Source: Gluconobacter thailandicus F149-1 = NBRC 100600 (GTDB lineage Bacteria; Pseudomonadota; Alphaproteobacteria; Acetobacterales; Acetobacteraceae). Taken from it: a DNA stretch of 64,000 bases. The stretch covers positions 62,001-126,000 of the forward strand of contig NZ_BANH01000015.1 in the NCBI RefSeq assembly GCF_000964465.1. The letters run 5' to 3'. The first letter of the stretch is position 1; every line of letters starts with the position of its first letter. Positions 1-64,000 of the stretch are shown piece after piece. The translations under genes and the position numbers were made by a program. Below the pieces are notes generated by a model. It did no database searches and was not told the DNA's origin. It saw only the letters and a list, made by a program, of their open reading frames with translations.

Positions 1-1
1 T

Positions 2-55
2 GCCCGTGAAATGACGGCCCTTCCGCAGGCAGATGCCGCAGATTTCCTGAACTGA
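2..55 (+). CDS. C-terminal end of an upstream gene (partial)
   Basis: An open frame enters from the left edge and reads A-R-E-M-T-A-L-P-Q-A-D-A-A-D-F-L-N before TGA. It ends 20 bases before the next gene on the same strand, so it is probably the preceding member of the polyol operon. A sugar kinase would fit such an operon, but 17 residues cannot identify a family and no function is assigned. Confidence 0.4.
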   Translation, partial: AREMTALPQADAADFLN

Positions 56-75
56 CCGACAAGGGAAAACAGATC

Positions 76-846
76 ATGCCAACACTTCCACAACGTTTTT
101 CCCTCGATGGTCGCAAAGCTCTTGTCACGGGTGCATCCCGCGGGCTTGGTGTTACGATCTGCGACGTTCTGAGTGCTGCGGGGGCCGATATTGTCGCTGT
201 TGCGCGTTCTGAAACCGACATGGCCGAAACATGCCGGATCGTGGAAGGCCATGGTCGTCAATGCCTCACGGTTGTTGCCGATCTCAGTGATCCGATGGCT
301 CCGGACGCTGTCGCGCAGACAGTGAACGCAGCGTGGGGTGGGGTGGATATTGTCGTCAACAATGCTGGCGTCAGTTTCCCTCGCCCTCTGGTGGAACAGA
401 CCGTCGAAGAGTGGGACACTGTGCAGGCCATTAACCTGCGTGCGCCATGGCTTCTCGCCCGTGCCTTTGCGCCGGGCATGATTGAACGCAAGCGTGGGAA
501 AATCATCAACATCAGTTCCCAGGCCAGCTCTGTCGCGCTGATTGACCATGGTGCTTACGTTGCCTCCAAAGCTGGTCTGAACGGTCTCACCAAGGTCATG
601 ACGGCGGAATGGGCGGCTCATAACATCCAGGCCAATGCCATCTGCCCCACAGTCGTCTGGACGCCCATGGGTGAACGCGTCTGGAGCGTTGGGAACAAGC
701 TGGAAAAGCTACTGGAAAAGATCCCCGCTGGCCGTGTCGCAACACCGGAAGATGTCGCGGATACAGTTCTGTATCTCGCCTCCGACGCGTCGAGCATGGT
801 CAACGGGCAGGAAATATTTGTCGATGGCGGATACACAGCCCTTTAG
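76..846 (+). CDS. short-chain dehydrogenase/reductase, probable polyol or sugar oxidoreductase
   Basis: A classical SDR of 256 residues. The cofactor motif TGASRGLG lies near residues 18-25, NNAG near 95, and the catalytic Ser (NISSQAS) and Tyr-x-x-x-Lys (YVASK) follow near 145-165. The C-terminus VDGGYTAL is typical of the family. It has no signal peptide, so it is a soluble cytoplasmic NAD(P)-dependent enzyme. It sits directly before a ribose-type ABC importer and in the same direction as a ribitol dehydrogenase, so a pentitol, ketopentose or related polyol is the likely substrate (inference from context). AAGGGAAAACAGATC precedes the ATG. Confidence 0.92.
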   Translation: MPTLPQRFSLDGRKALVTGASRGLGVTICDVLSAAGADIVAVARSETDMAETCRIVEGHGRQCLTVVADLSDPMAPDAVAQTVNAAWGGVDIVVNNAGVSFPRPLVEQTVEEWDTVQAINLRAPWLLARAFAPGMIERKRGKIINISSQASSVALIDHGAYVASKAGLNGLTKVMTAEWAAHNIQANAICPTVVWTPMGERVWSVGNKLEKLLEKIPAGRVATPEDVADTVLYLASDASSMVNGQEIFVDGGYTAL

Positions 847-945
847 GCCGCCACATCTTCAAATAAAGACATGTGATTTTACGGTTTTAACAAGGCCATG
901 TGCAGGGAATGGCCTGCGCATTTCATGCAGATCAACAGGTGTAAC

Positions 946-1866
946 ATGAAGACCAAGACGCTTCCGCTGGCCCTTCTGTCTCTCGCTCTTGGCGGGACGG
1001 CCCTGTCAGACCCGGCTGCCGCAGCTGGAACCCCGCTGAAAATTGGCGTTTCCTTTCAGGAAATGAACAATCCGTACTTCGTCACCATGAAGGACGCATT
1101 GCAGGAAGCCGCTGGCACGATCGGTGCGAATGTCATCATCAGTGATGCGCATCATGATGTTTCCAAGCAGGTGAGTGACATTGAGGACATGATCCAGCAG
1201 GGCGCGCAGATCATCATCATCAACCCGACCGATACAGTAGGCGTCACGTCCGTCGTAAAGAGCGTTCATGACAAGAACATCCCGATCGTCTCGGTGGATG
1301 CTCAGGCTGGCGGTCCGCTCGATGCGTTTGTGGGGTCCAAGAACTATGATGCCGGCTTCAAGGCCTGCGAGTATCTCGCCACGACGATCAAGAGCGGCAA
1401 TATCGGAATCATCGACGGTATCCCGGTCGTTCCCATTCTTGAGCGTGTCAAAGGCTGCAAAGACGCTATCGCCAAGCATTCAGATATCAAGATTGTCAGC
1501 GTTCAGAACGGCAAGCAGGAGCGCGATCAGGCTCTGACGGTGGCTGAGAACATGCTCCAGGCCAACCCGGATCTGAAAGGTATCTTCAGCGTCAATGACA
1601 ACGGATCGCTCGGTGTGCTGTCCGCTATCGAATCCAGTGGTTCAGACGTGAAGCTGGTCAGCGTTGATGGCAACCCGGAAGCCGTGAAGGCCATCAGCAA
1701 GCCAGGCTCTCATTTCATCGCTACGGCTGCGCAGTTCCCCCGGCAGGAAATCCGTCTGGCACTGGCGCTCGCCCTTGCCAGGAAATGGGGCGCAGGCGTG
1801 CCGAAGGTCCTGCCTGTTGATGTCGAGCTGATCGACGCGACGAAAGCCAAGACGTTCAGCTGGTAA
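946..1866 (+). CDS. sugar ABC transporter periplasmic binding protein (RbsB type)
   Basis: Periplasmic ligand-binding protein of the ribose/galactose family, 306 residues. It starts with a clear signal peptide (MKTKTLPLALLSLALGG, predicted cleavage after PAAAA) followed by LKIGVSFQEMNNPYF, the usual first strand of RbsB proteins. The motif DAHHDVSKQVSDIEDMI and the hinge pattern GIFSVNDNGSLG match the two-lobed fold. An in-frame start at 898 adds 16 polar residues before the signal peptide, so 946 is preferred. It feeds the ATPase and permease encoded next. A polyol ligand such as ribitol is inferred from the flanking dehydrogenases. Confidence 0.93.
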   Translation: MKTKTLPLALLSLALGGTALSDPAAAAGTPLKIGVSFQEMNNPYFVTMKDALQEAAGTIGANVIISDAHHDVSKQVSDIEDMIQQGAQIIIINPTDTVGVTSVVKSVHDKNIPIVSVDAQAGGPLDAFVGSKNYDAGFKACEYLATTIKSGNIGIIDGIPVVPILERVKGCKDAIAKHSDIKIVSVQNGKQERDQALTVAENMLQANPDLKGIFSVNDNGSLGVLSAIESSGSDVKLVSVDGNPEAVKAISKPGSHFIATAAQFPRQEIRLALALALARKWGAGVPKVLPVDVELIDATKAKTFSW

Positions 1867-1902
1867 ATTCCGAAGGCGGCCCCGAATTCCGGAGGGAACA
1901 TT

Positions 1903-3450
1903 ATGACAGAATCCAGTCAGACATCTCCAGAACTTCTTCTGGCGCTTGAGGGAATCTCCAAGAGTTTTCCGGGAGTCCGGGCGTTGCGGAATGTCAGCCT
2001 CAGCCTGGAGCGTGGAGAAATCCATGCTCTGCTGGGGGAAAACGGCGCTGGAAAATCCACGATCATCAAGATCATGGGCGGTATCCAGTCTCAGGATGAA
2101 GGGCAGATCTTTCTCAACGGAAAGGAGCGCCACTTCTCCAGCTACAAGGATGCCATCAGCGCAGGTATCGGGATTGTTTTTCAGGAATTCAGCCTGATTC
2201 CTGAACTCGATGCCGTGGATAATATTTTCCTCGGTCGTGAGATGCGGAACGCTCTTGGCTTTTCCCGCAAAAGCGAAATGACGCGGATTGCGCAGGGAAT
2301 TTTCGAGCGTTTGGGAGTGAAAACGCGGTTTGACGTTCCTGTCGTGCGTCTCAGTGTCGCGGAACAACAGTTTGTGGAAATCGCCAAGGCTCTGTCACTG
2401 GATGTGCAGGTTCTGATCCTTGACGAACCAACCGCGACCCTGACCCCGACCGAAGCCAAACTGCTTTTCAACGTCATGCGACAGCTCCGGGACCAGGGCA
2501 TCGGAATTTTCTTTGTGTCCCATCATCTCGAAGAGATTTTCGAAATTTGCGACCGGATTACGGTGCTTCGCGATGGTGCTCATGTAGGCGTCCTGAGAAC
2601 GGCTGAGTGCACGATGGATCATCTGGTTGAGCGGATGGTCGGCCGGAAAATTGAAAATACGTTTCCGCCTAAACCCGCTCTCCAGACTGCCGAGCGCATT
2701 CTGGAAGCCGAAAACATTCGCTTTGCCAGCAACGGGCACCCCAACAGTTTCTACCTGCGGAAAGGTGAAATCCTCGGTTTTGCCGGACTCGTCGGTTCTG
2801 GCCGAACGGAAACGGCTCTGGCGTTGATCGGTGCACTGCCATGTCCCGGAAAAACGGTGCGGATTGAGGGCAGGGAAGTGTCTATGGGGAATCCGGCACA
2901 GGCTTTGCGTCACGGTATCGGAATTTTGCCGGAAAGCCGAAAAACCGAAGGATTGATCCTTGGCTTCAGTATCCGGGACAACATTTCCATCAACAACCTG
3001 CCGCAATATACCCGCCCGATTGGTACGATCGACACCGCGAGAGAGAAGCGGAAGACCCAGGAGCTGATGTCCGCCATTCGCATCAAAGCCCCTTCGGGCG
3101 AGACAGCCGTGGTGAGTCTCAGTGGTGGAAACCAGCAGAAGGTCGTGATTGCACGCTGGCTGAACCGCCGAAGCAGGATCCTGATCTTCGATGAACCCAC
3201 CCGCGGCATTGACGTCGGGGCAAAGGCGGAAATCTACACACTCATGCGGAACCTCACGGCAGAGGGATACGCCATCATCATGATCTCATCCGAACTTCCG
3301 GAGGTCGTCGGAATGTGTGACCGCGTGGCTGTATTCAGCCATGGCGTCATCACGGCGGTGCTGGAAGGGGATGCCATCAGTTCGGAAGAGGTAATGCGTC
3401 ATGCAACAGCAAGCGTTAAAAAGTCCGCAATCGATGCACTCTCTGCTTGA
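1903..3450 (+). CDS. sugar ABC transporter ATPase, tandem nucleotide-binding domains (RbsA type)
   Basis: A 515-residue carbohydrate-importer ATPase with two fused nucleotide-binding domains. Domain 1 has Walker [10 protein letters not shown] near residue 46, a signature region LSVAEQQ and Walker [13 protein letters not shown]. Domain 2 has the degenerate P-loop GLVGSGRTE usual for RbsA, the signature [15 protein letters not shown] and Walker [13 protein letters not shown]. It energises uptake through the permease encoded by the next, overlapping gene. GGAGGGAACATT precedes the ATG, a strong ribosome binding site. Confidence 0.95.
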
Positions 3451-4399
3451 GCGCTACAGATCTTCCAAATTCGCGCGGTCAACGGCGTTTCTCCCGGCGG
3501 TCGGACTGTTCGTGGTCGTAGCCTGCATGATCGCGCTCAACAGTCGCTTCCTGTCCTTCGGCAACCTTGAAAACGTCGCCAGACAGGTCTCGATCAACGC
3601 CATCATCTCCGTAGGCATGACCTTTGCCATCCTCACAGGTGGCATTGATCTCTCCGTAGGGGCTGTCATGGCTCTGGCCGGAACCATTACAGCGGGTCTG
3701 CTGGTTTCTGGCTTGAACGCCGGGCTGGCCATTCTCGCCGGGCTGGGTGTCGGGGCGCTCTTCGGGGCCGGAAACGGGCTGTGCATCGCGCGTCTCGGAA
3801 TGCCGCCGATCATTGTCACGCTGGCGTCCATGAGCATCGCCCGTGGGCTGGGGCTGATCTACACGAACGGCTATCCCATCTCGGGCCTTCCGGACTGGTT
3901 CGCATTTATCGGCCGCGGAAAGGTTCTGGGAATCCAGACACCAATTCTCATCATGCTCGTGGTCTATGCGCTGGCCTATCTGCTGCTCCAGCGCATGCCG
4001 ATTGGCCGTTACATTTACGCTATCGGTGGCAATGAAGAGGCCGTCCGTCTCTCTGGCATCGATTCCCGTAAATACAAGATCATCGTCTACCTGATCGGCG
4101 GATTCACCGCCGCACTGGCAGGCGTTGTTCTGTCATCCCGCCTCATGAGCGGCCAGCCCAACGCAGGTGTCGGCTTCGAACTCGATGCCATCGCAGCCGT
4201 GGTTCTGGGTGGCACCTCAATTTCCGGCGGCCGTGGCTCCATCATCGGCACCCTGATCGGCGCCATGCTGCTGGGTGTCCTGAACAACGGGCTGAACCTG
4301 CTTGAGGTCTCCCCTTATGTTCAGAACGTCATCAAGGGCGCGATCATCCTCCTCGCAATTTTCATCAGTCGTCAGCGCGGCACAGCGTCCGCACACTGA
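3401..4399 (+). CDS. sugar ABC transporter permease (RbsC type)
   Basis: Inner-membrane permease of 332 residues with many hydrophobic segments. The family signature region [21 protein letters not shown] lies near 68-88, and the conserved loop [15 protein letters not shown] near 206-220. The start at 3401 overlaps the ATPase gene by 50 bases but has GGAAGAGG at a good distance. An alternative ATG at 3434 would shorten the cytoplasmic N-terminus and reduce the overlap to 17 bases. With the preceding two genes it completes a three-part importer. Confidence 0.93.
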
Positions 4400-4422
4400 G
4401 ACAGCATCACAGGATAGTGCAT

Positions 4423-5151
4423 ATGACACATTCTCTTCAGGGTAAGATCGCCGCCATTACGGGTGCGGCTTCGGGTATCGGCCTCGAATGCGCCCGCTAT
4501 CTCATCGAAGCTGGCGCGGTGGTCTATCTTCTGGACCGTGACGCCCAAACGCTCGAAGACAAAACGGCAGAACTCGGCAGTCAGGCGCACGCGATCATCG
4601 TCGACCTCTTCAACTACAAAACCGTAGATGCTGCTATCGCCCAGATCGTTGAGGAGCAGGGCCGGATCGATGTTTTCCACGCCAACGCCGGCGCGTATGT
4701 GGGCGGCAATGTCTGGGAAGGGGATCCCGATAGCTGGGATGCAATGCTGCACCTGAACATCAATGCAGCTTTCCGCTCGGTCCGTGCCGTGCTACCGCAG
4801 ATGATGAAACAGGAAAGTGGCGATATCGTCATGACCAGTTCGATTGCTGGCATGATCCCCATCATGGCCGAGCCGATCTACACGGCCTCGAAACATGCCG
4901 TGCAGGCCTTTGTGCATACAGTGCGCCGTCAGGTCGCGAAGTACGGAATTCGTGTGGGAGCCATCCAGCCAGGCCCGGTGGTTACGCCTTTGCTGAAAGA
5001 CTGGGATCAGGCGCGCCTTGAAGCCAACATCAAAGCGGGTGCCCTGATGGAAGCCAAGGAAGTTGCCGAAGCCCTGATCTTCATCCTGACACGTTCAAAG
5101 GGCGTGATGGTGCGGGATCTGGTGGTTCTGCCACATAACTTCGACGCCTGA
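4423..5151 (+). CDS. rbtD: ribitol 2-dehydrogenase
   Basis: SDR of 242 residues, closely resembling Klebsiella ribitol dehydrogenase as I recall it: ITGAASGIGLECAR at the N-terminus, then IDVFHANAGAYVGG, LHLNINAAFRSVR, YTASKHAVQAFVHT and GVMVRDLVVLPHNFDA at the end. The catalytic Ser (MTSSIAG) and Tyr-Lys (YTASK) are present. The reaction is NAD-dependent oxidation of ribitol to D-ribulose in the cytoplasm. It ends the importer operon, which makes ribitol or another pentitol the best guess for the transported substrate. ATG at 4423 has AGGA eight bases upstream; an in-frame GTG at 4417 is less likely. Confidence 0.9.
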   Translation: MTHSLQGKIAAITGAASGIGLECARYLIEAGAVVYLLDRDAQTLEDKTAELGSQAHAIIVDLFNYKTVDAAIAQIVEEQGRIDVFHANAGAYVGGNVWEGDPDSWDAMLHLNINAAFRSVRAVLPQMMKQESGDIVMTSSIAGMIPIMAEPIYTASKHAVQAFVHTVRRQVAKYGIRVGAIQPGPVVTPLLKDWDQARLEANIKAGALMEAKEVAEALIFILTRSKGVMVRDLVVLPHNFDA

Positions 5152-5161
5152 ACGGACCAGT

Positions 5162-5199
5162 GTCACTGCCCCCGGACGTTAGTGGGCAGTGACTTTTTT
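5162..5199 (+). terminator. rho-independent terminator of the polyol operon
   Basis: A perfect 10-bp stem, GTCACTGCCC at 5162-5171 pairing with GGGCAGTGAC at 5184-5193, followed by six T. It lies just after ribitol dehydrogenase and overlaps the 3' codons of the convergent EamA gene. Confidence 0.85.
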
Positions 5200-6075
5200 G
5201 GCTGTCAGAACATTCCCCAAGGATGCCACGACAATACACAGAACGCCCATCCAGCGTGCCACGGATAGACCTTCCCCAAGGAAAATCCATCCTGAGATGG
5301 CTCCGAGCATAGGCTCCATACTCAGGAGAATACCGAGGTCTCTGGGTTTCAGACGGCGCATCGCCATCATATCCAGAATATAGGGAACAGCCGAAGACAG
5401 CACAGCCACGCTCAGCGCAGCGCCTCCCTGCCATGGATGTGTGATAACGGTCGGAATCGTCGGGATGAGGCAGGGAAGCAACAGGATTCCGGCTGTTGTC
5501 ATGCCAAGCGTCGTGGCCTGCCCCGCATCCAGAATCTTACCCATCCGGGTGCCCGTCAGAATGTAAACGATCCACCCACATCCACTCAGCAACGCCGCAC
5601 AGATGCCAAACAGGTCCAGATGATGCAGCGTGCCCGCCACAGCCGCTGTTTCTGGCCTTAACAGCAGGTATAGACCAGCAATCACGAAGAGTGCCCAGCA
5701 GAGATCCAGCCAGCGCCGTGAACCCGTCAGGGCCAAGGTCAGCGGACCCGTGAATTCCAGCGCAACCACGATTCCCAAAGGAAGTCGAACCAGCGCGACG
5801 TAAAAGCAGAAATTCATGACCGCGACGGAAGCGCCGTAGGGCAGCAACAGCTTCCAGGCCGCAGGCGTCAGTGTCATGCGGGTGGGTCGCCAGATCGCCA
5901 GAAGGATCAGCGCCGCCATACAGACACGCAGGCCGACCATGCCCGTCGGGCCGAAAAGCGGGAAAAGTCCCTTGGCCAGCGTGGCGCCGATCTGGAAGGA
6001 TGAAATCCCGCCGATCAGCAGCCCTACGGCCTTCAGTTGTCCGTATTTTTCAACAGATTGCGCACCAGTGTTCAC
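5179..6075 (-). CDS. EamA/RhtA-family membrane exporter
   Basis: A 298-residue inner-membrane protein made almost entirely of hydrophobic helices, with two internally repeated EamA halves. The second half carries the typical SSAVPYILDMMAMRRLKP and LLSMEPMLGAISGWIFLGE. The family exports amino acids and other metabolites (RhtA-like, threonine/homoserine); the actual substrate cannot be read from the sequence. The GTG start lies two bases after the parE stop on the same strand, so translation is probably coupled to parE. Confidence 0.85.
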   Translation of the reverse strand: MNTGAQSVEKYGQLKAVGLLIGGISSFQIGATLAKGLFPLFGPTGMVGLRVCMAALILLAIWRPTRMTLTPAAWKLLLPYGASVAVMNFCFYVALVRLPLGIVVALEFTGPLTLALTGSRRWLDLCWALFVIAGLYLLLRPETAAVAGTLHHLDLFGICAALLSGCGWIVYILTGTRMGKILDAGQATTLGMTTAGILLLPCLIPTIPTVITHPWQGGAALSVAVLSSAVPYILDMMAMRRLKPRDLGILLSMEPMLGAISGWIFLGEGLSVARWMGVLCIVVASLGNVLTAKKVTAH

Positions 6076-6077
6076 GT

Positions 6078-8093
6078 TCAGACGTCAAGGTCTTCAACAG
6101 AACGGGCATGCTCCTGAATGAAGCGGAAGCGAAGCTCCGGCTTGCGACCCATGAGACTCTCCACACGCTCGCTCGTCAGCGCCCGGTCTTCCGGCGGAGC
6201 CACAACGCGCAGAAGTGTACGGCGTGCAGGATCCATGGTCGTCTGCTTGAGATCCTTCACAGGCATCTCACCCAGACCTTTGAATCGGGAGACTTCAACC
6301 TTGGCGTTCGCCTTGAAATCAGCCTTGATCCGGCGGTCCCGGTCCAGATCGTTCATGGCGTAGATCGTCTTCGCGCCATGCGTGAGGCGATAGAGCGGTG
6401 GCTGTGCCAGATGCAGGTGCCCATGACGGATCAGTTCCGGCATTTCGCGATAGAAGAACGTCATAAGCAGGGAGGCAATGTGCGCGCCGTCCACGTCAGC
6501 ATCAGTCATGATGATGACGCGTCCATAGCGCAGACGGCTGATATCGAACGACGATCCTAGGCCACAGCCCAGAGCTTCCGTCAGATCGCGTAGTTCCTGA
6601 TTCGCCCGCAGCTTGTCAGCGGTAGCGGACGCCACGTTGAGAATCTTGCCACGGAGGGGAAGAACCGCCTGTGTCTCACGGTCACGCGCCTGTCGTGCCG
6701 AACCACCGGCGGATTCGCCCTCAACAAGAAATAGCTCCGTCTCGGAGGCATTCTCTCGCGTGCAATCCGTGAGCTTGCCCGGAAGACGGAGCTTGCGAGT
6801 CGCACTTTTACGGGCTGTTTCCTTGACCTCACGGCGACGCAGACGCTCTTCCGCCCGTTCCACCATGAACGCCAGAAGATTATCAGCCTGCTGTGGGTTC
6901 CCGCCCAGCCAATGGTCGATTCGATCCCGCAGTGCACCTTCCACAAGGCGCGACGCTTCCTGATTGGTCAGCTTGTCCTTGGTCTGTCCCTGGAACTGCG
7001 GATCGCGAATGAATACGGACAGCTTGGCCGCGACGGTTCCGAGAACGTCCTCAGCGGTAATGGCGGCCGCCCGCTTGACCTTGCGCTGGTCGCCCCAGGC
7101 CCGGAAACCCTTCACGAGCGCCGCACGGAAGCCCGCTTCATGCGTGCCACCCTGAGGGGTGGGAATGGTATTACAATAGGATACGAGCGAAGCGTTTCCG
7201 CTCTCCAGAAAGGCGACCGCCCACTCCACCTTGCCACCCGTCCGGCCATCAGCAGCGAGTGGTAGTTCTGCCTCACCAGCCCAGAGCGGCGTCAGGAGCG
7301 CAGGATCAGAACCAAGTTCTGATGTCAGCGCATCTTCCAGACCGTTGGGAAACTGGATCAGGGCTTCCGTCGGGGTTTCATCCCCGGCCTTGATCAGATC
7401 TGGCTCACATTTCCATTGAATGGCCACGCCCCGGAACAGCGCGGCCTTGGAGCAGCAGAGCCGATACAGGCGTGCGGCAGAAAAGTGGATATTCCCGAAA
7501 ATTTCCGGATCAGGCGTGAAACGGACCGTGGTGCCGCGGCGGTTCGGGGCATTGCCGACCTCAGCCAGTGGACCAAGAGGCACACCGCGGGAAAAATCCT
7601 GCCTGTAGAGCAGACGATCCCGTGCCACTTCAACTTCAAGCTTTTCGGATAGCGCGTTAACGACTGAACTGCCGACGCCGTGCAGGCCGCCAGACGTGTC
7701 GTAGGCCTTGCCAGAGAACTTGCCGCCCGCGTGAAGCGTGGTGAAAATGACTTCAAGGGCAGACTTTTTGGGAAATTTCGGGTGAGGATCCGTTGGGATG
7801 CCTCGGCCATTATCGCGCACCATGAGAGTGCGTGGCCCCTCCAGCCGCATTTCAATGCTGCTGGCGTGACCGGCGACCGCCTCATCCATGGCGTTATCGA
7901 GAATTTCGGAGGCCAGATGATGATAGGCGTTATCATCCGTGCCGCCGATATACATTCCGGGGCGACGGCGTACGGGCTCAAGCCCTTCCAGGACCTCAAT
8001 GTCCTGTGCGCCATACTCTGTGCCACCGACGTCCTTACGGCTTCTGGACGCCTTGGTGTTTCCTGCTTTGCCTGACTCGAACAGATCGCTCAT
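6078..8093 (-). CDS. parE: DNA topoisomerase IV subunit B
   Basis: Type IIA topoisomerase ATPase subunit of 671 residues that decatenates daughter chromosomes with ParC. The GHKL ATPase motifs are clear: EILDNAMDEAVAGHA near 64, DNGRGIPTDPHPKF near 94, and GGLHGVGSSVVNALS near 134. The TOPRIM part has LFLVEGESAGGSA and IMTDADVDGAHIASL. The length and the compact C-terminus fit ParE rather than the longer GyrB. parC is not in the window. The downstream EamA gene is almost contiguous. Confidence 0.97.
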   Translation of the reverse strand: MSDLFESGKAGNTKASRSRKDVGGTEYGAQDIEVLEGLEPVRRRPGMYIGGTDDNAYHHLASEILDNAMDEAVAGHASSIEMRLEGPRTLMVRDNGRGIPTDPHPKFPKKSALEVIFTTLHAGGKFSGKAYDTSGGLHGVGSSVVNALSEKLEVEVARDRLLYRQDFSRGVPLGPLAEVGNAPNRRGTTVRFTPDPEIFGNIHFSAARLYRLCCSKAALFRGVAIQWKCEPDLIKAGDETPTEALIQFPNGLEDALTSELGSDPALLTPLWAGEAELPLAADGRTGGKVEWAVAFLESGNASLVSYCNTIPTPQGGTHEAGFRAALVKGFRAWGDQRKVKRAAAITAEDVLGTVAAKLSVFIRDPQFQGQTKDKLTNQEASRLVEGALRDRIDHWLGGNPQQADNLLAFMVERAEERLRRREVKETARKSATRKLRLPGKLTDCTRENASETELFLVEGESAGGSARQARDRETQAVLPLRGKILNVASATADKLRANQELRDLTEALGCGLGSSFDISRLRYGRVIIMTDADVDGAHIASLLMTFFYREMPELIRHGHLHLAQPPLYRLTHGAKTIYAMNDLDRDRRIKADFKANAKVEVSRFKGLGEMPVKDLKQTTMDPARRTLLRVVAPPEDRALTSERVESLMGRKPELRFRFIQEHARSVEDLDV

Positions 8094-8171
8094 GTCTGCG
8101 TTGTCGCCGTCCCGGTCCGGAACGTCAAGCGAACGCTTCCGGATGGGACAGAACGATGGACTTTTCGCAGA

Positions 8172-8732
8172 TCAGGCGCGATGCGTACGACGCGTCGTGG
8201 TGCTCTTCGTCGTACCGTGGCGGGAACGACGATCGACCGTGGCAGGAGCAGCACAGCTTTCGTAGGAAGCAGGCTGTGCCACGTCCTTGGCTTCAGCATA
8301 ATGTGCGAGATCAGAGCCCGTCTCAAGCGCATCGATTTCATCGAACATGGCTTCACGCTGCTCGCAGAAAACGGTGCCGGACTTCAGGCCACCAAGGGAC
8401 TGAACGTCGGCCAGCTGCGTGATGTAGTCATCATGTTCAGCCTGGGCGCGACGGCCATAGGTCGTACGGAAATAACCGTCGAGACGCGTTTCGGCATCCA
8501 TCAGGGCAGGGCGGAACTTGGCGACGAACGCATTGTAACGGTCCTGTGCCTTGCAGGAGAGGGCCGTGACCATCAGTTCGGATTTCAGACCGGCGACATC
8601 AAAAGCTTCATGAGCCGGTGAATTGCCGCATTCCGCAGCAAGGGCTGAAGACGGATGAGCAGCAAGAAGTGTGGTGCAGGCCAGACCGGCACCAGCCAGA
8701 CGGACGAAGGAACGACGGAAGAACGAAGGCAT
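8172..8732 (-). CDS. secreted protein of unknown function
   Basis: A 186-residue protein with a clear Sec signal peptide (MPSFFRRSFVRLAGAGLACT, cleavage likely after SSALA). The mature part has Cys residues that could form disulfides (AECGN, LSCKAQ, VFCEQ, ESCAA) and a basic Ser/Thr/Arg-rich tail. The reading frame runs further upstream, but GGAG seven bases before 8732 and the signal peptide decide this start. I do not recognise a family. It is probably periplasmic and stands alone between parE and a divergent lipoprotein gene. Confidence 0.7.
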   Translation of the reverse strand: MPSFFRRSFVRLAGAGLACTTLLAAHPSSALAAECGNSPAHEAFDVAGLKSELMVTALSCKAQDRYNAFVAKFRPALMDAETRLDGYFRTTYGRRAQAEHDDYITQLADVQSLGGLKSGTVFCEQREAMFDEIDALETGSDLAHYAEAKDVAQPASYESCAAPATVDRRSRHGTTKSTTTRRTHRA

Positions 8733-9048
8733 CGACAGACTCCACAAGGCCGGGACAATTGGCCGGAAACAGACAGACAGCATAATCCGGGCTTGCGGCC
8801 CGCGGAAGATGAATCTCAATGTGAGAAACATGCAGCAAACCATTTACCTGCAACATAATTTCGTGGCGGAAAATGGGCGTGATCGTACTCAACTGTAATT
8901 TATTGCTCCAGGGGCAGAAAAACTCTCCAAAGTGCTTTTCCTGATCATTGACAGGCTTTCACCCCGCTTCGTCCTGTTCTACATCCGAACGTCTATCTTC
9001 TTGCCGCGGGAAGCGCGGCATATTCTGTCACGAGCGTTGGAGTTGACT
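8733..9048. promoter_or_regulatory. divergent intergenic region, probable promoters
   Basis: 316 bases between two divergently transcribed envelope-protein genes. It holds a TTGACA at 8948-8953, a possible -35 for the lipoprotein gene, but I see no convincing -10 at the right spacing. A small hairpin, CGGGC at 8788-8792 with GCCCG at 8798-8802, lies in the leader of the minus-strand gene. A spurious in-frame extension of the lipoprotein ORF begins at 8932. Confidence 0.4.
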
Positions 9049-9603
9049 GTGCGCCTGCGAGGTTCCGTCGTTACCCTGGGATCGGCTTTTGCCATTTCCA
9101 TGCTTCTTTCCGGTTGCGCCCAGCAGCCGATCGTCCAGCGCTCTGTGGCTCCGAATCCTTTCGGGTACCAGAAAGTCTCCGCAGTCTGCCACGTCTCGCC
9201 AGTGACCACCGCCGCAGACGGTACGCTGAACGTGAACATGACCGTCCGTAGCGACGACGGCCTGTGCGCTATTTCCGTGCAGAAGCCCGGTACCGGCAGC
9301 TATGCCTCCTTCGGCGTGAGCCCTGCACCGGAACACGGCAAGGCCTTCCTCTACAACTATGATGGCCACACCTATGTGAACTACACCCCGGCCACGGCTT
9401 ACGCTGGTACGGATACGTTTACAGCCGAACTGATCCCGGGTGGTGGTAAGAAGCGCGAGCATCTTGTGGTGCATGCAACAGTCGATGCAACGGGTGTGGT
9501 TGTTGCCAAGCCTGCGGTTGCAGCGCCGACGCCGAAGGCTGCTACGACGACAACGAAGAAAAAGACCGTAGCCCGTCACACCACGACGCACCGCAAGAAG
9601 TAA
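9049..9603 (+). CDS. putative lipoprotein with a cadherin/Ig-like motif
   Basis: 184 residues starting at GTG, with GGAG six bases upstream. The N-terminus is a lipoprotein signal ending in the lipobox LLSGC (Cys about 23), so the mature protein is lipid-anchored in the envelope. The segment NYTPATAYAGTDTFTAELI resembles the strand pattern of bacterial cadherin/Ig-like domains. The last 45 residues are low-complexity, rich in Ala, Thr and Lys (TTTTKKKT, HTTTHRKK), and could bind anionic polymers. The function is unknown. The frame extends upstream to 8932, but that extension lacks a ribosome site and spoils the signal peptide. Confidence 0.75.
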   Translation: MRLRGSVVTLGSAFAISMLLSGCAQQPIVQRSVAPNPFGYQKVSAVCHVSPVTTAADGTLNVNMTVRSDDGLCAISVQKPGTGSYASFGVSPAPEHGKAFLYNYDGHTYVNYTPATAYAGTDTFTAELIPGGGKKREHLVVHATVDATGVVVAKPAVAAPTPKAATTTTKKKTVARHTTTHRKK

Positions 9604-9625
9604 GAAGACTGGCGCCCTAAAACAG

Positions 9626-9652
9626 AAGCGGAGGCTCTGCCTCCGCTTTTTT
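9626..9652 (+). terminator. rho-independent terminator
   Basis: A perfect 10-bp stem, AAGCGGAGGC at 9626-9635 and GCCTCCGCTT at 9639-9648, with a TCT loop and six T. It ends the lipoprotein gene. Confidence 0.92.
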
Positions 9653-9677
9653 GTGCCGTACTCTGGGTCACGCCATG

Positions 9678-9716
9678 AAAAAACCGGCTCCTTCGCAAGG
9701 AAGGGCCGGTTTTTTT
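9678..9716 (-). terminator. bidirectional terminator between lipoprotein and ompA-family genes
   Basis: AAAAAACCGGC at 9678-9688 pairs with GCCGGTTTTTT ending near 9715, with an inner CCTTC/GAAGG pair. The A-run on one side and T-run on the other make it usable in both directions. It serves the minus-strand OmpA-family gene. Confidence 0.82.
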
Positions 9717-9739
9717 ATGGCTGCAACGGGTCGGAAAAC

Positions 9740-10888
9740 TTACTTGAAGTCGATTTCCACGCGCCGGTTCTGCGGCTCACGAGCATTGGGGCCAGTCGCG
9801 ACCAGAGGATGCGCTTCGCCATATCCCTGCGTTACGATCAGTCCAGCAGCCACACCATCGCGGATCAGTTCCGCCTTTACGCTCTCGGCGCGATGCTTGG
9901 ACAGGCCAAGATTGTAAGCCTGTCCGCGTGCGCCCGGCTGGGCAGCAGAGCTGTCCGTATAGCCATTGACCTCGATATGCGTGATCTGCGTGGCCGTGGA
10001 ATTCTTTGCCGCCTCTGCCACAACAGATTTCGCACGATCACTCAAAACGGCCGAGTCCCAGTCAAAGAACACAAGATAGGTGCGTGTTGGCGCCGGTGCA
10101 GGAGCGGCAATAGGGGCAGGTGCCGGAGGCGCTGGCGGCGGAGCCGGATTGAACTCGTAACGTAGCCCCAGCATCAGGGAGTGGTTGAAGTCCGTCCGGG
10201 TATTCCGGTTGCCTTCAGAATAACCATAGGCCTGCTTCTGATCCCAGCCACCATAGACGCCGGTTGCCGTGGCATGGTGTCCGTTCGGTCCCAGCAGGGA
10301 ATAGAAACGGTATTCCGTCGTGGCGGACAGGCCAACAACCCAGGGAACCGGGAAGGACAGACCAAAAATGCCCTGATAGGCAAAGTTGCCCGCCGTGCCG
10401 CCCGTGTGCTGATCGAAAGCGCCGTTCGGTGCCCGAACATAGGTGTTCATGGCCTGCCAGCCATAACCAACGCCAGCGCCGAAATACGGGAAGACCCAGG
10501 ATTGCCCGATATCCATATCGAACAGCGCATTGGCCATCACGCCGTATTGCTGCTGACGTCCCCCAACGGAAGACGGAAACAGGCTGCTTCTGAACTGCTG
10601 GAGGCGATTGTTGCGGTAGTTGCCTTCAACTTCGACACGGAAGCCATTTCCAAGCCCCCAGCCAACGCTGCCGATTCCCGTGACGCCAGCCTGATAGTGA
10701 TCACGGCCGCTCGGAAAGACAGGAGAAAGACGCACGGTCTGATCCTGGTTGAAGCTTGCGCCACCTTCGCCTGAAACGTACAGACCTTTGACTGGCTGGG
10801 CCTGTGCGGCCCCCATGACCAGCATCGATACGCCAGCAGTGAGCCCGGCCCGGGCAAGCCAGGTTCTGACAACGGATCGCTGCATCAT
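9740..10888 (-). CDS. OmpA-family outer-membrane protein
   Basis: 382 residues with a signal peptide (GVSMLVMGAAQAQ). The N-terminal part from about 25 to 240 has the alternating aromatic/Gly pattern of an 8-stranded beta-barrel (GLYVSGEGGASFNQ, GWGLGNGFRVEVEGNYRNN, GLRYEFNP). A Pro/Ala linker follows, then a C-terminal OmpA-like peptidoglycan-binding domain (YLVFFDWDSAVLS, EVNGYTDSS, NLGLSKHRAESVK, NRRVEIDFK). It tethers the outer membrane to peptidoglycan. GGAGAGAAATGAC precedes the ATG at 10888; the frame upstream of it is not a signal peptide. Confidence 0.92.
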   Translation of the reverse strand: MMQRSVVRTWLARAGLTAGVSMLVMGAAQAQPVKGLYVSGEGGASFNQDQTVRLSPVFPSGRDHYQAGVTGIGSVGWGLGNGFRVEVEGNYRNNRLQQFRSSLFPSSVGGRQQQYGVMANALFDMDIGQSWVFPYFGAGVGYGWQAMNTYVRAPNGAFDQHTGGTAGNFAYQGIFGLSFPVPWVVGLSATTEYRFYSLLGPNGHHATATGVYGGWDQKQAYGYSEGNRNTRTDFNHSLMLGLRYEFNPAPPPAPPAPAPIAAPAPAPTRTYLVFFDWDSAVLSDRAKSVVAEAAKNSTATQITHIEVNGYTDSSAAQPGARGQAYNLGLSKHRAESVKAELIRDGVAAGLIVTQGYGEAHPLVATGPNAREPQNRRVEIDFK

Positions 10889-11029
10889 GTCATTTCTCTC
10901 CAACCAACCCAATTGAAAGTCTTCTTGCTGAAAGTGCCGGCAATGGCAACGCGCACCATTCCTTAATGGCTGACACGGAAGTTTCACAGTGGGCAGGTTG
11001 ATTGCTCACTGTGTCTTCCGTCCCACAGT

Positions 11030-11368
11030 TCAGTGCATGACGTCCAGATCTGCACGGCGTGATCCCAGAGTGCGCTCCAGCGGAGTCTCTACGTTCCGGA
11101 CTTCAAGTTCGATCAGCCAGAGATCCGGATCATACCGGCGCTGGCGTTCCAGATATTCATCCAATCCTGCCTTCTGCACGTCTGCACGAACCCAGTCGGA
11201 GCCATTTTCTCGCAGGATAGCAATGTTGTCTTCCCGGTCCCGCAAAACAATCAGAACGGCTCCGGCGTCTTCGTCGCCTTTTTTCAGGACCATGGCAGAC
11301 GTCCCATCCGAAGAAATACGACGGATGACGGCGCGGACCCAGAGCCCTGTTTTCAAACGTGCACCCAT
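11030..11368 (-). CDS. DUF1491 family protein
   Basis: A small soluble protein of 112 residues. MGARLKTGLWVRAVIRRISSD and KKGDEDAGAVLIVLRD match the DUF1491 family, which is common in alphaproteobacteria and has no established function. It ends YDPDLWLIELEVRNVET, the conserved C-terminal part. It follows the S41 protease gene by 27 bases on the same strand and is probably cotranscribed. Confidence 0.82.
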   Translation of the reverse strand: MGARLKTGLWVRAVIRRISSDGTSAMVLKKGDEDAGAVLIVLRDREDNIAILRENGSDWVRADVQKAGLDEYLERQRRYDPDLWLIELEVRNVETPLERTLGSRRADLDVMH

Positions 11369-11395
11369 GAAAATATCTCGTCCATTCCTGAAAAT

Positions 11396-13153
11396 TTAGT
11401 GCAGAGGTGCGGTGTTCTCGTCAGGAACAGCCTCGAGGGCTGCTTTGTATGCAGTGACAGAAGACAGCAGGAATCTCGCCGTGTCCATGTCTGCATCCGT
11501 CCCGATCGCGGCTGGACAATGACGTCTTATGTCAAGGATTCGGGAAACCGGAACCGGATAGCGGGCCGCTCTCGCCATTTGAACCGCATTGGCCTGGGGT
11601 ACGGTTCCGACTTTGAGTGCATTGAGTTGCACCTGCAGGTCCTCTGCCCCCCGTGAGGTACACACCTGAGGCATGATGCCCAGCCCCTGAATGGGCCATC
11701 CAAGAGGGGCCTGATTGCGGCTCCAGGTCACGAACAGCTCTCCACCATTCGGCATCTGGCCAATGACCTGTACCAATCCCTTACCCAGGGTTTCACTTCC
11801 GACCACGACTGCCCTTCGGTGATCCGAAAGCGCTGCTGCAAGGATTTCAGCTGCACTGGCCGTTCGTCCATCGACCAGAATGACAATCGGGGCCCCGTTT
11901 GTCATATCGCCGCCCTGAACGGCCCAGATATGGTTGGCCTGAGGGTCGCGCCCATGCGTGGTCACAGCAACGCCGTGATCAAGGAACAGGGCAGCAGCCG
12001 TCACGGCCTGCTGAAGCACGCCGCCCCGGTCTCCACGGAGGTCAATGATGATTCCTGCTGGCCGCTTTGGTGAAGCTTTCGCCCCGGCAGAAGGCTGTCC
12101 ATCGGGGGTTTCATCCTCAACGACCTGATCGAGATACTGGCTGATTTCCTCAGCGGTCTGGACCGAAAAGGAGATGATCCTCAAAAGGGTATAGGGACCA
12201 TCTGCCGACGCAAAAACTGTCTCAGGCGGAACCTGTGCGCGGCGTAGTTTCAGCGTAGACGGGCGCTGCCCACGAGAGGCCAGTGCCAGAGAAATCGAAG
12301 TATGGTCTTCGCCATCGAGCCAGCTTTGGACAATCTCCGGAGACTGACCTCGGGTAGAACGTCCGTTGACAGCGATCAGTCGCTGTCCCGTGTCCACGCC
12401 TGCTTCCCATGCCGGTCCGTTCGCGTTGACAGCCGTTACGATGATCGCATGGCCCTTTGCGCCTAGCGTCAGGCCCACGGTTCCGCTCTGGCCCGTCCGT
12501 TTGGTGCGGTCGGCAATGGACGGGGTTGGGCCAAGATACCGCGAGTACGGATCCATGTGGTTGAACAACTCATCGAAAAACCCCTGAAGAAGCGCATCGG
12601 CGCCTGCCTCACGAATTGTCGATGAATGCTCCCACGCCGCCTGCATGGCAGCGGTCACAAGATCCGCCCAGGCCGCGCGGTTTCCGTCAGCGGGAAAAAC
12701 GCGCTTGAAAAGCAGCGTCTGGCCTTGGGTCATGCTCAGTGTTTCGGGAATGTGCTGCTTGTCATGATCTTCCGCCGGATTGTCCGTCACGGCGATGGTC
12801 GGATCGATAGCCGTCAAACCATCCAGACCCCAGATACAGAATTCACGTGGAGAATGGGCTTCAAGAGTCCGGGGCCCGAGAAAGCCCAGGGCGGCAAAAA
12901 GAACATCCCGTGTCATGCCTGCGGAAAACGCTGGAGCAGCAGGCACGACGGTCTGTGGCTGGGCCGCATTGTCCTGCGCCCAGACATGGTGAAGTGGCAC
13001 TCCCACCGCCAGTACTGCCAGACCTAGAACAAAGACTGGACGGCACGCCGTTGTGCAGAACTGCGACAGAAACAGAGACATAGGGCGTGCGGCGTGGCGC
13101 AAGAACGGGGTCCTCGAAGGCGGGTCAGCAAAAGCGCTTTTCAGCCCTTCCAT
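11396..13153 (-). CDS. S41-family (carboxyl-terminal processing) peptidase
   Basis: A PDZ-containing serine protease of the CtpA/Prc type, about 585 residues. A hydrophobic export segment (VFVLGLAVLAVGVPLHHVWAQ) places it in the periplasm. The PDZ domain is around GTVGLTLGAKGHAIIVTAV. The catalytic Ser is in DGRTASAAEILAAAL and the Lys in ETLGKGLVQVIG. The start is uncertain: ATG 13153, ATG 13081 (directly before a signal peptide) and TTG 13171 are all in frame, none with a good ribosome site. The N-terminal 110 residues before the PDZ are unusual in sequence. The family trims misfolded or envelope proteins. Confidence 0.87.
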   Translation of the reverse strand: MEGLKSAFADPPSRTPFLRHAARPMSLFLSQFCTTACRPVFVLGLAVLAVGVPLHHVWAQDNAAQPQTVVPAAPAFSAGMTRDVLFAALGFLGPRTLEAHSPREFCIWGLDGLTAIDPTIAVTDNPAEDHDKQHIPETLSMTQGQTLLFKRVFPADGNRAAWADLVTAAMQAAWEHSSTIREAGADALLQGFFDELFNHMDPYSRYLGPTPSIADRTKRTGQSGTVGLTLGAKGHAIIVTAVNANGPAWEAGVDTGQRLIAVNGRSTRGQSPEIVQSWLDGEDHTSISLALASRGQRPSTLKLRRAQVPPETVFASADGPYTLLRIISFSVQTAEEISQYLDQVVEDETPDGQPSAGAKASPKRPAGIIIDLRGDRGGVLQQAVTAAALFLDHGVAVTTHGRDPQANHIWAVQGGDMTNGAPIVILVDGRTASAAEILAAALSDHRRAVVVGSETLGKGLVQVIGQMPNGGELFVTWSRNQAPLGWPIQGLGIMPQVCTSRGAEDLQVQLNALKVGTVPQANAVQMARAARYPVPVSRILDIRRHCPAAIGTDADMDTARFLLSSVTAYKAALEAVPDENTAPLH

Positions 13154-13249
13154 ATTGTGACCACGCCACAAACTTCAGCCCCGGTAAAGACACACAGAAG
13201 ACATTGTTGAGAGGAGTGCAACCGGGTCACACCCCCTTTTGACCCTCCC

Positions 13250-15955
13250 TCAGGCCTTTGAGGAAGGGTCTGCTGCCGTTTTCCGCTTCTTCGTTGCAGA
13301 AGCGGGTGATTTGCTCGCCTTGGAAGTTTTTGTTGTGGCGCGCTTGGTTGTCTTCTTGGGAGCGTCCTCGCTAGAAGTTGCATCCGTGGATGCAGTTTTT
13401 TTGCTTTTGACCGTTTTGGTCGCAGCTTTCTTTGCAGTGCTTTTCTTGGCACCACCCTTCAGCGGTTTCCCCTTCTCCGCGAGCAGAGCCACAGCGTCAT
13501 CCAGGCTGATATCGTCCATACCCTGATCCTTGGGCAGGTTGGCAATCAGCTGCCCGTGCTGGGCATAGGGGCCAAACCGTCCCTTCCGGATCATGACAGG
13601 CTCACCATCCTTTGGATGTGCACCCAGGTTGCGAATGGATGCCAGCTTCTTTGCCAGACTGTCGACAGCGCGGTTCAGCCCAACGGTCAGGACGTCATCG
13701 TCCTTGTCCAGAGTGCCGTAGATCGCGCCCATCTTCACATAGGGGCCGAAGCGACCAAGACCTGCTTCGATCTTCTCGCCGGTCTCCGGATGCAGACCCA
13801 CCAGACGCGGCAGGGACAGGAGGCCCAGCGCCTGTTCCATCGTCATGGTGTTGCCGTCCAGACCCTTGGGAATGGTCGTACGTTTGGGCTTGGCCTTCTT
13901 GTCTTCCGGATTGGGCTCGCCCTTCTGGATATAGAGCCCGTATGGGCCGCGCCGGATGGTGATGTCTTCATCTGTCTCTGGGTCTTGTCCCAGAACCTTG
14001 ATCCCATCCTTCAGGCCTTCATCCGCACCTTCGTCAGCGACCAGACGGCGTGTGAACTGGCAGGTCGGGTAGTTGGAGCAGCCGATGAAGGCACCAAACT
14101 TGCCAAGACGCAGCCCCAGACGGCCCGTCCCGCAGGACGTGCAGACGCGGGGATCGGACCCGTCTTCCTTTGGTGGGAAGAAATGGGCGCCCAGATCTTC
14201 ATCCAGAGCGTCAATGACGTCTGAAATCTTCAGATCCTTGGTCTGGGCAACTGCCGCGGAGAAGTCATGCCAGAACGCTGCCATGACATCGTGCCAGTCT
14301 GCCCGACCGCCGGAAATGTCATCCAGCTGCTCTTCAAGAGAGGCCGTGAAGCCCGTATCGACATAGCGCTCAAAGAAGGACGTCAGGAATGCCGTAACCA
14401 GCCGCCCGCGATCTTCCGGCATGAAGCGCTTGGCTTCCATCCGGACATAATTGCGATCCCGCAGAACACTGAGCACGGACGCATAGGTAGACGGACGACC
14501 AATCCCGATCTCTTCCATCTTCTTGACGAGGGACGCTTCGGAATAACGTGGCGGTGGCTGCGTGAAGTGCTGTTCGGCATCCACACCTGTGGTGGAAACG
14601 CGATCACCTTCCTTCATCGCAGGAAGAAGCTTGCCGTCCTCATCTTCGGACTTCGTATCGTCCCGGCCTTCGATGTAGAGCTTCAGAAAGCCATCAAAGG
14701 CGATTGTCGAGCCGGTAGCACGCAACAGCGTCTGGCCACTCGCGTCTGCCAGCGTCACTGCGACCTGATCCAGCTCCGCAGACTGCATCTGGGAGGCCAC
14801 AGCACGCTTCCAGACCAGTTCATAAAGCCGTTTCTGCTCAGGGGACAGGGCATGAGCAACCTGGGCGGGCGTCCGGAAGACATCTGTCGGACGTACGGCT
14901 TCATGCGCTTCCTGAGCGTTCTTGGCTTTGGTGGAGTAGGCGCGGGGATAGTCAGGAACGTATTCGTCCCCGAAAGCCTTGCCGATATGCCCACGGATTG
15001 CCCCGATAGCTTCCTTGGCCATCGTGACACCATCGGTTCGCATATAGGTGATAAGACCGATCGTCTCACCACCCAGATCTACACCTTCATAGAGTTGCTG
15101 GGCCGTACGCATCGTCGTCTGGGCGCTCATGCCCAACTTGCGGGAGGCTTCCTGCTGCAATGTGGACGTCGTGAATGGCGGGGGCGGGTTCCGCTTCGTC
15201 CGCTTGCGCTCAACGGACCGGACCGTGAACTGACCGGCTTGTACGATGTCACGGGCTTCAAACGCCAATGTCTCGTTATTGAGGTCGAACTGGTCGAGCT
15301 TGTTACCCTTGAGATGCGTCAGGCGCGCCTGAAATGCAGCCTTGGCGGGTGTGTTGAAGCCGCCTGTGACGGTCCAGTATTCCTTGGGACGGAAGACCTC
15401 GATCTCCGCTTCACGCTCACAGATCAGGCGCAGTGCCACGGACTGCACCCGGCCAGCGCTCTTGCTGCCCGGCAGCTTGCGCCAAAGAACCGGCGACAGC
15501 GTGAAGCCCACCAGATAGTCCAGCGCACGCCGGGCCAAATAAGCGTCAATCAGCGGCTGGTCCAGTTCACGCGGGCCAGCCATGGCGGCCGTAACGGCAG
15601 CTTTCGTGATTTCGTTGAAGGTGACGCGATGAACGTCGATTCCCTTCAGAAGCTTCTTTTCTTCCAGAACGCTGCGGACATGCCAGGAAATGGCTTCACC
15701 TTCGCGATCCGGGTCAGTGGCCAGATAGAGGTTCTTGGCCCCCTTGAGGGCCTTGGCGATCGCCGCGATCTGTTTGGAGCCACGGTCGTCCGTCTGCCAG
15801 CTCATGGCAAAGTTCTCGTCCGGGCGGACACTGCCATCCTTGGGCGGCAGATCCCGCACGTGACCGAAGGAAGCAAGAACGGTAAACCCGCTTCCCAGAT
15901 ACTTGTTGATCGTCTTGGCCTTTGCCGGGCTCTCGACTACCACAACGTCTGTCAT
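13250..15955 (-). CDS. topA: DNA topoisomerase I
   Basis: Type IA topoisomerase of about 901 residues that relaxes negative supercoils. It has the TOPRIM start VVVVESPAKAKTINKYLG, then ATDPDREGEAISWHV, and the active-site Tyr in GLITYMRTDGVTM. One four-Cys zinc ribbon follows (VCTSCGTGRLG, IGCSNYPTCQFTRR), then repeated C-terminal modules (RFGPYVKMG, RFGPYAQHG). The last 80 residues are a Lys/Ala/Thr-rich basic tail. GGAG six bases upstream supports ATG 15955 over the in-frame GTG at 15979, which overlaps the dprA stop. It continues the gltX-to-topA run. Confidence 0.96.
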   Translation of the reverse strand: MTDVVVVESPAKAKTINKYLGSGFTVLASFGHVRDLPPKDGSVRPDENFAMSWQTDDRGSKQIAAIAKALKGAKNLYLATDPDREGEAISWHVRSVLEEKKLLKGIDVHRVTFNEITKAAVTAAMAGPRELDQPLIDAYLARRALDYLVGFTLSPVLWRKLPGSKSAGRVQSVALRLICEREAEIEVFRPKEYWTVTGGFNTPAKAAFQARLTHLKGNKLDQFDLNNETLAFEARDIVQAGQFTVRSVERKRTKRNPPPPFTTSTLQQEASRKLGMSAQTTMRTAQQLYEGVDLGGETIGLITYMRTDGVTMAKEAIGAIRGHIGKAFGDEYVPDYPRAYSTKAKNAQEAHEAVRPTDVFRTPAQVAHALSPEQKRLYELVWKRAVASQMQSAELDQVAVTLADASGQTLLRATGSTIAFDGFLKLYIEGRDDTKSEDEDGKLLPAMKEGDRVSTTGVDAEQHFTQPPPRYSEASLVKKMEEIGIGRPSTYASVLSVLRDRNYVRMEAKRFMPEDRGRLVTAFLTSFFERYVDTGFTASLEEQLDDISGGRADWHDVMAAFWHDFSAAVAQTKDLKISDVIDALDEDLGAHFFPPKEDGSDPRVCTSCGTGRLGLRLGKFGAFIGCSNYPTCQFTRRLVADEGADEGLKDGIKVLGQDPETDEDITIRRGPYGLYIQKGEPNPEDKKAKPKRTTIPKGLDGNTMTMEQALGLLSLPRLVGLHPETGEKIEAGLGRFGPYVKMGAIYGTLDKDDDVLTVGLNRAVDSLAKKLASIRNLGAHPKDGEPVMIRKGRFGPYAQHGQLIANLPKDQGMDDISLDDAVALLAEKGKPLKGGAKKSTAKKAATKTVKSKKTASTDATSSEDAPKKTTKRATTKTSKASKSPASATKKRKTAADPSSKA

Positions 15956-15975
15956 TGCCACTCCGGTTTTCCGCG

Positions 15976-17163
15976 TCACTTCCTGTTCGGCTGTAACGCC
16001 ACGCGTCCGCCGGGCACGAACTCAACGACGCCTCCAAGCTCAAGCTCGGTAAGCACCGACAGTACTGCCGAAACGGAGAACTGGCAGCGGCGCATCACCT
16101 CGTCAACCGTTACCGGTATCACGGAAAGCAGCGGGAGGACTTTTTCGAGAACCAGATCAGGGTCTTCCCATGGCTCGGACGCCTCCATACCCCATGGCAT
16201 GCAAGGTTCTGAAAAGCCTTGGAAAAGAGCCGTATTCTGCTGGTTCTTCATCCATGGTGGCAAGAGGGGGTCCGGAAGCTCCGAGGGCAGACAGGAAAGA
16301 ATATCCTGCACATTTTCCGTGAGCGTCGCTCCGTGTCGCAAAAGGTCATTTCCGCCCCGGGACCGCGGATCCAGCGGAGAGCCGGGTACGGCATACACCT
16401 CCCGATCATAGGATAGGGCCAGACTGGCCGTAATCAGCGTGCCAGAGTGCATAGCCGCTTCTACGACCACACATCCCAGCGAGATCCCCGCAATCAGCCG
16501 GTTTCGGCGCGGAAAATGTCTGGCCTGAGGAATCGTTCCCAGTGGCGCTTCCGTCACGACACACCCGCGTTCCGCAATGCTGGCCTGTAGTTTTGCATTT
16601 TCTGGCGGATAGACGTGATCCAACCCTCCGGCGACGGCCGCCGTCGTCAGGCTGGGATAAAGGGCCGCCTCATGTGCCGCCGAATCGATGCCGCGTGCCA
16701 GACCGGAGATAACGCAGATGCCCGAGTCCGCCAGTTCAGCAGACAGGCTTTCCGCCATACGAATCCCCGCCGCAGAGGCATTTCTTGCGCCCACGATTCC
16801 AACCGAACGAAGGGATAGCTTCGTGGGGTCACCCTGAACGAACAGAACGGGCGGGGCATCCTTGATGAAGGACAGCATCAAGGGGTACGCCGCATCGCCC
16901 CGAATCAGAACGTCTCCGCCCATTCTGTGCAGGGCTTCGATTTCAGAAGCCATCTGAGCGGCGGACGGAATGGATGGAAGATCAAGACGTCCCGCCTGAC
17001 GCATCCGGTCCGGAAGAGCCTCCACGGCTGCCGTCGGGCCGCCATACTGACAAAGCAGCCGGGAAAAATTGATCGGACCGACACCCGGCGTCCGGGCAAG
17101 CCGCATTGCGTCGAGTCGGTCTTGATCAGACAGCCGGAATGGAGGAGCGGAAAACGTCGTCAT
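15976..17163 (-). CDS. dprA: DNA-processing protein DprA
   Basis: 395 residues. DprA binds incoming single-stranded DNA and loads RecA in natural transformation. The Rossmann-like core is clear: SVGIVGARNASAAG near 128, ICVISGLARGIDSAAH, AVAGGLDHVYPPEN, FPRRNRLIAGIS and EAAMHSGTLITA. A C-terminal winged helix follows (VTVDEVMRRCQFSVSAVLSVL). AGGAGCGAAAAC precedes the ATG at 17163. It is followed within 20 bases by topA, the dprA-topA order common in alphaproteobacteria. comEC is also in this window. Confidence 0.95.
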   Translation of the reverse strand: MTTFSAPPFRLSDQDRLDAMRLARTPGVGPINFSRLLCQYGGPTAAVEALPDRMRQAGRLDLPSIPSAAQMASEIEALHRMGGDVLIRGDAAYPLMLSFIKDAPPVLFVQGDPTKLSLRSVGIVGARNASAAGIRMAESLSAELADSGICVISGLARGIDSAAHEAALYPSLTTAAVAGGLDHVYPPENAKLQASIAERGCVVTEAPLGTIPQARHFPRRNRLIAGISLGCVVVEAAMHSGTLITASLALSYDREVYAVPGSPLDPRSRGGNDLLRHGATLTENVQDILSCLPSELPDPLLPPWMKNQQNTALFQGFSEPCMPWGMEASEPWEDPDLVLEKVLPLLSVIPVTVDEVMRRCQFSVSAVLSVLTELELGGVVEFVPGGRVALQPNRK

Positions 17164-17204
17164 GTTTTCGCTCCTATCCAAAAAATCTTAACGACCGCTT
17201 AAGG

Positions 17205-17834
17205 TCAGGAAGATTTCGTTTTTGCGTTTACGCGTGGTTCATTGCCTGTCAGCAGACGAACGATATTGCTGTAATGCCGAATCCAGATCAGTAAAGCGAT
17301 GAAAGCTGTTGCAGTCGGAATAGGAGCATTCACGCCCTGACCCTTCATGACCACCATCAGGATGGGTGCCACAAGGAAGGCGGACAGGGCTCCGGCTGAG
17401 GAAATCCGGCTCAGACGTGCCACAACCAGCCAGACCACGCAGCAGGCGATCCCGACAGGCCAACTCAAGACCCAGATCGTTCCAAGACCAGTCGCCACGC
17501 CTTTGCCGCCCCGGAACCCAAGCCAGACCGGGAAGCAGTGCCCAACCACAACAGCGACTGCTGCCACGGCCATCGCCAGCGAGGGTTGGTCACCACCGAG
17601 TCGCAGAGCCAGGAACACGGCTAGTGCACCTTTGAGAGCATCCAGCAGCAGCGTTGCAGCAGCCAACCCCTTGCGCCCGGTGCGCAGAACGTTCGTCGCG
17701 CCGATATTGCCGGACCCAATCTGGCGAATGTCTCCGCCACCCGTAGCCGCCGTGAGGATCAGCCCGAAGGGAATACTGCCTAGGCCATAGGCCATCGCAG
17801 CAATCAGGAACAGGCTTGGATGAGACAGCGTCAT
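17205..17834 (-). CDS. plsY: acyl-phosphate:glycerol-3-phosphate acyltransferase
   Basis: A 209-residue integral membrane enzyme that makes lysophosphatidic acid from acyl-phosphate and glycerol 3-phosphate, the first step of phospholipid synthesis. The three conserved motifs are present: GSIPFG near 19, GSGNIGATNVLR near 41, and GHCFPVWLGFRGGKGVATGLG near 98. The length is normal. Its ATG overlaps the pyrC stop (ATGA), so it is translationally coupled to pyrC. Confidence 0.95.
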   Translation of the reverse strand: MTLSHPSLFLIAAMAYGLGSIPFGLILTAATGGGDIRQIGSGNIGATNVLRTGRKGLAAATLLLDALKGALAVFLALRLGGDQPSLAMAVAAVAVVVGHCFPVWLGFRGGKGVATGLGTIWVLSWPVGIACCVVWLVVARLSRISSAGALSAFLVAPILMVVMKGQGVNAPIPTATAFIALLIWIRHYSNIVRLLTGNEPRVNAKTKSS

Positions 17835-19105
17835 GCCAGCCCCTCAGCCGTGAAAACCTCCGTGCCGCGACGGAACGTGCGTAGCACGCGGCCCTTCAGC
17901 TTTTGGCCATCAAAAGGCGTATTCTGGGCACGTCCCGGTAGTTCGCCAGCACGAACTTCCCAAACTGCTTCCGGATCAAACAGACAGAGATCCGCATCCT
18001 GACCAACGGCCAGCGTGCCCGCTGAAATCCGCAGCAGGGAGGCCGGAGCACAGGTCACAAGCCGCAGAGCCTCCATCAAAGGCAGGCCGGCACCAAGGGT
18101 GACGCCAAGAAGCGTGACCAGCCCTGTTCCGCCTGCGCGAGCCTGTGCAAAGGGGAGGCGCTTGTCGTCCGCATCGGCGGGGGCATGATCGGATGCCACG
18201 GCATCAATCGTTCCATCAGCCAGCGCCGCACAGACGGCAGCCCGATCCGATTCGGAGCGAAGAGGCGGAGAAAACTTCGCATAGGTACGAAAATCCCCAA
18301 TGTCCTCTTCCGTCATGGCGAAATAGGGCGGTGCCGTATCGCACGTCACCTTGATGCCTCGTGCCTTGGCGGCCCGGATCAGGTCCAGCCCCTCAGCCGT
18401 GGAGACATGGGCGAAATGCAGACGGGCCCCCGTCATTTCCGCCAGACGCAGATCACGGCCAATCATGATCGCTTCAGCGGCGGCAGGAACCTGTGGCAGC
18501 CCCAGACGAACTGCCAGCGCACTTGCAGTCGCGCAGGCTCCCTTGGCGAGCGAAGGCTCTTCCGGATGCTGCACAACAAGCGCGTCGAGAAAGCGGGAAT
18601 AGGACAGCAGATTACGCATCTGCTTGGCATCCGCGATGGCGCGCGTGCCGTCCGTGAATGCTACGGCACCGGCGTCCTGCAACAGACCCAGCTCCGCCAT
18701 GTCTCCGCCCTCGCAGCCACGTGTCAGCGCGCCATAGGGGTGAATGGAGACCATGCCCGTCTCTTCGCCGCGCACTTTCAGAAGATGCACCAGAGCCGGA
18801 TTGTCGATCGCTGGGGAGGTGTTGGGCAGGACAGCTATGGTGGTAATTCCACCCGCCACGGCAGCCCGTGCGCCTGACTTGACACTCTCACGGTATTCGA
18901 AGCCCGGCTCGCCCAGAGCCACACGCATATCCACAAGTCCAGGGCATAGAACTGCACCCTGACCATCAATCACGCACGCCCCTTCGGGCGTCTCAGGGCT
19001 GTCGATAGCGGCAATACGACCATCTTCAACCGTCAGGCGTCCTACGCCATCCCGACCAGAGGCGGGGTCAATCAGGCGGACATTCTCAAAAACAGTTATT
19101 GTCAT
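17831..19105 (-). CDS. pyrC: dihydroorotase, alphaproteobacterial type without the HxH metal motif
   Basis: A 424-residue amidohydrolase-fold protein of pyrimidine biosynthesis (carbamoyl aspartate to dihydroorotate). [19 protein letters not shown] at 56-74 replaces the canonical D-x-H-x-H...R-D-P-G; the two metal-binding His are Arg61 and Ala63. Other family positions remain: [20 protein letters not shown], and [16 protein letters not shown] with the catalytic-site Asp. It overlaps pyrB by ATGA, and PyrC-like proteins of this kind are known as partners of aspartate carbamoyltransferase. Whether it is catalytic or structural (PyrX/PyrC' type) cannot be decided here. Confidence 0.9.
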
Positions 19106-20043
19106 AGTGGCATCCGTGCCCGGGACAGGCGATCCAGAACGGCCATACGCACAGCCACGCCCATTTCCACCTGTTCGGCGATTACGCTCTGATCCGAATC
19201 GGCAACATCAGACGCAATCTCGACGCCCCGGTTCATGGGGCCGGGATGCATGACCAGCGCACCGGGGTTTGCCAGCGCCAGACGACGGCGGTCCAGACCG
19301 AAGAACCGGAAATACTCTCGGGAACTCGGCACCAGACCGGCTCCCATGCGCTCTTTCTGAAGGCGCAGGGACATCACGACATCCGCGCCTTTCAGGGCTT
19401 CATCCATGCCTGAATACAGCGTGACATTGCCAAGCTCTGCCATAGCAGATGGCAGCAGCGTCGGTGGGCCAACCAGACGCACCGAGTTTCCCAGTGCGGT
19501 CAGAAGGTGGATGTTGGAACGTGCCACGCGGCTGTGACCAACGTCCCCGCAGATTGCGATGGTCAGACCCTCCAGACGCCCGAAATGGCGCCGGATGGTC
19601 AAAGCGTCCAGCAGGGCCTGCGTAGGATGTTCATGTGTGCCGTCTCCGGCGTTCACGACGCTGGCTTCGACTTTCTGGGACAACAGGGCCGGCGCGCCCG
19701 ACTGCGCATGACGCACGACCAGAAGATCGCAGCGCATGGCATTCAGCGTGGAGGCCGTGTCCAGCAGCGTCTCGCCCTTGTTCACCGAACTGGTGGCGAC
19801 CGTCATGTTGATGACGTCCGCCCCAAGGCGTTTGCCTGCCAGCTCGAAACTGGTGCGGGTTCGGGTGCTGTCCTCAAAGAACAGATTGATGACCGTTCGG
19901 CCCCGCAGCGCTTCACGCGGTGCGGAACGGGAACGGCTCAGGAGCGCATAGCTCTCCGCCAGATCGAGGAACGGGGTGATCTGCCCCGCCGTCAGCCCCT
20001 CGATTCCCAGCAGATGCCGGGGGACGGACGGCCGCTCAGGCAC
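19102..20043 (-). CDS. pyrB: aspartate carbamoyltransferase catalytic subunit
   Basis: About 313 residues. It makes N-carbamoyl-L-aspartate, the committed step of pyrimidine synthesis. Carbamoyl-phosphate binding loop [16 protein letters not shown], then [27 protein letters not shown] and [13 protein letters not shown] are all intact. The start is taken as GTG 20043, which gives [17 protein letters not shown] and an 8-base overlap with the gltX end. The frame continues to 20085 inside gltX, giving residues unlike PyrB. No pyrI gene is seen; the neighbouring PyrC probably forms the complex. Confidence 0.94.
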
Positions 20044-21439
20044 TGAGCACACTCGCAATACGGGCCAGAACCTCGTCACGGCCAAGAGCGGCCAGCGTCA
20101 GGTCAATGCCTGGAGAGGTCGTGGAACCCGTCATGGCGGCACGTAGCGGCTGGGCCACGGAACCAAGTTTCAGCTCGTTCTTCTCGGCATAGGCGCGAAG
20201 AGCACCGTCGATGGCTTCCGCCGTGAAGTCTGGCAGTGCGGCCAAGTCATGCCCAACACCTTCAAGAACCTTGCGGCCGTTCTCGTCCAGCAGCTTCTCG
20301 GCTTTGGGCGTGAAGGTCAGGGGCAGGGTAAAGCCTGCGAAAGCGGCATTATCCGTTAGCTCGACCAACGTCTTGGCGCGTTCCTTGAGGCCGGACATCA
20401 TGGCCAAAACACGGGCACGCGTGCGGTCGTCGGCAACAACGCCTTCACGACCCTGCAGACGTTCCATGACGTCATTGGTCAGGCGATCATCGTCCGCCTG
20501 ACGCATCCAGACACCATTGAGATGCGCCAGCTTCACATAATCCATACGGGACGGGGAGCGACCGACGCCATCCAGATCGAACAGCTTGATCTGCTCTTCA
20601 CGGGACAGAACCTCGGCGTCTCCATGACCCCAGCCCAGACGCAGCAGGTAGTTGCACAGGGCTTCCGGCAGATACCCTTCCTCGCGGAAATCCACAACGG
20701 ACTGTGCGCCATGACGCTTGGACAGCTTGGCGCCATCCGGGCCGTGAATCAGCGGCAGATGAGCAAACTGCGGCAGATCCCAGCCCATCGCGCGATAGAT
20801 CATGGCCTGACGGAACGTGTTCGTCAGATGGTCGTCACCGCGCATGACGTGGGTGATGTTCATGTCATGGTCGTCACAGACCACAGCGTGCAGATAGGTC
20901 GGCGTACCATCGGACCGCAGGATGATCAGATCATCCATTTCCACGTTGGCGACACGAACTTCGCCCTGCACCAGATCCTTGATGACCGTCTCGCCCTCAC
21001 GTGGCGCTTTCAGGCGCACAACGTAAGGCGCACCTTCCGGCGCTTCGGACGGATCGCGATCACGCCAGGTGCCGTCGTAACGGGGCGGGCGCTTCTCGGC
21101 CATGGCCTTCTCGCGCATGGCGGTCAGCTCTTCCGGCGTGCAGTAGCACTTGTACGCCTGACCCTTGGCCAGCAGTTCCAGCGCCACTTCCGTATGGCGA
21201 TCCTGTCGGGCGGACTGGAAGACAGGCTCCTCATCCGCCGTGATCCCCATCCAGGCGAGACCATCAAAGATTACGTCCACTGCGCGTTGCGTGGAGCGCT
21301 CCTTGTCGGTGTCCTCGATCCGCAGGAGGAACTCGCCGCCATGGTGGCGGGCAAAGAGGAAATTGAACAGGGCAGCGCGGGCGTTGCCGACATGCAGCAG
21401 GCCCGTGGGCGAGGGTGCAAAGCGCGTACGGATCGTCAT
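20036..21439 (-). CDS. gltX: glutamate--tRNA ligase
   Basis: Class I aminoacyl-tRNA synthetase of 467 residues that charges tRNA with glutamate. [19 protein letters not shown] at the N-terminus carries the HIGH-type motif (HVGN), and KLSKRHG near 243 is the KMSKS motif. It is the first gene of the minus-strand run gltX-pyrB-pyrC-plsY-dprA-topA, with 200 bases of non-coding sequence upstream. Many alphaproteobacteria carry two GltX copies, one able to charge tRNA-Gln; which type this is cannot be told by eye. Confidence 0.96.
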
Positions 21440-21640
21440 GCGGCTCTCATATCATGCTCGTGCGGGAGGGGCTATCCGCATCATCCAGGCATGATTTGTG
21501 TCGTTCTTTTTCTGGGGCGTGCAAGTGAGTGTCACAAGGCTGTTACATACAGGGCGAGCCTGTTTTTCAAGCGGGTGTGATTTCCTGCACCGCTTGTGGG
21601 GTCCCTATCCTAAGAGCAGGATTTGCCACGGGGAACGAGC

Positions 21641-22228
21641 ATGGACAGGCGTGATTTCAATGTGATGCTGGCCGGTATGGGCCTGACGATGGGACATGGC
21701 CGCATCCGCAAAGCCTCCGCCAGCACAGCGCGTGTTGAAGCCTTCACGCTTCACAGCAATGACTGGGTGCCCAATAATCCCCGTCTGCCCGTTATCGTGT
21801 ATCGTAACGCCCTGGAAGCCGGAGCGGGGCGTGAGAGCGTGTACGAGGATCTGTTCAACCAGAATGGCTGGCCATCCCGTTGGCGCAACGGCGTCTACGC
21901 CTTCCATCATTATCACAGCCGTGGTCATGAAGTTCTCGGTTTTTCCAATGGGTCAGCCCGACTCATGCTGGGCGGCCCCTCAGGCAGGACTGTGGACGTG
22001 CGGGGAGGGGACATCGCGCTTCTTCCGGCCGGGACAGGTCATTGCAATCTTGGTTCCGATGCCGATTTCACCGTGATCGGTGCGTATCCTCCTGAACAGG
22101 ATTTCGACATTCTGCGTGCTGCACCCACGCCGGAACAGCTTGCACGTATCCAGTCCCTGCCATTCCCGATGACAGATCCCGTACAGGGTAAAGATGGCGC
22201 ACTCTCACGTGAGTGGCACCCTTCATGA
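21641..22228 (+). CDS. cupin-domain protein, possible Tat substrate (YjlB-like)
   Basis: 195 residues. After a short N-terminal segment MDRRDFNVMLAGMGLTMG, which has the look of a twin-arginine signal (RRDF then hydrophobic), comes a single cupin barrel: NNPRLPVIVYRNALE, YAFHHYHSRGHEVLGFSNG (His-x-His and Glu metal ligands) and GDIALLPAGTGHCNLG. The pattern resembles the YjlB group of cupins, whose substrate is unknown. GGGGA lies about seven bases before the ATG. The stop overlaps the next gene by ATGA. Confidence 0.75.
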   Translation: MDRRDFNVMLAGMGLTMGHGRIRKASASTARVEAFTLHSNDWVPNNPRLPVIVYRNALEAGAGRESVYEDLFNQNGWPSRWRNGVYAFHHYHSRGHEVLGFSNGSARLMLGGPSGRTVDVRGGDIALLPAGTGHCNLGSDADFTVIGAYPPEQDFDILRAAPTPEQLARIQSLPFPMTDPVQGKDGALSREWHPS

Positions 22229-22950
22229 GAAGCTTTCCTCTCCGAAGACGACCCTTCCTTGCCGCCGTTGCAGGGCTGGCTGCCGTTAGCGGAACGGCGA
22301 TGGCCGATTCGCCTCGTCCATTACCGAAAATCGGGATTATTGGCGCCGGTCAGGTCGGTCGTACACTGGCAACGCTCTGGGTGCAGGCGGGCTATCAGGT
22401 CATGGTTTCTGCCCGGACGCTGGCGGATGCCACGACACTCGCCGCATCACTCGGGCCATTGGCCTCCGCAGGAACACCCGCGCAGGCGGCGGCTTTCGGC
22501 TCAATCGTCGTTCTGGCCGTCCCGTATGGAGTTATTCCTGCTCTGGGGCGCGATCTGAACAGAACACTGACGGACAAGGTCGTGATCGACGTGGCCAATC
22601 CTTACATCGCGCGTGATGGATGGATTGCGGATGTGGCTTTGCGGGACGGGGCAGGCGTTACAACGCAACGCTACTTTCCGTCAGCGCATATTGTTCGTGC
22701 TTTCAACTCCATCGACATGGTCTCGCTGCGTGCCGAAGCACACCGGCCGGACCCGAAACTGGCCGTCCCCCTCGCAGGGGATGACACGGCGGCGGTGTTG
22801 GAGGTCAAAGACCTTGTTTATGCTGCCGGGCTTGATCCTGTTGTAACGGGCGGTCTGGCCACAGCGAAGCTGTTCCAGCCGGGCAGCACAGGCTTTGAAC
22901 TGGAACGCGATGCCGCAGGCCTGCGGAGCGCTCTGCACCTTCATCATTAA
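22225..22950 (+). CDS. NAD(P)-binding Rossmann protein with a probable Tat signal
   Basis: 241 residues. The N-terminus MRSFPLRRRPFLAAVAGLAA reads as a twin-arginine signal (RRxFLxx, then hydrophobic, then AMA cleavage). The mature protein begins LPKIGIIGAGQVGRTLATLW, a Rossmann dinucleotide motif like that of F420-dependent NADP reductases, followed by VMVSARTL, VVLAVPYGVIPALG, VVIDVANPY and HIVRAFNSI. The start at 22225 overlaps the cupin stop (ATGA), so the two are cotranslated. A Tat-exported, cofactor-loaded oxidoreductase in the periplasm is the inference; the substrate is unknown. Confidence 0.78.
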   Translation: MRSFPLRRRPFLAAVAGLAAVSGTAMADSPRPLPKIGIIGAGQVGRTLATLWVQAGYQVMVSARTLADATTLAASLGPLASAGTPAQAAAFGSIVVLAVPYGVIPALGRDLNRTLTDKVVIDVANPYIARDGWIADVALRDGAGVTTQRYFPSAHIVRAFNSIDMVSLRAEAHRPDPKLAVPLAGDDTAAVLEVKDLVYAAGLDPVVTGGLATAKLFQPGSTGFELERDAAGLRSALHLHH

Positions 22951-23002
22951 AAGACGCTAAAACACGCGCGCCTGATGGACGAAAATCCGTTACGGTCGCG
23001 CC

Positions 23003-25189
23003 GTGCCCAGTCCTGTTCACCCTGACGATCCCTTGTTGCCTGAGGAAGACACGTTTTTTCCCGTGCCGGAGGGGAGTCATCCGTCTGTATCCAGGCTAGA
23101 GCGGATCATGGCGGAACAGGGACGTCGGCTGTTTGGCTGGCTGCCGGTCGTTATGGCGCTGGGCGCACTTGTGTTTCTTACGCCACGCTTCAATCTGCCG
23201 ATTGGGCCTGCATTGATCTGCCTGCCAGGGGCGGGAGCGGCCGCATGGATTTTCCGAAACCGACCTCCTTTACGCTTTCAGGCGTTCCTCATGATCGCGC
23301 TCGCCGGCGGCTATCTGGATGCCGCCTGGCAAACAGCCCGACAGCCCCCGATGCCCGCTCTTCCAACGCGTGCCACAGTCGTGACCGGACGCGTTCTTGC
23401 TGTTGAAACACTTCCGCCTCGTTTTGGTGAAGACGAAAGCGGACGCCGGATCGTACTGGCGCAGGCGACATTTGAAACACCAGTCGATGCTGGAATGGCG
23501 CCGTTGAGGCGAACACTTCGGCTGAAACTGCGCGACGATGATCCTGCGTCTCCTAAACCGGGCAGTCTCGTTCAGATCAGGGCCATGCTTCGTGCTCCGT
23601 CGCCACCCTCCTTTCCCGGAGGACGAGACCTTCAGCGGGAAGCATGGTTTTCCGGGGCCGCAGGAAGTGGTTACGCGGTCGGGATGCTGACCCCCCTGAA
23701 CAGCCAGTCTTCGTCCCGCCTGGAGGCTCTGCGGGAAAACATTGCAGCCCGCATTGAAGCCACACTTCCCGGCCAGACGGGAGCCATTGCCGCCACCCTG
23801 CTCGCCGGAGAAACCGGCCGCATTGATGCTACGACCCGGCAGGATTTCTCCGCCTCGGGGCTGGCTCATCTTCTTGCTGTGGCGGGGTTGCATCTGGGAC
23901 TGGTCATGGCGGCCGTTGCAGTCTCCGTCCGTGCCCTTCTGACGGCATCCGAGCGTTTCGCTCTTTACTGGCCCTGTCGTGAGATTGCAGCCTTGGTGGG
24001 GCTGTCAGTGGGAAGTGGTTACGTCCTGCTGACAGGAGCACATCTTCCCAGCGTTCGGGCGCTGGGTATGGCGGTTCTGGTGACACTGGCTCTGCTGACG
24101 GGACGGCGCGTTCTCTCCATGCGGTCTCTGGCCATCATTGCATTGGCTATCCTGCTTGTTTCGCCGGTTGCCGTTCTGGATGTGTCGTTTCAGATGTCCT
24201 TCGCTGCCGTGATGGGTCTGATCGCGGGATATGAAGCCCTGCGTGAACCCCTCACGAAACTAAGGGGCGAGGGGGGAACGGGGCGTGTCATCCTGTCGCA
24301 CCTGACTGCTCTGTCCCTGACAAGTCTGCTCGCAGGGCTGGCAACCTTACCAGTCAGCATGGCCCATTTTGGGGCATTCCAGCCGTGGTTTGTTCTGGCC
24401 AACCTGCTCGCCGTCCCGCTGGCGGCCGTCTGGATCATGCCTGCCGGGCTGATGTCCCTGCTGCTCATGCCGATTCATGCGTCTGCTGTCCCACTGATGA
24501 TCATGGGGTGGGGCATCCGGATCGTTCAGATCATCGCCAGAACTGTCGCTGCGTTTCCGTTGGCTCATGAGCCTGTACCGCACATGCCAGGATGGGGGCT
24601 AATCATCGTTCTTTTGGGGCTGTGCCTGCTCTGCCTGTGGAAAGGACGCGCGCGCCTTGCCGGGCTTATGCCAATCTTGGTGGGGCTACTTTCGATCTGG
24701 TTGGTTCCACGCCCTGATATTCTGGTGTCACCTGATGCTGGCCTGATCGCTGTTCGGGCAGAAGGCGTCCTGCAAGTCGGTCCCTACAGTAGTCTGGAGC
24801 GTCTGACCCTTCAGGACTGGCAGCAGGCATTGGCGCTTCCTGTCGGGATTTTGCCGCCAGACTGTCTGAAGGGCCTGTGCCGTGTGACCGTCAAAGGACA
24901 GACGGTTCTTCTGCGGGCCAAGGATACGTCCGACGGAACCATTCCACCTTCGGCGCAGGACTGTCAGGGTGTGAGTCTGTTCATCAGTGCATCGCCCGCC
25001 CGAAATGCCTGCCCGGGCGTACCGTTTGTTGACCGTTTCTCGGTCTGGAGGAATGGCGCGTATGCCGTGTATCTCCGCCATGGCGCGCCTGTCCTGCTCT
25101 CGGATCGAAGCTGGCGGGGAGATCGTCCCTGGGTTCCGGCCATTGGCTCGCATGGAATGCCCAACCTGCCACTGGCTCAGGCGGAATAA
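23003..25189 (+). CDS. comEC: ComEC/Rec2-family competence channel protein
   Basis: A polytopic inner-membrane protein of 728 residues from a GTG start. It has an N-terminal DUF4131-like part (TRATVVTGRVLAVETLP, KPGSLVQIRAML) and the Competence domain with LAGETGRIDATTRQDFSASGLAHLLAVAGLHLGL near 265-300. The C-terminal 170 residues correspond to the metallo-beta-lactamase-like region but I see no HxHxDH motif. ComEC forms the channel that passes single-stranded DNA in transformation. The start is uncertain; no clear ribosome site was seen. Confidence 0.85.
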   Translation: MPSPVHPDDPLLPEEDTFFPVPEGSHPSVSRLERIMAEQGRRLFGWLPVVMALGALVFLTPRFNLPIGPALICLPGAGAAAWIFRNRPPLRFQAFLMIALAGGYLDAAWQTARQPPMPALPTRATVVTGRVLAVETLPPRFGEDESGRRIVLAQATFETPVDAGMAPLRRTLRLKLRDDDPASPKPGSLVQIRAMLRAPSPPSFPGGRDLQREAWFSGAAGSGYAVGMLTPLNSQSSSRLEALRENIAARIEATLPGQTGAIAATLLAGETGRIDATTRQDFSASGLAHLLAVAGLHLGLVMAAVAVSVRALLTASERFALYWPCREIAALVGLSVGSGYVLLTGAHLPSVRALGMAVLVTLALLTGRRVLSMRSLAIIALAILLVSPVAVLDVSFQMSFAAVMGLIAGYEALREPLTKLRGEGGTGRVILSHLTALSLTSLLAGLATLPVSMAHFGAFQPWFVLANLLAVPLAAVWIMPAGLMSLLLMPIHASAVPLMIMGWGIRIVQIIARTVAAFPLAHEPVPHMPGWGLIIVLLGLCLLCLWKGRARLAGLMPILVGLLSIWLVPRPDILVSPDAGLIAVRAEGVLQVGPYSSLERLTLQDWQQALALPVGILPPDCLKGLCRVTVKGQTVLLRAKDTSDGTIPPSAQDCQGVSLFISASPARNACPGVPFVDRFSVWRNGAYAVYLRHGAPVLLSDRSWRGDRPWVPAIGSHGMPNLPLAQAE

Positions 25190-25196
25190 GTTCGGA

Positions 25197-25877
25197 TCAG
25201 GCGGCTTCTTTGGTCCGTGGTGGTGTGAGGCGTTTGTCTGGATACAGGCACCATTGCGTTGCCGGACAGCGCCAGCATTCAGGCGCACGGGCCTTGCAGA
25301 CATAACGCCCATGCAGAATCAGCCAGTGATGAGCCGGTCGCAGCATATCCTTGGGAATACGCGCGACCAGACCATCCTCCACCTGCCGGGTCGTTTTTCC
25401 CGGAGCCAGCCCGGTCCGGTTCCCGATGCGAAAAATATGCGTATCAACGGCCATGGTATCGGCCCCGAACGCAACATTCATCACTACATTGGCCGTCTTT
25501 CGCCCCACACCCGCCAATGCCTCAAGAGACTTGCGATCGGCAGGAACTTCCCCGTCATGTCGCTCCAGAAGCTGCTCGCACAGCAGGGCCACATTATGCG
25601 CCTTCGCGCGCCATAAGCCGATCGTCTTGATGTATTGCGCGATCCCGGCTTCCCCGAGCTCCGCCATGCTTTTCGGATCGGGCGCATGTTCAAACAGCCC
25701 CTTGGTTGCCTTATTGACGGACTTGTCCGTTGCCTGAGCAGACAGCACCACGCTCACCAGAAGCTCGAACGTATTGCGGAAGATCAGCTCACTTTCCGCA
25801 CCCGGGTTGGCTTCGGCCAGAGCGGTGATGAAAGCCTTGGCCGCGGCCTTGCTCATGGGTCTGGGGGCGTCTGTCAT
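25197..25877 (-). CDS. nth: endonuclease III
   Basis: Base-excision repair glycosylase/AP lyase of 226 residues that removes oxidised pyrimidines. The helix-hairpin-helix with catalytic Lys is LEALAGVGRKTANVV, and the catalytic Asp is in VDTHIFRIGNRTG. The [4Fe-4S] cluster ligands follow the standard spacing, C-x6-C-x2-C-x5-C, in CKARAPECWRCPATQWC. GGAG eight bases upstream supports ATG 25877; the longer frame to 25940 adds an Arg-rich non-homologous stretch. It converges on comEC with a 7-base gap. Confidence 0.95.
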   Translation of the reverse strand: MTDAPRPMSKAAAKAFITALAEANPGAESELIFRNTFELLVSVVLSAQATDKSVNKATKGLFEHAPDPKSMAELGEAGIAQYIKTIGLWRAKAHNVALLCEQLLERHDGEVPADRKSLEALAGVGRKTANVVMNVAFGADTMAVDTHIFRIGNRTGLAPGKTTRQVEDGLVARIPKDMLRPAHHWLILHGRYVCKARAPECWRCPATQWCLYPDKRLTPPRTKEAA

Positions 25878-25998
25878 GGCTGAAACTCCGCGCGGGCTGT
25901 TGCGTCTGATCCGGACTGTCCGGCAAGATACGCCAAACATCTGAAAATTTCATGCCATCAGGCCGTTGTCCTTGAGGGACGAGACGGCGGAGCTCTTC

Positions 25999-27837
25999 GT
26001 GTCCGATACTTCTACGCACCTTACCGGCCAGAAACAGGAAGGCCGGAAAATTGACGTTTCCTTTACAGAAGTCCTGTCCTTTGTCTGCCGCCGCTGGCTG
26101 GCGCATCCGGCCTTGCTGGCCTGGACACTGTCCGGTGTGGCGCTCGCTACACTGGCCGATGTTGTCACACCGATTCTGGCGGGTCGCCTCGTCTCGGATA
26201 TTTCCAAACACGCTGCCGGGCCGACCATTCCCAAAACCGATGAGCTTCTGAGCCTGCGCAACGATGCCTTCCTGATGGTGGGTGGCTTAATCGCTTTGGG
26301 CCTGATCGGCCTATATGGGCGTCGCTCCTCTTTCGTCGGTATTTCGCACCTCACGCTTGCGATCATGCACAAGGTGCTCAATCAGGCCTTCGAGCGGGTG
26401 CAGCGGTTCTCCACAGACTGGCACGCCAACACCTTTGCCGGTTCAACAGTGCGTCGGCTGACCCGTGGCATGTGGGCGATTGATACGCTGGACGACACGC
26501 TTCTGCTGATGATCGGCCCGGAAGTCATGGTTCTCGGCGGTACAACGGCCGTTCTCATGTTCCGCTCGCCTCTCATGGGCTCCGTTCTGGCGGTGTCCGT
26601 CGTTCTGTTCGCATGGCTCTCTATTACCCTGACGCTCCGTTACGTTGCGCCCAGTGCCCGGGCTTCGAACGAATGGGACACCAAGATGGGGGCTTCCATT
26701 GCGGATTCCGTAACCTGTAATCCGGTCGTCAAAGCCTTCGGTGCGGAACTGCGCGAAGAGAAGCGGCTGGATACCATCGTTCAGGGCTGGCGGGAGCGCA
26801 CGCTCCGCACATGGCTGAGAGGAACCAACAGCGCGAACATTCAGGCGCTGGCGTCTCTCGTGATGCGGATGCTCATGATCGGTCTGGCCGTCATGCTCTG
26901 GTGGCAGGGCAAGGCCGGTCCGGGTGATGTGGCCTATGTGCTGACCATGATGTTCCTCGTGCAGGGCTATCTGCGTGATCTGGGGCAGCAGGTCAGTCAG
27001 GTGCAGCGTTCCGTCAACGAGATGGAAGAACTGATTGCCATTTTCCGGCGTGATTCCGCCATTCAGGACGCGCCCGATGCGGAAAAGGCCCGGTTCACAC
27101 AGGGTGAGATCCACTTCGAACACGTCACCTTCCAGTATCCGGGGCAGGAAAAGCCGCTTTATCAGGATCTCAACATTGATATTGCACCTGGCTCACGCGT
27201 GGCCCTTGTCGGGCCCAGCGGATCAGGCAAGACCACTCTGACCAAACTCCTTCAGCGCCTGTATGACGTGAACAGCGGGCGCATCACGGTGGATGGGCAG
27301 GATATTGCACAGGTCACGCAGTCTTCCCTGCGGTCTCACATCGCCATCGTGCCGCAGGAGCCGGTCCTGTTTCACCGAACGCTCGCAGAAAATATTGCCT
27401 ATGCCCGGCCCGGCGCGTCTCTGGAGGAGATCAAGGAAGCAGCCCGTCAGGCCAATGCGGCGGCTTTCATTGAACGTTTGCCGGAAGGCTACAATACGAT
27501 GGTCGGTGAGCGCGGCGTGAAGCTATCTGGCGGTGAACGTCAGCGCGTCGCCATCGCCCGTGCGTTCCTCGCTGATGCGCCGATCCTGATTTTCGATGAA
27601 GCGACCTCCAGCCTTGATTCGGAATCGGAATCTCTCGTGCAGGAGGCCATGCGCCGCCTCATGAAGAACCGGACCGTCATCGTCGTGGCGCATCGTCTTT
27701 CAACCGTCATGGAACTGGACCGGATCCTGGTGTTCAGCCGTGGCGAACTGAAGGAAGACGGCACCCATGCCGAACTCGTGGCAAAAGACGGGGGCATTTA
27801 TCGCCGCCTGTTCGAGCTTCAGTCGCTCGAAGGCTGA
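25999..27837 (+). CDS. ABC exporter, fused membrane and ATPase domains
   Basis: A half-size ABC exporter of 612 residues (MsbA/BmrA type). The N-terminal 330 residues hold the transmembrane domain, including LIALGLIGLYGRRSSF and the coupling-helix region DTLDDTLLLMIGPEVMVLGG. The ATPase has Walker A VGPSGSGKTTLTKLLQR, signature LSGGERQRVAIARAFL, Walker B ILIFDEATSSLDSESE and the H-loop VAHRLSTV. It works as a dimer exporting lipids or drugs; the substrate is unknown. GTG 25999 has GGAG six bases before it; the frame extends to a TTG at 25966. Confidence 0.9.
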   Translation: MSDTSTHLTGQKQEGRKIDVSFTEVLSFVCRRWLAHPALLAWTLSGVALATLADVVTPILAGRLVSDISKHAAGPTIPKTDELLSLRNDAFLMVGGLIALGLIGLYGRRSSFVGISHLTLAIMHKVLNQAFERVQRFSTDWHANTFAGSTVRRLTRGMWAIDTLDDTLLLMIGPEVMVLGGTTAVLMFRSPLMGSVLAVSVVLFAWLSITLTLRYVAPSARASNEWDTKMGASIADSVTCNPVVKAFGAELREEKRLDTIVQGWRERTLRTWLRGTNSANIQALASLVMRMLMIGLAVMLWWQGKAGPGDVAYVLTMMFLVQGYLRDLGQQVSQVQRSVNEMEELIAIFRRDSAIQDAPDAEKARFTQGEIHFEHVTFQYPGQEKPLYQDLNIDIAPGSRVALVGPSGSGKTTLTKLLQRLYDVNSGRITVDGQDIAQVTQSSLRSHIAIVPQEPVLFHRTLAENIAYARPGASLEEIKEAARQANAAAFIERLPEGYNTMVGERGVKLSGGERQRVAIARAFLADAPILIFDEATSSLDSESESLVQEAMRRLMKNRTVIVVAHRLSTVMELDRILVFSRGELKEDGTHAELVAKDGGIYRRLFELQSLEG

Positions 27838-27907
27838 AGTTCCGCTCCCGTCTACGCCCTCACATCTCCGAGAGTGTCAGCGTCTTTCTTGCATGACAGA
27901 ACGTTTC

Positions 27908-27935
27908 CCCTCAGCCTGACTGCTGCTGAGGGAAA
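27908..27935 (+). promoter_or_regulatory. hairpin covering a ribosome binding site
   Basis: CCCTCAGC at 27908-27915 can pair with GCTGAGGG at 27925-27932, with a 9-base loop. The right arm contains the GAGGGA ribosome binding site of the amidohydrolase gene starting at 27942. It could restrain translation or simply be a terminator remnant of the ABC exporter gene; there is no T-run. Confidence 0.35.
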
Positions 27936-27941
27936 TACGTC

Positions 27942-29324
27942 ATGACACTTCGTTCCGTCTTTGCCGGACTGCTTCTGGCCACGCCCGCCACATTTCTGGC
28001 GCTCCCGGCACAGGCCGAACCCGTGGCCTTCGATCATGCCCGTCTGATTGACGGAACGGGCGATCCAGTCCGGGAGAACGTCACGGTCGTCATTAATGAC
28101 GGGCGGATCGTGTCCGTCGGCATTCCGGCTCCGGCTGAAGCAGAGCATGTCGATCTGAGTGGCAAAACGCTTCTGCCCGCCCTCATCAGCGATCACAGTC
28201 ATGTCGGAATCATCAAAGGAACATCCGGGGGTAGTGATAACTATACCCGTGATAACATTCTCGCAGCCCTGAAACAGTACAGCGATTATGGTGTCCTGAC
28301 CGTGACGTCCCTGGGCCTGAACCGTTCCCCTCTCTTTGACGATCTACGGAAGGAGCAGCACGCAGGAAAAAATCCTGGCGCTGACCTGTTCGGCGTGGAT
28401 CAGGGAATTGGCGTTCCGGATGGCGCGCCTCCCGCCGCCATGGTCAAAGGTCTCGGGCCCGATCAGGTCTATCGCCCTTCGACCCCGCAGGAGGCCCGTC
28501 AGGACGTGGACCGTATGATCGCGGAACATACGGATCTGGTGAAGCTGTGGGTGGATGATTTCCGGAACGGCGTCCCGAATGGCAAGACCCTTCCCAAAAT
28601 GTCGCCAGATATCTATCGCGCGGTCATTGATGAGGCCCATGAGCACAACACCCGTGTGGCTGTGCATATCCATGATCTCGATATCGCCAAAGCCGTTGTT
28701 GATGCTGGGGCTAATATCCTGGCGCATGGCGTACGGGACCAGTCGGTCGATCAGGCGCTTATAACGGCCATGAAAGCGCGGGGTGTCTGGTACATCGCGA
28801 CACTGGATCTGGATGAAGCGAACTATCTTTTCGCCGAGCACCCCGATCTGCTCAATGTCCCCTTTGTTGCCGCTGCGATTGATCCGGTTCTCAGGGCTCA
28901 ACTCTCCAATGTCGAGTGGCGTCAGAAAACGGTGGCCAACCCTTTGACGGCAGCGTCCCACAAGGCTGTTGCCATGAACCAGAAGAACCTGCTTGCTCTT
29001 TACCGGGCTGGCGTGAAAATCGGTTTCGGTACGGATTCCGGGGCTGCTCCCACGCGCCTTCCCGGGTTTGCCGAGCACCGTGAACTGGCCCTGACCGTCG
29101 AAGCCGGTCTGACCCCTCTTGAGGCCATTCATCTGGCCACGGGGAATGCAGCAGACCTTCTGGAACTGGATGATCGCGGCGTCATACAGCCTGGTCGTCG
29201 TGCGGATATGCTGGTCGTCCGGGGAGCGCCGGATCAGACCATCGCTGACATTGATCAGGTGGATCAGGTCTGGCAACGTGGTGTTTTGGTAAGTCACGGA
29301 CCCGTGCTGCACTCTGATAACTAA
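27942..29324 (+). CDS. secreted amidohydrolase-family protein
   Basis: 460 residues with a Sec signal peptide (MTLRSVFAGLLLATPATFLA, cleavage after AQA). The mature enzyme has the amidohydrolase fold of the imidazolonepropionase/prolidase-like group: VAFDHARLIDGTGDP, the metal motif LISDHSHVGII, VAVHIHDLDIAKAVVDAG, FGTDSGAAPT and the C-terminal EAIHLATGNAADLLELDDRG with GRRADMLVVRG. It is likely a periplasmic metal-dependent hydrolase; the substrate is unknown. It follows the ABC exporter by 104 bases. Confidence 0.88.
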   Translation: MTLRSVFAGLLLATPATFLALPAQAEPVAFDHARLIDGTGDPVRENVTVVINDGRIVSVGIPAPAEAEHVDLSGKTLLPALISDHSHVGIIKGTSGGSDNYTRDNILAALKQYSDYGVLTVTSLGLNRSPLFDDLRKEQHAGKNPGADLFGVDQGIGVPDGAPPAAMVKGLGPDQVYRPSTPQEARQDVDRMIAEHTDLVKLWVDDFRNGVPNGKTLPKMSPDIYRAVIDEAHEHNTRVAVHIHDLDIAKAVVDAGANILAHGVRDQSVDQALITAMKARGVWYIATLDLDEANYLFAEHPDLLNVPFVAAAIDPVLRAQLSNVEWRQKTVANPLTAASHKAVAMNQKNLLALYRAGVKIGFGTDSGAAPTRLPGFAEHRELALTVEAGLTPLEAIHLATGNAADLLELDDRGVIQPGRRADMLVVRGAPDQTIADIDQVDQVWQRGVLVSHGPVLHSDN

Positions 29325-29635
29325 TCGGGTCGTTCCATGATGTCATTAATCTGCGAAGCATCGGATGTTCTGCGTATTATCAGAAATCACGATCAGGCAG
29401 AAAAAATCATGAATTTTCGATAAGTATCGTTATAAAGTCGTCTTTCCCGATAGCGCTGTTCTGCCTATATCTGTTGCGGCTGCTTCCGCTGTGGGAGCAG
29501 CGTATTTCTGGCGGAATAGGCAAGAGGCGAAAACTGGCTGAAATTTATGGCCTTTTCTTTGGAAAGTCTTGCCTCTCGCCTGCAACAGAACTGTCACCGG
29601 TCTGAGAATTGCGCACTCGACCGCAGGAAAAAGCC
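29325..29635. other. AT-richer intergenic region with hairpin
   Basis: 311 bases with no gene I can support. It holds a strong hairpin, GCTGCTTCC at 29479-29487 pairing with GGGAGCAGC at 29493-29501 (one G-U), loop GCTGT, without a T-run. Further on, GGCAAGAGGC near 29518 is nearly complementary to GCCTCTCGCC near 29573, so the leader of the next gene may fold. The region is more AT-rich than its surroundings. Confidence 0.4.
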
Positions 29636-30097
29636 ATGTCTCATCTGGCTGGAAAAAAGCGCATGCCTTCTCTCGACTACCTCATATCTGACCCTGATCT
29701 TCACCTTCTTCTGGAAGATGGAGCTCTGATCCGTGCCGCACGCTGGCAGGGGCATCACGCCCTGTTCATGCTTCCCGAGATTCCACACCACCTCTGGATC
29801 GTGTCCCGACAAAACAGCCACTTCAGCCCGTTTGGAGAGCGTGGGGTGCTGATAGGGGACATCACCTTTTATGATCAATTTGGTGCCCACCGTCTCACCT
29901 CTCATCTGACATCGGTCCCCGGAAAAGGGTGGGGCCCTCGGGAAGGGTCTCTGTCGCGATGGACCAGTGGGCGCGCCCTGCTGGAGTTCGACTGTTCCCC
30001 CAACAGTACGGCGGGCATACTGTCCATGGAAGTATGTTCAACGGGCCCATATCGTCTGTGGCCCCATGAAGAGCCACAACAACCTCCTGCGGTGTAG
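29636..30097 (+). CDS. hypothetical protein
   Basis: 153 residues, no signal peptide or membrane segment. It contains SDPDLHLLLEDGALIRAARW, HHALFMLPEIPHHLWIVSRQ and ITFYDQFGAHRLTSHLTSVPG. The alternation of hydrophobic and polar residues suggests a beta-rich fold. AGGAAAAAGCC before the ATG is a good ribosome site, and the frame ends just before the convergent rdgB gene. I do not recognise a family. Composition is somewhat unlike the neighbours, so a recent arrival is possible. Confidence 0.55.
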   Translation: MSHLAGKKRMPSLDYLISDPDLHLLLEDGALIRAARWQGHHALFMLPEIPHHLWIVSRQNSHFSPFGERGVLIGDITFYDQFGAHRLTSHLTSVPGKGWGPREGSLSRWTSGRALLEFDCSPNSTAGILSMEVCSTGPYRLWPHEEPQQPPAV

Positions 30098-30105
30098 GAG
30101 ACGTT

Positions 30106-30705
30106 TCAGCTTTCCACACAGTCCTTCAGGAAGAGTGCGAAAGCACGGCCGCGATGGCTGAGCGCGTTCTTCTCGCTCTCACCCATCTCGGCAAAAGTCC
30201 GTGTCTCGCCTTCCGGTACGAACATGGGATCATAACCATGGCCATGTTCCCCGCGAGGCGGCCAGACCGTTTGACCATGGCATTCGCCCACGATGGAATG
30301 TGTTTCTCCATCAGGCCAGGCGAGACACAGTGCAGCGACAAAGGATGCCGCATGGTCGGTCGTATCACCCCTCTCCCGATGTACGCGCTCCATGGCGATG
30401 GTCATGTCTTTCGTCGGGCCGCCCCAGCGTGCTGAGTAGACGCCGGGCTGGCCACCCAACGCTGAAACGCAGAAGCCGGAATCATCGGCCAGGGCCGGTA
30501 GTCCGGATGCGCGGGCTGCAGCCAGAGCCTTGATCTCGGAGTTGCCGACGAATGTATCGGCTGTTTCTTCCGGTTCAGGAAGGTTCAGTTCCCCTGCAGA
30601 AACGACCGTGATGCCGCTTTCTGCCAGCAGGGTAGAGAATTCACGCAGCTTCCCGGCATTGTGGCTGGCAAGAACGATTTTTGATCCACGGGACAGACGA
30701 CGCAT
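30106..30705 (-). CDS. rdgB: XTP/dITP diphosphatase (non-canonical purine NTP pyrophosphatase)
   Basis: HAM1/RdgB-family house-cleaning enzyme of 199 residues that hydrolyses dITP and XTP to monophosphates, keeping deaminated purines out of DNA. The motifs KIVLASHNAGKLREF at the N-terminus, FVGNSEIKALAAARASGLP, ADDSGFCVSALGGQPGVYSARW and the C-terminal GHGYDPMFVPEG with LSHRGRAF are intact. The start ATG shares one base with the rph stop, and GGAGA lies in the rph end, so the two genes are coupled. Confidence 0.95.
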   Translation of the reverse strand: MRRLSRGSKIVLASHNAGKLREFSTLLAESGITVVSAGELNLPEPEETADTFVGNSEIKALAAARASGLPALADDSGFCVSALGGQPGVYSARWGGPTKDMTIAMERVHRERGDTTDHAASFVAALCLAWPDGETHSIVGECHGQTVWPPRGEHGHGYDPMFVPEGETRTFAEMGESEKNALSHRGRAFALFLKDCVES

Positions 30706-31415
30706 CACAGGGTCTCCAGTGCAGCATTCTGAGCTTCGAACAGCTTGGCTGTGCCAAGTCGGGCCAGGCGGAGCAGTTCAAGGAAATCATGGTCCTGAAA
30801 GGGAGAGGTCTCTGCCGTTCCCTGAATTTCCACGATGCCACCCTCTGCCGTCAGAACAAAATTCGTGTCGGCTTGTGCGGCGCTGTCTTCAATGTAATCC
30901 AGATCCAGCACGGCTCCCGCTGTCGTCAGACCACAGGACACAGCAGCGACCTGCGCTGTCACAACCGAAGACAGCTTGGCTTTTCGCAGCGCCAGGGAAA
31001 GCGCCACCCACGCGCCGGTAATGGATGCACATCGCGTGCCGCCATCAGCATTCAGGACATCGCAATCCAGCGTGATAGTCCGTTCGCCCAGTTTCTTCAG
31101 ATTGACGCAGGGGCGCAGGGAACGGGCGATCAGCCGCTGGATTTCCTGCGTGCGGCCTGACTGCTTGCCCTTGGACGCTTCCCGGTGTCCGCGCTGATGC
31201 GTAGCGCGGGGCAGCATGCCATATTCGGCATTGATCCAGCCCTGTCCCTTGTTGCGCAGGAAAGGCGGCACCTTGTTCTCGATCGACGCCGTGCAAAGCA
31301 CTTCCGTTCCACCAACCCGGATCAGCGCAGACCCTTCCGCATGGCGGGCGAAGCCTGGCTCGATGGATACGGGGCGACCTTCGTCGCTGGCGCGGCCAGA
31401 CGGACGCTTTGTCAT
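30705..31415 (-). CDS. rph: ribonuclease PH
   Basis: Phosphorolytic 3'-5' exoribonuclease of 236 residues that trims tRNA 3' ends. [64 protein letters not shown] and [19 protein letters not shown] are the family's conserved blocks. The start at 31415 gives the usual length; the frame upstream to 31487 runs into the divergent hrcA leader. It forms an operon with rdgB. Confidence 0.96.
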
Positions 31416-31498
31416 GCGAAAAAATCCTCTCTTAGAAGCGAGTCCTGCCTCTACCGCGTTTGACGAGAACGCTTCCAGCCCCGACATACAGTTTTACC

Positions 31499-32569
31499 AT
31501 GATGAGATCTGACCCTTCCTTCTTCCGCATGTCGAACTCCTTTCCTTCCGGGCTTGGAGACAGGGAAGCTGCGATCCTGCGGGAAATCGTCGAGGAATAT
31601 GTCGAAACAGGCGAACCGATCGGCAGCCGAACGCTGGCACAGCGCCTCAATCTGGCTCTGTCTCCCGCGACGATCCGTAACGTCATGGCAGATCTTGCCC
31701 GGGCTGGACTGCTCTTCAGTCCCCACGTATCCGCGGGCCGTCTGCCGACGGAGAAGGGCGTCAAACTCTTCGTGGAGGGTCTTCTTCAGTTCGGTGCCCT
31801 GACCGAAGAAGACCGCGCCAGCATCGATAGCCGACTGGAAATCCACGGGCGCTCCTATCAGGAGACGCTGGCGGAAGCGTCCTCCATGCTGTCTGGCCTG
31901 TCTTCAGCCGCTGGTCTGGTATTGGCACCCAAGTCTGATGCCACACTCAAGCATATCGAGTTCGTTGCTCTCGGTCCGGGTCGCGTTCTGGTCGTGCTCG
32001 TGAGTTCTGACGGTCAGGTGGAAAACCGGATCATCGAAACACCGCCCGGCCTTCCTCATTCCGCCCTCGTTGAAGCGGGAAACTATCTGAACGCCCATCT
32101 CGGAGACCTGACACTCGGAACGCTTAAAGAGAGGGTCAGCAGGGAAATGGAGGCCAACCGCCACGAACTGGATGCTCTGACCGCCAGCGTGATTGAGAGC
32201 GGCCTTGCTACATGGGATGCGGATGGTGGCACTCTGTTCGTGCGCGGACAGGGCAAGCTTCTGGCAGACATTACCGAAATCGAGCGCCTGACAACCATCC
32301 GGATGTTGTTCGATCATCTGGAAACGCAGGAAACCATGCTTCAGCTCCTGCAACTCGCAGACGCCTCGGAAGGTGTGCGGATCTATATCGGCAGCGAGAG
32401 CGGGATGTTCGGCATGTCCGGCGTTTCCATGATCGTGGCTCCCGCGCGGAACGAAGCCCAGAAGATCGTAGGTGCCATCGGCGTCATCGGGCCGACACGC
32501 CTCAATTACGGACGGATCGTGCCTGTCGTGGATTACACGGCCCGGATGGTCGGACGCCTGCTGGGATAG
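31499..32569 (+). CDS. hrcA: heat-inducible transcription repressor HrcA
   Basis: About 356 residues. HrcA represses groESL and dnaK operons by binding the CIRCE inverted repeat. The N-terminal winged helix reads AILREIVEEYVETGEPIGSRT and LSPATIRNVMADLARAGLL, then the diagnostic SPHVSAGRLPTEKG. The C-terminus has VSMIVAPARNEAQKIVGAIGVIGPTRLNYGR. The start is uncertain: ATG at 31499, 31502 and 31529 are in frame, none with a clear ribosome site. It is divergent from rph; grpE does not follow. Confidence 0.93.
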   Translation: MMRSDPSFFRMSNSFPSGLGDREAAILREIVEEYVETGEPIGSRTLAQRLNLALSPATIRNVMADLARAGLLFSPHVSAGRLPTEKGVKLFVEGLLQFGALTEEDRASIDSRLEIHGRSYQETLAEASSMLSGLSSAAGLVLAPKSDATLKHIEFVALGPGRVLVVLVSSDGQVENRIIETPPGLPHSALVEAGNYLNAHLGDLTLGTLKERVSREMEANRHELDALTASVIESGLATWDADGGTLFVRGQGKLLADITEIERLTTIRMLFDHLETQETMLQLLQLADASEGVRIYIGSESGMFGMSGVSMIVAPARNEAQKIVGAIGVIGPTRLNYGRIVPVVDYTARMVGRLLG

Positions 32570-32631
32570 TGACTGCAACCCTTCCGCATTTTCGCTGTTG
32601 AATCCCGCGTCCGTCGGAAAGGAAAGAGTCC

Positions 32632-33516
32632 ATGGCTACGATTGACGCAAAGAAGTCCGGTACGTTCCTCATTGGTGGTGACCTCAAGGTGCATCGCCTC
32701 GGATTTGGTGCCATGCGCATCACCGGCAAGGGCATCTGGGACGAACCACCAGACCACGAGGAAGTGATTCAGACCCTCGAAAGTCTTCCAAAATTCGGTG
32801 TCGATTTCATCGACACGGCAGATTCCTATGGTCCGTCCGTTTCGGAAAATCTGATTCGCGAAGTGCTGTATCCCTACAAGAAGATGGTCATTGCCACGAA
32901 AGGTGGTCTGACCCGACATGGCCCGGATATATGGAAACCTGTCGGCAACCCGGACTATCTGCGGCAGTGCATTCTCATGTCCATGCGACGACTGGGCGTG
33001 GAGCGCATAGATCTCTGGCAGCTTCATCGTATCGGCCCGGATTGTCCGGCAGAAAAGCAGTTCGAGGCGATTGCCAAATTTCGCGAAGAGGGTCTGATCC
33101 GACATGTAGGCCTGTCGGAAGTGAGCGTGAAGGACATCAAGCTCGCGCAGAAATACTTCCCGGTCTCCACCGTCCAGAATCGTTTCAATCTTGTGGATCG
33201 CAAGTCCGAAGACGTGCTGGATTTCTGCACCAAGGAAAACATCGGGTTCATCCCGTGGGCACCTCTGGCCGCCGGGGAACTCGCCAAACCCGGTACGGAT
33301 ATGGACAAGATCGCCCATCGACATCGTGCAGACGCCGGACAGATCGCCCTTGCATGGCTTCTGAAGCGTTCGCCCGTCATTCTGCCTATCCCGGGCACAG
33401 GAAGCAGGGCGCATCTGGCCTCGAACGTTCGTGCGGCTTCACTGAAACTCAATGACGAAGAGTTTGCCGTGCTTGATCGGCAAGGGCAGGACGTCTGGCA
33501 GAAATCCGCAGCCTGA
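32632..33516 (+). CDS. aldo/keto reductase
   Basis: NADPH-dependent oxidoreductase of 294 residues with a TIM-barrel fold. The catalytic tetrad can be placed: Asp in DFIDTADSYGPS, Tyr in the same motif, Lys in VIATKGGLTRHG and His in LWQLHRIGPD. The C-terminal cofactor segment is PVILPIPGTGSRAHLASN. It belongs to the general YdbC/AKR group; the substrate is unknown. GGAAAGAG lies upstream of the ATG. It follows hrcA by 62 bases. Confidence 0.9.
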   Translation: MATIDAKKSGTFLIGGDLKVHRLGFGAMRITGKGIWDEPPDHEEVIQTLESLPKFGVDFIDTADSYGPSVSENLIREVLYPYKKMVIATKGGLTRHGPDIWKPVGNPDYLRQCILMSMRRLGVERIDLWQLHRIGPDCPAEKQFEAIAKFREEGLIRHVGLSEVSVKDIKLAQKYFPVSTVQNRFNLVDRKSEDVLDFCTKENIGFIPWAPLAAGELAKPGTDMDKIAHRHRADAGQIALAWLLKRSPVILPIPGTGSRAHLASNVRAASLKLNDEEFAVLDRQGQDVWQKSAA

Positions 33517-33532
33517 CCATAACGATCAAGAG

Positions 33533-33569
33533 CCGCTGAAAACTGTCACAAAATGACCCTTTTCAGCGG
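33533..33569. other. two-part perfect hairpin between reductase and mrcA
   Basis: CCGCTGAAAA at 33533-33542 pairs perfectly with TTTTCAGCGG at 33560-33569, and inside the loop GTCA pairs with TGAC around CAAAA. No T-run follows on the plus strand. It may be a terminator-like or mRNA-stability element. Confidence 0.45.
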
Positions 33570-33607
33570 GGGCGACGAACGGCTCGTTTCAGTGCTATGC
33601 AGTTTTC

Positions 33608-36238
33608 ATGACGCGCCGTTCCATTCGTTCCCGTAATCCGCAGGACCCCAGGGCCAGTATGCCCCGTGGGCCACGTTTCCGTCGTTTCCGCCAGTCTCTT
33701 GCGATTGTTGCCGGCGTTAGCCTGGTTGGCATTGCGGGTGTGGGTGTGCTCGGCTGGACCACATACGCCAAACTCGTGGCTGATCTGCCGAGCGTGGACA
33801 GCCTGCGGGCCTACCAGCCCCCAACCGTCAGCCGGATCTATGCGTCCGACGAACGGCTCATGGCCCAGCTTGCCAACGAGCGACGGATTTTTGTCCCGAT
33901 TGACGCCATTCCTGACAAGGTAAAGCGCGCTTTCCTGTCCACGGAAGACCATAACTTCTACACCCATGGTGGCGTGGACGTGATGGCGATTGCCCGCGCC
34001 GGCATGACGGACGTGTTCGCCCGTCACGGACGTCGCCCGCTTGGTGCCTCCACCATTACACAGCAGGTCGCCAAGGTCATGCTGCTCAACAGCAACGTCC
34101 TGACCATTGATCGCAAGATCAAGGAAGCCCTGCTGGCGATGAAGATAGAGCAGGTCCTGTCCAAGGATAAGATTCTCGAAATCTACCTGAACGGCATTTA
34201 TCTGGGGAACGGCGCCTTCGGTGTTGCCGCAGCCGCCCAGACCTATTTCAACAAACCGCTCGACCAGCTTGATGATGCGGAAGCCGCGTCTCTGGCGGCT
34301 CTTCCAAAGTCCCCGACGAATTACAATCCGTTCCTGCACCCGCAGACGGCTCTGATGCGTCGGAACATCGTTCTGGACCTGATGGCCGACAATGGCGTCA
34401 TCAGCCGCGAACAGGCGGAGCAGGACAAGAAAGAGCCCCTGGTTCCGCAGCAGAAGCAGCGTTTCGGTCCGCTCCAGGACTCCGAATGGTTTGGGGCGGA
34501 AGTCCGCCGCCAGCTGATCGGTCAGTATGGTGAGGACAAGGCCCTTCAGGGCGGCCTTGAAGTTCATACAAGTCTGGACCAGCCGCTTCAGGTGTCGGCA
34601 ACGAAGCTGCTGCATGAAGGGCTGATGAATTACGACAGGAGCCGCGGCGGCTGGCGCGGCCCGGTGCGTCATCTGGATGGAATTGACGCGGAAGGGTGGG
34701 AAGACAGCCTGAACAGGCTTTCCCCGCCGGCCGGAATGCTTCGTGAGTGGCGTCTGGGCGTTGTCTTGCCGGGTGGGTCCAAAGTCGGCTGGATTGAGGA
34801 GGGTGTTTCAAAGACCGGCCCGCTTCTGGCCACGGACCTGTCATGGGCCAGACGGATGCATCCGTTGCGTGCGGGTGATGTCATCATGATCGAACCGCAG
34901 GAAAGCGGCTCCGCTGCCTTGTGCCAGATTCCGCAGGTTGAAGGCGCCGTCGTGACGATGGACGTCCGGACAGGGCGCGTTCTGGCGCTGGTAGGAGGCT
35001 GGTCCTTCCATGAAAGCCAGTTCAACCGTGCAACGCAGGCGCTGCGTCAGCCGGGGTCGTCTTTCAAGCCATTCGTCTATCTGACGGCCATGGAGCAGGG
35101 AATTTCCCCATCCGAAAAGTTCGATGACTCCCCGGTTTCCTATGGAGACTGGCATCCAAAGAACTACGAGCACGATAACTGGGGCCCCACGACCCTTCAT
35201 GACGCGCTACGTGAGAGCCGCAACCTCGTGACAATCCGCGTCGCCGCCCATCTGGGTATGAAGGCTGTTGCGGATACGGCCATCAAAGCTGGTCTCGTGG
35301 ATCAGATGCCGCATGTGCTCCCCGCTGCTCTGGGCGCGGTCGAAACGACGGTGCTCAAGGAAGCGGCCGCCTATGCCAGCATCGCCGATGGTGGTCATGT
35401 CGTTACCCCCACGCTGGTTGACGATATTCAGGACCGTCTCGGAAATGTTGTCTGGCGCGCTCCGGGCCTGACATTGGCAACAACCCTGCAGGCACCTCCC
35501 GCTCCGCCGGTTGATCCTGCAACTCCTACGATTGTGCCAGCTGCGACGAATGCACAGCCTGCGCCAGCCCAGCCTGCTCCCACTCAGCCTGCACAGCCCG
35601 TTCCGGGAAGCATCACTGTTCCCGCGCTGACCGATACGCGTCCTGTGCTGGCGAGCGAAGCCAGCGCCTATCAGATCACGGCCATGCTTCAGGACGTGAT
35701 TGCCCACGGTACAGGCCGTATGGCGGGCGTAGGCATAGATCGGCCGATTGCCGGCAAGACCGGCACCAGCCAGGACTTCCATGATGCGTGGTTTGCTGGT
35801 TTCTCGCCGGATATCGTGACTGTCGTCTGGATTGGCTTCGATACGCCGCAGACGCTCGGCAAAAACGCGGATGGTGGCCGTATTGCTGGCCCGATCTGGA
35901 ACAAGATCATGAAAGTCGCCCTGGCCAATCGACCCAGGCTCGACTTCCGGGTGCCGGCGGACATTACTCTGGCGTCCTATAACACTGGCCGTATCAATGC
36001 GACGGACGGGTTCAAGGCAGATCAGGTTCCGGGCGCTTCGGTGGCTCTTCATGGCTTCGGTGCCGGTACGGAAGCCCTTACGGCTGCCGATACAGGCGCC
36101 GATGCTGCGATTTCCGATTCTGAAAGCGATATGGGCGATGCTGGTCCGCAGACCACTGGCCCAACGTCTAATCCCAAGGCGCAGGCTCAGAAACCTGCGC
36201 CATCTGATGGTGACATTGGTGTAGGTGGGCTGTACTGA
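33608..36238 (+). CDS. mrcA: penicillin-binding protein 1A (bifunctional)
   Basis: Class A PBP of 876 residues that polymerises and cross-links peptidoglycan. A cytoplasmic Arg-rich head and one membrane anchor (IVAGVSLVGIAGVGVLGW) precede the GT51 domain with the catalytic Glu in STEDHNFYTHGGVD and GASTITQQVAKVML. The transpeptidase has SxxK in GSSFKPF, SxN in SRN and KTGT in GKTGTSQDFHDAWFAG. A Pro/Ala/Gln-rich insertion (about residues 628-672) sits between the SRN and KTGT motifs. The C-terminus is a low-complexity tail. prfB follows by 38 bases. Confidence 0.95.
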   Translation: MTRRSIRSRNPQDPRASMPRGPRFRRFRQSLAIVAGVSLVGIAGVGVLGWTTYAKLVADLPSVDSLRAYQPPTVSRIYASDERLMAQLANERRIFVPIDAIPDKVKRAFLSTEDHNFYTHGGVDVMAIARAGMTDVFARHGRRPLGASTITQQVAKVMLLNSNVLTIDRKIKEALLAMKIEQVLSKDKILEIYLNGIYLGNGAFGVAAAAQTYFNKPLDQLDDAEAASLAALPKSPTNYNPFLHPQTALMRRNIVLDLMADNGVISREQAEQDKKEPLVPQQKQRFGPLQDSEWFGAEVRRQLIGQYGEDKALQGGLEVHTSLDQPLQVSATKLLHEGLMNYDRSRGGWRGPVRHLDGIDAEGWEDSLNRLSPPAGMLREWRLGVVLPGGSKVGWIEEGVSKTGPLLATDLSWARRMHPLRAGDVIMIEPQESGSAALCQIPQVEGAVVTMDVRTGRVLALVGGWSFHESQFNRATQALRQPGSSFKPFVYLTAMEQGISPSEKFDDSPVSYGDWHPKNYEHDNWGPTTLHDALRESRNLVTIRVAAHLGMKAVADTAIKAGLVDQMPHVLPAALGAVETTVLKEAAAYASIADGGHVVTPTLVDDIQDRLGNVVWRAPGLTLATTLQAPPAPPVDPATPTIVPAATNAQPAPAQPAPTQPAQPVPGSITVPALTDTRPVLASEASAYQITAMLQDVIAHGTGRMAGVGIDRPIAGKTGTSQDFHDAWFAGFSPDIVTVVWIGFDTPQTLGKNADGGRIAGPIWNKIMKVALANRPRLDFRVPADITLASYNTGRINATDGFKADQVPGASVALHGFGAGTEALTAADTGADAAISDSESDMGDAGPQTTGPTSNPKAQAQKPAPSDGDIGVGGLY

Positions 36239-36276
36239 GTGCAGCCAAATCACCTCGATAGAATGGAGGAATTATT

Positions 36277-37408
36277 ATGTCGGCCGAGACCGAAGCGCTC
36301 TCCGAACAGATCAAGCAGTCGGTGGCACTGCTGAGGAGGCATCTTTAACTGGGATGTCGCCACAACACGCCTCGCGGAACTGAACCACCGCGCGGAAGAC
36401 CCAGACCTGTGGAATGATGCTGATGCTGCCCAGAAGCTGATGCGCGAGCGGACAACGCTTGCCAATCAGATCGAGGGTGTCCAGCAGATTGAACAGGATG
36501 TCGAAGGCACTCTGGAACTTGTCGAACTCGCCGAAATGGAGAACGACACGGATCTGGTGCAGGAAGCCCTCACAACCCTTCGCGGGTTGGCGGCAGAAGT
36601 GCAGAAGCGCGAAATTGAAAGCCTGCTCTCCGGCGAAGCAGATTCCAATGACTGCTACGTCGAAGTAAACGCTGGCGCAGGTGGAACGGAAGCCCAGGAC
36701 TGGGCAGAAATGATCCTGCGCATGTACACCCGCTGGGCTGAACAGCACGGCTACAAGGTCACTTTCATTGAAAGCAGTGAAGGCGAACAGGCAGGCATCA
36801 AGTCCGCAACCATCCAGATCAGCGGCCATAACGCTTATGGCTGGATGAAGACGGAAGCCGGCGTGCATCGCCTCGTGCGGATCTCACCGTTCGATGCTGC
36901 AGCCCGTCGTCAGACGTCATTCGCGTCTGTCTGGGTTTACCCGGTAGTGGATGACTCCATCGAGGTAGAGATCAACGATTCGGATCTGCGTGTCGATACC
37001 TTCCGTGCCTCTGGCGCGGGTGGTCAGCACGTGAACAAGACCGACTCGGCTATCCGTATTACCCATATTCCCACCGGGATTGTGGTGGCCTGTCAGACTG
37101 ATCGTTCCCAGCACCGTAACCGTGCCAAGGCGATGGAGATGCTGAAAGCCCGGATGTACGAGGCCGAGCTTCAGAAGCGGGAAGCGGCTGCTGCCCAGAC
37201 CGAAGCCGCCAAGACGGACATCGGCTGGGGGCATCAGATTCGCTCCTACGTCCTTGCACCGTATCAGCTGGTCAAGGATCTGCGGACAGGGGTGGAGAAG
37301 GGCAATCCGGACGCCGTTCTCGATGGTGCCCTGGACGACTTCATGTCGGCTTCTCTGGCTCAGAGAGTGGGTGCGACACGCTCCGAAGCAAGTGCGTCAG
37401 CCCAGTAA
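36277..37408 (+). CDS. prfB: peptide chain release factor 2, programmed +1 frameshift
   Basis: RF2 releases peptides at UGA and UAA. The gene starts at ATG 36277 (GGAGG upstream), reads 23 codons to CTT at 36343-36345, meets in-frame TAA at 36346-36348, and must shift +1 so that AAC at 36347 follows; the long frame then runs to 37408, giving about 376 residues. The joined sequence (RRHL, then NWDVATTRLAELN) is typical RF2. Anticodon-like SPF (RISPFDAAARRQTSF) and the peptidyl-hydrolysis GGQ (GAGGQHVNKTDSA, about 248-250) are present. The mrcA-prfB order is common in alphaproteobacteria. Confidence 0.95.
36334..36349 (+). promoter_or_regulatory. prfB autoregulatory frameshift site, UAA variant
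   Basis: AGGAGG at 36334-36339, a 3-base spacer CAT, then CTT TAA C. This is the RF2 recoding signal: an internal Shine-Dalgarno stimulates +1 slippage on CUU when release at the following stop is slow. The stop is TAA here rather than the usual TGA. Confidence 0.9.
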
Positions 37409-37437
37409 GGGCGCTCAGACGCATTAAAACGAAACCG

Positions 37438-37480
37438 AAAGGCTGGCGTGGCGTAATTAATACGCTGCTCCAGCCTTTTT
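37438..37480 (+). terminator. rho-independent terminator after prfB
   Basis: AAAGGCTGG at 37438-37446 pairs with CCAGCCTTT at 37470-37478, with an inner GCGTA/TACGC stem, followed by T-rich sequence. Confidence 0.85.
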
Positions 37481-37809
37481 GTTATAATTCTGTTACATCC
37501 CCTGGGGAATTTGATTTTTTCAGGGCAGAAAAGAAGCGGAAAAGTGTACTTTTCTGCACCCTCCCGCGTATTTATTGACGCCAAACGATCGAAAGATGAG
37601 AATTTTTCGTTTCGGGACAGGCAATAATCAGCTTGACACCATGGCCCGAAGGCTGCCGATAATCAGCATATCGGGTATGTTCTCACGACATGCGACGAAT
37701 CACACGTCCGTGAGGTGAGGGAACTCGATGCAAAACACAAGATCGGGATTTCGCACCCTCAAGGTGTGGATCGATTGTCGGTGTCAGTGAGGGGTAAGAA
37801 GGTTACGAC
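37481..37809 (+). promoter_or_regulatory. leader and probable promoter of the TonB operon
   Basis: 329 non-coding bases. A TTGACA at 37633-37638 and GATAAT at 37658-37663 (spacing 19, slightly long) form a possible sigma-70 promoter. An inverted repeat, CCGATA at 37656-37661 and TATCGG at 37669-37674, overlaps that -10 and could be an operator. The same AATAATCAGC/GATAATCAGC stretch occurs on both sides of the -35. About 130 bases of leader follow before tonB; CTCACG at 37682 and CGTGAG at 37709 could pair in it. Confidence 0.45.
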
Positions 37810-38478
37810 ATGAAGAGCTACGCCGCACAGCAGCGCAAGCCGACGGACTATATTGTCGCGATCGTCGTGGCCGTGCTGGCTATGGGCGCGGTAATCTATG
37901 CGCTCATGAGCGGTGCTGTGGGCAAACTCGTCCACGAAAAGCCGCCCATCAAGACGGAAGTGATCAAGGAGCAGCCCAAGCCGCCTCCGCCACCTCCGCC
38001 GCCGCCACCGCCGCAGATGGAGCAGCCGCCGCCGCCGTATATTCCGCCGCCGAAGATCAGCGTTCCGCCGCCACCAAAGGCAGTGCAACGCGTGACACAT
38101 ACGAAGCCGCCGCATCCGGTTCCGCCGAGCCCGACGCCTGCACCTGAGCCAGTACCGGCTCCTCCGCAGGGTCCGCCAGCTCCGGCAGTTCCAGATCACA
38201 CGGCCGGTGCGTCGCCGATCAACGGTGCAAAGCCGGAGTATCCGGAAGAAGCACAGGAAGAAAACCGTGAAGGTAGAGTTACGGCGTCCTGCGATATTCT
38301 TCCAAACGGTCACACGGCAAACTGTTCGATCGTCAGTTCAACGGGTGGTCACGAGTTTGTGGAAAGTGCGCTCGACTTCCTTCGTCGGGCCCGGTACCAG
38401 CCCGCCGTCGTTAACGGCGCTCCGGTAACCGAGCATCACCACATTCTGCACGTTGACTTTACGATGGGCGACGAGTGA
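37810..38478 (+). CDS. tonB: energy transducer TonB
   Basis: 222 residues. A single N-terminal membrane anchor (IVAIVVAVLAMGAVIYALM) is followed by a periplasmic Pro-rich rod from about 50 to 120 with long Pro runs and Lys-Pro/Glu-Pro repeats, then the C-terminal TonB domain (KPEYPEEAQEENREGRV, YQPAVVNGAPV). TonB couples the inner-membrane proton gradient, through ExbB/ExbD, to outer-membrane receptors such as the one at 50-53 kb. It is the first gene of a five-gene operon. Confidence 0.93.
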   Translation: MKSYAAQQRKPTDYIVAIVVAVLAMGAVIYALMSGAVGKLVHEKPPIKTEVIKEQPKPPPPPPPPPPPQMEQPPPPYIPPPKISVPPPPKAVQRVTHTKPPHPVPPSPTPAPEPVPAPPQGPPAPAVPDHTAGASPINGAKPEYPEEAQEENREGRVTASCDILPNGHTANCSIVSSTGGHEFVESALDFLRRARYQPAVVNGAPVTEHHHILHVDFTMGDE

Positions 38479-38505
38479 TCCGTCAGCCAGTAGTCCAATA
38501 AGATT

Positions 38506-38566
38506 GCCTGTCCAGACCAGATGGTCCGGACAGGCTCAGGAAAGGGCCGGTCCCCATATGGCCGGC
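38506..38566 (+). other. two hairpins in the tonB-exbB gap
   Basis: GCCTGTCC at 38506-38513 pairs perfectly with GGACAGGC at 38528-38535, extended inside by GACC/GGTC. A second stem, GCCGG at 38546-38550 with CCGGC at 38562-38566, follows. Neither has a T-run, so read-through is expected. They may stabilise the tonB mRNA end or partly attenuate downstream transcription. Confidence 0.5.
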
Positions 38567-38615
38567 ACCCCAGACAGCTCCGAAAACGGGCATCTCTAAC
38601 GAGGATATGGAGTTC

Positions 38616-39689
38616 ATGACCAGACTGTTCCGCCTTCCTGCTCTTGCCGTTCCGACGAAGGCGCGCGCCGTCCGGGCCAGCGCCATGGCCCTGACGCTGG
38701 CCCTGGCCTCGGGTGCGATCGCTCCGGCTATTGCTTTCGCTCAGCCTGCACCGGCTGATCAGAGCGCCCCGGCTGACCCGTCGGCTACGCCGCCGGCTCC
38801 GTCCTCCGACCCGTCTGCTGCTCCGGCTGCTTCCGCACCGAACGATGCTGGCGCTCCGGCTGCTGCTCCAGGCGATCAGGCTGCTCCGGCACCTGCTGCT
38901 CCTGCTGACCAGACGCCTGCTGCTGCAGCTACGCCGGGTGAAAGCGCCTCTGCTGCTCCGGAAGCTCCTGCTCCGCAGGGCAACCCTTATGGCCTTGGCG
39001 CCCTCTGGGCCAATGGTGACGTGATCGCACGTGGCGTTCTCATCATCATGGTGATCATGTCCGCTGGTACCTGGATCATCATGGTCATGAAGTTCCTGGA
39101 ACAGGGCCGCGTCTTTGCCGCCTCCAAGGAAGCTGCCAAGGAATTCTGGACCAAGCCGTCCGTTCAGCAGGGCGCTGCGTCCCTGAAGGCGTCTTCTCCG
39201 TTCCGCTATATTGCCGAGACCGGTATCGTTGCTGCCGAGCACCATGAAGGCTCCATGCGCGATGCGATTGACCTGCACTCCTGGACCGAAATGTCCATCG
39301 GGCGCTCTGTCGACACCATTAACACGCGCCTTCAGGGTGGCCTGGCCTTCCTTGGTACGGTTGGCTCCACGTCCCCGTTCGTTGGTCTGTTCGGTACGGT
39401 CTGGGGTATTTACCACGCTCTGACAGCCATCGGCATTGCCGGTCAGGCTTCCATCGACAAGGTTGCCGGCCCGGTTGGTGAGTCCCTCATCATGACGGCT
39501 ATCGGTCTTGCAACCGCTGTTCCGGCCGTGCTGGGCTACAACCTGCTCGTTCGCCGCAACAAGGGTGCCATGGACCGTGTCCGCAACTTTGCTGCTGACG
39601 TCCAGTCCGTCCTGATCGGTGGCTTCCGTCACGGTGTTGCTCCGGAAGATCACACGCCGACCACCATCACAACCAGCCAGCGGGTCTGA
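38616..39689 (+). CDS. exbB: ExbB-type proton channel subunit with long periplasmic extension
   Basis: MotA/TolQ/ExbB-family protein of about 357 residues. After a signal-like segment (ALTLALASGAIAPAIAFA) comes roughly 85 residues of Ala/Pro-rich low complexity, then the three-helix core: GVLIIMVIMSAGTWIIMVMKF, and the pair LGTVGSTSPFVGLFGTVWGI and ESLIMTAIGLATAVPAVLGYN. It forms the pentameric channel of the TonB motor with ExbD. ATG 38607 and 38616 are both possible; GAGG at 38601 spaces better to 38616. Confidence 0.9.
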   Translation: MTRLFRLPALAVPTKARAVRASAMALTLALASGAIAPAIAFAQPAPADQSAPADPSATPPAPSSDPSAAPAASAPNDAGAPAAAPGDQAAPAPAAPADQTPAAAATPGESASAAPEAPAPQGNPYGLGALWANGDVIARGVLIIMVIMSAGTWIIMVMKFLEQGRVFAASKEAAKEFWTKPSVQQGAASLKASSPFRYIAETGIVAAEHHEGSMRDAIDLHSWTEMSIGRSVDTINTRLQGGLAFLGTVGSTSPFVGLFGTVWGIYHALTAIGIAGQASIDKVAGPVGESLIMTAIGLATAVPAVLGYNLLVRRNKGAMDRVRNFAADVQSVLIGGFRHGVAPEDHTPTTITTSQRV

Positions 39690-39693
39690 TACT

Positions 39694-40119
39694 ATGGGAA
39701 TGAACGTCGGAGGAGGCGGCGGTGACGACGAAGTGGTGTCGGCAATCAACACCACTCCCCTCGTCGACGTCATGCTGGTGCTGCTGATCATCTTTTTGAT
39801 CACCATCCCGGTTGCCACACATACCGTTAAGGTCAAGCTGCCGGTTGATGCCAATCAACCGACACAGACCAAGCCAGGAAACGTTGTTCTGGCTGTGACC
39901 GCAAATGGCCAGGTTTTCTGGAACACGACGCCGGTCAAGACACATGACGAACTGCTGAACCGCCTCGTTGAGGTGGCGAAGCAGAAGCCCCAGCCGCAGG
40001 TTCAGATCCGCGGTGACGGAGCGGCCAAGTATCTGGCAGTCGGCCAGGTGGTCGCTACGGCTCAGGAAGCTGGCATTGCTCATGTGGACTTCATCACAGA
40101 GCAGCCCCACTCGAACTGA
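39694..40119 (+). CDS. exbD: ExbD-type biopolymer transport protein, first copy
   Basis: 141 residues. A short Gly/Asp-rich head is followed by INTTPLVDVMLVLLIIFLIT, the single membrane helix with the proton-carrying Asp of ExbD/TolR. The periplasmic domain (VKVKLPVDANQ, VQIRGDGAAKYLAVGQVVATAQEAGI) is standard. It lies five bases after exbB and works in the same motor. A second ExbD gene follows. Confidence 0.93.
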   Translation: MGMNVGGGGGDDEVVSAINTTPLVDVMLVLLIIFLITIPVATHTVKVKLPVDANQPTQTKPGNVVLAVTANGQVFWNTTPVKTHDELLNRLVEVAKQKPQPQVQIRGDGAAKYLAVGQVVATAQEAGIAHVDFITEQPHSN

Positions 40120-40125
40120 GGGGCA

Positions 40126-40154
40126 GCCGGTCCGTTTGTTGGAAACGGACCGGC
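40126..40154 (+). other. 12-bp perfect hairpin between the two exbD genes
   Basis: GCCGGTCCGTTT at 40126-40137 pairs without mismatch with AAACGGACCGGC at 40143-40154 around a 5-base loop. No T-run follows. It sits right after the first exbD stop and resembles the tonB-exbB hairpin in sequence (GGTCC/GGACC), suggesting a shared role in mRNA stability or partial termination. Confidence 0.6.
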
Positions 40155-40191
40155 ACTCTCTTTCACGTCACCCTTTTGGAGAACCGCCGTC

Positions 40192-40626
40192 ATGGGCATG
40201 AGCGTCGGATCTGACAGCACGCACGAAGACGAAGGTATCGTCGATATCAACACCACGCCGTTGATCGACGTGATGCTGGTGCTGCTGATCATGCTGATCA
40301 TCACCATTCCGCTGCAGACTCATTCGGTGGCAATCGATTTGCCTCAGGGCAATCCTCCGCCATCGACCGAGCAGCCTAAGCTGGTTACAGTCAGTATTGG
40401 CTATGACAACAGCATTTCCTGGAACAGCGAGCCGGTTACATCGGAAGCAGCTCTGCAGGCCCATTTTGAAGCCGCAGCTGCAGAAGGGGACCAGCCTGAA
40501 GTCCACATTCATCCTGACCGTCTTTCAGATTACAAAACGGTTGCCCATGTCATGGCTGACGCGCAGCGTCTCGGTGTGACCAAGCTGGGTATCGTTGGTC
40601 TGGATCAGTTCATGGAAGGACAGTAA
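40192..40626 (+). CDS. exbD: ExbD-type biopolymer transport protein, second copy
   Basis: 144 residues, clearly homologous to the preceding gene (VDINTTPLIDVMLVLLIMLIIT with the conserved Asp), but with a different periplasmic part (VAIDLPQGNPPPSTEQ, VHIHPDRLSDYKTVAHVMADAQRLGV). Two different ExbD proteins with one ExbB also occur in the TonB systems of xanthomonads and some acetic acid bacteria. GGAG lies upstream of the ATG. Confidence 0.93.
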   Translation: MGMSVGSDSTHEDEGIVDINTTPLIDVMLVLLIMLIITIPLQTHSVAIDLPQGNPPPSTEQPKLVTVSIGYDNSISWNSEPVTSEAALQAHFEAAAAEGDQPEVHIHPDRLSDYKTVAHVMADAQRLGVTKLGIVGLDQFMEGQ

Positions 40627-40629
40627 TTC

Positions 40630-41877
40630 GTGTTTTTGTCCCTTAACCGCCGTCTGAGCGCCCGCTCCCTTCTGCTGGCTGGCGCTATTGGTACCGCTCT
40701 CATTGCCGGGCCTGCTGCCCACGCAGATGATGTGCTGGGTCAAGCTGTCGGCAAGGATCTTCAGCAGGCGCAGAGTGCTCTTGCTTCGAAGAGCTACGAT
40801 AAGGCCATGGCTGCGGTGGACGCTGCAGATGCGGTCAAGGGCAAGACGGATTACGAGTCCTATACGATTGCCCAGATGCGTGCAGCGGTTGCCGCCCAGT
40901 CCGGTAATGTGGACGCGGCAACAAAAGCATATGATGTTCTCATCAATAGCTCACGTACGCCGAAGGCTGCCAAAGGCCAGATGCTGATGGCACAGGCGAC
41001 GATGGCATACAGCGCCAAGAAATACGCTGATGCCATCCCGCCAACCGAGCGCTACCTGCGTGAGCATGGTCCTGATCCTCGCATGCAGACCATGCTGATC
41101 CAGTGCTACTATCTTCAGGGTGACTGGAAGGGGACAGCCAAGGCTGCTCAGGAGCAGGTGGATGCCACCATCAAGGCAGGTAAGGTACCGGCCGAGAACC
41201 AGCTCCAGATGCTCGCCACAGCCTATACGAACCTGAAGGATGCGGATGCCAAGACGCATGCGTATGTTCTTCTGGCGAAGTATTATTCCAAGCCGGACTA
41301 CTGGGCGGTTCTGATCCACGACCTGGTTGCCAATCCGAATCTTTCGCCTCCGCTGGTGTTCTATGTTGAGCGTCTTCGTCTTGCGACGGGCGTCCTGAAA
41401 GATCCGTCTGATTATCAGGATATGGGTGAACGCGCTGTGCAGATGGGCCTGTCCCAGCTGGCGCTGAACCTCCTGAATCAGGGCTACGCCAACAAGTCTC
41501 TTGGAAATGGTCCGACGGCTGCTGCCGACGCCAAGTTCCATGCTTTCGTTGCGCAGCGTGCTGCGGCTGATCGTGCACAGCTTGCACAGGCTGCTGCTGC
41601 TGCACCGACGGCCTCGACCGCTGGGCCGGCGCTGACGACCGGTTACAATCTCGTTCTCAACGGTCAGGCGGATCAGGGTCTTGCCCTGATGAAGACCGGC
41701 CTAGGCAAGAACCCGCGTTATCCGGATCTTGCACAGGTTGAGTACGGCATGGCGCAGATGGATGCTGGACAGAAGGCCGAAGCTATCAAAACGTTTGAGG
41801 CTGTTTCCGGCAATGGTCCGGCCAAGGATGTTGCTGAACTCTGGGCGCTTCTCCTGTCTCGCCCTGCTGCACACTGA
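40630..41877 (+). CDS. periplasmic TPR protein of the TonB operon
   Basis: 415 residues from GTG, with a signal peptide (LLLAGAIGTALIAGPAAHA). The mature protein is Ala-rich and helical with tetratricopeptide-like repeats (DLQQAQSALASKSYDKAMAAV, KYADAIPPTERYLREHGPDP, QMLATAYTNLKDADAKTHAYV, and GLALMKTGLGKNPRYPDLAQ near the end). It starts three bases after the second exbD. TPR proteins end several TonB2-type operons in other bacteria and may couple the motor to receptors or peptidoglycan; here that is inference. Confidence 0.82.
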   Translation: MFLSLNRRLSARSLLLAGAIGTALIAGPAAHADDVLGQAVGKDLQQAQSALASKSYDKAMAAVDAADAVKGKTDYESYTIAQMRAAVAAQSGNVDAATKAYDVLINSSRTPKAAKGQMLMAQATMAYSAKKYADAIPPTERYLREHGPDPRMQTMLIQCYYLQGDWKGTAKAAQEQVDATIKAGKVPAENQLQMLATAYTNLKDADAKTHAYVLLAKYYSKPDYWAVLIHDLVANPNLSPPLVFYVERLRLATGVLKDPSDYQDMGERAVQMGLSQLALNLLNQGYANKSLGNGPTAAADAKFHAFVAQRAAADRAQLAQAAAAAPTASTAGPALTTGYNLVLNGQADQGLALMKTGLGKNPRYPDLAQVEYGMAQMDAGQKAEAIKTFEAVSGNGPAKDVAELWALLLSRPAAH

Positions 41878-41902
41878 CAGGAATCGGTATTGCCGTTTCA
41901 AG

Positions 41903-41935
41903 AAAAGCGCTGGGAGTAATCCCGGCGCTTTTTTT
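41903..41935 (+). terminator. terminator of the TonB operon, usable from both sides
   Basis: AAAAGCGC at 41903 pairs with GCGCTTTT at 41925, with an inner GGGA/TCCC stem and loop GTAA, followed by T. The opposite strand also ends in a short T-run, so it can serve the convergent flgH. Confidence 0.85.
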
Positions 41936-41937
41936 GT

Positions 41938-42684
41938 TCAGAAGGGCAGAATTGAATCCATAACCTGTTGCCCATAGCGGGGTGTCTGGATCTGGGTAAT
42001 GGTGCCACGTCCTCCATAGGAGATCCGCGCTTCCGCCATGCGGTCATGGGTCACGGTATTATCGGCAGTAATGTCCTGTGGCCTTACAATGCCACTGACG
42101 CCAAGCTCACGCAGTTCACTATTCACCCGTACTTCCTGCTTGCCCATCACCACGAAGTTTCCATTTGGCAGAACCTGTGTGATGGTCCCTGCAAGGCGCA
42201 AGGTAACAGTCTCATTCCGGATGATCTTTCCCGTGGCACTGCTATCGCTGCTGCTGGCTGTGCTCAGGCTGTCTGCTCCCGTCACAGCACTTATGATCTT
42301 CCCTTTGATACCGAACAGATTGGGAATTCCGAATTTTTCGTCAGCTGCTCTGTTGGCCGTGGTGCCATTGTTGAAAGCAGCATTGTCCGTGATGTCTACA
42401 ATAATTGTCACCAGATCCCCGACCTGAGAGGCTCTCTGGTCCTTGAAGAAAGCCCGGCTCCCGCTCCGCCAGAGGCTGGAGGCTTCTGGTGGGGGGGCAC
42501 GCAATGGAGGCATGGGCATCGTTACAGGACGATAGCTTGCGGCCAGAGTAGGGTCACTGATGGATGTCATGCGGGGCGGGCGGCCCGCTTCTGAAAGCTG
42601 AGCCAGAGAGTTACAGGCGGAGAGGGCTGGCATGAGCCCCAGAAGTCCCAGACAGCGCACAGCATGACGAAATGAAAGCAACAT
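41938..42684 (-). CDS. flgH: flagellar L-ring lipoprotein FlgH
   Basis: 248 residues, outer-membrane ring subunit of the flagellar basal body. A lipoprotein signal ends in ALSAC. The family blocks are SLWRSGSRAFFKDQRASQVGDLVTI, then ADEKFGIPNLFGIKGK, NETVTLRLAGTITQVLPNGNFVVMGKQEVRVN and GIVRPQDITADNTV, finishing RYGQQVMDSILPF. It appears complete. No other flagellar gene is in the window, which is odd because flgH normally follows flgA/flgG. Confidence 0.94.
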   Translation of the reverse strand: MLLSFRHAVRCLGLLGLMPALSACNSLAQLSEAGRPPRMTSISDPTLAASYRPVTMPMPPLRAPPPEASSLWRSGSRAFFKDQRASQVGDLVTIIVDITDNAAFNNGTTANRAADEKFGIPNLFGIKGKIISAVTGADSLSTASSSDSSATGKIIRNETVTLRLAGTITQVLPNGNFVVMGKQEVRVNSELRELGVSGIVRPQDITADNTVTHDRMAEARISYGGRGTITQIQTPRYGQQVMDSILPF

Positions 42685-43010
42685 GTATGGGGTGATTCCG
42701 TCTGTTCTTGGTAGGAAGACCCAAACACATGCTTCGTAAAAAACGGGTTAACTTCGGGAAGGTTTCAGCCTGTTAGGCGCGGGTTTCTCCAGTTTACAGA
42801 AATGAAAATATCCGTATTTGGTGCCTTACGGACCATCTCTGAGAAAAAGGATACCCTTTCCGGGATGGCAAGGGGCTTTCTGGCATGCATAAAACAGGAC
42901 TGCAGAAGGTTCTAATTGGAGGACATCTGTTTTTGAGCGGTGAGATATTGGTATGTGGGCGCGTAAAGAACCATGTTGAAAAAATCGGCCTGCTCATGGC
43001 TGGTGGGTTA
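42685..43010 (+). promoter_or_regulatory. divergent intergenic region upstream of the porin
   Basis: 326 bases between flgH and the porin gene. A short inverted repeat, CCGTA at 42812-42816 with TACGG at 42827-42831, is the only structure seen. The porin frame is open from 42885, and a GGAGG near 42918 precedes a TTG codon at 42933, so a longer porin N-terminus is possible but would give an odd signal peptide. No clear promoter was recognised. Confidence 0.35.
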
Positions 43011-44492
43011 ATGCGGGGCTTATTTTCTGCCGCTGCTCTCTCATTGCTGGCTCACTCTGCTTTCGCTGAAACGCCTTCGGATCCTCCTGGCCCCGAAGGC
43101 CGGACGGCCTCGGATCAAACAACCGGGGAAACTGATCCGGCCCCGCTTTCTGCTGGGGCGGCCGAACTTTTACCCAAAGCTTCGGCCTACGAAGATCTGG
43201 CAGGAAATCTGTCTGCTCCTCCCTCTCTTTTCCCTTTCCTGAACGATTCTCATGGTTGGCTGAGACGGCATGGCACCCTCATGCAGTTCGACAACATGAA
43301 CGAGATGATGGGTGCTGTAACATCGCCTACCCCAGGTTATGGTTACAAACAGGGCGCATCCAATGCGGGTCAGTATGCCCTCAATGTCGTAACGGACTGG
43401 AATCGCCTGGCACATCTGCAAGGCTTTGCGACCCACGTCATTTTCATCGGACGTTATGGCACGACCGCCAATCGGATGTTCGGAGACTGGTTGGCCCATA
43501 GTCAGGAGACCTACGGCGGCGGTGGAAACGTGGTCGTCCATCTCGTCATGGCGTATGGCGAGCAGCATCTGTTTCAGAACCGACTGGCCATCGCTGCAGG
43601 ACGCATGTCCCAGCTCTCGGATTTCGCATCAGGTTCCGTCTTCTGCACCTTTGTGAACAACAGTTTCTGTGGTCGTCCGAAAGGAGCTTCCGATAGCGCT
43701 TATTACAGCTCCTATCCGGCTTCCGTTTGGGCATTGCGGGTGCGTGGGAGACCATGGCGCCGGGATGTGTATGTAGAAACAGGCGTCTATTTTGCCGAAG
43801 AGGGCATCTATGCAACTGCGCAGCATAGAACGGGGTTTCGGCTGAATGGCGCGAATATAGTCGGCCAGATCTTTCCGGTAGAAATTGGCTGGCAGCCTAC
43901 ATTCCGACGTCCTTCGGGAGAACTGGCTTACCCGGGACACTACAAATTAGGTGTGGCCGTCGAGACAATGGCGCGATCCGAGAACTTTCTCGATACGCTC
44001 GGAAATCCATATGCGGATAGTGGGTATTCCGCAGCGCGCCATAGCGGGTCGTGGTCCACATGGTTGATGATGGATCAACGCATCAAAGACTCAAGGATCA
44101 ACCCGCAGGGCGGCGTGACGCTGATGGGAGGCGTCGTTCTCAATGAACCCCGGACCGCGTTAAGGGACCGTCAGATTTATCTGGGTGCGACCTGGAAAGG
44201 ATTCTGGGCAGGCCGCCCGGCGGATACGATCGGGCTGGCCGTGTCTTACGTTCACATCGCGAAGGGTGTTCAGAGGACCGAGAGGATTTTGCTGGCAGCC
44301 GGAAAGAAACTTCCATATCGGGCAACAGGTTTGCAGACGCATCAGGAAGTCGCGGAACTGAACTATACCTTCGCATTAGGCCGGGCTGTGACGTTCGAGC
44401 CAGATATCCAGTATTATCATAATCCTAACGGTCAGGTGAATCTGCGCGATGCGGTCATGATGGGTTTCAAAAGCCACATCGAGATCTTCTGA
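43011..44492 (+). CDS. OprB-family carbohydrate porin
   Basis: About 493 residues. MRGLFSAAALSLLAHSAFA is a signal peptide, followed by an acidic Pro-rich stretch and a beta-barrel rich in aromatic and Gly residues (GYGYKQGASNAGQYALN, LVMAYGEQHLFQNRLAIAAGRM, YASYP-like SYYSSYPASVWALRVRG, DTIGLAVSYVHIAKG, and the C-terminal MMGFKSHIEIF). OprB-type porins pass sugars across the outer membrane and are numerous in Gluconobacter. Starts at 42996 and 42885 are also in frame. Confidence 0.88.
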   Translation: MRGLFSAAALSLLAHSAFAETPSDPPGPEGRTASDQTTGETDPAPLSAGAAELLPKASAYEDLAGNLSAPPSLFPFLNDSHGWLRRHGTLMQFDNMNEMMGAVTSPTPGYGYKQGASNAGQYALNVVTDWNRLAHLQGFATHVIFIGRYGTTANRMFGDWLAHSQETYGGGGNVVVHLVMAYGEQHLFQNRLAIAAGRMSQLSDFASGSVFCTFVNNSFCGRPKGASDSAYYSSYPASVWALRVRGRPWRRDVYVETGVYFAEEGIYATAQHRTGFRLNGANIVGQIFPVEIGWQPTFRRPSGELAYPGHYKLGVAVETMARSENFLDTLGNPYADSGYSAARHSGSWSTWLMMDQRIKDSRINPQGGVTLMGGVVLNEPRTALRDRQIYLGATWKGFWAGRPADTIGLAVSYVHIAKGVQRTERILLAAGKKLPYRATGLQTHQEVAELNYTFALGRAVTFEPDIQYYHNPNGQVNLRDAVMMGFKSHIEIF

Positions 44493-44569
44493 ATCTGTTA
44501 CGGGAAGGGAACCGAGAGCCGTTCGGTCCGTTTCTGGGGCTTCAATCCGCTCTTCGGAGGACTGTCTAC

Positions 44570-44737
44570 GTGCGTAAATCAATTCTGCTTCTTCTTGCCC
44601 TTTCCGTGTCCTGTGTCACGCTGACGGCCTGTGAGCATCACCGGACATTTGGTGAGAAGGTGCGTGATACGGTGGATCCGCCGAAAGGCCCGATCGAGCG
44701 GGCGGGTCGTTCGGTTGATCGGACACTGGGGAACTAA
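44570..44737 (+). CDS. small lipoprotein
   Basis: 55 residues, GTG start with CGGAGG nine bases upstream. MRKSILLLLALSVSCVTLTAC gives a basic head, hydrophobic core and lipobox (LTAC). The 34-residue mature part is charged (HHRTFGEKVRDTVD, then GRSVDRTLGN) and slightly resembles entericidin-type peptides (GFGxDV pattern), but I would not assign that name. It follows the porin by 77 bases and ends before a strong terminator, so it may be in the porin transcript. Confidence 0.65.
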   Translation: MRKSILLLLALSVSCVTLTACEHHRTFGEKVRDTVDPPKGPIERAGRSVDRTLGN

Positions 44738-44794
44738 GACCTCTCGTTGGGCAGGAGCTCGTCTCTTGCCCATTTGCGGAATGTGGTCGAAAAC

Positions 44795-44827
44795 AGGGGT
44801 ATGGCGGAACGGCCGTGCCCCTTTTTT
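44795..44827 (+). terminator. rho-independent terminator after the small lipoprotein
   Basis: AGGGGTATGGC at 44795-44805 pairs with GCCGTGCCCCT at 44812-44822 (two G-U pairs), followed by six T. Confidence 0.85.
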
Positions 44828-44942
44828 GCTGTCTCCTGGTCGCCCGCAGAGGAGAATGACCCATGCCGTCCGTTCCGAAAGCTCTCTCTTTGCTTCCCTG
44901 TAGCGTGTTTGATTTCCTCTCCGGACGGGGATGAGAGCAGTC

Positions 44943-45848
44943 ATGCGTATTCTTCTCACGGGTGGGCATGGGTTTGTCGGAACACACCTGAAAACACGGC
45001 TGAAAGAGCGCCTTCCGGATCATGTGCTGATTGAAGGACAAATGGATATTCTGGATCGCGAGGCAGTAGAGCGCGTCGTTCAGGATACTCGGCCAGAAGC
45101 CTGCATTCATCTGGCAGCCGTTTCATCTGTTCTGGAGGCCAGTCAGGACACCCGACGCGCCTGGCAGGTTAATCTGGATGGTACGATGAACCTTGCGGAA
45201 ACATTCCAGCGCCATGCGCGGCATATCCGCTTTGTTTTTGTGTCCTCCGCTGAAATCTACGGAGCATCTTTTTCGGAAGACAAACCTCTGGATGAGACAG
45301 CAACTGTTGCTCCTCTGAATTCCTATGCTGCCAGCAAGGCTGCGGCCGACATGGCGGTAGGAATGTTGGCAAAGGAAGGGCTGCATGCTGTCCGGATGCG
45401 TCCCTTTACGCAGGCAGGGAGTGGGCAGGACGCGAATGCCATTCTCCCATTCCTGGCTGCTCAGGTCGCACGGGTCGAAGCGCACCAGCAGGATGAGATT
45501 ACCCTTGGTCATCCGGATGCTGGTTATGACATTCTGAATGTCCGGGATGCCTGTGACGCGTATATTGATGCCCTGAAGCTTCCGCAGGCTCCGGCCGATG
45601 GCACAGTTCTGAATATCTGTAGCGGTCAGACACGGACAACCGGTTCTATTCTGAATGACCTGATGGCTCTGGCGGATATGAAGGCGGAAATCCGGCTTGA
45701 TCCGGCGCACCTTGCGCCTTCAGGTCTGCAAAACATGCAGGGTGATCCGCGGGAAGCGCAACACCTCCTTGGATGGGCGCCTCAGATCTCGTGGAACAAT
45801 ACGCTTGAGGAAGTGCTGAATGACTGGCGCTGGCGTATCCGGTCCTGA
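44943..45848 (+). CDS. NAD-dependent epimerase/dehydratase, GDP-4-keto-6-deoxymannose reductase-like
   Basis: Extended SDR of 301 residues. The cofactor motif MRILLTGGHGFVGTHL is at the N-terminus, then CIHLAAVSSV, FVSSAEIYGASF and the catalytic Tyr-x-x-x-Lys in NSYAASKAAADMAVG, followed by RMRPFTQAGSGQ. This pattern is closest to Rmd-type reductases of deoxysugar-nucleotide pathways (GDP-rhamnose). ATG 44943 gives the normal start; the longer frame to 44931 adds four residues. It converges on a heptose phosphatase gene, suggesting a surface-polysaccharide role. Confidence 0.87.
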   Translation: MRILLTGGHGFVGTHLKTRLKERLPDHVLIEGQMDILDREAVERVVQDTRPEACIHLAAVSSVLEASQDTRRAWQVNLDGTMNLAETFQRHARHIRFVFVSSAEIYGASFSEDKPLDETATVAPLNSYAASKAAADMAVGMLAKEGLHAVRMRPFTQAGSGQDANAILPFLAAQVARVEAHQQDEITLGHPDAGYDILNVRDACDAYIDALKLPQAPADGTVLNICSGQTRTTGSILNDLMALADMKAEIRLDPAHLAPSGLQNMQGDPREAQHLLGWAPQISWNNTLEEVLNDWRWRIRS

Positions 45849-45853
45849 CGGAA

Positions 45854-46888
45854 TCAGGGGAGGAGATCCATCGTCCAGTCGAAGAGGGTCTTTTCAGGTG
45901 TGACCTGATAGGCCGCCATGCCGGCTGCTTCGGCGGCCTGAAGATCGGTTTTCTGGTCGCCAATCAGGAAGCAGTCGGCAGGGCGAAGGTCCCATTTAAT
46001 CAGCAGATCCTGGATCATGCCCGGAGCTGGTTTTCGCCATTCACTGTTTTGCCGGTATTGCTCAAGCGGTGCTGTGGGGTGAAAGGGGCAGCAGCGCCAG
46101 TCATCTACCGTCGCTCCTTCTGACCGGATGGTGGCAATGGCCCAGCCCATCAGGTTTTTGACGTCTTCTTCACTGTAATATCCACGCGCCACGCCGGACT
46201 GGTTGGTCACGATGAAGATATGTCGTCCGCTGCGGGCAATGCGACGTAGAGCAGAGAAGGTTCCGGTAATCCATTCGAACCGGTTCTGCGTACCAATGTA
46301 ACCATGATCGTAATTCAGGACTCCATCCCGATCCAGAAAGACCGCAGGCCGGTGCAATGGGTAGGTGGAGAGGGGAAGGGTGTCGGGTGTCAGAACCGGG
46401 GAGTCTATGGATGTGGTCTGGCAGTGTTTGTTGAGCAGGTCCGTCAGGGATTCTGAGGCAGGAATAGACTCCAGCATCTGTCTGGTTAGGAGCGTCAAGG
46501 CGGGCGTGTCGTGCGTGCCTGCAACACTTCGTGGCGCCTCCAGATGTCCGTTCATCAGTGGGAGCAGCGGAAAGACAGCGCCGTCACACAGACGGTCTCC
46601 TCGTGCCAGAAAAAACGTCTCTGAAAGCAGGGGAGCAAGCTGTTGCAGTGCTCCGGCCGTGAGGGCCGAAAGAGTGTATGTTTTCAGAGTGCCTTGAAGG
46701 GGAAGCTTGTCACAGAGGGGCGCCAGAAAGTCTGCCGTTTCCTTCGCCATGAGAAGCGTCACATTGGTTATGCCAAAGCGCTGATAGTCCCTGAGAACGC
46801 GAAAGAGAAAAGAGTGCCCCGCATGAGTGCGCAGTACATTTTCAGGGTCAGGAAAAAGCAGAACGCAATGCGGGACGCCAGTGATCAT
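45854..46888 (-). CDS. HAD-family heptose-bisphosphate phosphatase fused to a nucleotidyltransferase-like domain
   Basis: 344 residues in two parts. Residues 1-150 resemble a sugar-nucleotidyltransferase fold (HAGHSFLFRVLRDYQRFGITNVTLL) but lack the GGxGTRL signature. Residues 185-344 are a complete HAD-IIIA phosphatase of the GmhB type: FLDRDGVLNYDHGYIG, IFIVTNQSGVARGYYSEED, the Cys/His zinc-loop region CCPFHPTAP, RKPAPGMI and LIGDQKTDLQAAEAAGM. GmhB removes the 7-phosphate from heptose 1,7-bisphosphate. The ATG overlaps the gmhA stop (ATGA), so both are cotranslated. Confidence 0.87.
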   Translation of the reverse strand: MITGVPHCVLLFPDPENVLRTHAGHSFLFRVLRDYQRFGITNVTLLMAKETADFLAPLCDKLPLQGTLKTYTLSALTAGALQQLAPLLSETFFLARGDRLCDGAVFPLLPLMNGHLEAPRSVAGTHDTPALTLLTRQMLESIPASESLTDLLNKHCQTTSIDSPVLTPDTLPLSTYPLHRPAVFLDRDGVLNYDHGYIGTQNRFEWITGTFSALRRIARSGRHIFIVTNQSGVARGYYSEEDVKNLMGWAIATIRSEGATVDDWRCCPFHPTAPLEQYRQNSEWRKPAPGMIQDLLIKWDLRPADCFLIGDQKTDLQAAEAAGMAAYQVTPEKTLFDWTMDLLP

Positions 46889-47520
46889 ACGTCTGGTGTT
46901 TGAGGGCACAAAGCGCGTTCTACGAGGGCACAGACAATATGCGCCGCTGCGATATGCATCTGCTGGATCAATGGCGTCCATGTAGACGGAACACGCAGGA
47001 CGAAATCGGCATCTGGCAGTTCACCGCAGTTTTCTCCGGTGAACACGACTGTTGTGACGTTCTGGGCACGGGCGGCCTTGAGCGCCTGTACGATATTTGG
47101 GGAGCGGCCTGAGGTCGTGATGCCCAGAAAAATGTCTCCTTTCCGTCCCAGTGCAAGCACCTGCCGGGAAAAGACATGGTCGAACCCATAATCATTGCCT
47201 ATAGCCGTCAATCCGGATGTATCCGTGGTCAGCGCGATAGCGGCCAACGGGCGACGGTCATACATCAGGCGGGCAGTAAATTCGCCGGCAATATGCTGGG
47301 CATCTGCGGCACTGCCACCGTTACCAGCCACCAGAAGTTTTCCGTCTTTTTCCAGTGCTGAAGTGATGGTCAGGGCAATTCCGGCCATCATGTCAGCGCA
47401 GGCTTCATGCTGGGAGAAGGCGAGCATGGTTTCGGCAGACTGGCGGAGATAATCCTGCAGATAGTCCCGCTCGGAGGCTGGAAGGCTGTTCAGCAGGTCG
47501 GATGTCTGGAATGTGGACAT
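46885..47520 (-). CDS. gmhA: phosphoheptose isomerase
   Basis: SIS-fold enzyme of 211 residues that converts sedoheptulose 7-phosphate to D-glycero-D-manno-heptose 7-phosphate. LLVAGNGGSAADAQHIAGEFTARLMYDRRPLAAIAL and TDTSGLTAIGNDYGFDHVFSRQVLALG are nearly invariant in GmhA, and FLGITTSGRSPNIVQAL follows. The start at 47520 gives the family length; upstream frame to 47655 is not conserved. The pair gmhA and phosphatase points to LPS or glycan heptose; a heptose kinase is not in the window. Confidence 0.93.
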   Translation of the reverse strand: MSTFQTSDLLNSLPASERDYLQDYLRQSAETMLAFSQHEACADMMAGIALTITSALEKDGKLLVAGNGGSAADAQHIAGEFTARLMYDRRPLAAIALTTDTSGLTAIGNDYGFDHVFSRQVLALGRKGDIFLGITTSGRSPNIVQALKAARAQNVTTVVFTGENCGELPDADFVLRVPSTWTPLIQQMHIAAAHIVCALVERALCPQTPDV

Positions 47521-47722
47521 CAGGAATGGAAACTCCGCAGGTCTGGTCAAAAGAATGTGTGTAAGCTCTTTTCGAGCCCCCTTAGGATGAGAGACAGAGG
47601 GTTTTAGGGCGCATCTGTCAAGCAAAGCCTCACAAACGAAGCCTTTATCTTTCACGCTAAAGATTGGAACAGTTGTTCTGTGCAGTACGTTGAACAGGTC
47701 TATCCGTCAGGAGATGGTCTCA

Positions 47723-49468
47723 ATGTCGCTGCATCCTTCCGAAAATCCTTCGATCAGCTCCCTGACAGCCCTGAAGGTGAGTGAAACTGACACGCCCCAG
47801 AAGGCACGATGGTGGAAAGAAGCGGTCGTTTATCAGGTGTACACGCGCTCTTTCAGTGACAGTAACGGTGATGGCATAGGCGATCTTCCTGGTTTGATAG
47901 ATCGCCTGGATTATCTGAAATCCCTGGGTGTGCAGGTCATCTGGCTGGCACCGCACTATGACACGCCAAATGTCGATAATGGCTATGACATCCGGGACTA
48001 CAGGGCGATTGACCCTCTTCAGGGAACAATGGCGGATTTCGACCGTCTGGTTGCAGGATTGCACGAGCGGGGAATGAAGCTGATCGTGGATCTGGTCATC
48101 AATCATACCAGTGATCAGCATGAATGGTTTCGCCAGAGCCGGTCAGGCCCGGATAATCCTTATCGTGACTTCTACATCTGGCGCGATGGGCGTGATGATG
48201 GACCACCCAATAATTACCTGTCGATCTTCGGTGGGGGCGCCTGGGAAAAAGACGAAGCCAGCGGGCAGTACTACCTGCATTACTTTGCCAAGGAGCAGCC
48301 TGACCTGAACTGGGAAAACCCCAGAGTGAGACAGGAAGTGTATGACATGATGCGCTTCTGGCTTGACAAGGGTGTGTCAGGGTTCCGAATGGATTCCATC
48401 TGCTTCATTTCGAAGCTTCCGGATTTGCGGGATCTGACATTGGCCGAGATGGAAAGTCTCGAGCATGTTTATGTCACGGGTCCAAAAATCCATGATTATC
48501 TTCAGGACATGTATCACGAAGTTCTGGCGGGTCGTGATCTGCTGACAGTTGGAGAAGCTTTTGGGGTGTCTTTCGAGAATACACCCGCTTTCGTCTCGGA
48601 AGCTCGCAATGAACTTACGATGGTATTCCATTTCGAAATTGTTCGTCTCGGACGGCATGACTGGCAGGTGCAGGACTGGACAGTCAAGGATCTGAAAGCA
48701 GTCCTGCGGGGAGAAGACACATCGTCAGGGCCAGACGGCTGGCTGACGTCCTTTCTGGAAAATCATGACAACCCCCGTTCCGTCTCCTGGTTTGGAGACC
48801 CGTCTCCTAAGGGGCATGCTCCGTCTGCCAAGGCGTTGGCAACTCTGCTGATTATGCGTCGGGGAACGCCCTATATCTATCAGGGTGAAGAAATCGGGAT
48901 GACCAATATTTATTTTGACGGAATAGAGGACTTTCAGGACATCAACGCAAAAGGCATCTGGAACAACACGGTTGGCATCGGGAAAATGTCAGCTGAGGAG
49001 GTCTTGCATAGCCTGCGGAGAATCAGTCGGGATAACGCCCGCACCCCCATGCAGTGGGATGGCTCAAACAATGCGGGGTTTACGACCGGCCTGCCGTGGT
49101 TCCGCGTTAATCCCAATCATGTGGATATTAATGTCGAGCGGCAGGACGCCGATCCTAATTCGATTCTGAATTATTATCGGACACTCATCCAGCTTCGCGC
49201 GAGCCAGAAGGCGTTGATTTACGGAGAGTTTGAGGACGTTGACCCAGACCATCCTGCCGTTATCGCCTTTACACGGACTTTAGGGGATGAGCAGTTTCTG
49301 GTTCTGATCAATATGTGCGGGGAAACGGAGCACTATATCCTGCCTCATGGGCTGAAAATTGCAGAAGTGCTGCTGGATAATATGTCTGCATCGGTGGAAA
49401 ATGTCCTGCCAGATCTGAAGCCCTGGCAGGCCGGCGTTTATCGGTTGGCACTTCCGGCAGATATTTGA
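47723..49468 (+). CDS. GH13 alpha-glucosidase (oligo-1,6-glucosidase type)
   Basis: 581 residues, no signal peptide, so cytoplasmic. WWKEAVVYQVYTRSFSDSNG and GIGDLPGLIDRLDYLKSLGV open the barrel; NGYDIRDY, DLVINHTSDQHEWF and KEQPDLNWENPRVR are typical of the GH13_31-like group. The catalytic triad is Asp224 (GFRMDSI), Glu278 (VGEAFG) and Asp349 (ENHDNPR). It hydrolyses or transglycosylates alpha-1,4/1,6-glucosides, sucrose or trehalose-like sugars; the precise substrate is open. AGGAG nine bases before ATG 47723 decides the start. It converges on nagB. Confidence 0.92.
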   Translation: MSLHPSENPSISSLTALKVSETDTPQKARWWKEAVVYQVYTRSFSDSNGDGIGDLPGLIDRLDYLKSLGVQVIWLAPHYDTPNVDNGYDIRDYRAIDPLQGTMADFDRLVAGLHERGMKLIVDLVINHTSDQHEWFRQSRSGPDNPYRDFYIWRDGRDDGPPNNYLSIFGGGAWEKDEASGQYYLHYFAKEQPDLNWENPRVRQEVYDMMRFWLDKGVSGFRMDSICFISKLPDLRDLTLAEMESLEHVYVTGPKIHDYLQDMYHEVLAGRDLLTVGEAFGVSFENTPAFVSEARNELTMVFHFEIVRLGRHDWQVQDWTVKDLKAVLRGEDTSSGPDGWLTSFLENHDNPRSVSWFGDPSPKGHAPSAKALATLLIMRRGTPYIYQGEEIGMTNIYFDGIEDFQDINAKGIWNNTVGIGKMSAEEVLHSLRRISRDNARTPMQWDGSNNAGFTTGLPWFRVNPNHVDINVERQDADPNSILNYYRTLIQLRASQKALIYGEFEDVDPDHPAVIAFTRTLGDEQFLVLINMCGETEHYILPHGLKIAEVLLDNMSASVENVLPDLKPWQAGVYRLALPADI

Positions 49469-49483
49469 CCGGAAACGCCTCCA

Positions 49484-50236
49484 TTATGAAACCAGCGCTG
49501 ATTTTTCCTGCCATACTCTGGCCGCAGCGGTATCCAGAATGACGGTGCAATGTGGGTGCAGCCTGATGGCGGAGGCGCTGACATCAGGCGTAACCGGGTC
49601 CAGCAAAGCGCGGGCAATAATATCTGCCTTGCCTCTTCCACAGGCGACCAGCAGCAGGTGGCGCGCATCAAGAATGGTACCGACCCCCATCGTCAATGCT
49701 TTTTCGGGCACTTTGTCAGGGTTGCCACCGAACATCCCTGCATTCTGGCGGCGTGTGACGGAATGAAGGGTGACCTGTCGAGTTCTGCTGTCGAAAGAGG
49801 ACGGCGGCTCGTTGAACCCGATATGTCCTGTCTCGCCAATTCCGAGGAGCTGGAGCCCAATTCCGCCTGCGTCGTGGATGGCCTGTTCGTAGGCTTGGCA
49901 CTCGGCAGCTAGATCTTCAGCCACTCCATCAGGGACATGAACGTGGTCTGCGCGCATGTTCACGTGGGCGAAAAGATGCTCGTCCATGTAGTGCCGGTAA
50001 GACTGGGGACTTGAGGCTGGCAATCCGACATATTCGTCAAGGTTGAAAGAGGTCACAGCGGAAAAGTCCAGCCCGTTCTGACAATGGTCCTGAACGAGAA
50101 GGCTGTAGATCCCTTCCATGGTCCGGCCTGTGGCAAGCCCTAGAACCGGGAAGGGGCTGCTACGAATTTCTCCGGCAATGATGGACGCGGCCTGCTGAAA
50201 GGCCGAACCCGGATCCGGAGTGACAATAACCTGCAT
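49484..50236 (-). CDS. nagB: glucosamine-6-phosphate deaminase
   Basis: 250 residues. It converts glucosamine 6-phosphate to fructose 6-phosphate and ammonia. The family motifs GLATGRTMEGIYSLL, SFNLDEYVGLP, LLGIGETGHIGFNEP and VGTILDARHLLLVACG are present. It is the last gene of the amino-sugar locus, separated from the TonB-dependent receptor gene by 74 bases holding a hairpin. A second, unrelated SIS-type isomerase/deaminase is encoded in the same locus. Confidence 0.93.
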   Translation of the reverse strand: MQVIVTPDPGSAFQQAASIIAGEIRSSPFPVLGLATGRTMEGIYSLLVQDHCQNGLDFSAVTSFNLDEYVGLPASSPQSYRHYMDEHLFAHVNMRADHVHVPDGVAEDLAAECQAYEQAIHDAGGIGLQLLGIGETGHIGFNEPPSSFDSRTRQVTLHSVTRRQNAGMFGGNPDKVPEKALTMGVGTILDARHLLLVACGRGKADIIARALLDPVTPDVSASAIRLHPHCTVILDTAAARVWQEKSALVS

Positions 50237-50269
50237 GAGACCTGCTGTTTTCCTGTGTATCAGAAAGTT

Positions 50270-50302
50270 CTGCTCTCTGACGGATATGACGCCAGAGAGC
50301 AG
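50270..50302 (-). other. 10-bp perfect hairpin between receptor gene and nagB
   Basis: CTGCTCTCTG at 50270-50279 pairs with CAGAGAGCAG at 50293-50302 around a 13-base loop. In the direction of transcription there is no T-run after it, so it is more likely to protect the receptor mRNA 3' end or reduce nagB expression than to end transcription fully. Confidence 0.5.
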
Positions 50303-50310
50303 GAAAAAGT

Positions 50311-52722
50311 TCAGAAACCTGTAGAAACGGAGACCATGGCTGCAAACCCCCCGCCCACGATATAGATAGGGCTGCTGCCTGCGACAGTGTTTCCATAAAT
50401 ACCCTTGGTCGCCTTCGCATTGCCGGTGGCACTGGAAGGGGAGGACAGGTAGTTGTTGTCTGCCAGATTGATCAGGTTCAACTGAAGGGTCGGGTGCTTC
50501 AGCGCGCCAATTTTCTCCATGCGGTAGCCAAGCGTCATGTTGGACGTGATGTAGGAATGCATCGCTTCGTCGTTCATGAAGGTCGTGTACTGGCTGTCTA
50601 CATAAACCATGCTGAAGTTACCAAAGATGTGGCCATCGTCATAACGTAGCCCGATGGAGCCACTGAATTTAGGCGTTTGAACGGCCTTCTTCCCTTTGGT
50701 CGGAAGATAGTCGGAGCCCGCGTTGAAATTGTTATCCGTCGTAGCGTGCAGGTACTGACCGGAAAAATAAGGGCTGAAATGATGCCAGTTTCCGAGACCA
50801 AGCTCTGCCTGAACACCACGGATTGTCTGTCCGCCGACATTCATGGGCTGAGCGATGAGGTTATTTGTGCCCGCAACGTAGCCGTATGATGTGACCTGAT
50901 GGTTGGTCAGGTTATAATTGAAGGCTGAGACGGCAAAATTGTAGAAACCGTGGTGGCGATATCCGATTTCTTCACCAATCGAATATTCAGGCTTCAGGTT
51001 TCCAGGCTGCTGTACGGCGACAGGCGAAGAAGGGTCGAAGATCTGCGAATAGACCTGCACTGATCCCGGCGCGCGGAAAGCGGTTGTGCCGTTGATGTAA
51101 ACCTGATCGTGGTCGCTCAGCTTATAAGACGCGTAGAACTGTGGCATGGGCGCGAAATAGTTCTTGGCGTTTTTGTACGGATCCGCACCAGGAACAAGAT
51201 TGGTCCCCTGCCGTGACAGCATGGTCGTCTTGAAGCCGGCGGTCAGGCTCAGGCGGTCATGAAGCAGTTTCAGGGTATCGACCAGGTACAGGGTGTTGGA
51301 CTGCTGTTTGAAGTTCAGGTCATAGGGCGTGAGAATGCTTCCGTCCGCCACACGAATAGGATCATGGCCATAGGCTGCAACCGGATTGCCGCTGGTATCG
51401 ACGGGTGAAAACGTCGCCAGTTCTTCGTGCTGCGTGTAGGAGTACCAATAGCCGAATGTCAGAGTGTTGCTGCCTTTCGTCCACTCCAGAGCAGCATTGA
51501 TTCCGGAGGTTTTCTGGTTCCATGGATCAACGGCCTGAGTGGTCGCATCGCCGGAGGCTGTCAGGTTGGAAAGGTTGAGATTTCCTGCCGGACCAGTACC
51601 GAAATAGCTATTCGCACTGCTGACATTCTGGCCCCAAACGGAAGGTCCGAACATGTGCATGTAGTACGGCGTTACATTCAGATGCAGGTCATGGCGCAAT
51701 GTGAAATGTGCGGGCGCGGCAATGGTCATGGCATTGTTGCGACCTTTGTTCAGGTCGTAGTACCCAGCCGTCCCCACGGTGTAAGTCCCAGGGTAGTTAT
51801 AGCTACGACCATACTGGGACCAGGCCGCAAGAGACGGGCGCCGATAAGAATTGGATTCCATCCAGTTGTAGCTGAACAGCGCAGAAACGGAATTCCCTTC
51901 GCCCCATTCCTTGATGAACTTTTCATCTGTGTGATGACGGACGCCGCCGCCCATTCCACGCCAGTTGTTCCATGAAGAATGGGAATAGGACAGGAAACCA
52001 CGGATGCCGGTATTGCCGATATCTCCTGTCTCAAAGCGGAGGAATTCCTTGTTCGTGCTGTGTGTGCCGCCTGTCAGGGAGAGATAACCGCCCATCTTGT
52101 GGGAAGGATTAACCTCGGACATGGTAATCTGGCCGCCAACCGCATTGTAAAGCGGCGCCGTTATATCCGGCGAGCCTTGCGATACCGTGACGCTGCCAAG
52201 GTTTTCCGTGTCCACGACAGTGCTGGTGTAGGGGGCGTAACGGATTGGGTCGGCGATGGGCACGCCTTCAAAAACATACCCAATCTGCATCTGGTTCATG
52301 CCACGAATCGTGAGCTGATCACCCGTCACACCAATCGGGTCCTGGCTGGCGGTGACAACACCCGGCAGGTTGCTGATGAGGGCCTGAACGTTTGATGTCG
52401 GGCTCATTTTTGCAATGAAATCCCGTGTGATACCGCTTTGTGAGCGCGGGGCGGTCTGCACCGGCATCAGGCCGCCGCCGGGCGTGGTATTGCTGACGCC
52501 TCCACCAAAGTTGGAAGCTGTGACGCGGACGCTCTCGTCACTATGCGCTTCAAGGTCGCGCTGCCTCTGGTGAACGGGAGCTTTGTGCCCATTCCCCGGC
52601 GAGGATGCCGGTGCCGTATGGGAGGCAGCAGGCGAGCTTTTGCGTGCTTCTGCATGATCCCCAAGGCCATACACACTGACGGTGGAACACAGAAGGGCGA
52701 TCCGGAATCTGTTTTTAATCAT
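50311..52722 (-). CDS. TonB-dependent outer-membrane receptor
   Basis: 803 residues. A signal peptide (MIKNRFRIALLCSTVSVYG) is followed by a TonB-box-like ESVRVTASN, the plug domain (VQALISNLPGVVTASQDP, LTIRGMNQMQIGYVFEGVPI, GSVTVSQGSPDI, NAVGGQITMSEVNP) and a barrel with aromatic girdles; the C-terminus GGGFAAMVSVSTGF ends in Phe as expected. Lying between nagA and nagB, it is likely the outer-membrane port for the amino sugar or its oligosaccharides rather than a siderophore receptor (inference). It would use the TonB system encoded at 38-42 kb or another. Confidence 0.92.
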   Translation of the reverse strand: MIKNRFRIALLCSTVSVYGLGDHAEARKSSPAASHTAPASSPGNGHKAPVHQRQRDLEAHSDESVRVTASNFGGGVSNTTPGGGLMPVQTAPRSQSGITRDFIAKMSPTSNVQALISNLPGVVTASQDPIGVTGDQLTIRGMNQMQIGYVFEGVPIADPIRYAPYTSTVVDTENLGSVTVSQGSPDITAPLYNAVGGQITMSEVNPSHKMGGYLSLTGGTHSTNKEFLRFETGDIGNTGIRGFLSYSHSSWNNWRGMGGGVRHHTDEKFIKEWGEGNSVSALFSYNWMESNSYRRPSLAAWSQYGRSYNYPGTYTVGTAGYYDLNKGRNNAMTIAAPAHFTLRHDLHLNVTPYYMHMFGPSVWGQNVSSANSYFGTGPAGNLNLSNLTASGDATTQAVDPWNQKTSGINAALEWTKGSNTLTFGYWYSYTQHEELATFSPVDTSGNPVAAYGHDPIRVADGSILTPYDLNFKQQSNTLYLVDTLKLLHDRLSLTAGFKTTMLSRQGTNLVPGADPYKNAKNYFAPMPQFYASYKLSDHDQVYINGTTAFRAPGSVQVYSQIFDPSSPVAVQQPGNLKPEYSIGEEIGYRHHGFYNFAVSAFNYNLTNHQVTSYGYVAGTNNLIAQPMNVGGQTIRGVQAELGLGNWHHFSPYFSGQYLHATTDNNFNAGSDYLPTKGKKAVQTPKFSGSIGLRYDDGHIFGNFSMVYVDSQYTTFMNDEAMHSYITSNMTLGYRMEKIGALKHPTLQLNLINLADNNYLSSPSSATGNAKATKGIYGNTVAGSSPIYIVGGGFAAMVSVSTGF

Positions 52723-52784
52723 CGGTGGCTCATCAGGTCTGGGGCTACTACCGCGATCCCATGACGGTTGCGGAACAAAGTGCA

Positions 52785-52813
52785 GCCTATGAAGCCAATC
52801 AAATTGTTGTCAA
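52785..52813 (-). promoter_or_regulatory. possible promoter of the receptor gene
   Basis: On the minus strand TTGACA (52813-52808) lies 18 bases before a weak TAGGCT-type -10. The 169-base nagA-receptor gap is AT-rich compared with the surroundings and holds GATCG-containing sequence partly like the operator half-site at 58.6 kb, so the receptor and nagB may have their own start. Confidence 0.35.
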
Positions 52814-52891
52814 TCAAAAACGATCAGATTCGGTCTTTTTCATGATCTGTAATGATTTTATCTCTCGCCTTCTGAGTTCGTCCAGGTTGAT

Positions 52892-54001
52892 TTACAGATT
52901 TCTCCGTCCTCCAACCCAGACTTCAGAAACGCATAGATTTTCATCCAGAACGGTGAAATCTGCCAGAAGATCTGGAGAAATCGCGCCTCGATCATGGAAG
53001 CCCAGATAGGCCGCGGCATTCGTGCTGACGAGTTTTGCTGCTTCGGGGAGTGATTTCCCAGCCTGAACGGCATTGCGCAAAGCCTGATCGAGTGTGAGCA
53101 CACTACCTGCCAGAGAGCCACCCGGGAGACGGACAACGCCATCCTGAATCAGGACATCCTGCCCACCAAGACTGCTTGGCCCTTCGGGTTCCCCCGTGCC
53201 ACGCATGGCGTCGGTCACGAACAGAAGGCGATCTCCCATCACGCGTGACGTCAGGCGGAAACTGGCTGGATGAACATGATGTGTATCGAAAATCATTTCG
53301 GCATATGCCGTATCGCTGCACATCAGTGCCGTGACAGGACCGGGTTTCCGCCCCTCGATGGGAGACATGGCGTTGAAGAGATGTGTCGCACCAATGGTGC
53401 CGCCAGCGCTGCAGACCAGACAGATGGCGCGCTCGGCCCCATCATGGTCCGTTGTCGTGTGACCGAGACTGACGCGCACATCAGCCTGAGCGAAACTGCG
53501 CATTGCGGTTTCGGCATGCTCAAGTTCTGGCGCTAGCGTGACGACACGAACACATCCCGTTGCAATGGCGTCCTGAACCTTGTCTGGGGAAGGAGGGATT
53601 GCGAATGGGGGTTGTGCACCCAGCTTGTGGGGGCTGACAAAGGGCCCTTCCAGATGTGCCCCATGAATGCGCGGACCGTTCTCGACGCCGTTTTTGCAGA
53701 CTTCTGCCACCGCCTTCAGGGCGGCCATCACTTCACTCCAGGGCGCGGTGATGGTCGTTGGCAGAATAGTGGTCGTGCCATGCGCCATGTGAAAGCGGGC
53801 CAGCGTTTTGATTGCCTCAACCCCATCCATGGTGTCAGCGCCGCCGCCGCCATGGACATGCCCATCAATAAAGCCGGGAAGAATGTAGCGCTTCCCGGCG
53901 TTTTTCAGAGGCTCCAGATCACGGATATGGCTGTCGAAGGTGACACGTCCCGGAACAATGCGATCACGGAGAACGAGGTTACCATCGAGATGAGAGGTCA
54001 T
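52892..54001 (-). CDS. nagA: N-acetylhexosamine-6-phosphate deacetylase
   Basis: Amidohydrolase of 369 residues that deacetylates GlcNAc-6-phosphate, or GalNAc-6-phosphate in AgaA variants. LPGFIDGHVHGGGGADTMDG near 41 carries the HxH motif; HGAHLEGPFVSP the metal Glu; VSLGHTTTDHDGA and GATHLFNAMSPI the metal His; FVTDAMRGTG the catalytic Asp. The C-terminus has AAAYLGFHDRGAISPDLLADF. The ATG overlaps the permease stop (ATGA). Whether it prefers the gluco or galacto substrate is not readable. Confidence 0.95.
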   Translation of the reverse strand: MTSHLDGNLVLRDRIVPGRVTFDSHIRDLEPLKNAGKRYILPGFIDGHVHGGGGADTMDGVEAIKTLARFHMAHGTTTILPTTITAPWSEVMAALKAVAEVCKNGVENGPRIHGAHLEGPFVSPHKLGAQPPFAIPPSPDKVQDAIATGCVRVVTLAPELEHAETAMRSFAQADVRVSLGHTTTDHDGAERAICLVCSAGGTIGATHLFNAMSPIEGRKPGPVTALMCSDTAYAEMIFDTHHVHPASFRLTSRVMGDRLLFVTDAMRGTGEPEGPSSLGGQDVLIQDGVVRLPGGSLAGSVLTLDQALRNAVQAGKSLPEAAKLVSTNAAAYLGFHDRGAISPDLLADFTVLDENLCVSEVWVGGRRNL

Positions 54002-55278
54002 TTTTTCTGATCCAGTGGCAGGAGGCCCGTCTGTCCGTAGCGGCGGGCGTAGAAAAGAACTGCGAGATAGGACGGCAGCACGAGGAGTGCAAACATCGCC
54101 TGAAAGCCGACATAAGGCTTTAGCAGGACATAGATCTGCGGAATGATCGCACCGCCGCTATACGCCATGACAATCAGTGCGGAAGCCAGTGGGGTCCAAG
54201 GGCCAGCGCCTCGAATGGCAATCGGGAAGATCGTGGGCATGATCATGGCGTTTGTGGCGCCCAGCAGAGCAACGCAAAGTACTGAGGCATAACCGTGTGT
54301 CAGGAAGGCCGCAATGGTCAGGATACAGCCGCCAATGCAGGAGAACTCAAGAAAGCGCTCCTGCGTGATGATGCGTGGGACGACGACGAACCCGGCCACA
54401 TAACCCGCCAGCATTCCAGCGAGGGTCAGGGAGGTGAAGAATTTGGTCTCGCTTAGGGGAAGGCCAAAGCCCTGCCCGTATGTTCCGATGGCGTCGCCCG
54501 CCATAACCTCGATGCCGACATAAATGAACATGGCTGCAATGCCGAAGACGAGATGCGGCCGGAAGATCTTATCTGTACTTCCGCTCACACTTGGGAGCGG
54601 CGGGGCCTGAAGTTCCGGCAAAGGGAAAAAGATCACGCCCACGGCAGCGACCAGAAGAACGACAGCCATGCTCATATACGGCGCATAAATGGCGTGTACA
54701 AAGCTGCTTAGAATGGCGTCCCGTGCCTCTGGCGTTGCAGCAAGCTGCGCTTTCTCCGCAACATTTCCGATATCGCCCATGACGACTGTGGCCAGCACAA
54801 TCGGTGCCAGAATACCGGCGAATTTATTGCAGACACCCATGATGGCGATGCGCTGGGCGGCCCGTTCGGACGGGCCAAGCAGGCTGACCAGTGGGTTGAT
54901 GACGACCTGCATCAGTGCAAGGCCTGAACCCAGCACCAGAAGCCCTGCTAGTGCGCCACCATAAATGCGCATGGAGACGAATTGCCCGAAGAGCGCCACG
55001 CCTGCCGCACATAGAACGAGCGCTCCAGACAGGCCACGGCGCAAACCCAGTGAGCGGGCGACGAACGATGCGGGAATGGAGAACAGGAAATACGACAGGT
55101 AGAAAACCAGAGGCACCAGAAAGGCGCTGACGTCTCCCAGTGAGAACGCAACCCGGACAAACGAGATCAGCGGCCCGTTCAGCCAGGTCACAAAACCCAT
55201 CATGAAGAAGATGGCGGCGGCAACACCAAGTGGACCAAGGCCGTATGAGCCAGTCAGGCTGTCCGGGGAACGGTTCAT
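53998..55278 (-). CDS. MFS sugar permease (FucP/NagP type)
   Basis: A 426-residue major-facilitator protein with about twelve hydrophobic helices. It begins GVAAAIFFMMGFVTWLNGPL, typical of the FucP/glucose-galactose group, in which the N-terminal helix carries FFxxGFxTxLN. Motifs VINPLVSLLGPSERAAQRIA and YIGIEVMAGDAIGTYGQ follow. It imports a hexose or N-acetylhexosamine with protons. Its ATG overlaps the kbaZ stop and its own stop overlaps nagA, so translation of the three is linked. Confidence 0.9.
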   Translation of the reverse strand: MNRSPDSLTGSYGLGPLGVAAAIFFMMGFVTWLNGPLISFVRVAFSLGDVSAFLVPLVFYLSYFLFSIPASFVARSLGLRRGLSGALVLCAAGVALFGQFVSMRIYGGALAGLLVLGSGLALMQVVINPLVSLLGPSERAAQRIAIMGVCNKFAGILAPIVLATVVMGDIGNVAEKAQLAATPEARDAILSSFVHAIYAPYMSMAVVLLVAAVGVIFFPLPELQAPPLPSVSGSTDKIFRPHLVFGIAAMFIYVGIEVMAGDAIGTYGQGFGLPLSETKFFTSLTLAGMLAGYVAGFVVVPRIITQERFLEFSCIGGCILTIAAFLTHGYASVLCVALLGATNAMIMPTIFPIAIRGAGPWTPLASALIVMAYSGGAIIPQIYVLLKPYVGFQAMFALLVLPSYLAVLFYARRYGQTGLLPLDQKK

Positions 55279-56561
55279 GTCACTTCGGCTCCACAGGCCT
55301 GATCGTACAGGCCAAGAACTGTGTCGATTGCGGAAAGAATGATGTCGCGCGGATGCCGTGGAAGCAGCCCGTCGCGGATTTTTTCGTACTGCACAGGCAG
55401 GAACTGGCTCAGAAGGGGATCTGGCAGCCCTGTTTCCTCAAGCTGGCGCAGAAGCGTTTCAACAGCAGCTTCCGCATCAGGCTGAGGCCAGTAATAGCGG
55501 ATGCGGTCGCTATAGGCATAGTGACGGAGAATGGCGAGCTTGCTCTCCGTGCCTTCGTAATGGCCACGCCACTGCGCGGGTTGCTGCGTCATGATCCGTT
55601 CCATGACCATTCGCAGGCTTTCCTGCTGCGGCAGAAGGACGGAGCGGATGCTGTCCAGCCCATACAGGGCTTCACGCAGGGCAAAGGTCAGGCCGGGGCC
55701 GACTTTCAGAAGCAGAAAGCCGTCTTCCACAAGGGCGCGTAAGGCTGAAAGAGGCTGATAATCGGTCGAATGGGCTTCGAAGATCTGACCTGGCATCCGG
55801 TCAAGTGTCCTCGAAAGGGACTGCGCGCGTGGTCGGTCATAAATCACGACGTCTTCCACGCCGAACTCCACGCCCGGCTGAACGACGAGCCCGATCACAC
55901 GGCTCCAGACGTCATCGCCCAGAACGCGGCGGAACAGCGTTTCGTGAACCTGAAGTGTCGCGGTGGCAGCTTCCGGAGAGGTCGGCTCCAGATGGTCCAG
56001 AGCTTCGGCCGCACCACCCGGAACCGGCACTTCTGTTCCGATGATATAGACGGCCTGACCGGGAGCCGCGCTTTCAGCACGCTGCGCAAGGGCGCAGGCG
56101 CGTTCGGCAACGGTTTCATCGGAGAGCGCAACCGGTTCGCCCGCGCAGCCCATGCTGGCATCGAGATGCAGTTTGACGAAGCCTGCTTTTGCAAAGGCTT
56201 CAATCATGGTCAGAGCCTTGTCCATGGCTTCCTGCGGGGGCAGGGATTTCCACGGATTGGGGCCAAGATGGTCGCCGCCCAAGAGAACAAGATGCGCCGG
56301 GCAGCCGACCTTCGCGGCAATCCCAAGAACAAGATCCCGGAAATCTGCCGGGGTCATGCCGGTATAACCCCCGTCCTGATTGACCTGATTGCAGGTCGCC
56401 TCAATCAGGACGGGCCGGCCAGTTCTGGCCGCGCGCTGCAATGCGGCTTCCAGCACGAGTGGATGCGCGGAACAGACGGAGGCCAGACCCTTGCGTTGTG
56501 CTGCCGGAACGGCTGGGTCATGGGCCTGTTTGACGAGGTTCAGGAAGGGGGAAATGCTCAT
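55275..56561 (-). CDS. kbaZ: KbaZ/GatZ family protein (tagatose-phosphate metabolism)
   Basis: 428 residues. RKGLASVCSAHPLVLEAAL, LIEATCNQVNQDGGYTGMTPADF, LLGGDHLGPNPWKSLP, KLHLDASMGCAGEP, YIIGTEVPVPGG and FEAHSTDYQP are the family's conserved blocks. In enterobacteria GatZ/KbaZ is the partner of the class II tagatose-1,6-bisphosphate aldolase GatY/KbaY; some homologues act as D-tagatose 6-phosphate 4-epimerase. No kbaY or tagatose-6-phosphate kinase is present here, which favours a stand-alone enzyme (inference). It starts two bases before the agaS-like stop. Confidence 0.9.
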   Translation of the reverse strand: MSISPFLNLVKQAHDPAVPAAQRKGLASVCSAHPLVLEAALQRAARTGRPVLIEATCNQVNQDGGYTGMTPADFRDLVLGIAAKVGCPAHLVLLGGDHLGPNPWKSLPPQEAMDKALTMIEAFAKAGFVKLHLDASMGCAGEPVALSDETVAERACALAQRAESAAPGQAVYIIGTEVPVPGGAAEALDHLEPTSPEAATATLQVHETLFRRVLGDDVWSRVIGLVVQPGVEFGVEDVVIYDRPRAQSLSRTLDRMPGQIFEAHSTDYQPLSALRALVEDGFLLLKVGPGLTFALREALYGLDSIRSVLLPQQESLRMVMERIMTQQPAQWRGHYEGTESKLAILRHYAYSDRIRYYWPQPDAEAAVETLLRQLEETGLPDPLLSQFLPVQYEKIRDGLLPRHPRDIILSAIDTVLGLYDQACGAEVT

Positions 56562-56563
56562 GA

Positions 56564-57517
56564 TCAGGCGATCGTCACGACTTTGGTGAGATGACGCGGT
56601 GCCAGGGTATCCAGTCCTTTGGAGCGGGCGACATATTCACCGAAAAGCTGAAGCACGGGCAGAACGACCAGCGGACGAACATCTGCGCCTTCCTTAACGG
56701 AGAGCGAGACCGTGCCGGGGCCACCAATACCCAGAACGCGTGCGCCCTTGGCCATCAGATCCTTCGCAAGAATGCTTTCTTCTTCCAGCGTGTCCGGGTG
56801 GTACAGGAAGACGACGAGGGAGCTGTCATCAATCAGGCTGATCGGGCCGTGGCGGTATTCCAGCGGATGATGTGCTTCCGTCTGGCTCAGGCTCATTTCC
56901 TGAAGCTTCAGGGAGCCTTCACGCGCGACGCCATAAAGCGCACCAGCGCCCAGGAATACGAAATGGGACCGGCTTTCGATCAGGGCCTTGAGCTGCGGGT
57001 CCGCCTCGTTAAGGAGTTCCTCAGCCGCCTTCGTCGTTTCGGGCGTGACGGCAATCCCCGCATAACGCAGGCCCATCAGGAGCATCAGACTGGCCGATGC
57101 CGTCATGACGATACCTTCTTCCGGATGGGTTTCAGCCAGAACGGTCTCGTCCGCGTTTTTTTCGAGACCTGTGTCTTTCGCACAGGTGAAGGCCGTGACG
57201 TGCAGCCCGTTCTTGCGGCTCTCGATGGCAGCCGCAACGGTCTCGGTGGATTCGCCGCTTCGGGAGAGCGCCAGAATGTTCGGACGGATGCGTGAAGGTA
57301 CATAATCCTGCGGGCGGCGCGTCCATTCATTGCCCGCGACCGCACGGGAGAACACGCCGTTGGCGTTCAGGCTGGCAGCAATGGAGTCTGCGATATGGAC
57401 GGACGTGCCACAGCCGACGACAACCGTCACGGTTTCCGGGTCCGGATGAACATCCTGCATGTCCACCTTGTTCCAGAGGGGAAACTGTTCGCGGATACCG
57501 CGTTCGGTAGCATTCAT
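56564..57517 (-). CDS. SIS-domain aminosugar-phosphate isomerase/deaminase
   Basis: 317 residues with two tandem SIS domains and no glutaminase domain. VTVVVGCGTSVHIADSIAAS opens the first, ILALSRSGESTETVAAA is the sugar-phosphate Ser loop, and HFVFLGAGALYGVAREGSLKLQEMSL begins the second, with HHPLEYRHGPISLIDD after it. The architecture matches AgaS (galactosamine-6-phosphate deaminase/isomerase, product tagatose 6-phosphate) or NagB-II (product fructose 6-phosphate). It is shorter than typical AgaS. With kbaZ next to it and nagB in the locus, the AgaS role is favoured. Confidence 0.88.
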   Translation of the reverse strand: MNATERGIREQFPLWNKVDMQDVHPDPETVTVVVGCGTSVHIADSIAASLNANGVFSRAVAGNEWTRRPQDYVPSRIRPNILALSRSGESTETVAAAIESRKNGLHVTAFTCAKDTGLEKNADETVLAETHPEEGIVMTASASLMLLMGLRYAGIAVTPETTKAAEELLNEADPQLKALIESRSHFVFLGAGALYGVAREGSLKLQEMSLSQTEAHHPLEYRHGPISLIDDSSLVVFLYHPDTLEEESILAKDLMAKGARVLGIGGPGTVSLSVKEGADVRPLVVLPVLQLFGEYVARSKGLDTLAPRHLTKVVTIA

Positions 57518-57528
57518 GAGAGAGCCTT

Positions 57529-58509
57529 TCAGGAGCCATATTCCGCAGCGGCAAGCGTGCGGGAAAGAGATGTGATCCAGGACGCGTCAGGCGCCCATCC
57601 AGCTTGACGCGCCGCAGTCATGAGGCCGCCGCCGATGGGGGGCAGAAGGGGAGAAACTGGTGCACCGCACTGCGCCGCGATGGCGTTGCGCAGGAACGGA
57701 CTTTGAAGCGTGCCGCCCGCGTAGCTCCAAGGGAGGTCTACGCCCGGCATTTGACTGCGCGCAGCTCGGATATGGGTAGCCAGCTCGGTCGCGGCAGCCT
57801 CAAGCAGGGTTGCAGCGGGGGGGCATCCGTTTTCAGCCAGCGTGGAGACATGGCGTGCCAGAGCGGCAACGGCGGAGCGGGGGTGTTCCAGATTGCCGTA
57901 CCATTCAAGAAGGGCAGGCGTGCAGAGCCTGGGGTCGGAAGGCAGACCCATGGCCTGGCTGAATGGCTCCAGAAAGGCGACGTCCTGCGAGTTCCGTCCA
58001 TCCAGAATATGGGTCAGGAGCGTGAGAGCATCGCGGCCGATCTGGTAAGCGCTGCCCTCATCGCCAAACAGGCTTCCCCATCCGCCGACGCGGCAGTGTT
58101 GACCTCGCCCATCCGAGGCCCAGGCCATGGAACCCGTCCCGGACAGCACAAGAACGCCGGGTTCGCCAGCGAAAGCGGCGGAACAGGCCATATCCACGTC
58201 GTTTGTCAGAGAATAGGGAATCTGACCAAGGCTTTCCGAAACGGCGTCTTCCTGCCGGGCGCAGAGCGTTGCACTCTCACCGTAGCCTGCCAGCCCGAGA
58301 CCAACGGCCTGCGTTGAGGGAGAAAGTGTTTTTAGGAGGCCTGTCAGACGTTCGCGCCAGAGCGGTTGATCGAACGGATTTGTACCGCCGGTCTGCTGAA
58401 TGTCGGCGATCGTCCCGTCGGCTCTGAGCACCACAAGAAGAGTCTTGCTGCCGCCACCGTCAATCGCTGCGATACAGGGTTCAGTCACGACAAAACTTTC
58501 CGGGGTCAT
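57529..58509 (-). CDS. BadF/BadG-family sugar kinase, probable N-acetylhexosamine kinase
   Basis: ASKHA-fold kinase of 326 residues. The phosphate-1 loop is IAAIDGGGSKTLLVVLRADG, the phosphate-2 region GVLVLSGTGSMAWASDG, and GGWGSLFGDEGSAYQIGRDAL is diagnostic of GlcNAc-kinase-type BadF proteins. It phosphorylates the imported amino sugar at O-6 (GlcNAc or GalNAc). ATG 58509 has AGGA just upstream; an ATG at 58548 lacks a ribosome site. It is the first gene of the minus-strand operon, facing the DeoR gene. Confidence 0.88.
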   Translation of the reverse strand: MTPESFVVTEPCIAAIDGGGSKTLLVVLRADGTIADIQQTGGTNPFDQPLWRERLTGLLKTLSPSTQAVGLGLAGYGESATLCARQEDAVSESLGQIPYSLTNDVDMACSAAFAGEPGVLVLSGTGSMAWASDGRGQHCRVGGWGSLFGDEGSAYQIGRDALTLLTHILDGRNSQDVAFLEPFSQAMGLPSDPRLCTPALLEWYGNLEHPRSAVAALARHVSTLAENGCPPAATLLEAAATELATHIRAARSQMPGVDLPWSYAGGTLQSPFLRNAIAAQCGAPVSPLLPPIGGGLMTAARQAGWAPDASWITSLSRTLAAAEYGS

Positions 58510-58563
58510 TTGATCCTGTTCCGATATGACCGGTCGCGACGCGGTCATGTCAAGTCATCTTTG

Positions 58564-58589
58564 TGATCGAAACGTTCCAATTTCGATCA
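58564..58589. promoter_or_regulatory. candidate operator for the DeoR-family regulator
   Basis: A perfect inverted repeat with 9-bp arms, TGATCGAAA at 58564-58572 and TTTCGATCA at 58581-58589, separated by 8 bases. It lies in the 154-base divergent region between the kinase and the regulator genes. The TTTCG core is like known DeoR-family sites (CTTTCG-type). Confidence 0.6.
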
Positions 58590-58663
58590 TTTCATGCGTG
58601 CTTCCCAAAAAGTCTGAGCGTGACTAGAGTGGCTGCGTCATAGCCCACAGGGGGAGAGCGACC

Positions 58664-59458
58664 TTGGCTTCCGACCGTCTGACGCAGATCCGTCACTATC
58701 TTTACCTGAACGGCATGACTGGCGTTCACGAACTGGCTGAACAGGTCGATGCATCGCTTGCAACGATCAGGCGTGATCTTCAGCGGCTGGAAGAGCAGGG
58801 GATCGTTATCCGGACGCATGGCGGGGCCTCCCTTGCCGAGTCCGTTGATCGTGAAGTGGCGTTTGAAACCCGTGAAAATCAGGCTCTGGACCACAAGCGC
58901 GCTATTGCGGATGAGGCGTTCTCCTGTCTGAAACGCGGTTCTGCTGTCTTTTTCGATGCTGGAACGACTGTGTTGCAGCTCGCCCGGCGTCTGCGTATTG
59001 ATCCGATGCCCCTGACGGTTTTCTCCAATAACATCACGGTGTCAGAAGCCCTGAGCGGCGTGGAAGGAGTCGAAATGATCCTTCTGGGCGGTCGGCTGCG
59101 TCATGCCAACCGCAGTCTTGTGGGCATTCTGGCGGAGCAGGCCATTGAAAACCTTTGGTTTGATCAGGTTTTCCTTGGGGCCAGTGCCGTACAGCCTGAT
59201 AATACGATTTCAACCCCGGACGGTGAGGAAGCCAGCCTGAACGCCGCCATGATGCGGCGTACGGAAGAGTGCTTTCTTCTTGTGGACAGCATGAAGTTCG
59301 GGCGTCGTTCGACTTACAAGGTAGGGCATCTGGATCAGGTGTCCTGTGTCTTTACGGATACGGAACTGGACCCGGCGCAGGTTCAGGCTTTGCGGGAGCG
59401 TGGGCACAAGCTTGTTCTCGCGGGGTATGCAGAAGGAAACAGCGATGACTCTGAATGA
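58664..59458 (+). CDS. DeoR-family transcriptional regulator (AgaR/GlpR type)
   Basis: 264 residues, TTG start with GGGGAGA just upstream. The N-terminal winged helix (GVHELAEQVDASLATIRRD, LQRLEEQGIVIRTHGG) is the DeoR signature. The C-terminal sugar-phosphate sensing domain has FFDAGTTVLQLARRL, TVFSNNITVSEAL and ILLGGRLRHANRSLVG. It is divergent to the amino-sugar operon and most likely represses it, released by an amino-sugar or tagatose phosphate. Its last 14 bases overlap hpxZ. Confidence 0.93.
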   Translation: MASDRLTQIRHYLYLNGMTGVHELAEQVDASLATIRRDLQRLEEQGIVIRTHGGASLAESVDREVAFETRENQALDHKRAIADEAFSCLKRGSAVFFDAGTTVLQLARRLRIDPMPLTVFSNNITVSEALSGVEGVEMILLGGRLRHANRSLVGILAEQAIENLWFDQVFLGASAVQPDNTISTPDGEEASLNAAMMRRTEECFLLVDSMKFGRRSTYKVGHLDQVSCVFTDTELDPAQVQALRERGHKLVLAGYAEGNSDDSE

Positions 59459-59828
59459 TCCGCATATCGTGGCGGAAGTCGAACCTCTGGCTGATCTTTA
59501 CGAGAAGGCACTGGGGGAAAATGATCTCCAGACGCTGGATGATCTCTTTTATGCGGGGTCGGAGACCGTTCGTTACGGTGTTGGCGAGAATTTGTACGGC
59601 ATCGAGGAAATTCGGGAGTTCCGGAAGAAGCGGCCCGGCGGCTCGCCCCCACGGGATGTTCTGCGGCGTGTGATTACGACGATCGGGCAGGATGCGGCTG
59701 TTGTGGATCTGGAGTTCCGGCGCAAGGGCGGCACGAAAATCGGCCGTCAGAGCCAGACATGGTTTCGTACGGAGAATGGCTGGAAGATTCTCGCTGCACA
59801 TGTTTCCCTGATGGCAGACATATCCTGA
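59445..59828 (+). CDS. hpxZ: HpxZ/AtzH-like protein
   Basis: 127 residues of the NTF2-like fold. NDLQTLDDLFYAGSETVRYGVGENLYG, EIREFRKKRPGGSPPRDVLR and QTWFRTENGWKILAAHVSLM match the AtzH-like/oxalurate-catabolism HpxZ group. AtzH is a 1,3-dicarboxyurea deamidase in cyanurate breakdown; the role of HpxZ in oxalurate breakdown is less clear. AAGGAAA lies upstream of ATG 59445, inside the regulator gene. The gene pair hpxX-hpxY follows. Confidence 0.85.
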   Translation: MTLNDPHIVAEVEPLADLYEKALGENDLQTLDDLFYAGSETVRYGVGENLYGIEEIREFRKKRPGGSPPRDVLRRVITTIGQDAAVVDLEFRRKGGTKIGRQSQTWFRTENGWKILAAHVSLMADIS

Positions 59829-59858
59829 ATTTGCCTCTGAAGGAGTGAAAGTGACGTC

Positions 59859-60038
59859 ATGAGCCTGTCAGAAGACACCGAAATCAAGATTCTCGTGGCC
59901 GCCAACAGGCTTGTGATTCCTGCTGAGTTTCATGAGGGTGTGCGTATGAACCTCGACCTTCTGCGGTCTTACGCGACACTGATTGAAGGCATGGAACTGT
60001 CCGATCGGCTTGAGCCAGCCTTCGAGTACGAACCATGA
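59859..60038 (+). CDS. hpxX: HpxX/AtzG-like small subunit
   Basis: A 59-residue protein starting MSLSEDTEIKILVAANRLVI and ending EGMELSDRLEPAFEYEP. Short proteins of this pattern (DUF4089, AtzG-like) bind and stabilise the amidase encoded next to them. AAGGAG lies upstream and the TGA overlaps the next ATG (ATGA), which supports a stoichiometric complex. Easily missed because of its size. Confidence 0.82.
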   Translation: MSLSEDTEIKILVAANRLVIPAEFHEGVRMNLDLLRSYATLIEGMELSDRLEPAFEYEP

Positions 60039-61369
60039 GCGGTTTGCAGTTCCGGACGCTGGATATTGCGGCAAAGGTTCGCGGTGGCGAACTTTCCGCG
60101 GTTGAAGTCACCAAAGCGGTCTTTGCGGATATTGCCCAGCGCGATGACAGCCTGAACTGTGTCACACGGCCGTTGACGGATCGTGCCTTGGCTGCGGCTG
60201 CTGCGGTGGATGCTGCTGTTGCGAAAGGTCGTGATCCGGGGGTTCTGGCGGGTGTGCCGTTCGGGATCAAGGATCTGTTCGATGTGGCCGGTCAGGTGAC
60301 AACGGCAGGCTCGAAGGTTCTGGCCAATGATCCGCCTGCCACGCGGGATGCTGCTCTTGTCGCCCGCCTGATTGATGCGGGCGCCATTCCTGTTGCGCTG
60401 ACGAACATGGATGAGTTCGCCTACGGCTTTGCAACGGACAACGCCCATCACGGTGTCACGCGTAACCCCCACGCGCCGGATCATCTGGCGGGTGGATCTT
60501 CGGGTGGGTCCGCCGCTGGTGTGGCGGCACGTCTCTTTTCGCTGGGTCTGGGGTCTGACACGAACGGGTCCATTCGTGTTCCGGCTTCGCTGTGCGGCAT
60601 CTGGGGACTCCGTGCGACACAGGGACGGCTTCCTATTGAAGGGAGTTATCCGTTTGTTGCCAGCCTCGACACTGTTGGCCCGTTTGCTGACAGTGCGGGT
60701 GGTCTGCGCGCCTGTTTCGAAGCACTGGTTCAGACCGAAAACGCTCCTGTTGATGTCGGGGCACTGAAAGTGGCCCGTCTGGGCGGATGGTTCGCGGAGA
60801 ACATGTCTGCACCGATGGCGGATGCTGTGAGTGCACTGGGCGCGCGTCTGGGCGCAACACAAACAGTCGAGCTGCCGGAAGTGGCGCGCGCGCGGGCATC
60901 GGCATTCGTCATCAGTGCATCTGAAGGTGCTGCCCTTCATCTGCATCGGTTACGGACGCAGGCGCAGGATTATGATCCGGCTGTTCGTGATCGTCTGCTG
61001 GCAGGTGCGCTTTTGCCCGCATCACTGATTTTTCAGGCTCATCGTCTGCGGAACTGGTTCCGTGCCCGGATGCATGAAGCCTTTGCGGACGCTGATATTC
61101 TATTGGCTCCAGCCGTTGTGGGTGAGGCGCCGCGTTTTGATCAGCCCCTGATTGAAGTCGGTGGCAAGATGGTGTCAGCGCGCGCCAATCTTGGGCTTTA
61201 TACACAGCCGCTCACGCTGGCCGGTTTCCCGGTTCTGACGGTCCCTATGAAAACGGCAGGGCTTCCTCTGGGCGCGCAACTGATTGCGCGGCCAGGTCGG
61301 GAAGATCTGCTGCTGGCTCTGGGTGAATCCCTTGAGCGTGACGGTACCGCCGTCGCCCGTCTGGTCTGA
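60035..61369 (+). CDS. hpxY: AtzE-family amidohydrolase (HpxY)
   Basis: Amidase-signature enzyme of 444 residues. The catalytic Lys is in GVPFGIKDLFDVAGQ, the cis-Ser in HLAGGSSGGSAAGVAA and the nucleophile Ser in SLGLGSDTNGSIRVPAS. AtzE hydrolyses 1-carboxybiuret; HpxY is tied to oxalurate use in Klebsiella. Together with the small subunit and HpxZ it forms a compact set, so ureido or carbamoyl nitrogen is the likely substrate class. It ends before a two-way terminator. Confidence 0.92.
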   Translation: MSGLQFRTLDIAAKVRGGELSAVEVTKAVFADIAQRDDSLNCVTRPLTDRALAAAAAVDAAVAKGRDPGVLAGVPFGIKDLFDVAGQVTTAGSKVLANDPPATRDAALVARLIDAGAIPVALTNMDEFAYGFATDNAHHGVTRNPHAPDHLAGGSSGGSAAGVAARLFSLGLGSDTNGSIRVPASLCGIWGLRATQGRLPIEGSYPFVASLDTVGPFADSAGGLRACFEALVQTENAPVDVGALKVARLGGWFAENMSAPMADAVSALGARLGATQTVELPEVARARASAFVISASEGAALHLHRLRTQAQDYDPAVRDRLLAGALLPASLIFQAHRLRNWFRARMHEAFADADILLAPAVVGEAPRFDQPLIEVGGKMVSARANLGLYTQPLTLAGFPVLTVPMKTAGLPLGAQLIARPGREDLLLALGESLERDGTAVARLV

Positions 61370-61375
61370 ATGTAA

Positions 61376-61403
61376 AAGAGGGCCGTTCTAAATCGGCCCT
61401 CTT
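61376..61403. terminator. hairpin between convergent hpxY and hpxW
   Basis: AAGAGGGCCG at 61376-61385 pairs perfectly with CGGCCCTCTT at 61394-61403 around 8 bases. T-tracts on both strands are short, so it is a probable two-way terminator. Confidence 0.65.
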
Positions 61404-61410
61404 GTCCGTC

Positions 61411-63018
61411 TTACCAGGCTGCGACAGCCCCATCGCTTCTCGGGTCTGTCGCGCCTTCAAAACGTCCGTTGCTGTGACGGACGATCGCGCCAGCGTGTCC
61501 CATAACAGAGGACAGGGTCGGAAGCTCCTCAATGACATGCCCGGCCTGATGAAGTGCCTGCACCACCTTAGGCGCGAAGCCCGGTTCCAGCTTCAGGGAC
61601 GTGCTTTCCTCCCCCCATGTCCGGCCCAGCAGCCAGCGTGGGCGGCAGATGGCCTCCTGTAATGGAACGCCATACCGTGCGTATCGACTGAAGATCGCAG
61701 CCTGTGTCTGGGGCTGCCCTTCGCCGCCCATTGTTCCATAGACCATTGTCCGTCCGTCATTCAGGCGAGCGGCAGCCGGGTTTAGGGTATGGAAGGGTTT
61801 GGCGCCCGGAAGCAGGCAGTTCCAGCCCGATGGTTTGAGACGGAAAGACGAACCGCGATTTTGCCAGAACAGACCACTCTGCGGGAGCATCACACCGGAA
61901 CCGAACTCAAAATACAGGCTCTGGATCATGCTGACCGCAACGCCATTGCTGTCAATCGCGCCCATCCATGTTGTATCGCCCCACTGGGTTTCTTCGGTCC
62001 AGGGGAAGGCTTCCGTCATGGAAATGCGGGTAGCCATGTCATCTAAAGCGTTCTGATCTGCCAGAAGGGCGCGAATGTCGGCTTCAGCGGTAGAACGGCC
62101 GTCAATCTCCCGATTGCGATAGCGGAAAGCCTGCTTGGTGGCTTCGATCAATCCATGCAGATGCTCGAAAGTTTCCGGCCCCTCACTTTGAGGGAGGCGA
62201 TCTTCCAGTGCCAGAATCAGCAGGGACGCAGCGCCCTGTGTGGGAGGCGCCATATTATAAAGTGTGCCCAGGGAAGTCTGAACTTCCAGAGGCGCTTTAA
62301 CTTCGGCCTTATGGGTCAGGAAGTCTTCAAGTCGCAAAGGACTGCCAGCGATTTCCAGGTCGGCAGCCATTCCTTTCGCCAGATCGCCTTCGTAAAAGCT
62401 CCGCAATCCATTCTGCGCGAGGCTACGGAGAGTTGCTGCAAGGAAAGGAGACGTTTGAATACTTCCTTCTTCCCATGGCGCATCGCCGGGAAGGCAAGTT
62501 GCCCGGAAGGTTGGATCACCTGACAGTTCGGCCTGCTTTGCTTTGAGGAGGGCCGCTTCGCTCTCGGAAACCACACGCCCGGTACTGGCATAGTGAATGG
62601 CATCGCGCAGAAGCCGCTCAAGGGGCAGGTTGGGTTGATGGCCTGCGCTTTCCTTCAGTGCGGCTTCCCAGCCGGAAACAGTTCCCGCAACGGTATTGGC
62701 CGCCAGACCACCGCGCCAGGGAATGACGCTGTGACCAGCCTGTGCATACAGGTCGAGCGTTGCATTGCGGGCAAGCCTGCCACAGGCATCAATCGCGATC
62801 GTCTTCCCGTCCGGGTATGAAATCAGCCAGAATCCGTCCCCGCCAAGACCGGTCATGTGTGGATAGACGGCGGCCAGAGCGGCGGCGGTCGCCACGACAG
62901 CTTCAATGGCTGTGCCCCCATCTTTCAGAACATCAAGCCCTGCCTGACTGGCCAGATGGTGAGGGGATGTGACCATCCCACGGAGAGAATTGGGTGTCTG
63001 CATGGAAGGTACCGTCAC
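61411..63018 (-). CDS. hpxW: gamma-glutamyltransferase-family hydrolase, HpxW-like (oxamate amidohydrolase)
   Basis: Ntn-hydrolase of 535 residues, no signal peptide. SPHHLASQAGLDVLKDGGTAIEAVVA and YPHMTGLGGDGFWLISYPDG open the family fold. The candidate autoprocessing Thr is in WGDTTWMGAIDSNGVAVSMIQS, which replaces the TTHxS of glutathione enzymes as in HpxW. PQTQAAIFSRYARYGVPLQEAI follows. HpxW splits oxamate to oxalate and ammonia. GTG 63018 overlaps the LysR stop (GTGA); ATG 63003 is the alternative. Confidence 0.88.
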   Translation of the reverse strand: MTVPSMQTPNSLRGMVTSPHHLASQAGLDVLKDGGTAIEAVVATAAALAAVYPHMTGLGGDGFWLISYPDGKTIAIDACGRLARNATLDLYAQAGHSVIPWRGGLAANTVAGTVSGWEAALKESAGHQPNLPLERLLRDAIHYASTGRVVSESEAALLKAKQAELSGDPTFRATCLPGDAPWEEGSIQTSPFLAATLRSLAQNGLRSFYEGDLAKGMAADLEIAGSPLRLEDFLTHKAEVKAPLEVQTSLGTLYNMAPPTQGAASLLILALEDRLPQSEGPETFEHLHGLIEATKQAFRYRNREIDGRSTAEADIRALLADQNALDDMATRISMTEAFPWTEETQWGDTTWMGAIDSNGVAVSMIQSLYFEFGSGVMLPQSGLFWQNRGSSFRLKPSGWNCLLPGAKPFHTLNPAAARLNDGRTMVYGTMGGEGQPQTQAAIFSRYARYGVPLQEAICRPRWLLGRTWGEESTSLKLEPGFAPKVVQALHQAGHVIEELPTLSSVMGHAGAIVRHSNGRFEGATDPRSDGAVAAW

Positions 63019-63896
63019 GAAAGAGGGATGGGGCGAAGGCGGGAAATATGATCACACAGCGTTCGGATCAGGAGATCTTCCGGCCCCTGGGCCGTCTGAT
63101 GGCGCGTCGCTGCAATGAAATCGACGTCTGGAATAGTGGGCAGATTTGCGGACTGACAGACAGCCAGGCCATCGGTTTCGCTGAGGAAGCTGGGCTGGGC
63201 GGTGATGCCATAGCCGGCGCGAACCGCAGCAAGAATGGCGCTCAGATTGCTGCTGGTGAAGGCGATGTGCCAGGACTGCCCAGCACGATTAAGGGCTTCA
63301 ATGGCAAGGCGCCTCGTGACGCTACCTTCAGGGAAGGTCACCAGTGGGAGAGACGCGCCTTCCTCGGGCAGGATCTCTTCCGGCCCGAACCATTTCAGCT
63401 CTTCCGTCCACAGTTTCTGGCCATGCGTTTCGGAGGATCGGCGCATACCGCAGAGCAGGTCGATTTCGTCATTCTCCAGCAGCCGGGTCAGGGACGCGCT
63501 GAGACCTACGGTCATGGTGATCTGAAGGGATGGATGGGCCGCGCGAAACGTGCCGAGAATTTCAGGAAAGCGCGTTAGGAGCAGGTCTTCCGTTACACCC
63601 AGTCGAATGGTGCCGCGCGGGACGCCTTCCCGGAAATAGGCAAACAGGCTGCTCTCAACCTGCAACAGCCGCTGACCCAGAGAGACAAGAGCCGTACCGT
63701 CGCCCGTCAGCTTGACGGCCTTGGTGCTGCGGGCGAGCAGGCGCGTTCCAAGCTGCTCCTCAAGCCGGCTGACATGCTGACTGATGGTGGACTGACTGAC
63801 CCCAAGCGTTTGGGCCGCAGACGTGAAGTGCAGGGTTTCCGCGACCGCCAGAAACGAGCGCAGATGCATGGGATCAAGATGTGTTTGATCTTTCAT
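63015..63896 (-). CDS. LysR-family transcriptional regulator
   Basis: 293 residues. The N-terminal helix-turn-helix (LRSFLAVAETLHFTSAAQTLGVSQSTISQHVSRLEEQLGTRLLARS) is the LysR standard, followed by an effector domain with TIRLGVTEDLLL and GYGITAQPSFLS. It is upstream of and overlapping hpxW, and divergent to a gene that starts at the right edge, so it probably controls both. ATG 63869 is another possible start. The effector may be an oxalurate or purine product (inference). Confidence 0.93.
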   Translation of the reverse strand: MKDQTHLDPMHLRSFLAVAETLHFTSAAQTLGVSQSTISQHVSRLEEQLGTRLLARSTKAVKLTGDGTALVSLGQRLLQVESSLFAYFREGVPRGTIRLGVTEDLLLTRFPEILGTFRAAHPSLQITMTVGLSASLTRLLENDEIDLLCGMRRSSETHGQKLWTEELKWFGPEEILPEEGASLPLVTFPEGSVTRRLAIEALNRAGQSWHIAFTSSNLSAILAAVRAGYGITAQPSFLSETDGLAVCQSANLPTIPDVDFIAATRHQTAQGPEDLLIRTLCDHISRLRPIPLS

Positions 63897-63996
63897 GCGA
63901 ATATGTGAGGGCAGTTTTATCACGCGGTCAACTTGATCTGATGCCGTTATGAGCGCAGAATTTGCATAAATACGATTTCCTTCTGGCGGAGACAGA

Positions 63997-64000
63997 ATGA
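63997..64000 (+). CDS. start of a divergent gene cut by the window edge
   Basis: ATG at 63997-63999 follows GGCGGAGACAGA, a good ribosome site, 100 bases from the LysR start. Only the first codon is present, so the product is unknown; a transporter for the LysR effector would be usual. Confidence 0.3.

Follow-up and report, generated by a model that had tools for sequence, protein, structure and literature searches.

In bacterial heptose synthesis genes, what does it mean when a phosphatase carries a nucleotidyltransferase-like domain that has lost its nucleotide loop? The question is raised by a locus of the window, i.e. the whole stretch of 64,000 nucleotides of Gluconobacter DNA analysed here, in which a gmhA-like gene is followed by a gene for a phosphatase of the HAD superfamily with such an N-terminal domain. 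We asked what this domain derives from, whether it may still act, and which pathway the phosphatase serves.

Organization of the locus

The features of the locus are collected in Table 1. The end of gmhA (47520..46885) and the start of the fusion gene (46888) overlap by the four nucleotides ATGA, as the first-pass annotation had read. This start is backed by the orthologs of two other genomes of the genus (G125 and G126), both 344 residues long and 81% and 76% identical to the window protein; as the open frame of G126 spans just 345 residues, a start elsewhere is hardly possible. Among named sequences, the one closest to the fusion protein (81% identity) is from Gluconobacter frateurii, near copies of the window genome possibly being excluded from the comparison. 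We rejected an artefact or a pseudogene as the source of this frame, given the two equal-length orthologs and the strong constraint on the phosphatase.

Table 1. Features of the locus, with positions in the window
Feature	Position	Strand	Basis
gmhA-like sedoheptulose-7-phosphate isomerase (SIS_2), 211 aa	46885..47520	-	Pfam SIS_2, NCBIfam TIGR00441, GNGGSA motif
Fusion gene: degenerate HddC-like nucleotidyltransferase + GmhB-like phosphatase, 344 aa	45854..46888	-	same-length orthologs in G125, G126
Fusion residues 1-175: degenerate nucleotidyltransferase domain	46364..46888	-	profile match, predicted fold, alignments
Fusion residues 178-344: GmhB-like HAD-IIIA phosphatase	45857..46357	-	model matches, HAD motifs
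SDR, GDP-6-deoxy-sugar reductase-like (Rmd), 305 aa, convergent on fusion gene	44931..45848	+	best PDB sequence matches 6x3b, 2pk3

The gmhA protein scores 80.8 bits against Pfam SIS_2, above the cut-off of 27, and 177.1 bits against the gmhA model TIGR00441, below the cut-off of 209.45, which is reached by none of the seven genus genomes with a match. It is the sole TIGR00441 match of its genome (E<=1e-5). The convergent gene, already described as GDP-deoxysugar reductase-like from the letters of the sequence, encodes an SDR whose closest PDB sequences are indeed GDP-6-deoxy-D-mannose reductases. The group formed by gmhA, the fusion gene and the SDR gene is flanked by an OprB porin gene and an alpha-amylase-family gene. 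An Rmd-like SDR adjoins gmhA in six further genomes of the genus (G124, G125, G126, G129, G134 and G143), and in four of these (G124, G129, G134 and G143; loci L169, L170, L171 and L172) the two genes form a convergent pair with no fusion gene between them. The order of the window, with gmhA directly upstream of the fusion, recurs in the wider family (e.g. L007, L008, L012 and L020). The window genome (G000) is an assembly of 3.43 Mb in 191 contigs, with a completeness of 100%.

The N-terminal region of the fusion protein

The N-terminal region was invisible to searches of Pfam (E<=1), NCBIfam (E<=0.1) and PDB sequences (E<=10), and the HddC model NF049965 gave no match in it. In contrast, when 30 intact nucleotidyltransferase domains, none of them from the genus, were combined in a profile, it matched residues 22-109 at E=7.2e-9, and the top-scoring of 441 controls (for each of 21 degenerate domains, 20 shuffles and one reversal) reached E=0.65, all profile E-values being set for 1000 sequences. 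A lineage-specific profile was thus required to detect this relic. The nucleotidyltransferase origin that the first-pass annotation had proposed for an extra N-terminus of some 150 residues is upheld by this match, its length being closer to 175 residues.

A model of residues 1-175 (pLDDT 73.7, pTM 0.76) has as its best VIA-align 2 match the HddC of Yersinia pseudotuberculosis (PDB 5xhw; Z 15.1 over 164 residues, rmsd 2.7), and Foldseek ranked two MurU chains first and HddC third. An unrelated fold had been named as the outcome that would speak against a nucleotidyltransferase; the fold predicted is that of HddC, in a model guided by an alignment that holds intact relatives, so that the fold and homology evidence are not independent. 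The alignments confirm that the GGxGTRL loop is missing; the following PKP lysine and the C-terminal third are lost as well, and all three are kept in the intact relatives. Asp98 of the former NGD(S) motif is kept, as RGDR (96-99). The data support the view that the relic derives from a sugar-1-phosphate nucleotidyltransferase and is now a dead domain, one of the two readings first offered for it.

The phosphatase half

HAD motifs I-IV are all present in residues 178-344: DRDG (186-189), TNQSG (228-232), RKP (285-287) and GDxxxD (310-315). In alignments of 12 and 17 sequences DRDG, TNQ(S)G, RKP, G310, D311 and D315 are invariant, S231 being so in the 12-sequence set only. The domain exceeds the cut-offs of the HAD-IIIA subfamily models (TIGR01662, 94.7 against 44.6 bits; TIGR01656, 104 against 84.15 bits) and stays under those specific for GmhB (NF006506, 125.1 of 178 bits; TIGR00213, 118.9 of 149.6; NF050049, 83 of 250). 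We therefore name it GmhB-like. Two intact fusions likewise fall short of the GmhB cut-offs, with 136 and 120 bits, and 151 and 144 bits. In a model of the whole protein the pLDDT is mostly above 90 over the phosphatase, and the first structural match is E. coli GmhB. The window sequence SEW (282-284) sits where E. coli GmhB has its second zinc Cys pair, a pair also missing in most of the fusions aligned. Hydrolysis of heptose 1,7-bisphosphate at C7 is the most likely, putative reaction of the domain.

Selective constraint on the two halves

Between the three orthologs, residues 1-170 show an omega (NG86) of 0.30-0.36 and the phosphatase one of 0.066-0.075, a four- to fivefold difference with the relic still below 1; gmhA (0.021-0.035) and the SDR gene (0.061-0.070) were compared in the same way. 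YN00 gave 0.42-0.47 for the N-domain against 0.045-0.069 for the phosphatase, and dN of the N-domain is 2.8-4.1 times that of the phosphatase. The intact N-domains of five fusions of the genus (10 pairs) have omega values of 0.05-0.16, and those of other degenerate fusions 0.20-0.31 in the 9 pairs with usable dS; omega is not given where dS is saturated (15 of the 21 pairs in group A, 3 of the 6 in group B). Two observations cut against the reading: in one degenerate pair, L070/L179, dN is equal in the two halves (ratio 1.0), and the window type, gap-free in one alignment, has a single gap run near the start in the alignment of this comparison of intact and degenerate fusions. An omega raised yet below 1 indicates that the relic is relaxed but constrained: either it still has to fold ahead of the phosphatase or it does something more, and such a residual role is possible.

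Intact and degenerate fusions in Acetobacteraceae

A search of 120 Acetobacteraceae genomes gave a match in 61. The common form in the family is an intact HddC::GmhB fusion, often with GmhA or HddA in the locus, as for GDP-heptose synthesis: the 29 loci L003-L031 comprise 21 fusions with an intact loop, 4 degenerate, 1 altered and 3 unclassed (masked, at a contig edge, or stand-alone). NF049965 matches the N-domain of both intact fusions tested, with 99 and 89 bits under a cut-off of 300. Within the genus, 13 genomes have only a degenerate fusion (the window species, two sister species and ten others), and three genomes with an intact copy have a second, degenerate one. Beyond the genus, five genomes of the family (G006, G020, G043, G106 and G111) and an uncultured member (L091) carry degenerate fusions too.

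Placed on a quick tree built from 74 phosphatase domains, degeneration has to be explained by five changes, only two of them forced by well-supported (starred) branches. This tree leaves out L019 (masked N-terminus), L028 (contig edge), L194 (a fragment), L199 and duplicate loci, and the altered loop of L026 was counted as neither intact nor degenerate. Decay has gone further in some relatives: L094 retains about 122 residues ahead of the phosphatase, and in G134 (L075:7024-7719) the fusion is cut to about the last 67 nucleotidyltransferase residues plus the phosphatase, adjoining gmd and rmd. Outside the family, a GmhB-like phosphatase of Halobacteriovoraceae (L134:3818-4933) has an N-terminal extension of about 200 residues in which the nucleotide loop was not seen.

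Association with the HddA kinase

HddA (NF049969, E<=1e-20) gave no match in the window genome. It occurs in 5 of the 26 genomes of the genus (G124, G129, G131, G134 and G142), exactly those with an intact fusion: 5/5 against 0/13 of the degenerate-only genomes (Fisher p=1.2e-4, a test that overstates independence since the genomes are related) and 0/8 of those in which GmhB occurs only as a stand-alone protein. Outside the genus, HddA is found in 24/32 genomes with an intact fusion against 1/5 degenerate-only genomes at a 200-bit line that was picked after the scores were seen and leaves matches of 102-172 bits uncounted (p=0.03), and in 27/32 against 2/5 at E<=1e-20 (p=0.06); relatedness inflates these tests as well. 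A clear exception is G020, with a degenerate fusion and an HddA of 426 bits elsewhere in the genome. The tie of HddA to an intact nucleotidyltransferase is looser outside the genus, which we count against the explanation preferred below.

The 52 genomes of the outside-genus search comprise 32 intact, 5 degenerate-only, 1 altered (G051) and 14 stand-alone, 11 of the last classed by open-frame length alone. Two of the 32 intact genes are incomplete, being split over two frames (G113) or cut by a contig end (G080). Seven of the 61 genomes (G015, G035, G075, G093, G108, G110 and G112) lie outside this search.

Heptose pathway genes of the window genome

The first-pass annotation saw no heptose kinase near the locus, which is correct, and proposed a check of the genome for hldE and hddA; HldE was found and HddA was not. 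The full HldE (485 aa) is encoded on another contig, with both domain models over cut-off; TIGR02199 scores 191 bits, over its cut-off, as does HldD at 371 bits (TIGR02197). HldE and HldD matches over cut-off are present in 26/26 genus genomes. The single GmhA and the single GmhB match of the window genome (E<=1e-5) both lie in the gmhA/fusion operon. With HldE, HldD, one GmhA and one GmhB present and HddA absent, the most likely role of the operon is to supply ADP-heptose synthesis. A precedent for a shared GmhB comes from C. jejuni, whose ADP-heptose cluster, according to an excerpt of PMC10680097, contains the gene for the GmhB that acts in GDP-heptose synthesis.

We also looked for a hidden second HddC, which is rejected as far as tested: two of the four NTP_transferase matches are RmlA and GalU, and the other two are frames of 496 and 464 residues. 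As a separate observation, the genus has two classes of HldD, about 39% identical (L183:6384-7730 against L067:5975-6973), one scoring about 370 bits in most genomes and the other, beside GmhB, about 420 bits.

AGE-family genes near hldE

GmhA (TIGR00441, E<=1e-5) is absent in 19 of the 26 genomes of the genus, though all have HldE and HldD. SIS_2 matches in these 19 are weak other proteins of up to 38 bits with their neighbours, with an exception of 142 bits in G137. Directly after an hldE, 10 of the 19 GmhA-minus and 2 of the 7 GmhA-plus genomes have an AGE-family gene (PF07221, GlcNAc 2-epimerase), a difference that is not significant (p=0.39); two of these genes were typed as PF07221 and the rest by BLAST. 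Two Gluconobacter genomes thus carry both gmhA and an AGE gene at hldE. Neither is found in G121, G122, G123, G127, G128, G130, G131, G135 and G136 (loci L221-L223, L225-L229 and L232), which still have HldE, HldD and a GmhB-like domain.

Among 78 loci (L091-L168, a set of 80 loci minus two of Gluconobacter), 22 have GmhA, 12 AGE, none both and 44 neither, where 3.4 with both would be expected (P=0.013). The 43 alphaproteobacterial loci among them divide into 11, 12, 0 and 20 (P=0.015). AGE genes near hldE or gmhB were seen in L072:4072-5382, L202:4529-5701, L205, L206, L207, L230, L231, L234-L238 and L243, and, in further Alphaproteobacteria, in L102, L106, L108, L109, L110, L116, L119, L122, L129, L139, L147 and L163. 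The Sandarakinorhabdus cassette (L108) combines HddA, an intact HddC::GmhB fusion and AGE, GmhA being absent.

The nearest solved relatives of these AGE proteins are GlcNAc and cellobiose 2-epimerases and, more weakly, sugar isomerases such as YihS; an excerpt of PMC7762179 describes an AGE epimerase/isomerase used for D-mannose synthesis. The AGE family may be a candidate alternative sedoheptulose-7-phosphate isomerase that replaces GmhA, on which nothing to the point was found in the literature, among the matches listed. Such an alternative would touch the first committed step of heptose synthesis.

Origin and role of the fusion protein

The explanation that we favour, and consider probable, is loss of the GDP-heptose branch and decay of the HddC half, with the phosphatase now working in the ADP-heptose route. 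The HddA kinase would have gone first; the HddC half would then have shed its nucleotide loop and C-terminal third, the GmhB half meanwhile remaining under strong selection. The phosphatase would now most likely dephosphorylate the heptose 1,7-bisphosphate made by GmhA and the HldE kinase, its product being converted by HldE and HldD to ADP-heptose. Homology, the lost motifs, the kept phosphatase motifs, gene content and relative rates are observed; the reaction of the phosphatase, the anomer it uses and the order of the losses are what we infer from them. Against this explanation speak the scores of the phosphatase below the GmhB cut-offs and the 9 of 26 genus genomes that lack GmhA and have no AGE gene at hldE, which show that the heptose pathway of the genus is only partly understood.

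The N-terminus might instead be a retained pseudoenzyme that holds an oligomer together, docks GmhA or senses GDP- or ADP-heptose to regulate the phosphatase, in the manner of GMPPA. This is possible and, in our judgement, rather doubtful. The relic omega below 1 in three orthologs of equal length, the values of the other degenerate copies in the nine usable pairs and the predicted persistence of the nucleotidyltransferase fold are consistent with it, and catalytically dead regulators of this fold exist, GMPPA being described as such in an excerpt of PMC11228364. The relic nevertheless evolves with four to five times the omega of the phosphatase (NG86), and its persistence in frame may merely reflect its location ahead of a needed domain; relatives with only a remnant (L094 and L075) and stand-alone GmhB proteins argue that the domain is not generally needed. 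A slightly less probable, and on balance unlikely, form of the idea is that the dead HddC domain was kept as a useful NDP-heptose sensor or as a GmhA or oligomer dock, with feedback on the phosphatase and several such conversions in one family.

We regard as improbable a switch of the phosphatase to a different substrate, by which it would act alongside the convergent Rmd-like reductase in making a GDP-6-deoxy-sugar. An Rmd-like SDR adjoins gmhA in seven genomes including that of the window, and five other genus loci (L070, L075, L174, L179 and L180) have gmd and rmd paired next to a degenerate fusion; against this, the motifs and conservation of the phosphatase match the GmhB-like half of intact fusions, the three window-type loci all lack a dehydratase, and the phosphatase is the only GmhB match of its genome. 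By far the least credible proposal is that of a divergent yet active GDP- or ADP-heptose synthase, the other reading of the first-pass annotation. It has in its favour the predicted fold and the remaining Asp98, and is contradicted by the loss of the GGxGTRL loop, the PKP lysine and the C-terminal third, by a genome without HddA, by an HldE that brings its own adenylyltransferase and by the relaxed constraint on the N-domain.

Within a single genus, the fusions form a graded natural series that begins with an intact bifunctional enzyme and ends with a dead-domain remnant, and in this genus the series is linked to absence of the partner kinase. This series is a test bed for the origin and persistence of pseudoenzyme domains, and degenerate fusion proteins should not carry a heptose guanylyltransferase annotation.

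Comparison with known systems

Among the matches listed from the open-licence literature, judged by titles and opening lines of abstracts, nothing describes this protein, either under HddC-GmhB fusions or in work on Gluconobacter heptose and lipopolysaccharide; for Gluconacetobacter entanii, an excerpt of PMC9818992 merely lists gmhB as a marker gene. Among characterized proteins, HddC (PDB 5xhw and 6jq8) is the best VIA-align 2 structural match of the relic, which differs from it in lacking the nucleotide loop, the lysine, the last third and a match to NF049965. The phosphatase shares the HAD-IIIA motifs of E. coli GmhB (PDB 2gmw and 3l8e), with 33-34% identity in the structural alignment, but is fused to a degenerate domain and scores under the NCBIfam GmhB cut-offs. 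The intact HddC::GmhB fusions of Acetobacter musti (L093), Asaia (L092), Methylobacterium aquaticum (L107) and Massilia (L130) have the domain order of the window protein and, in L093, L107 and L130, gmhA upstream as in the window; unlike it, they keep the nucleotide loop, and HddA is in the locus of the same three. GMPPA, the non-catalytic paralogue of GDP-mannose pyrophosphorylase, resembles the relic in having a nucleotidyltransferase fold without catalysis (GMPPA/GMPPB complexes, Z 13-14), but is a separate regulatory subunit, whereas the relic is fused to its phosphatase.
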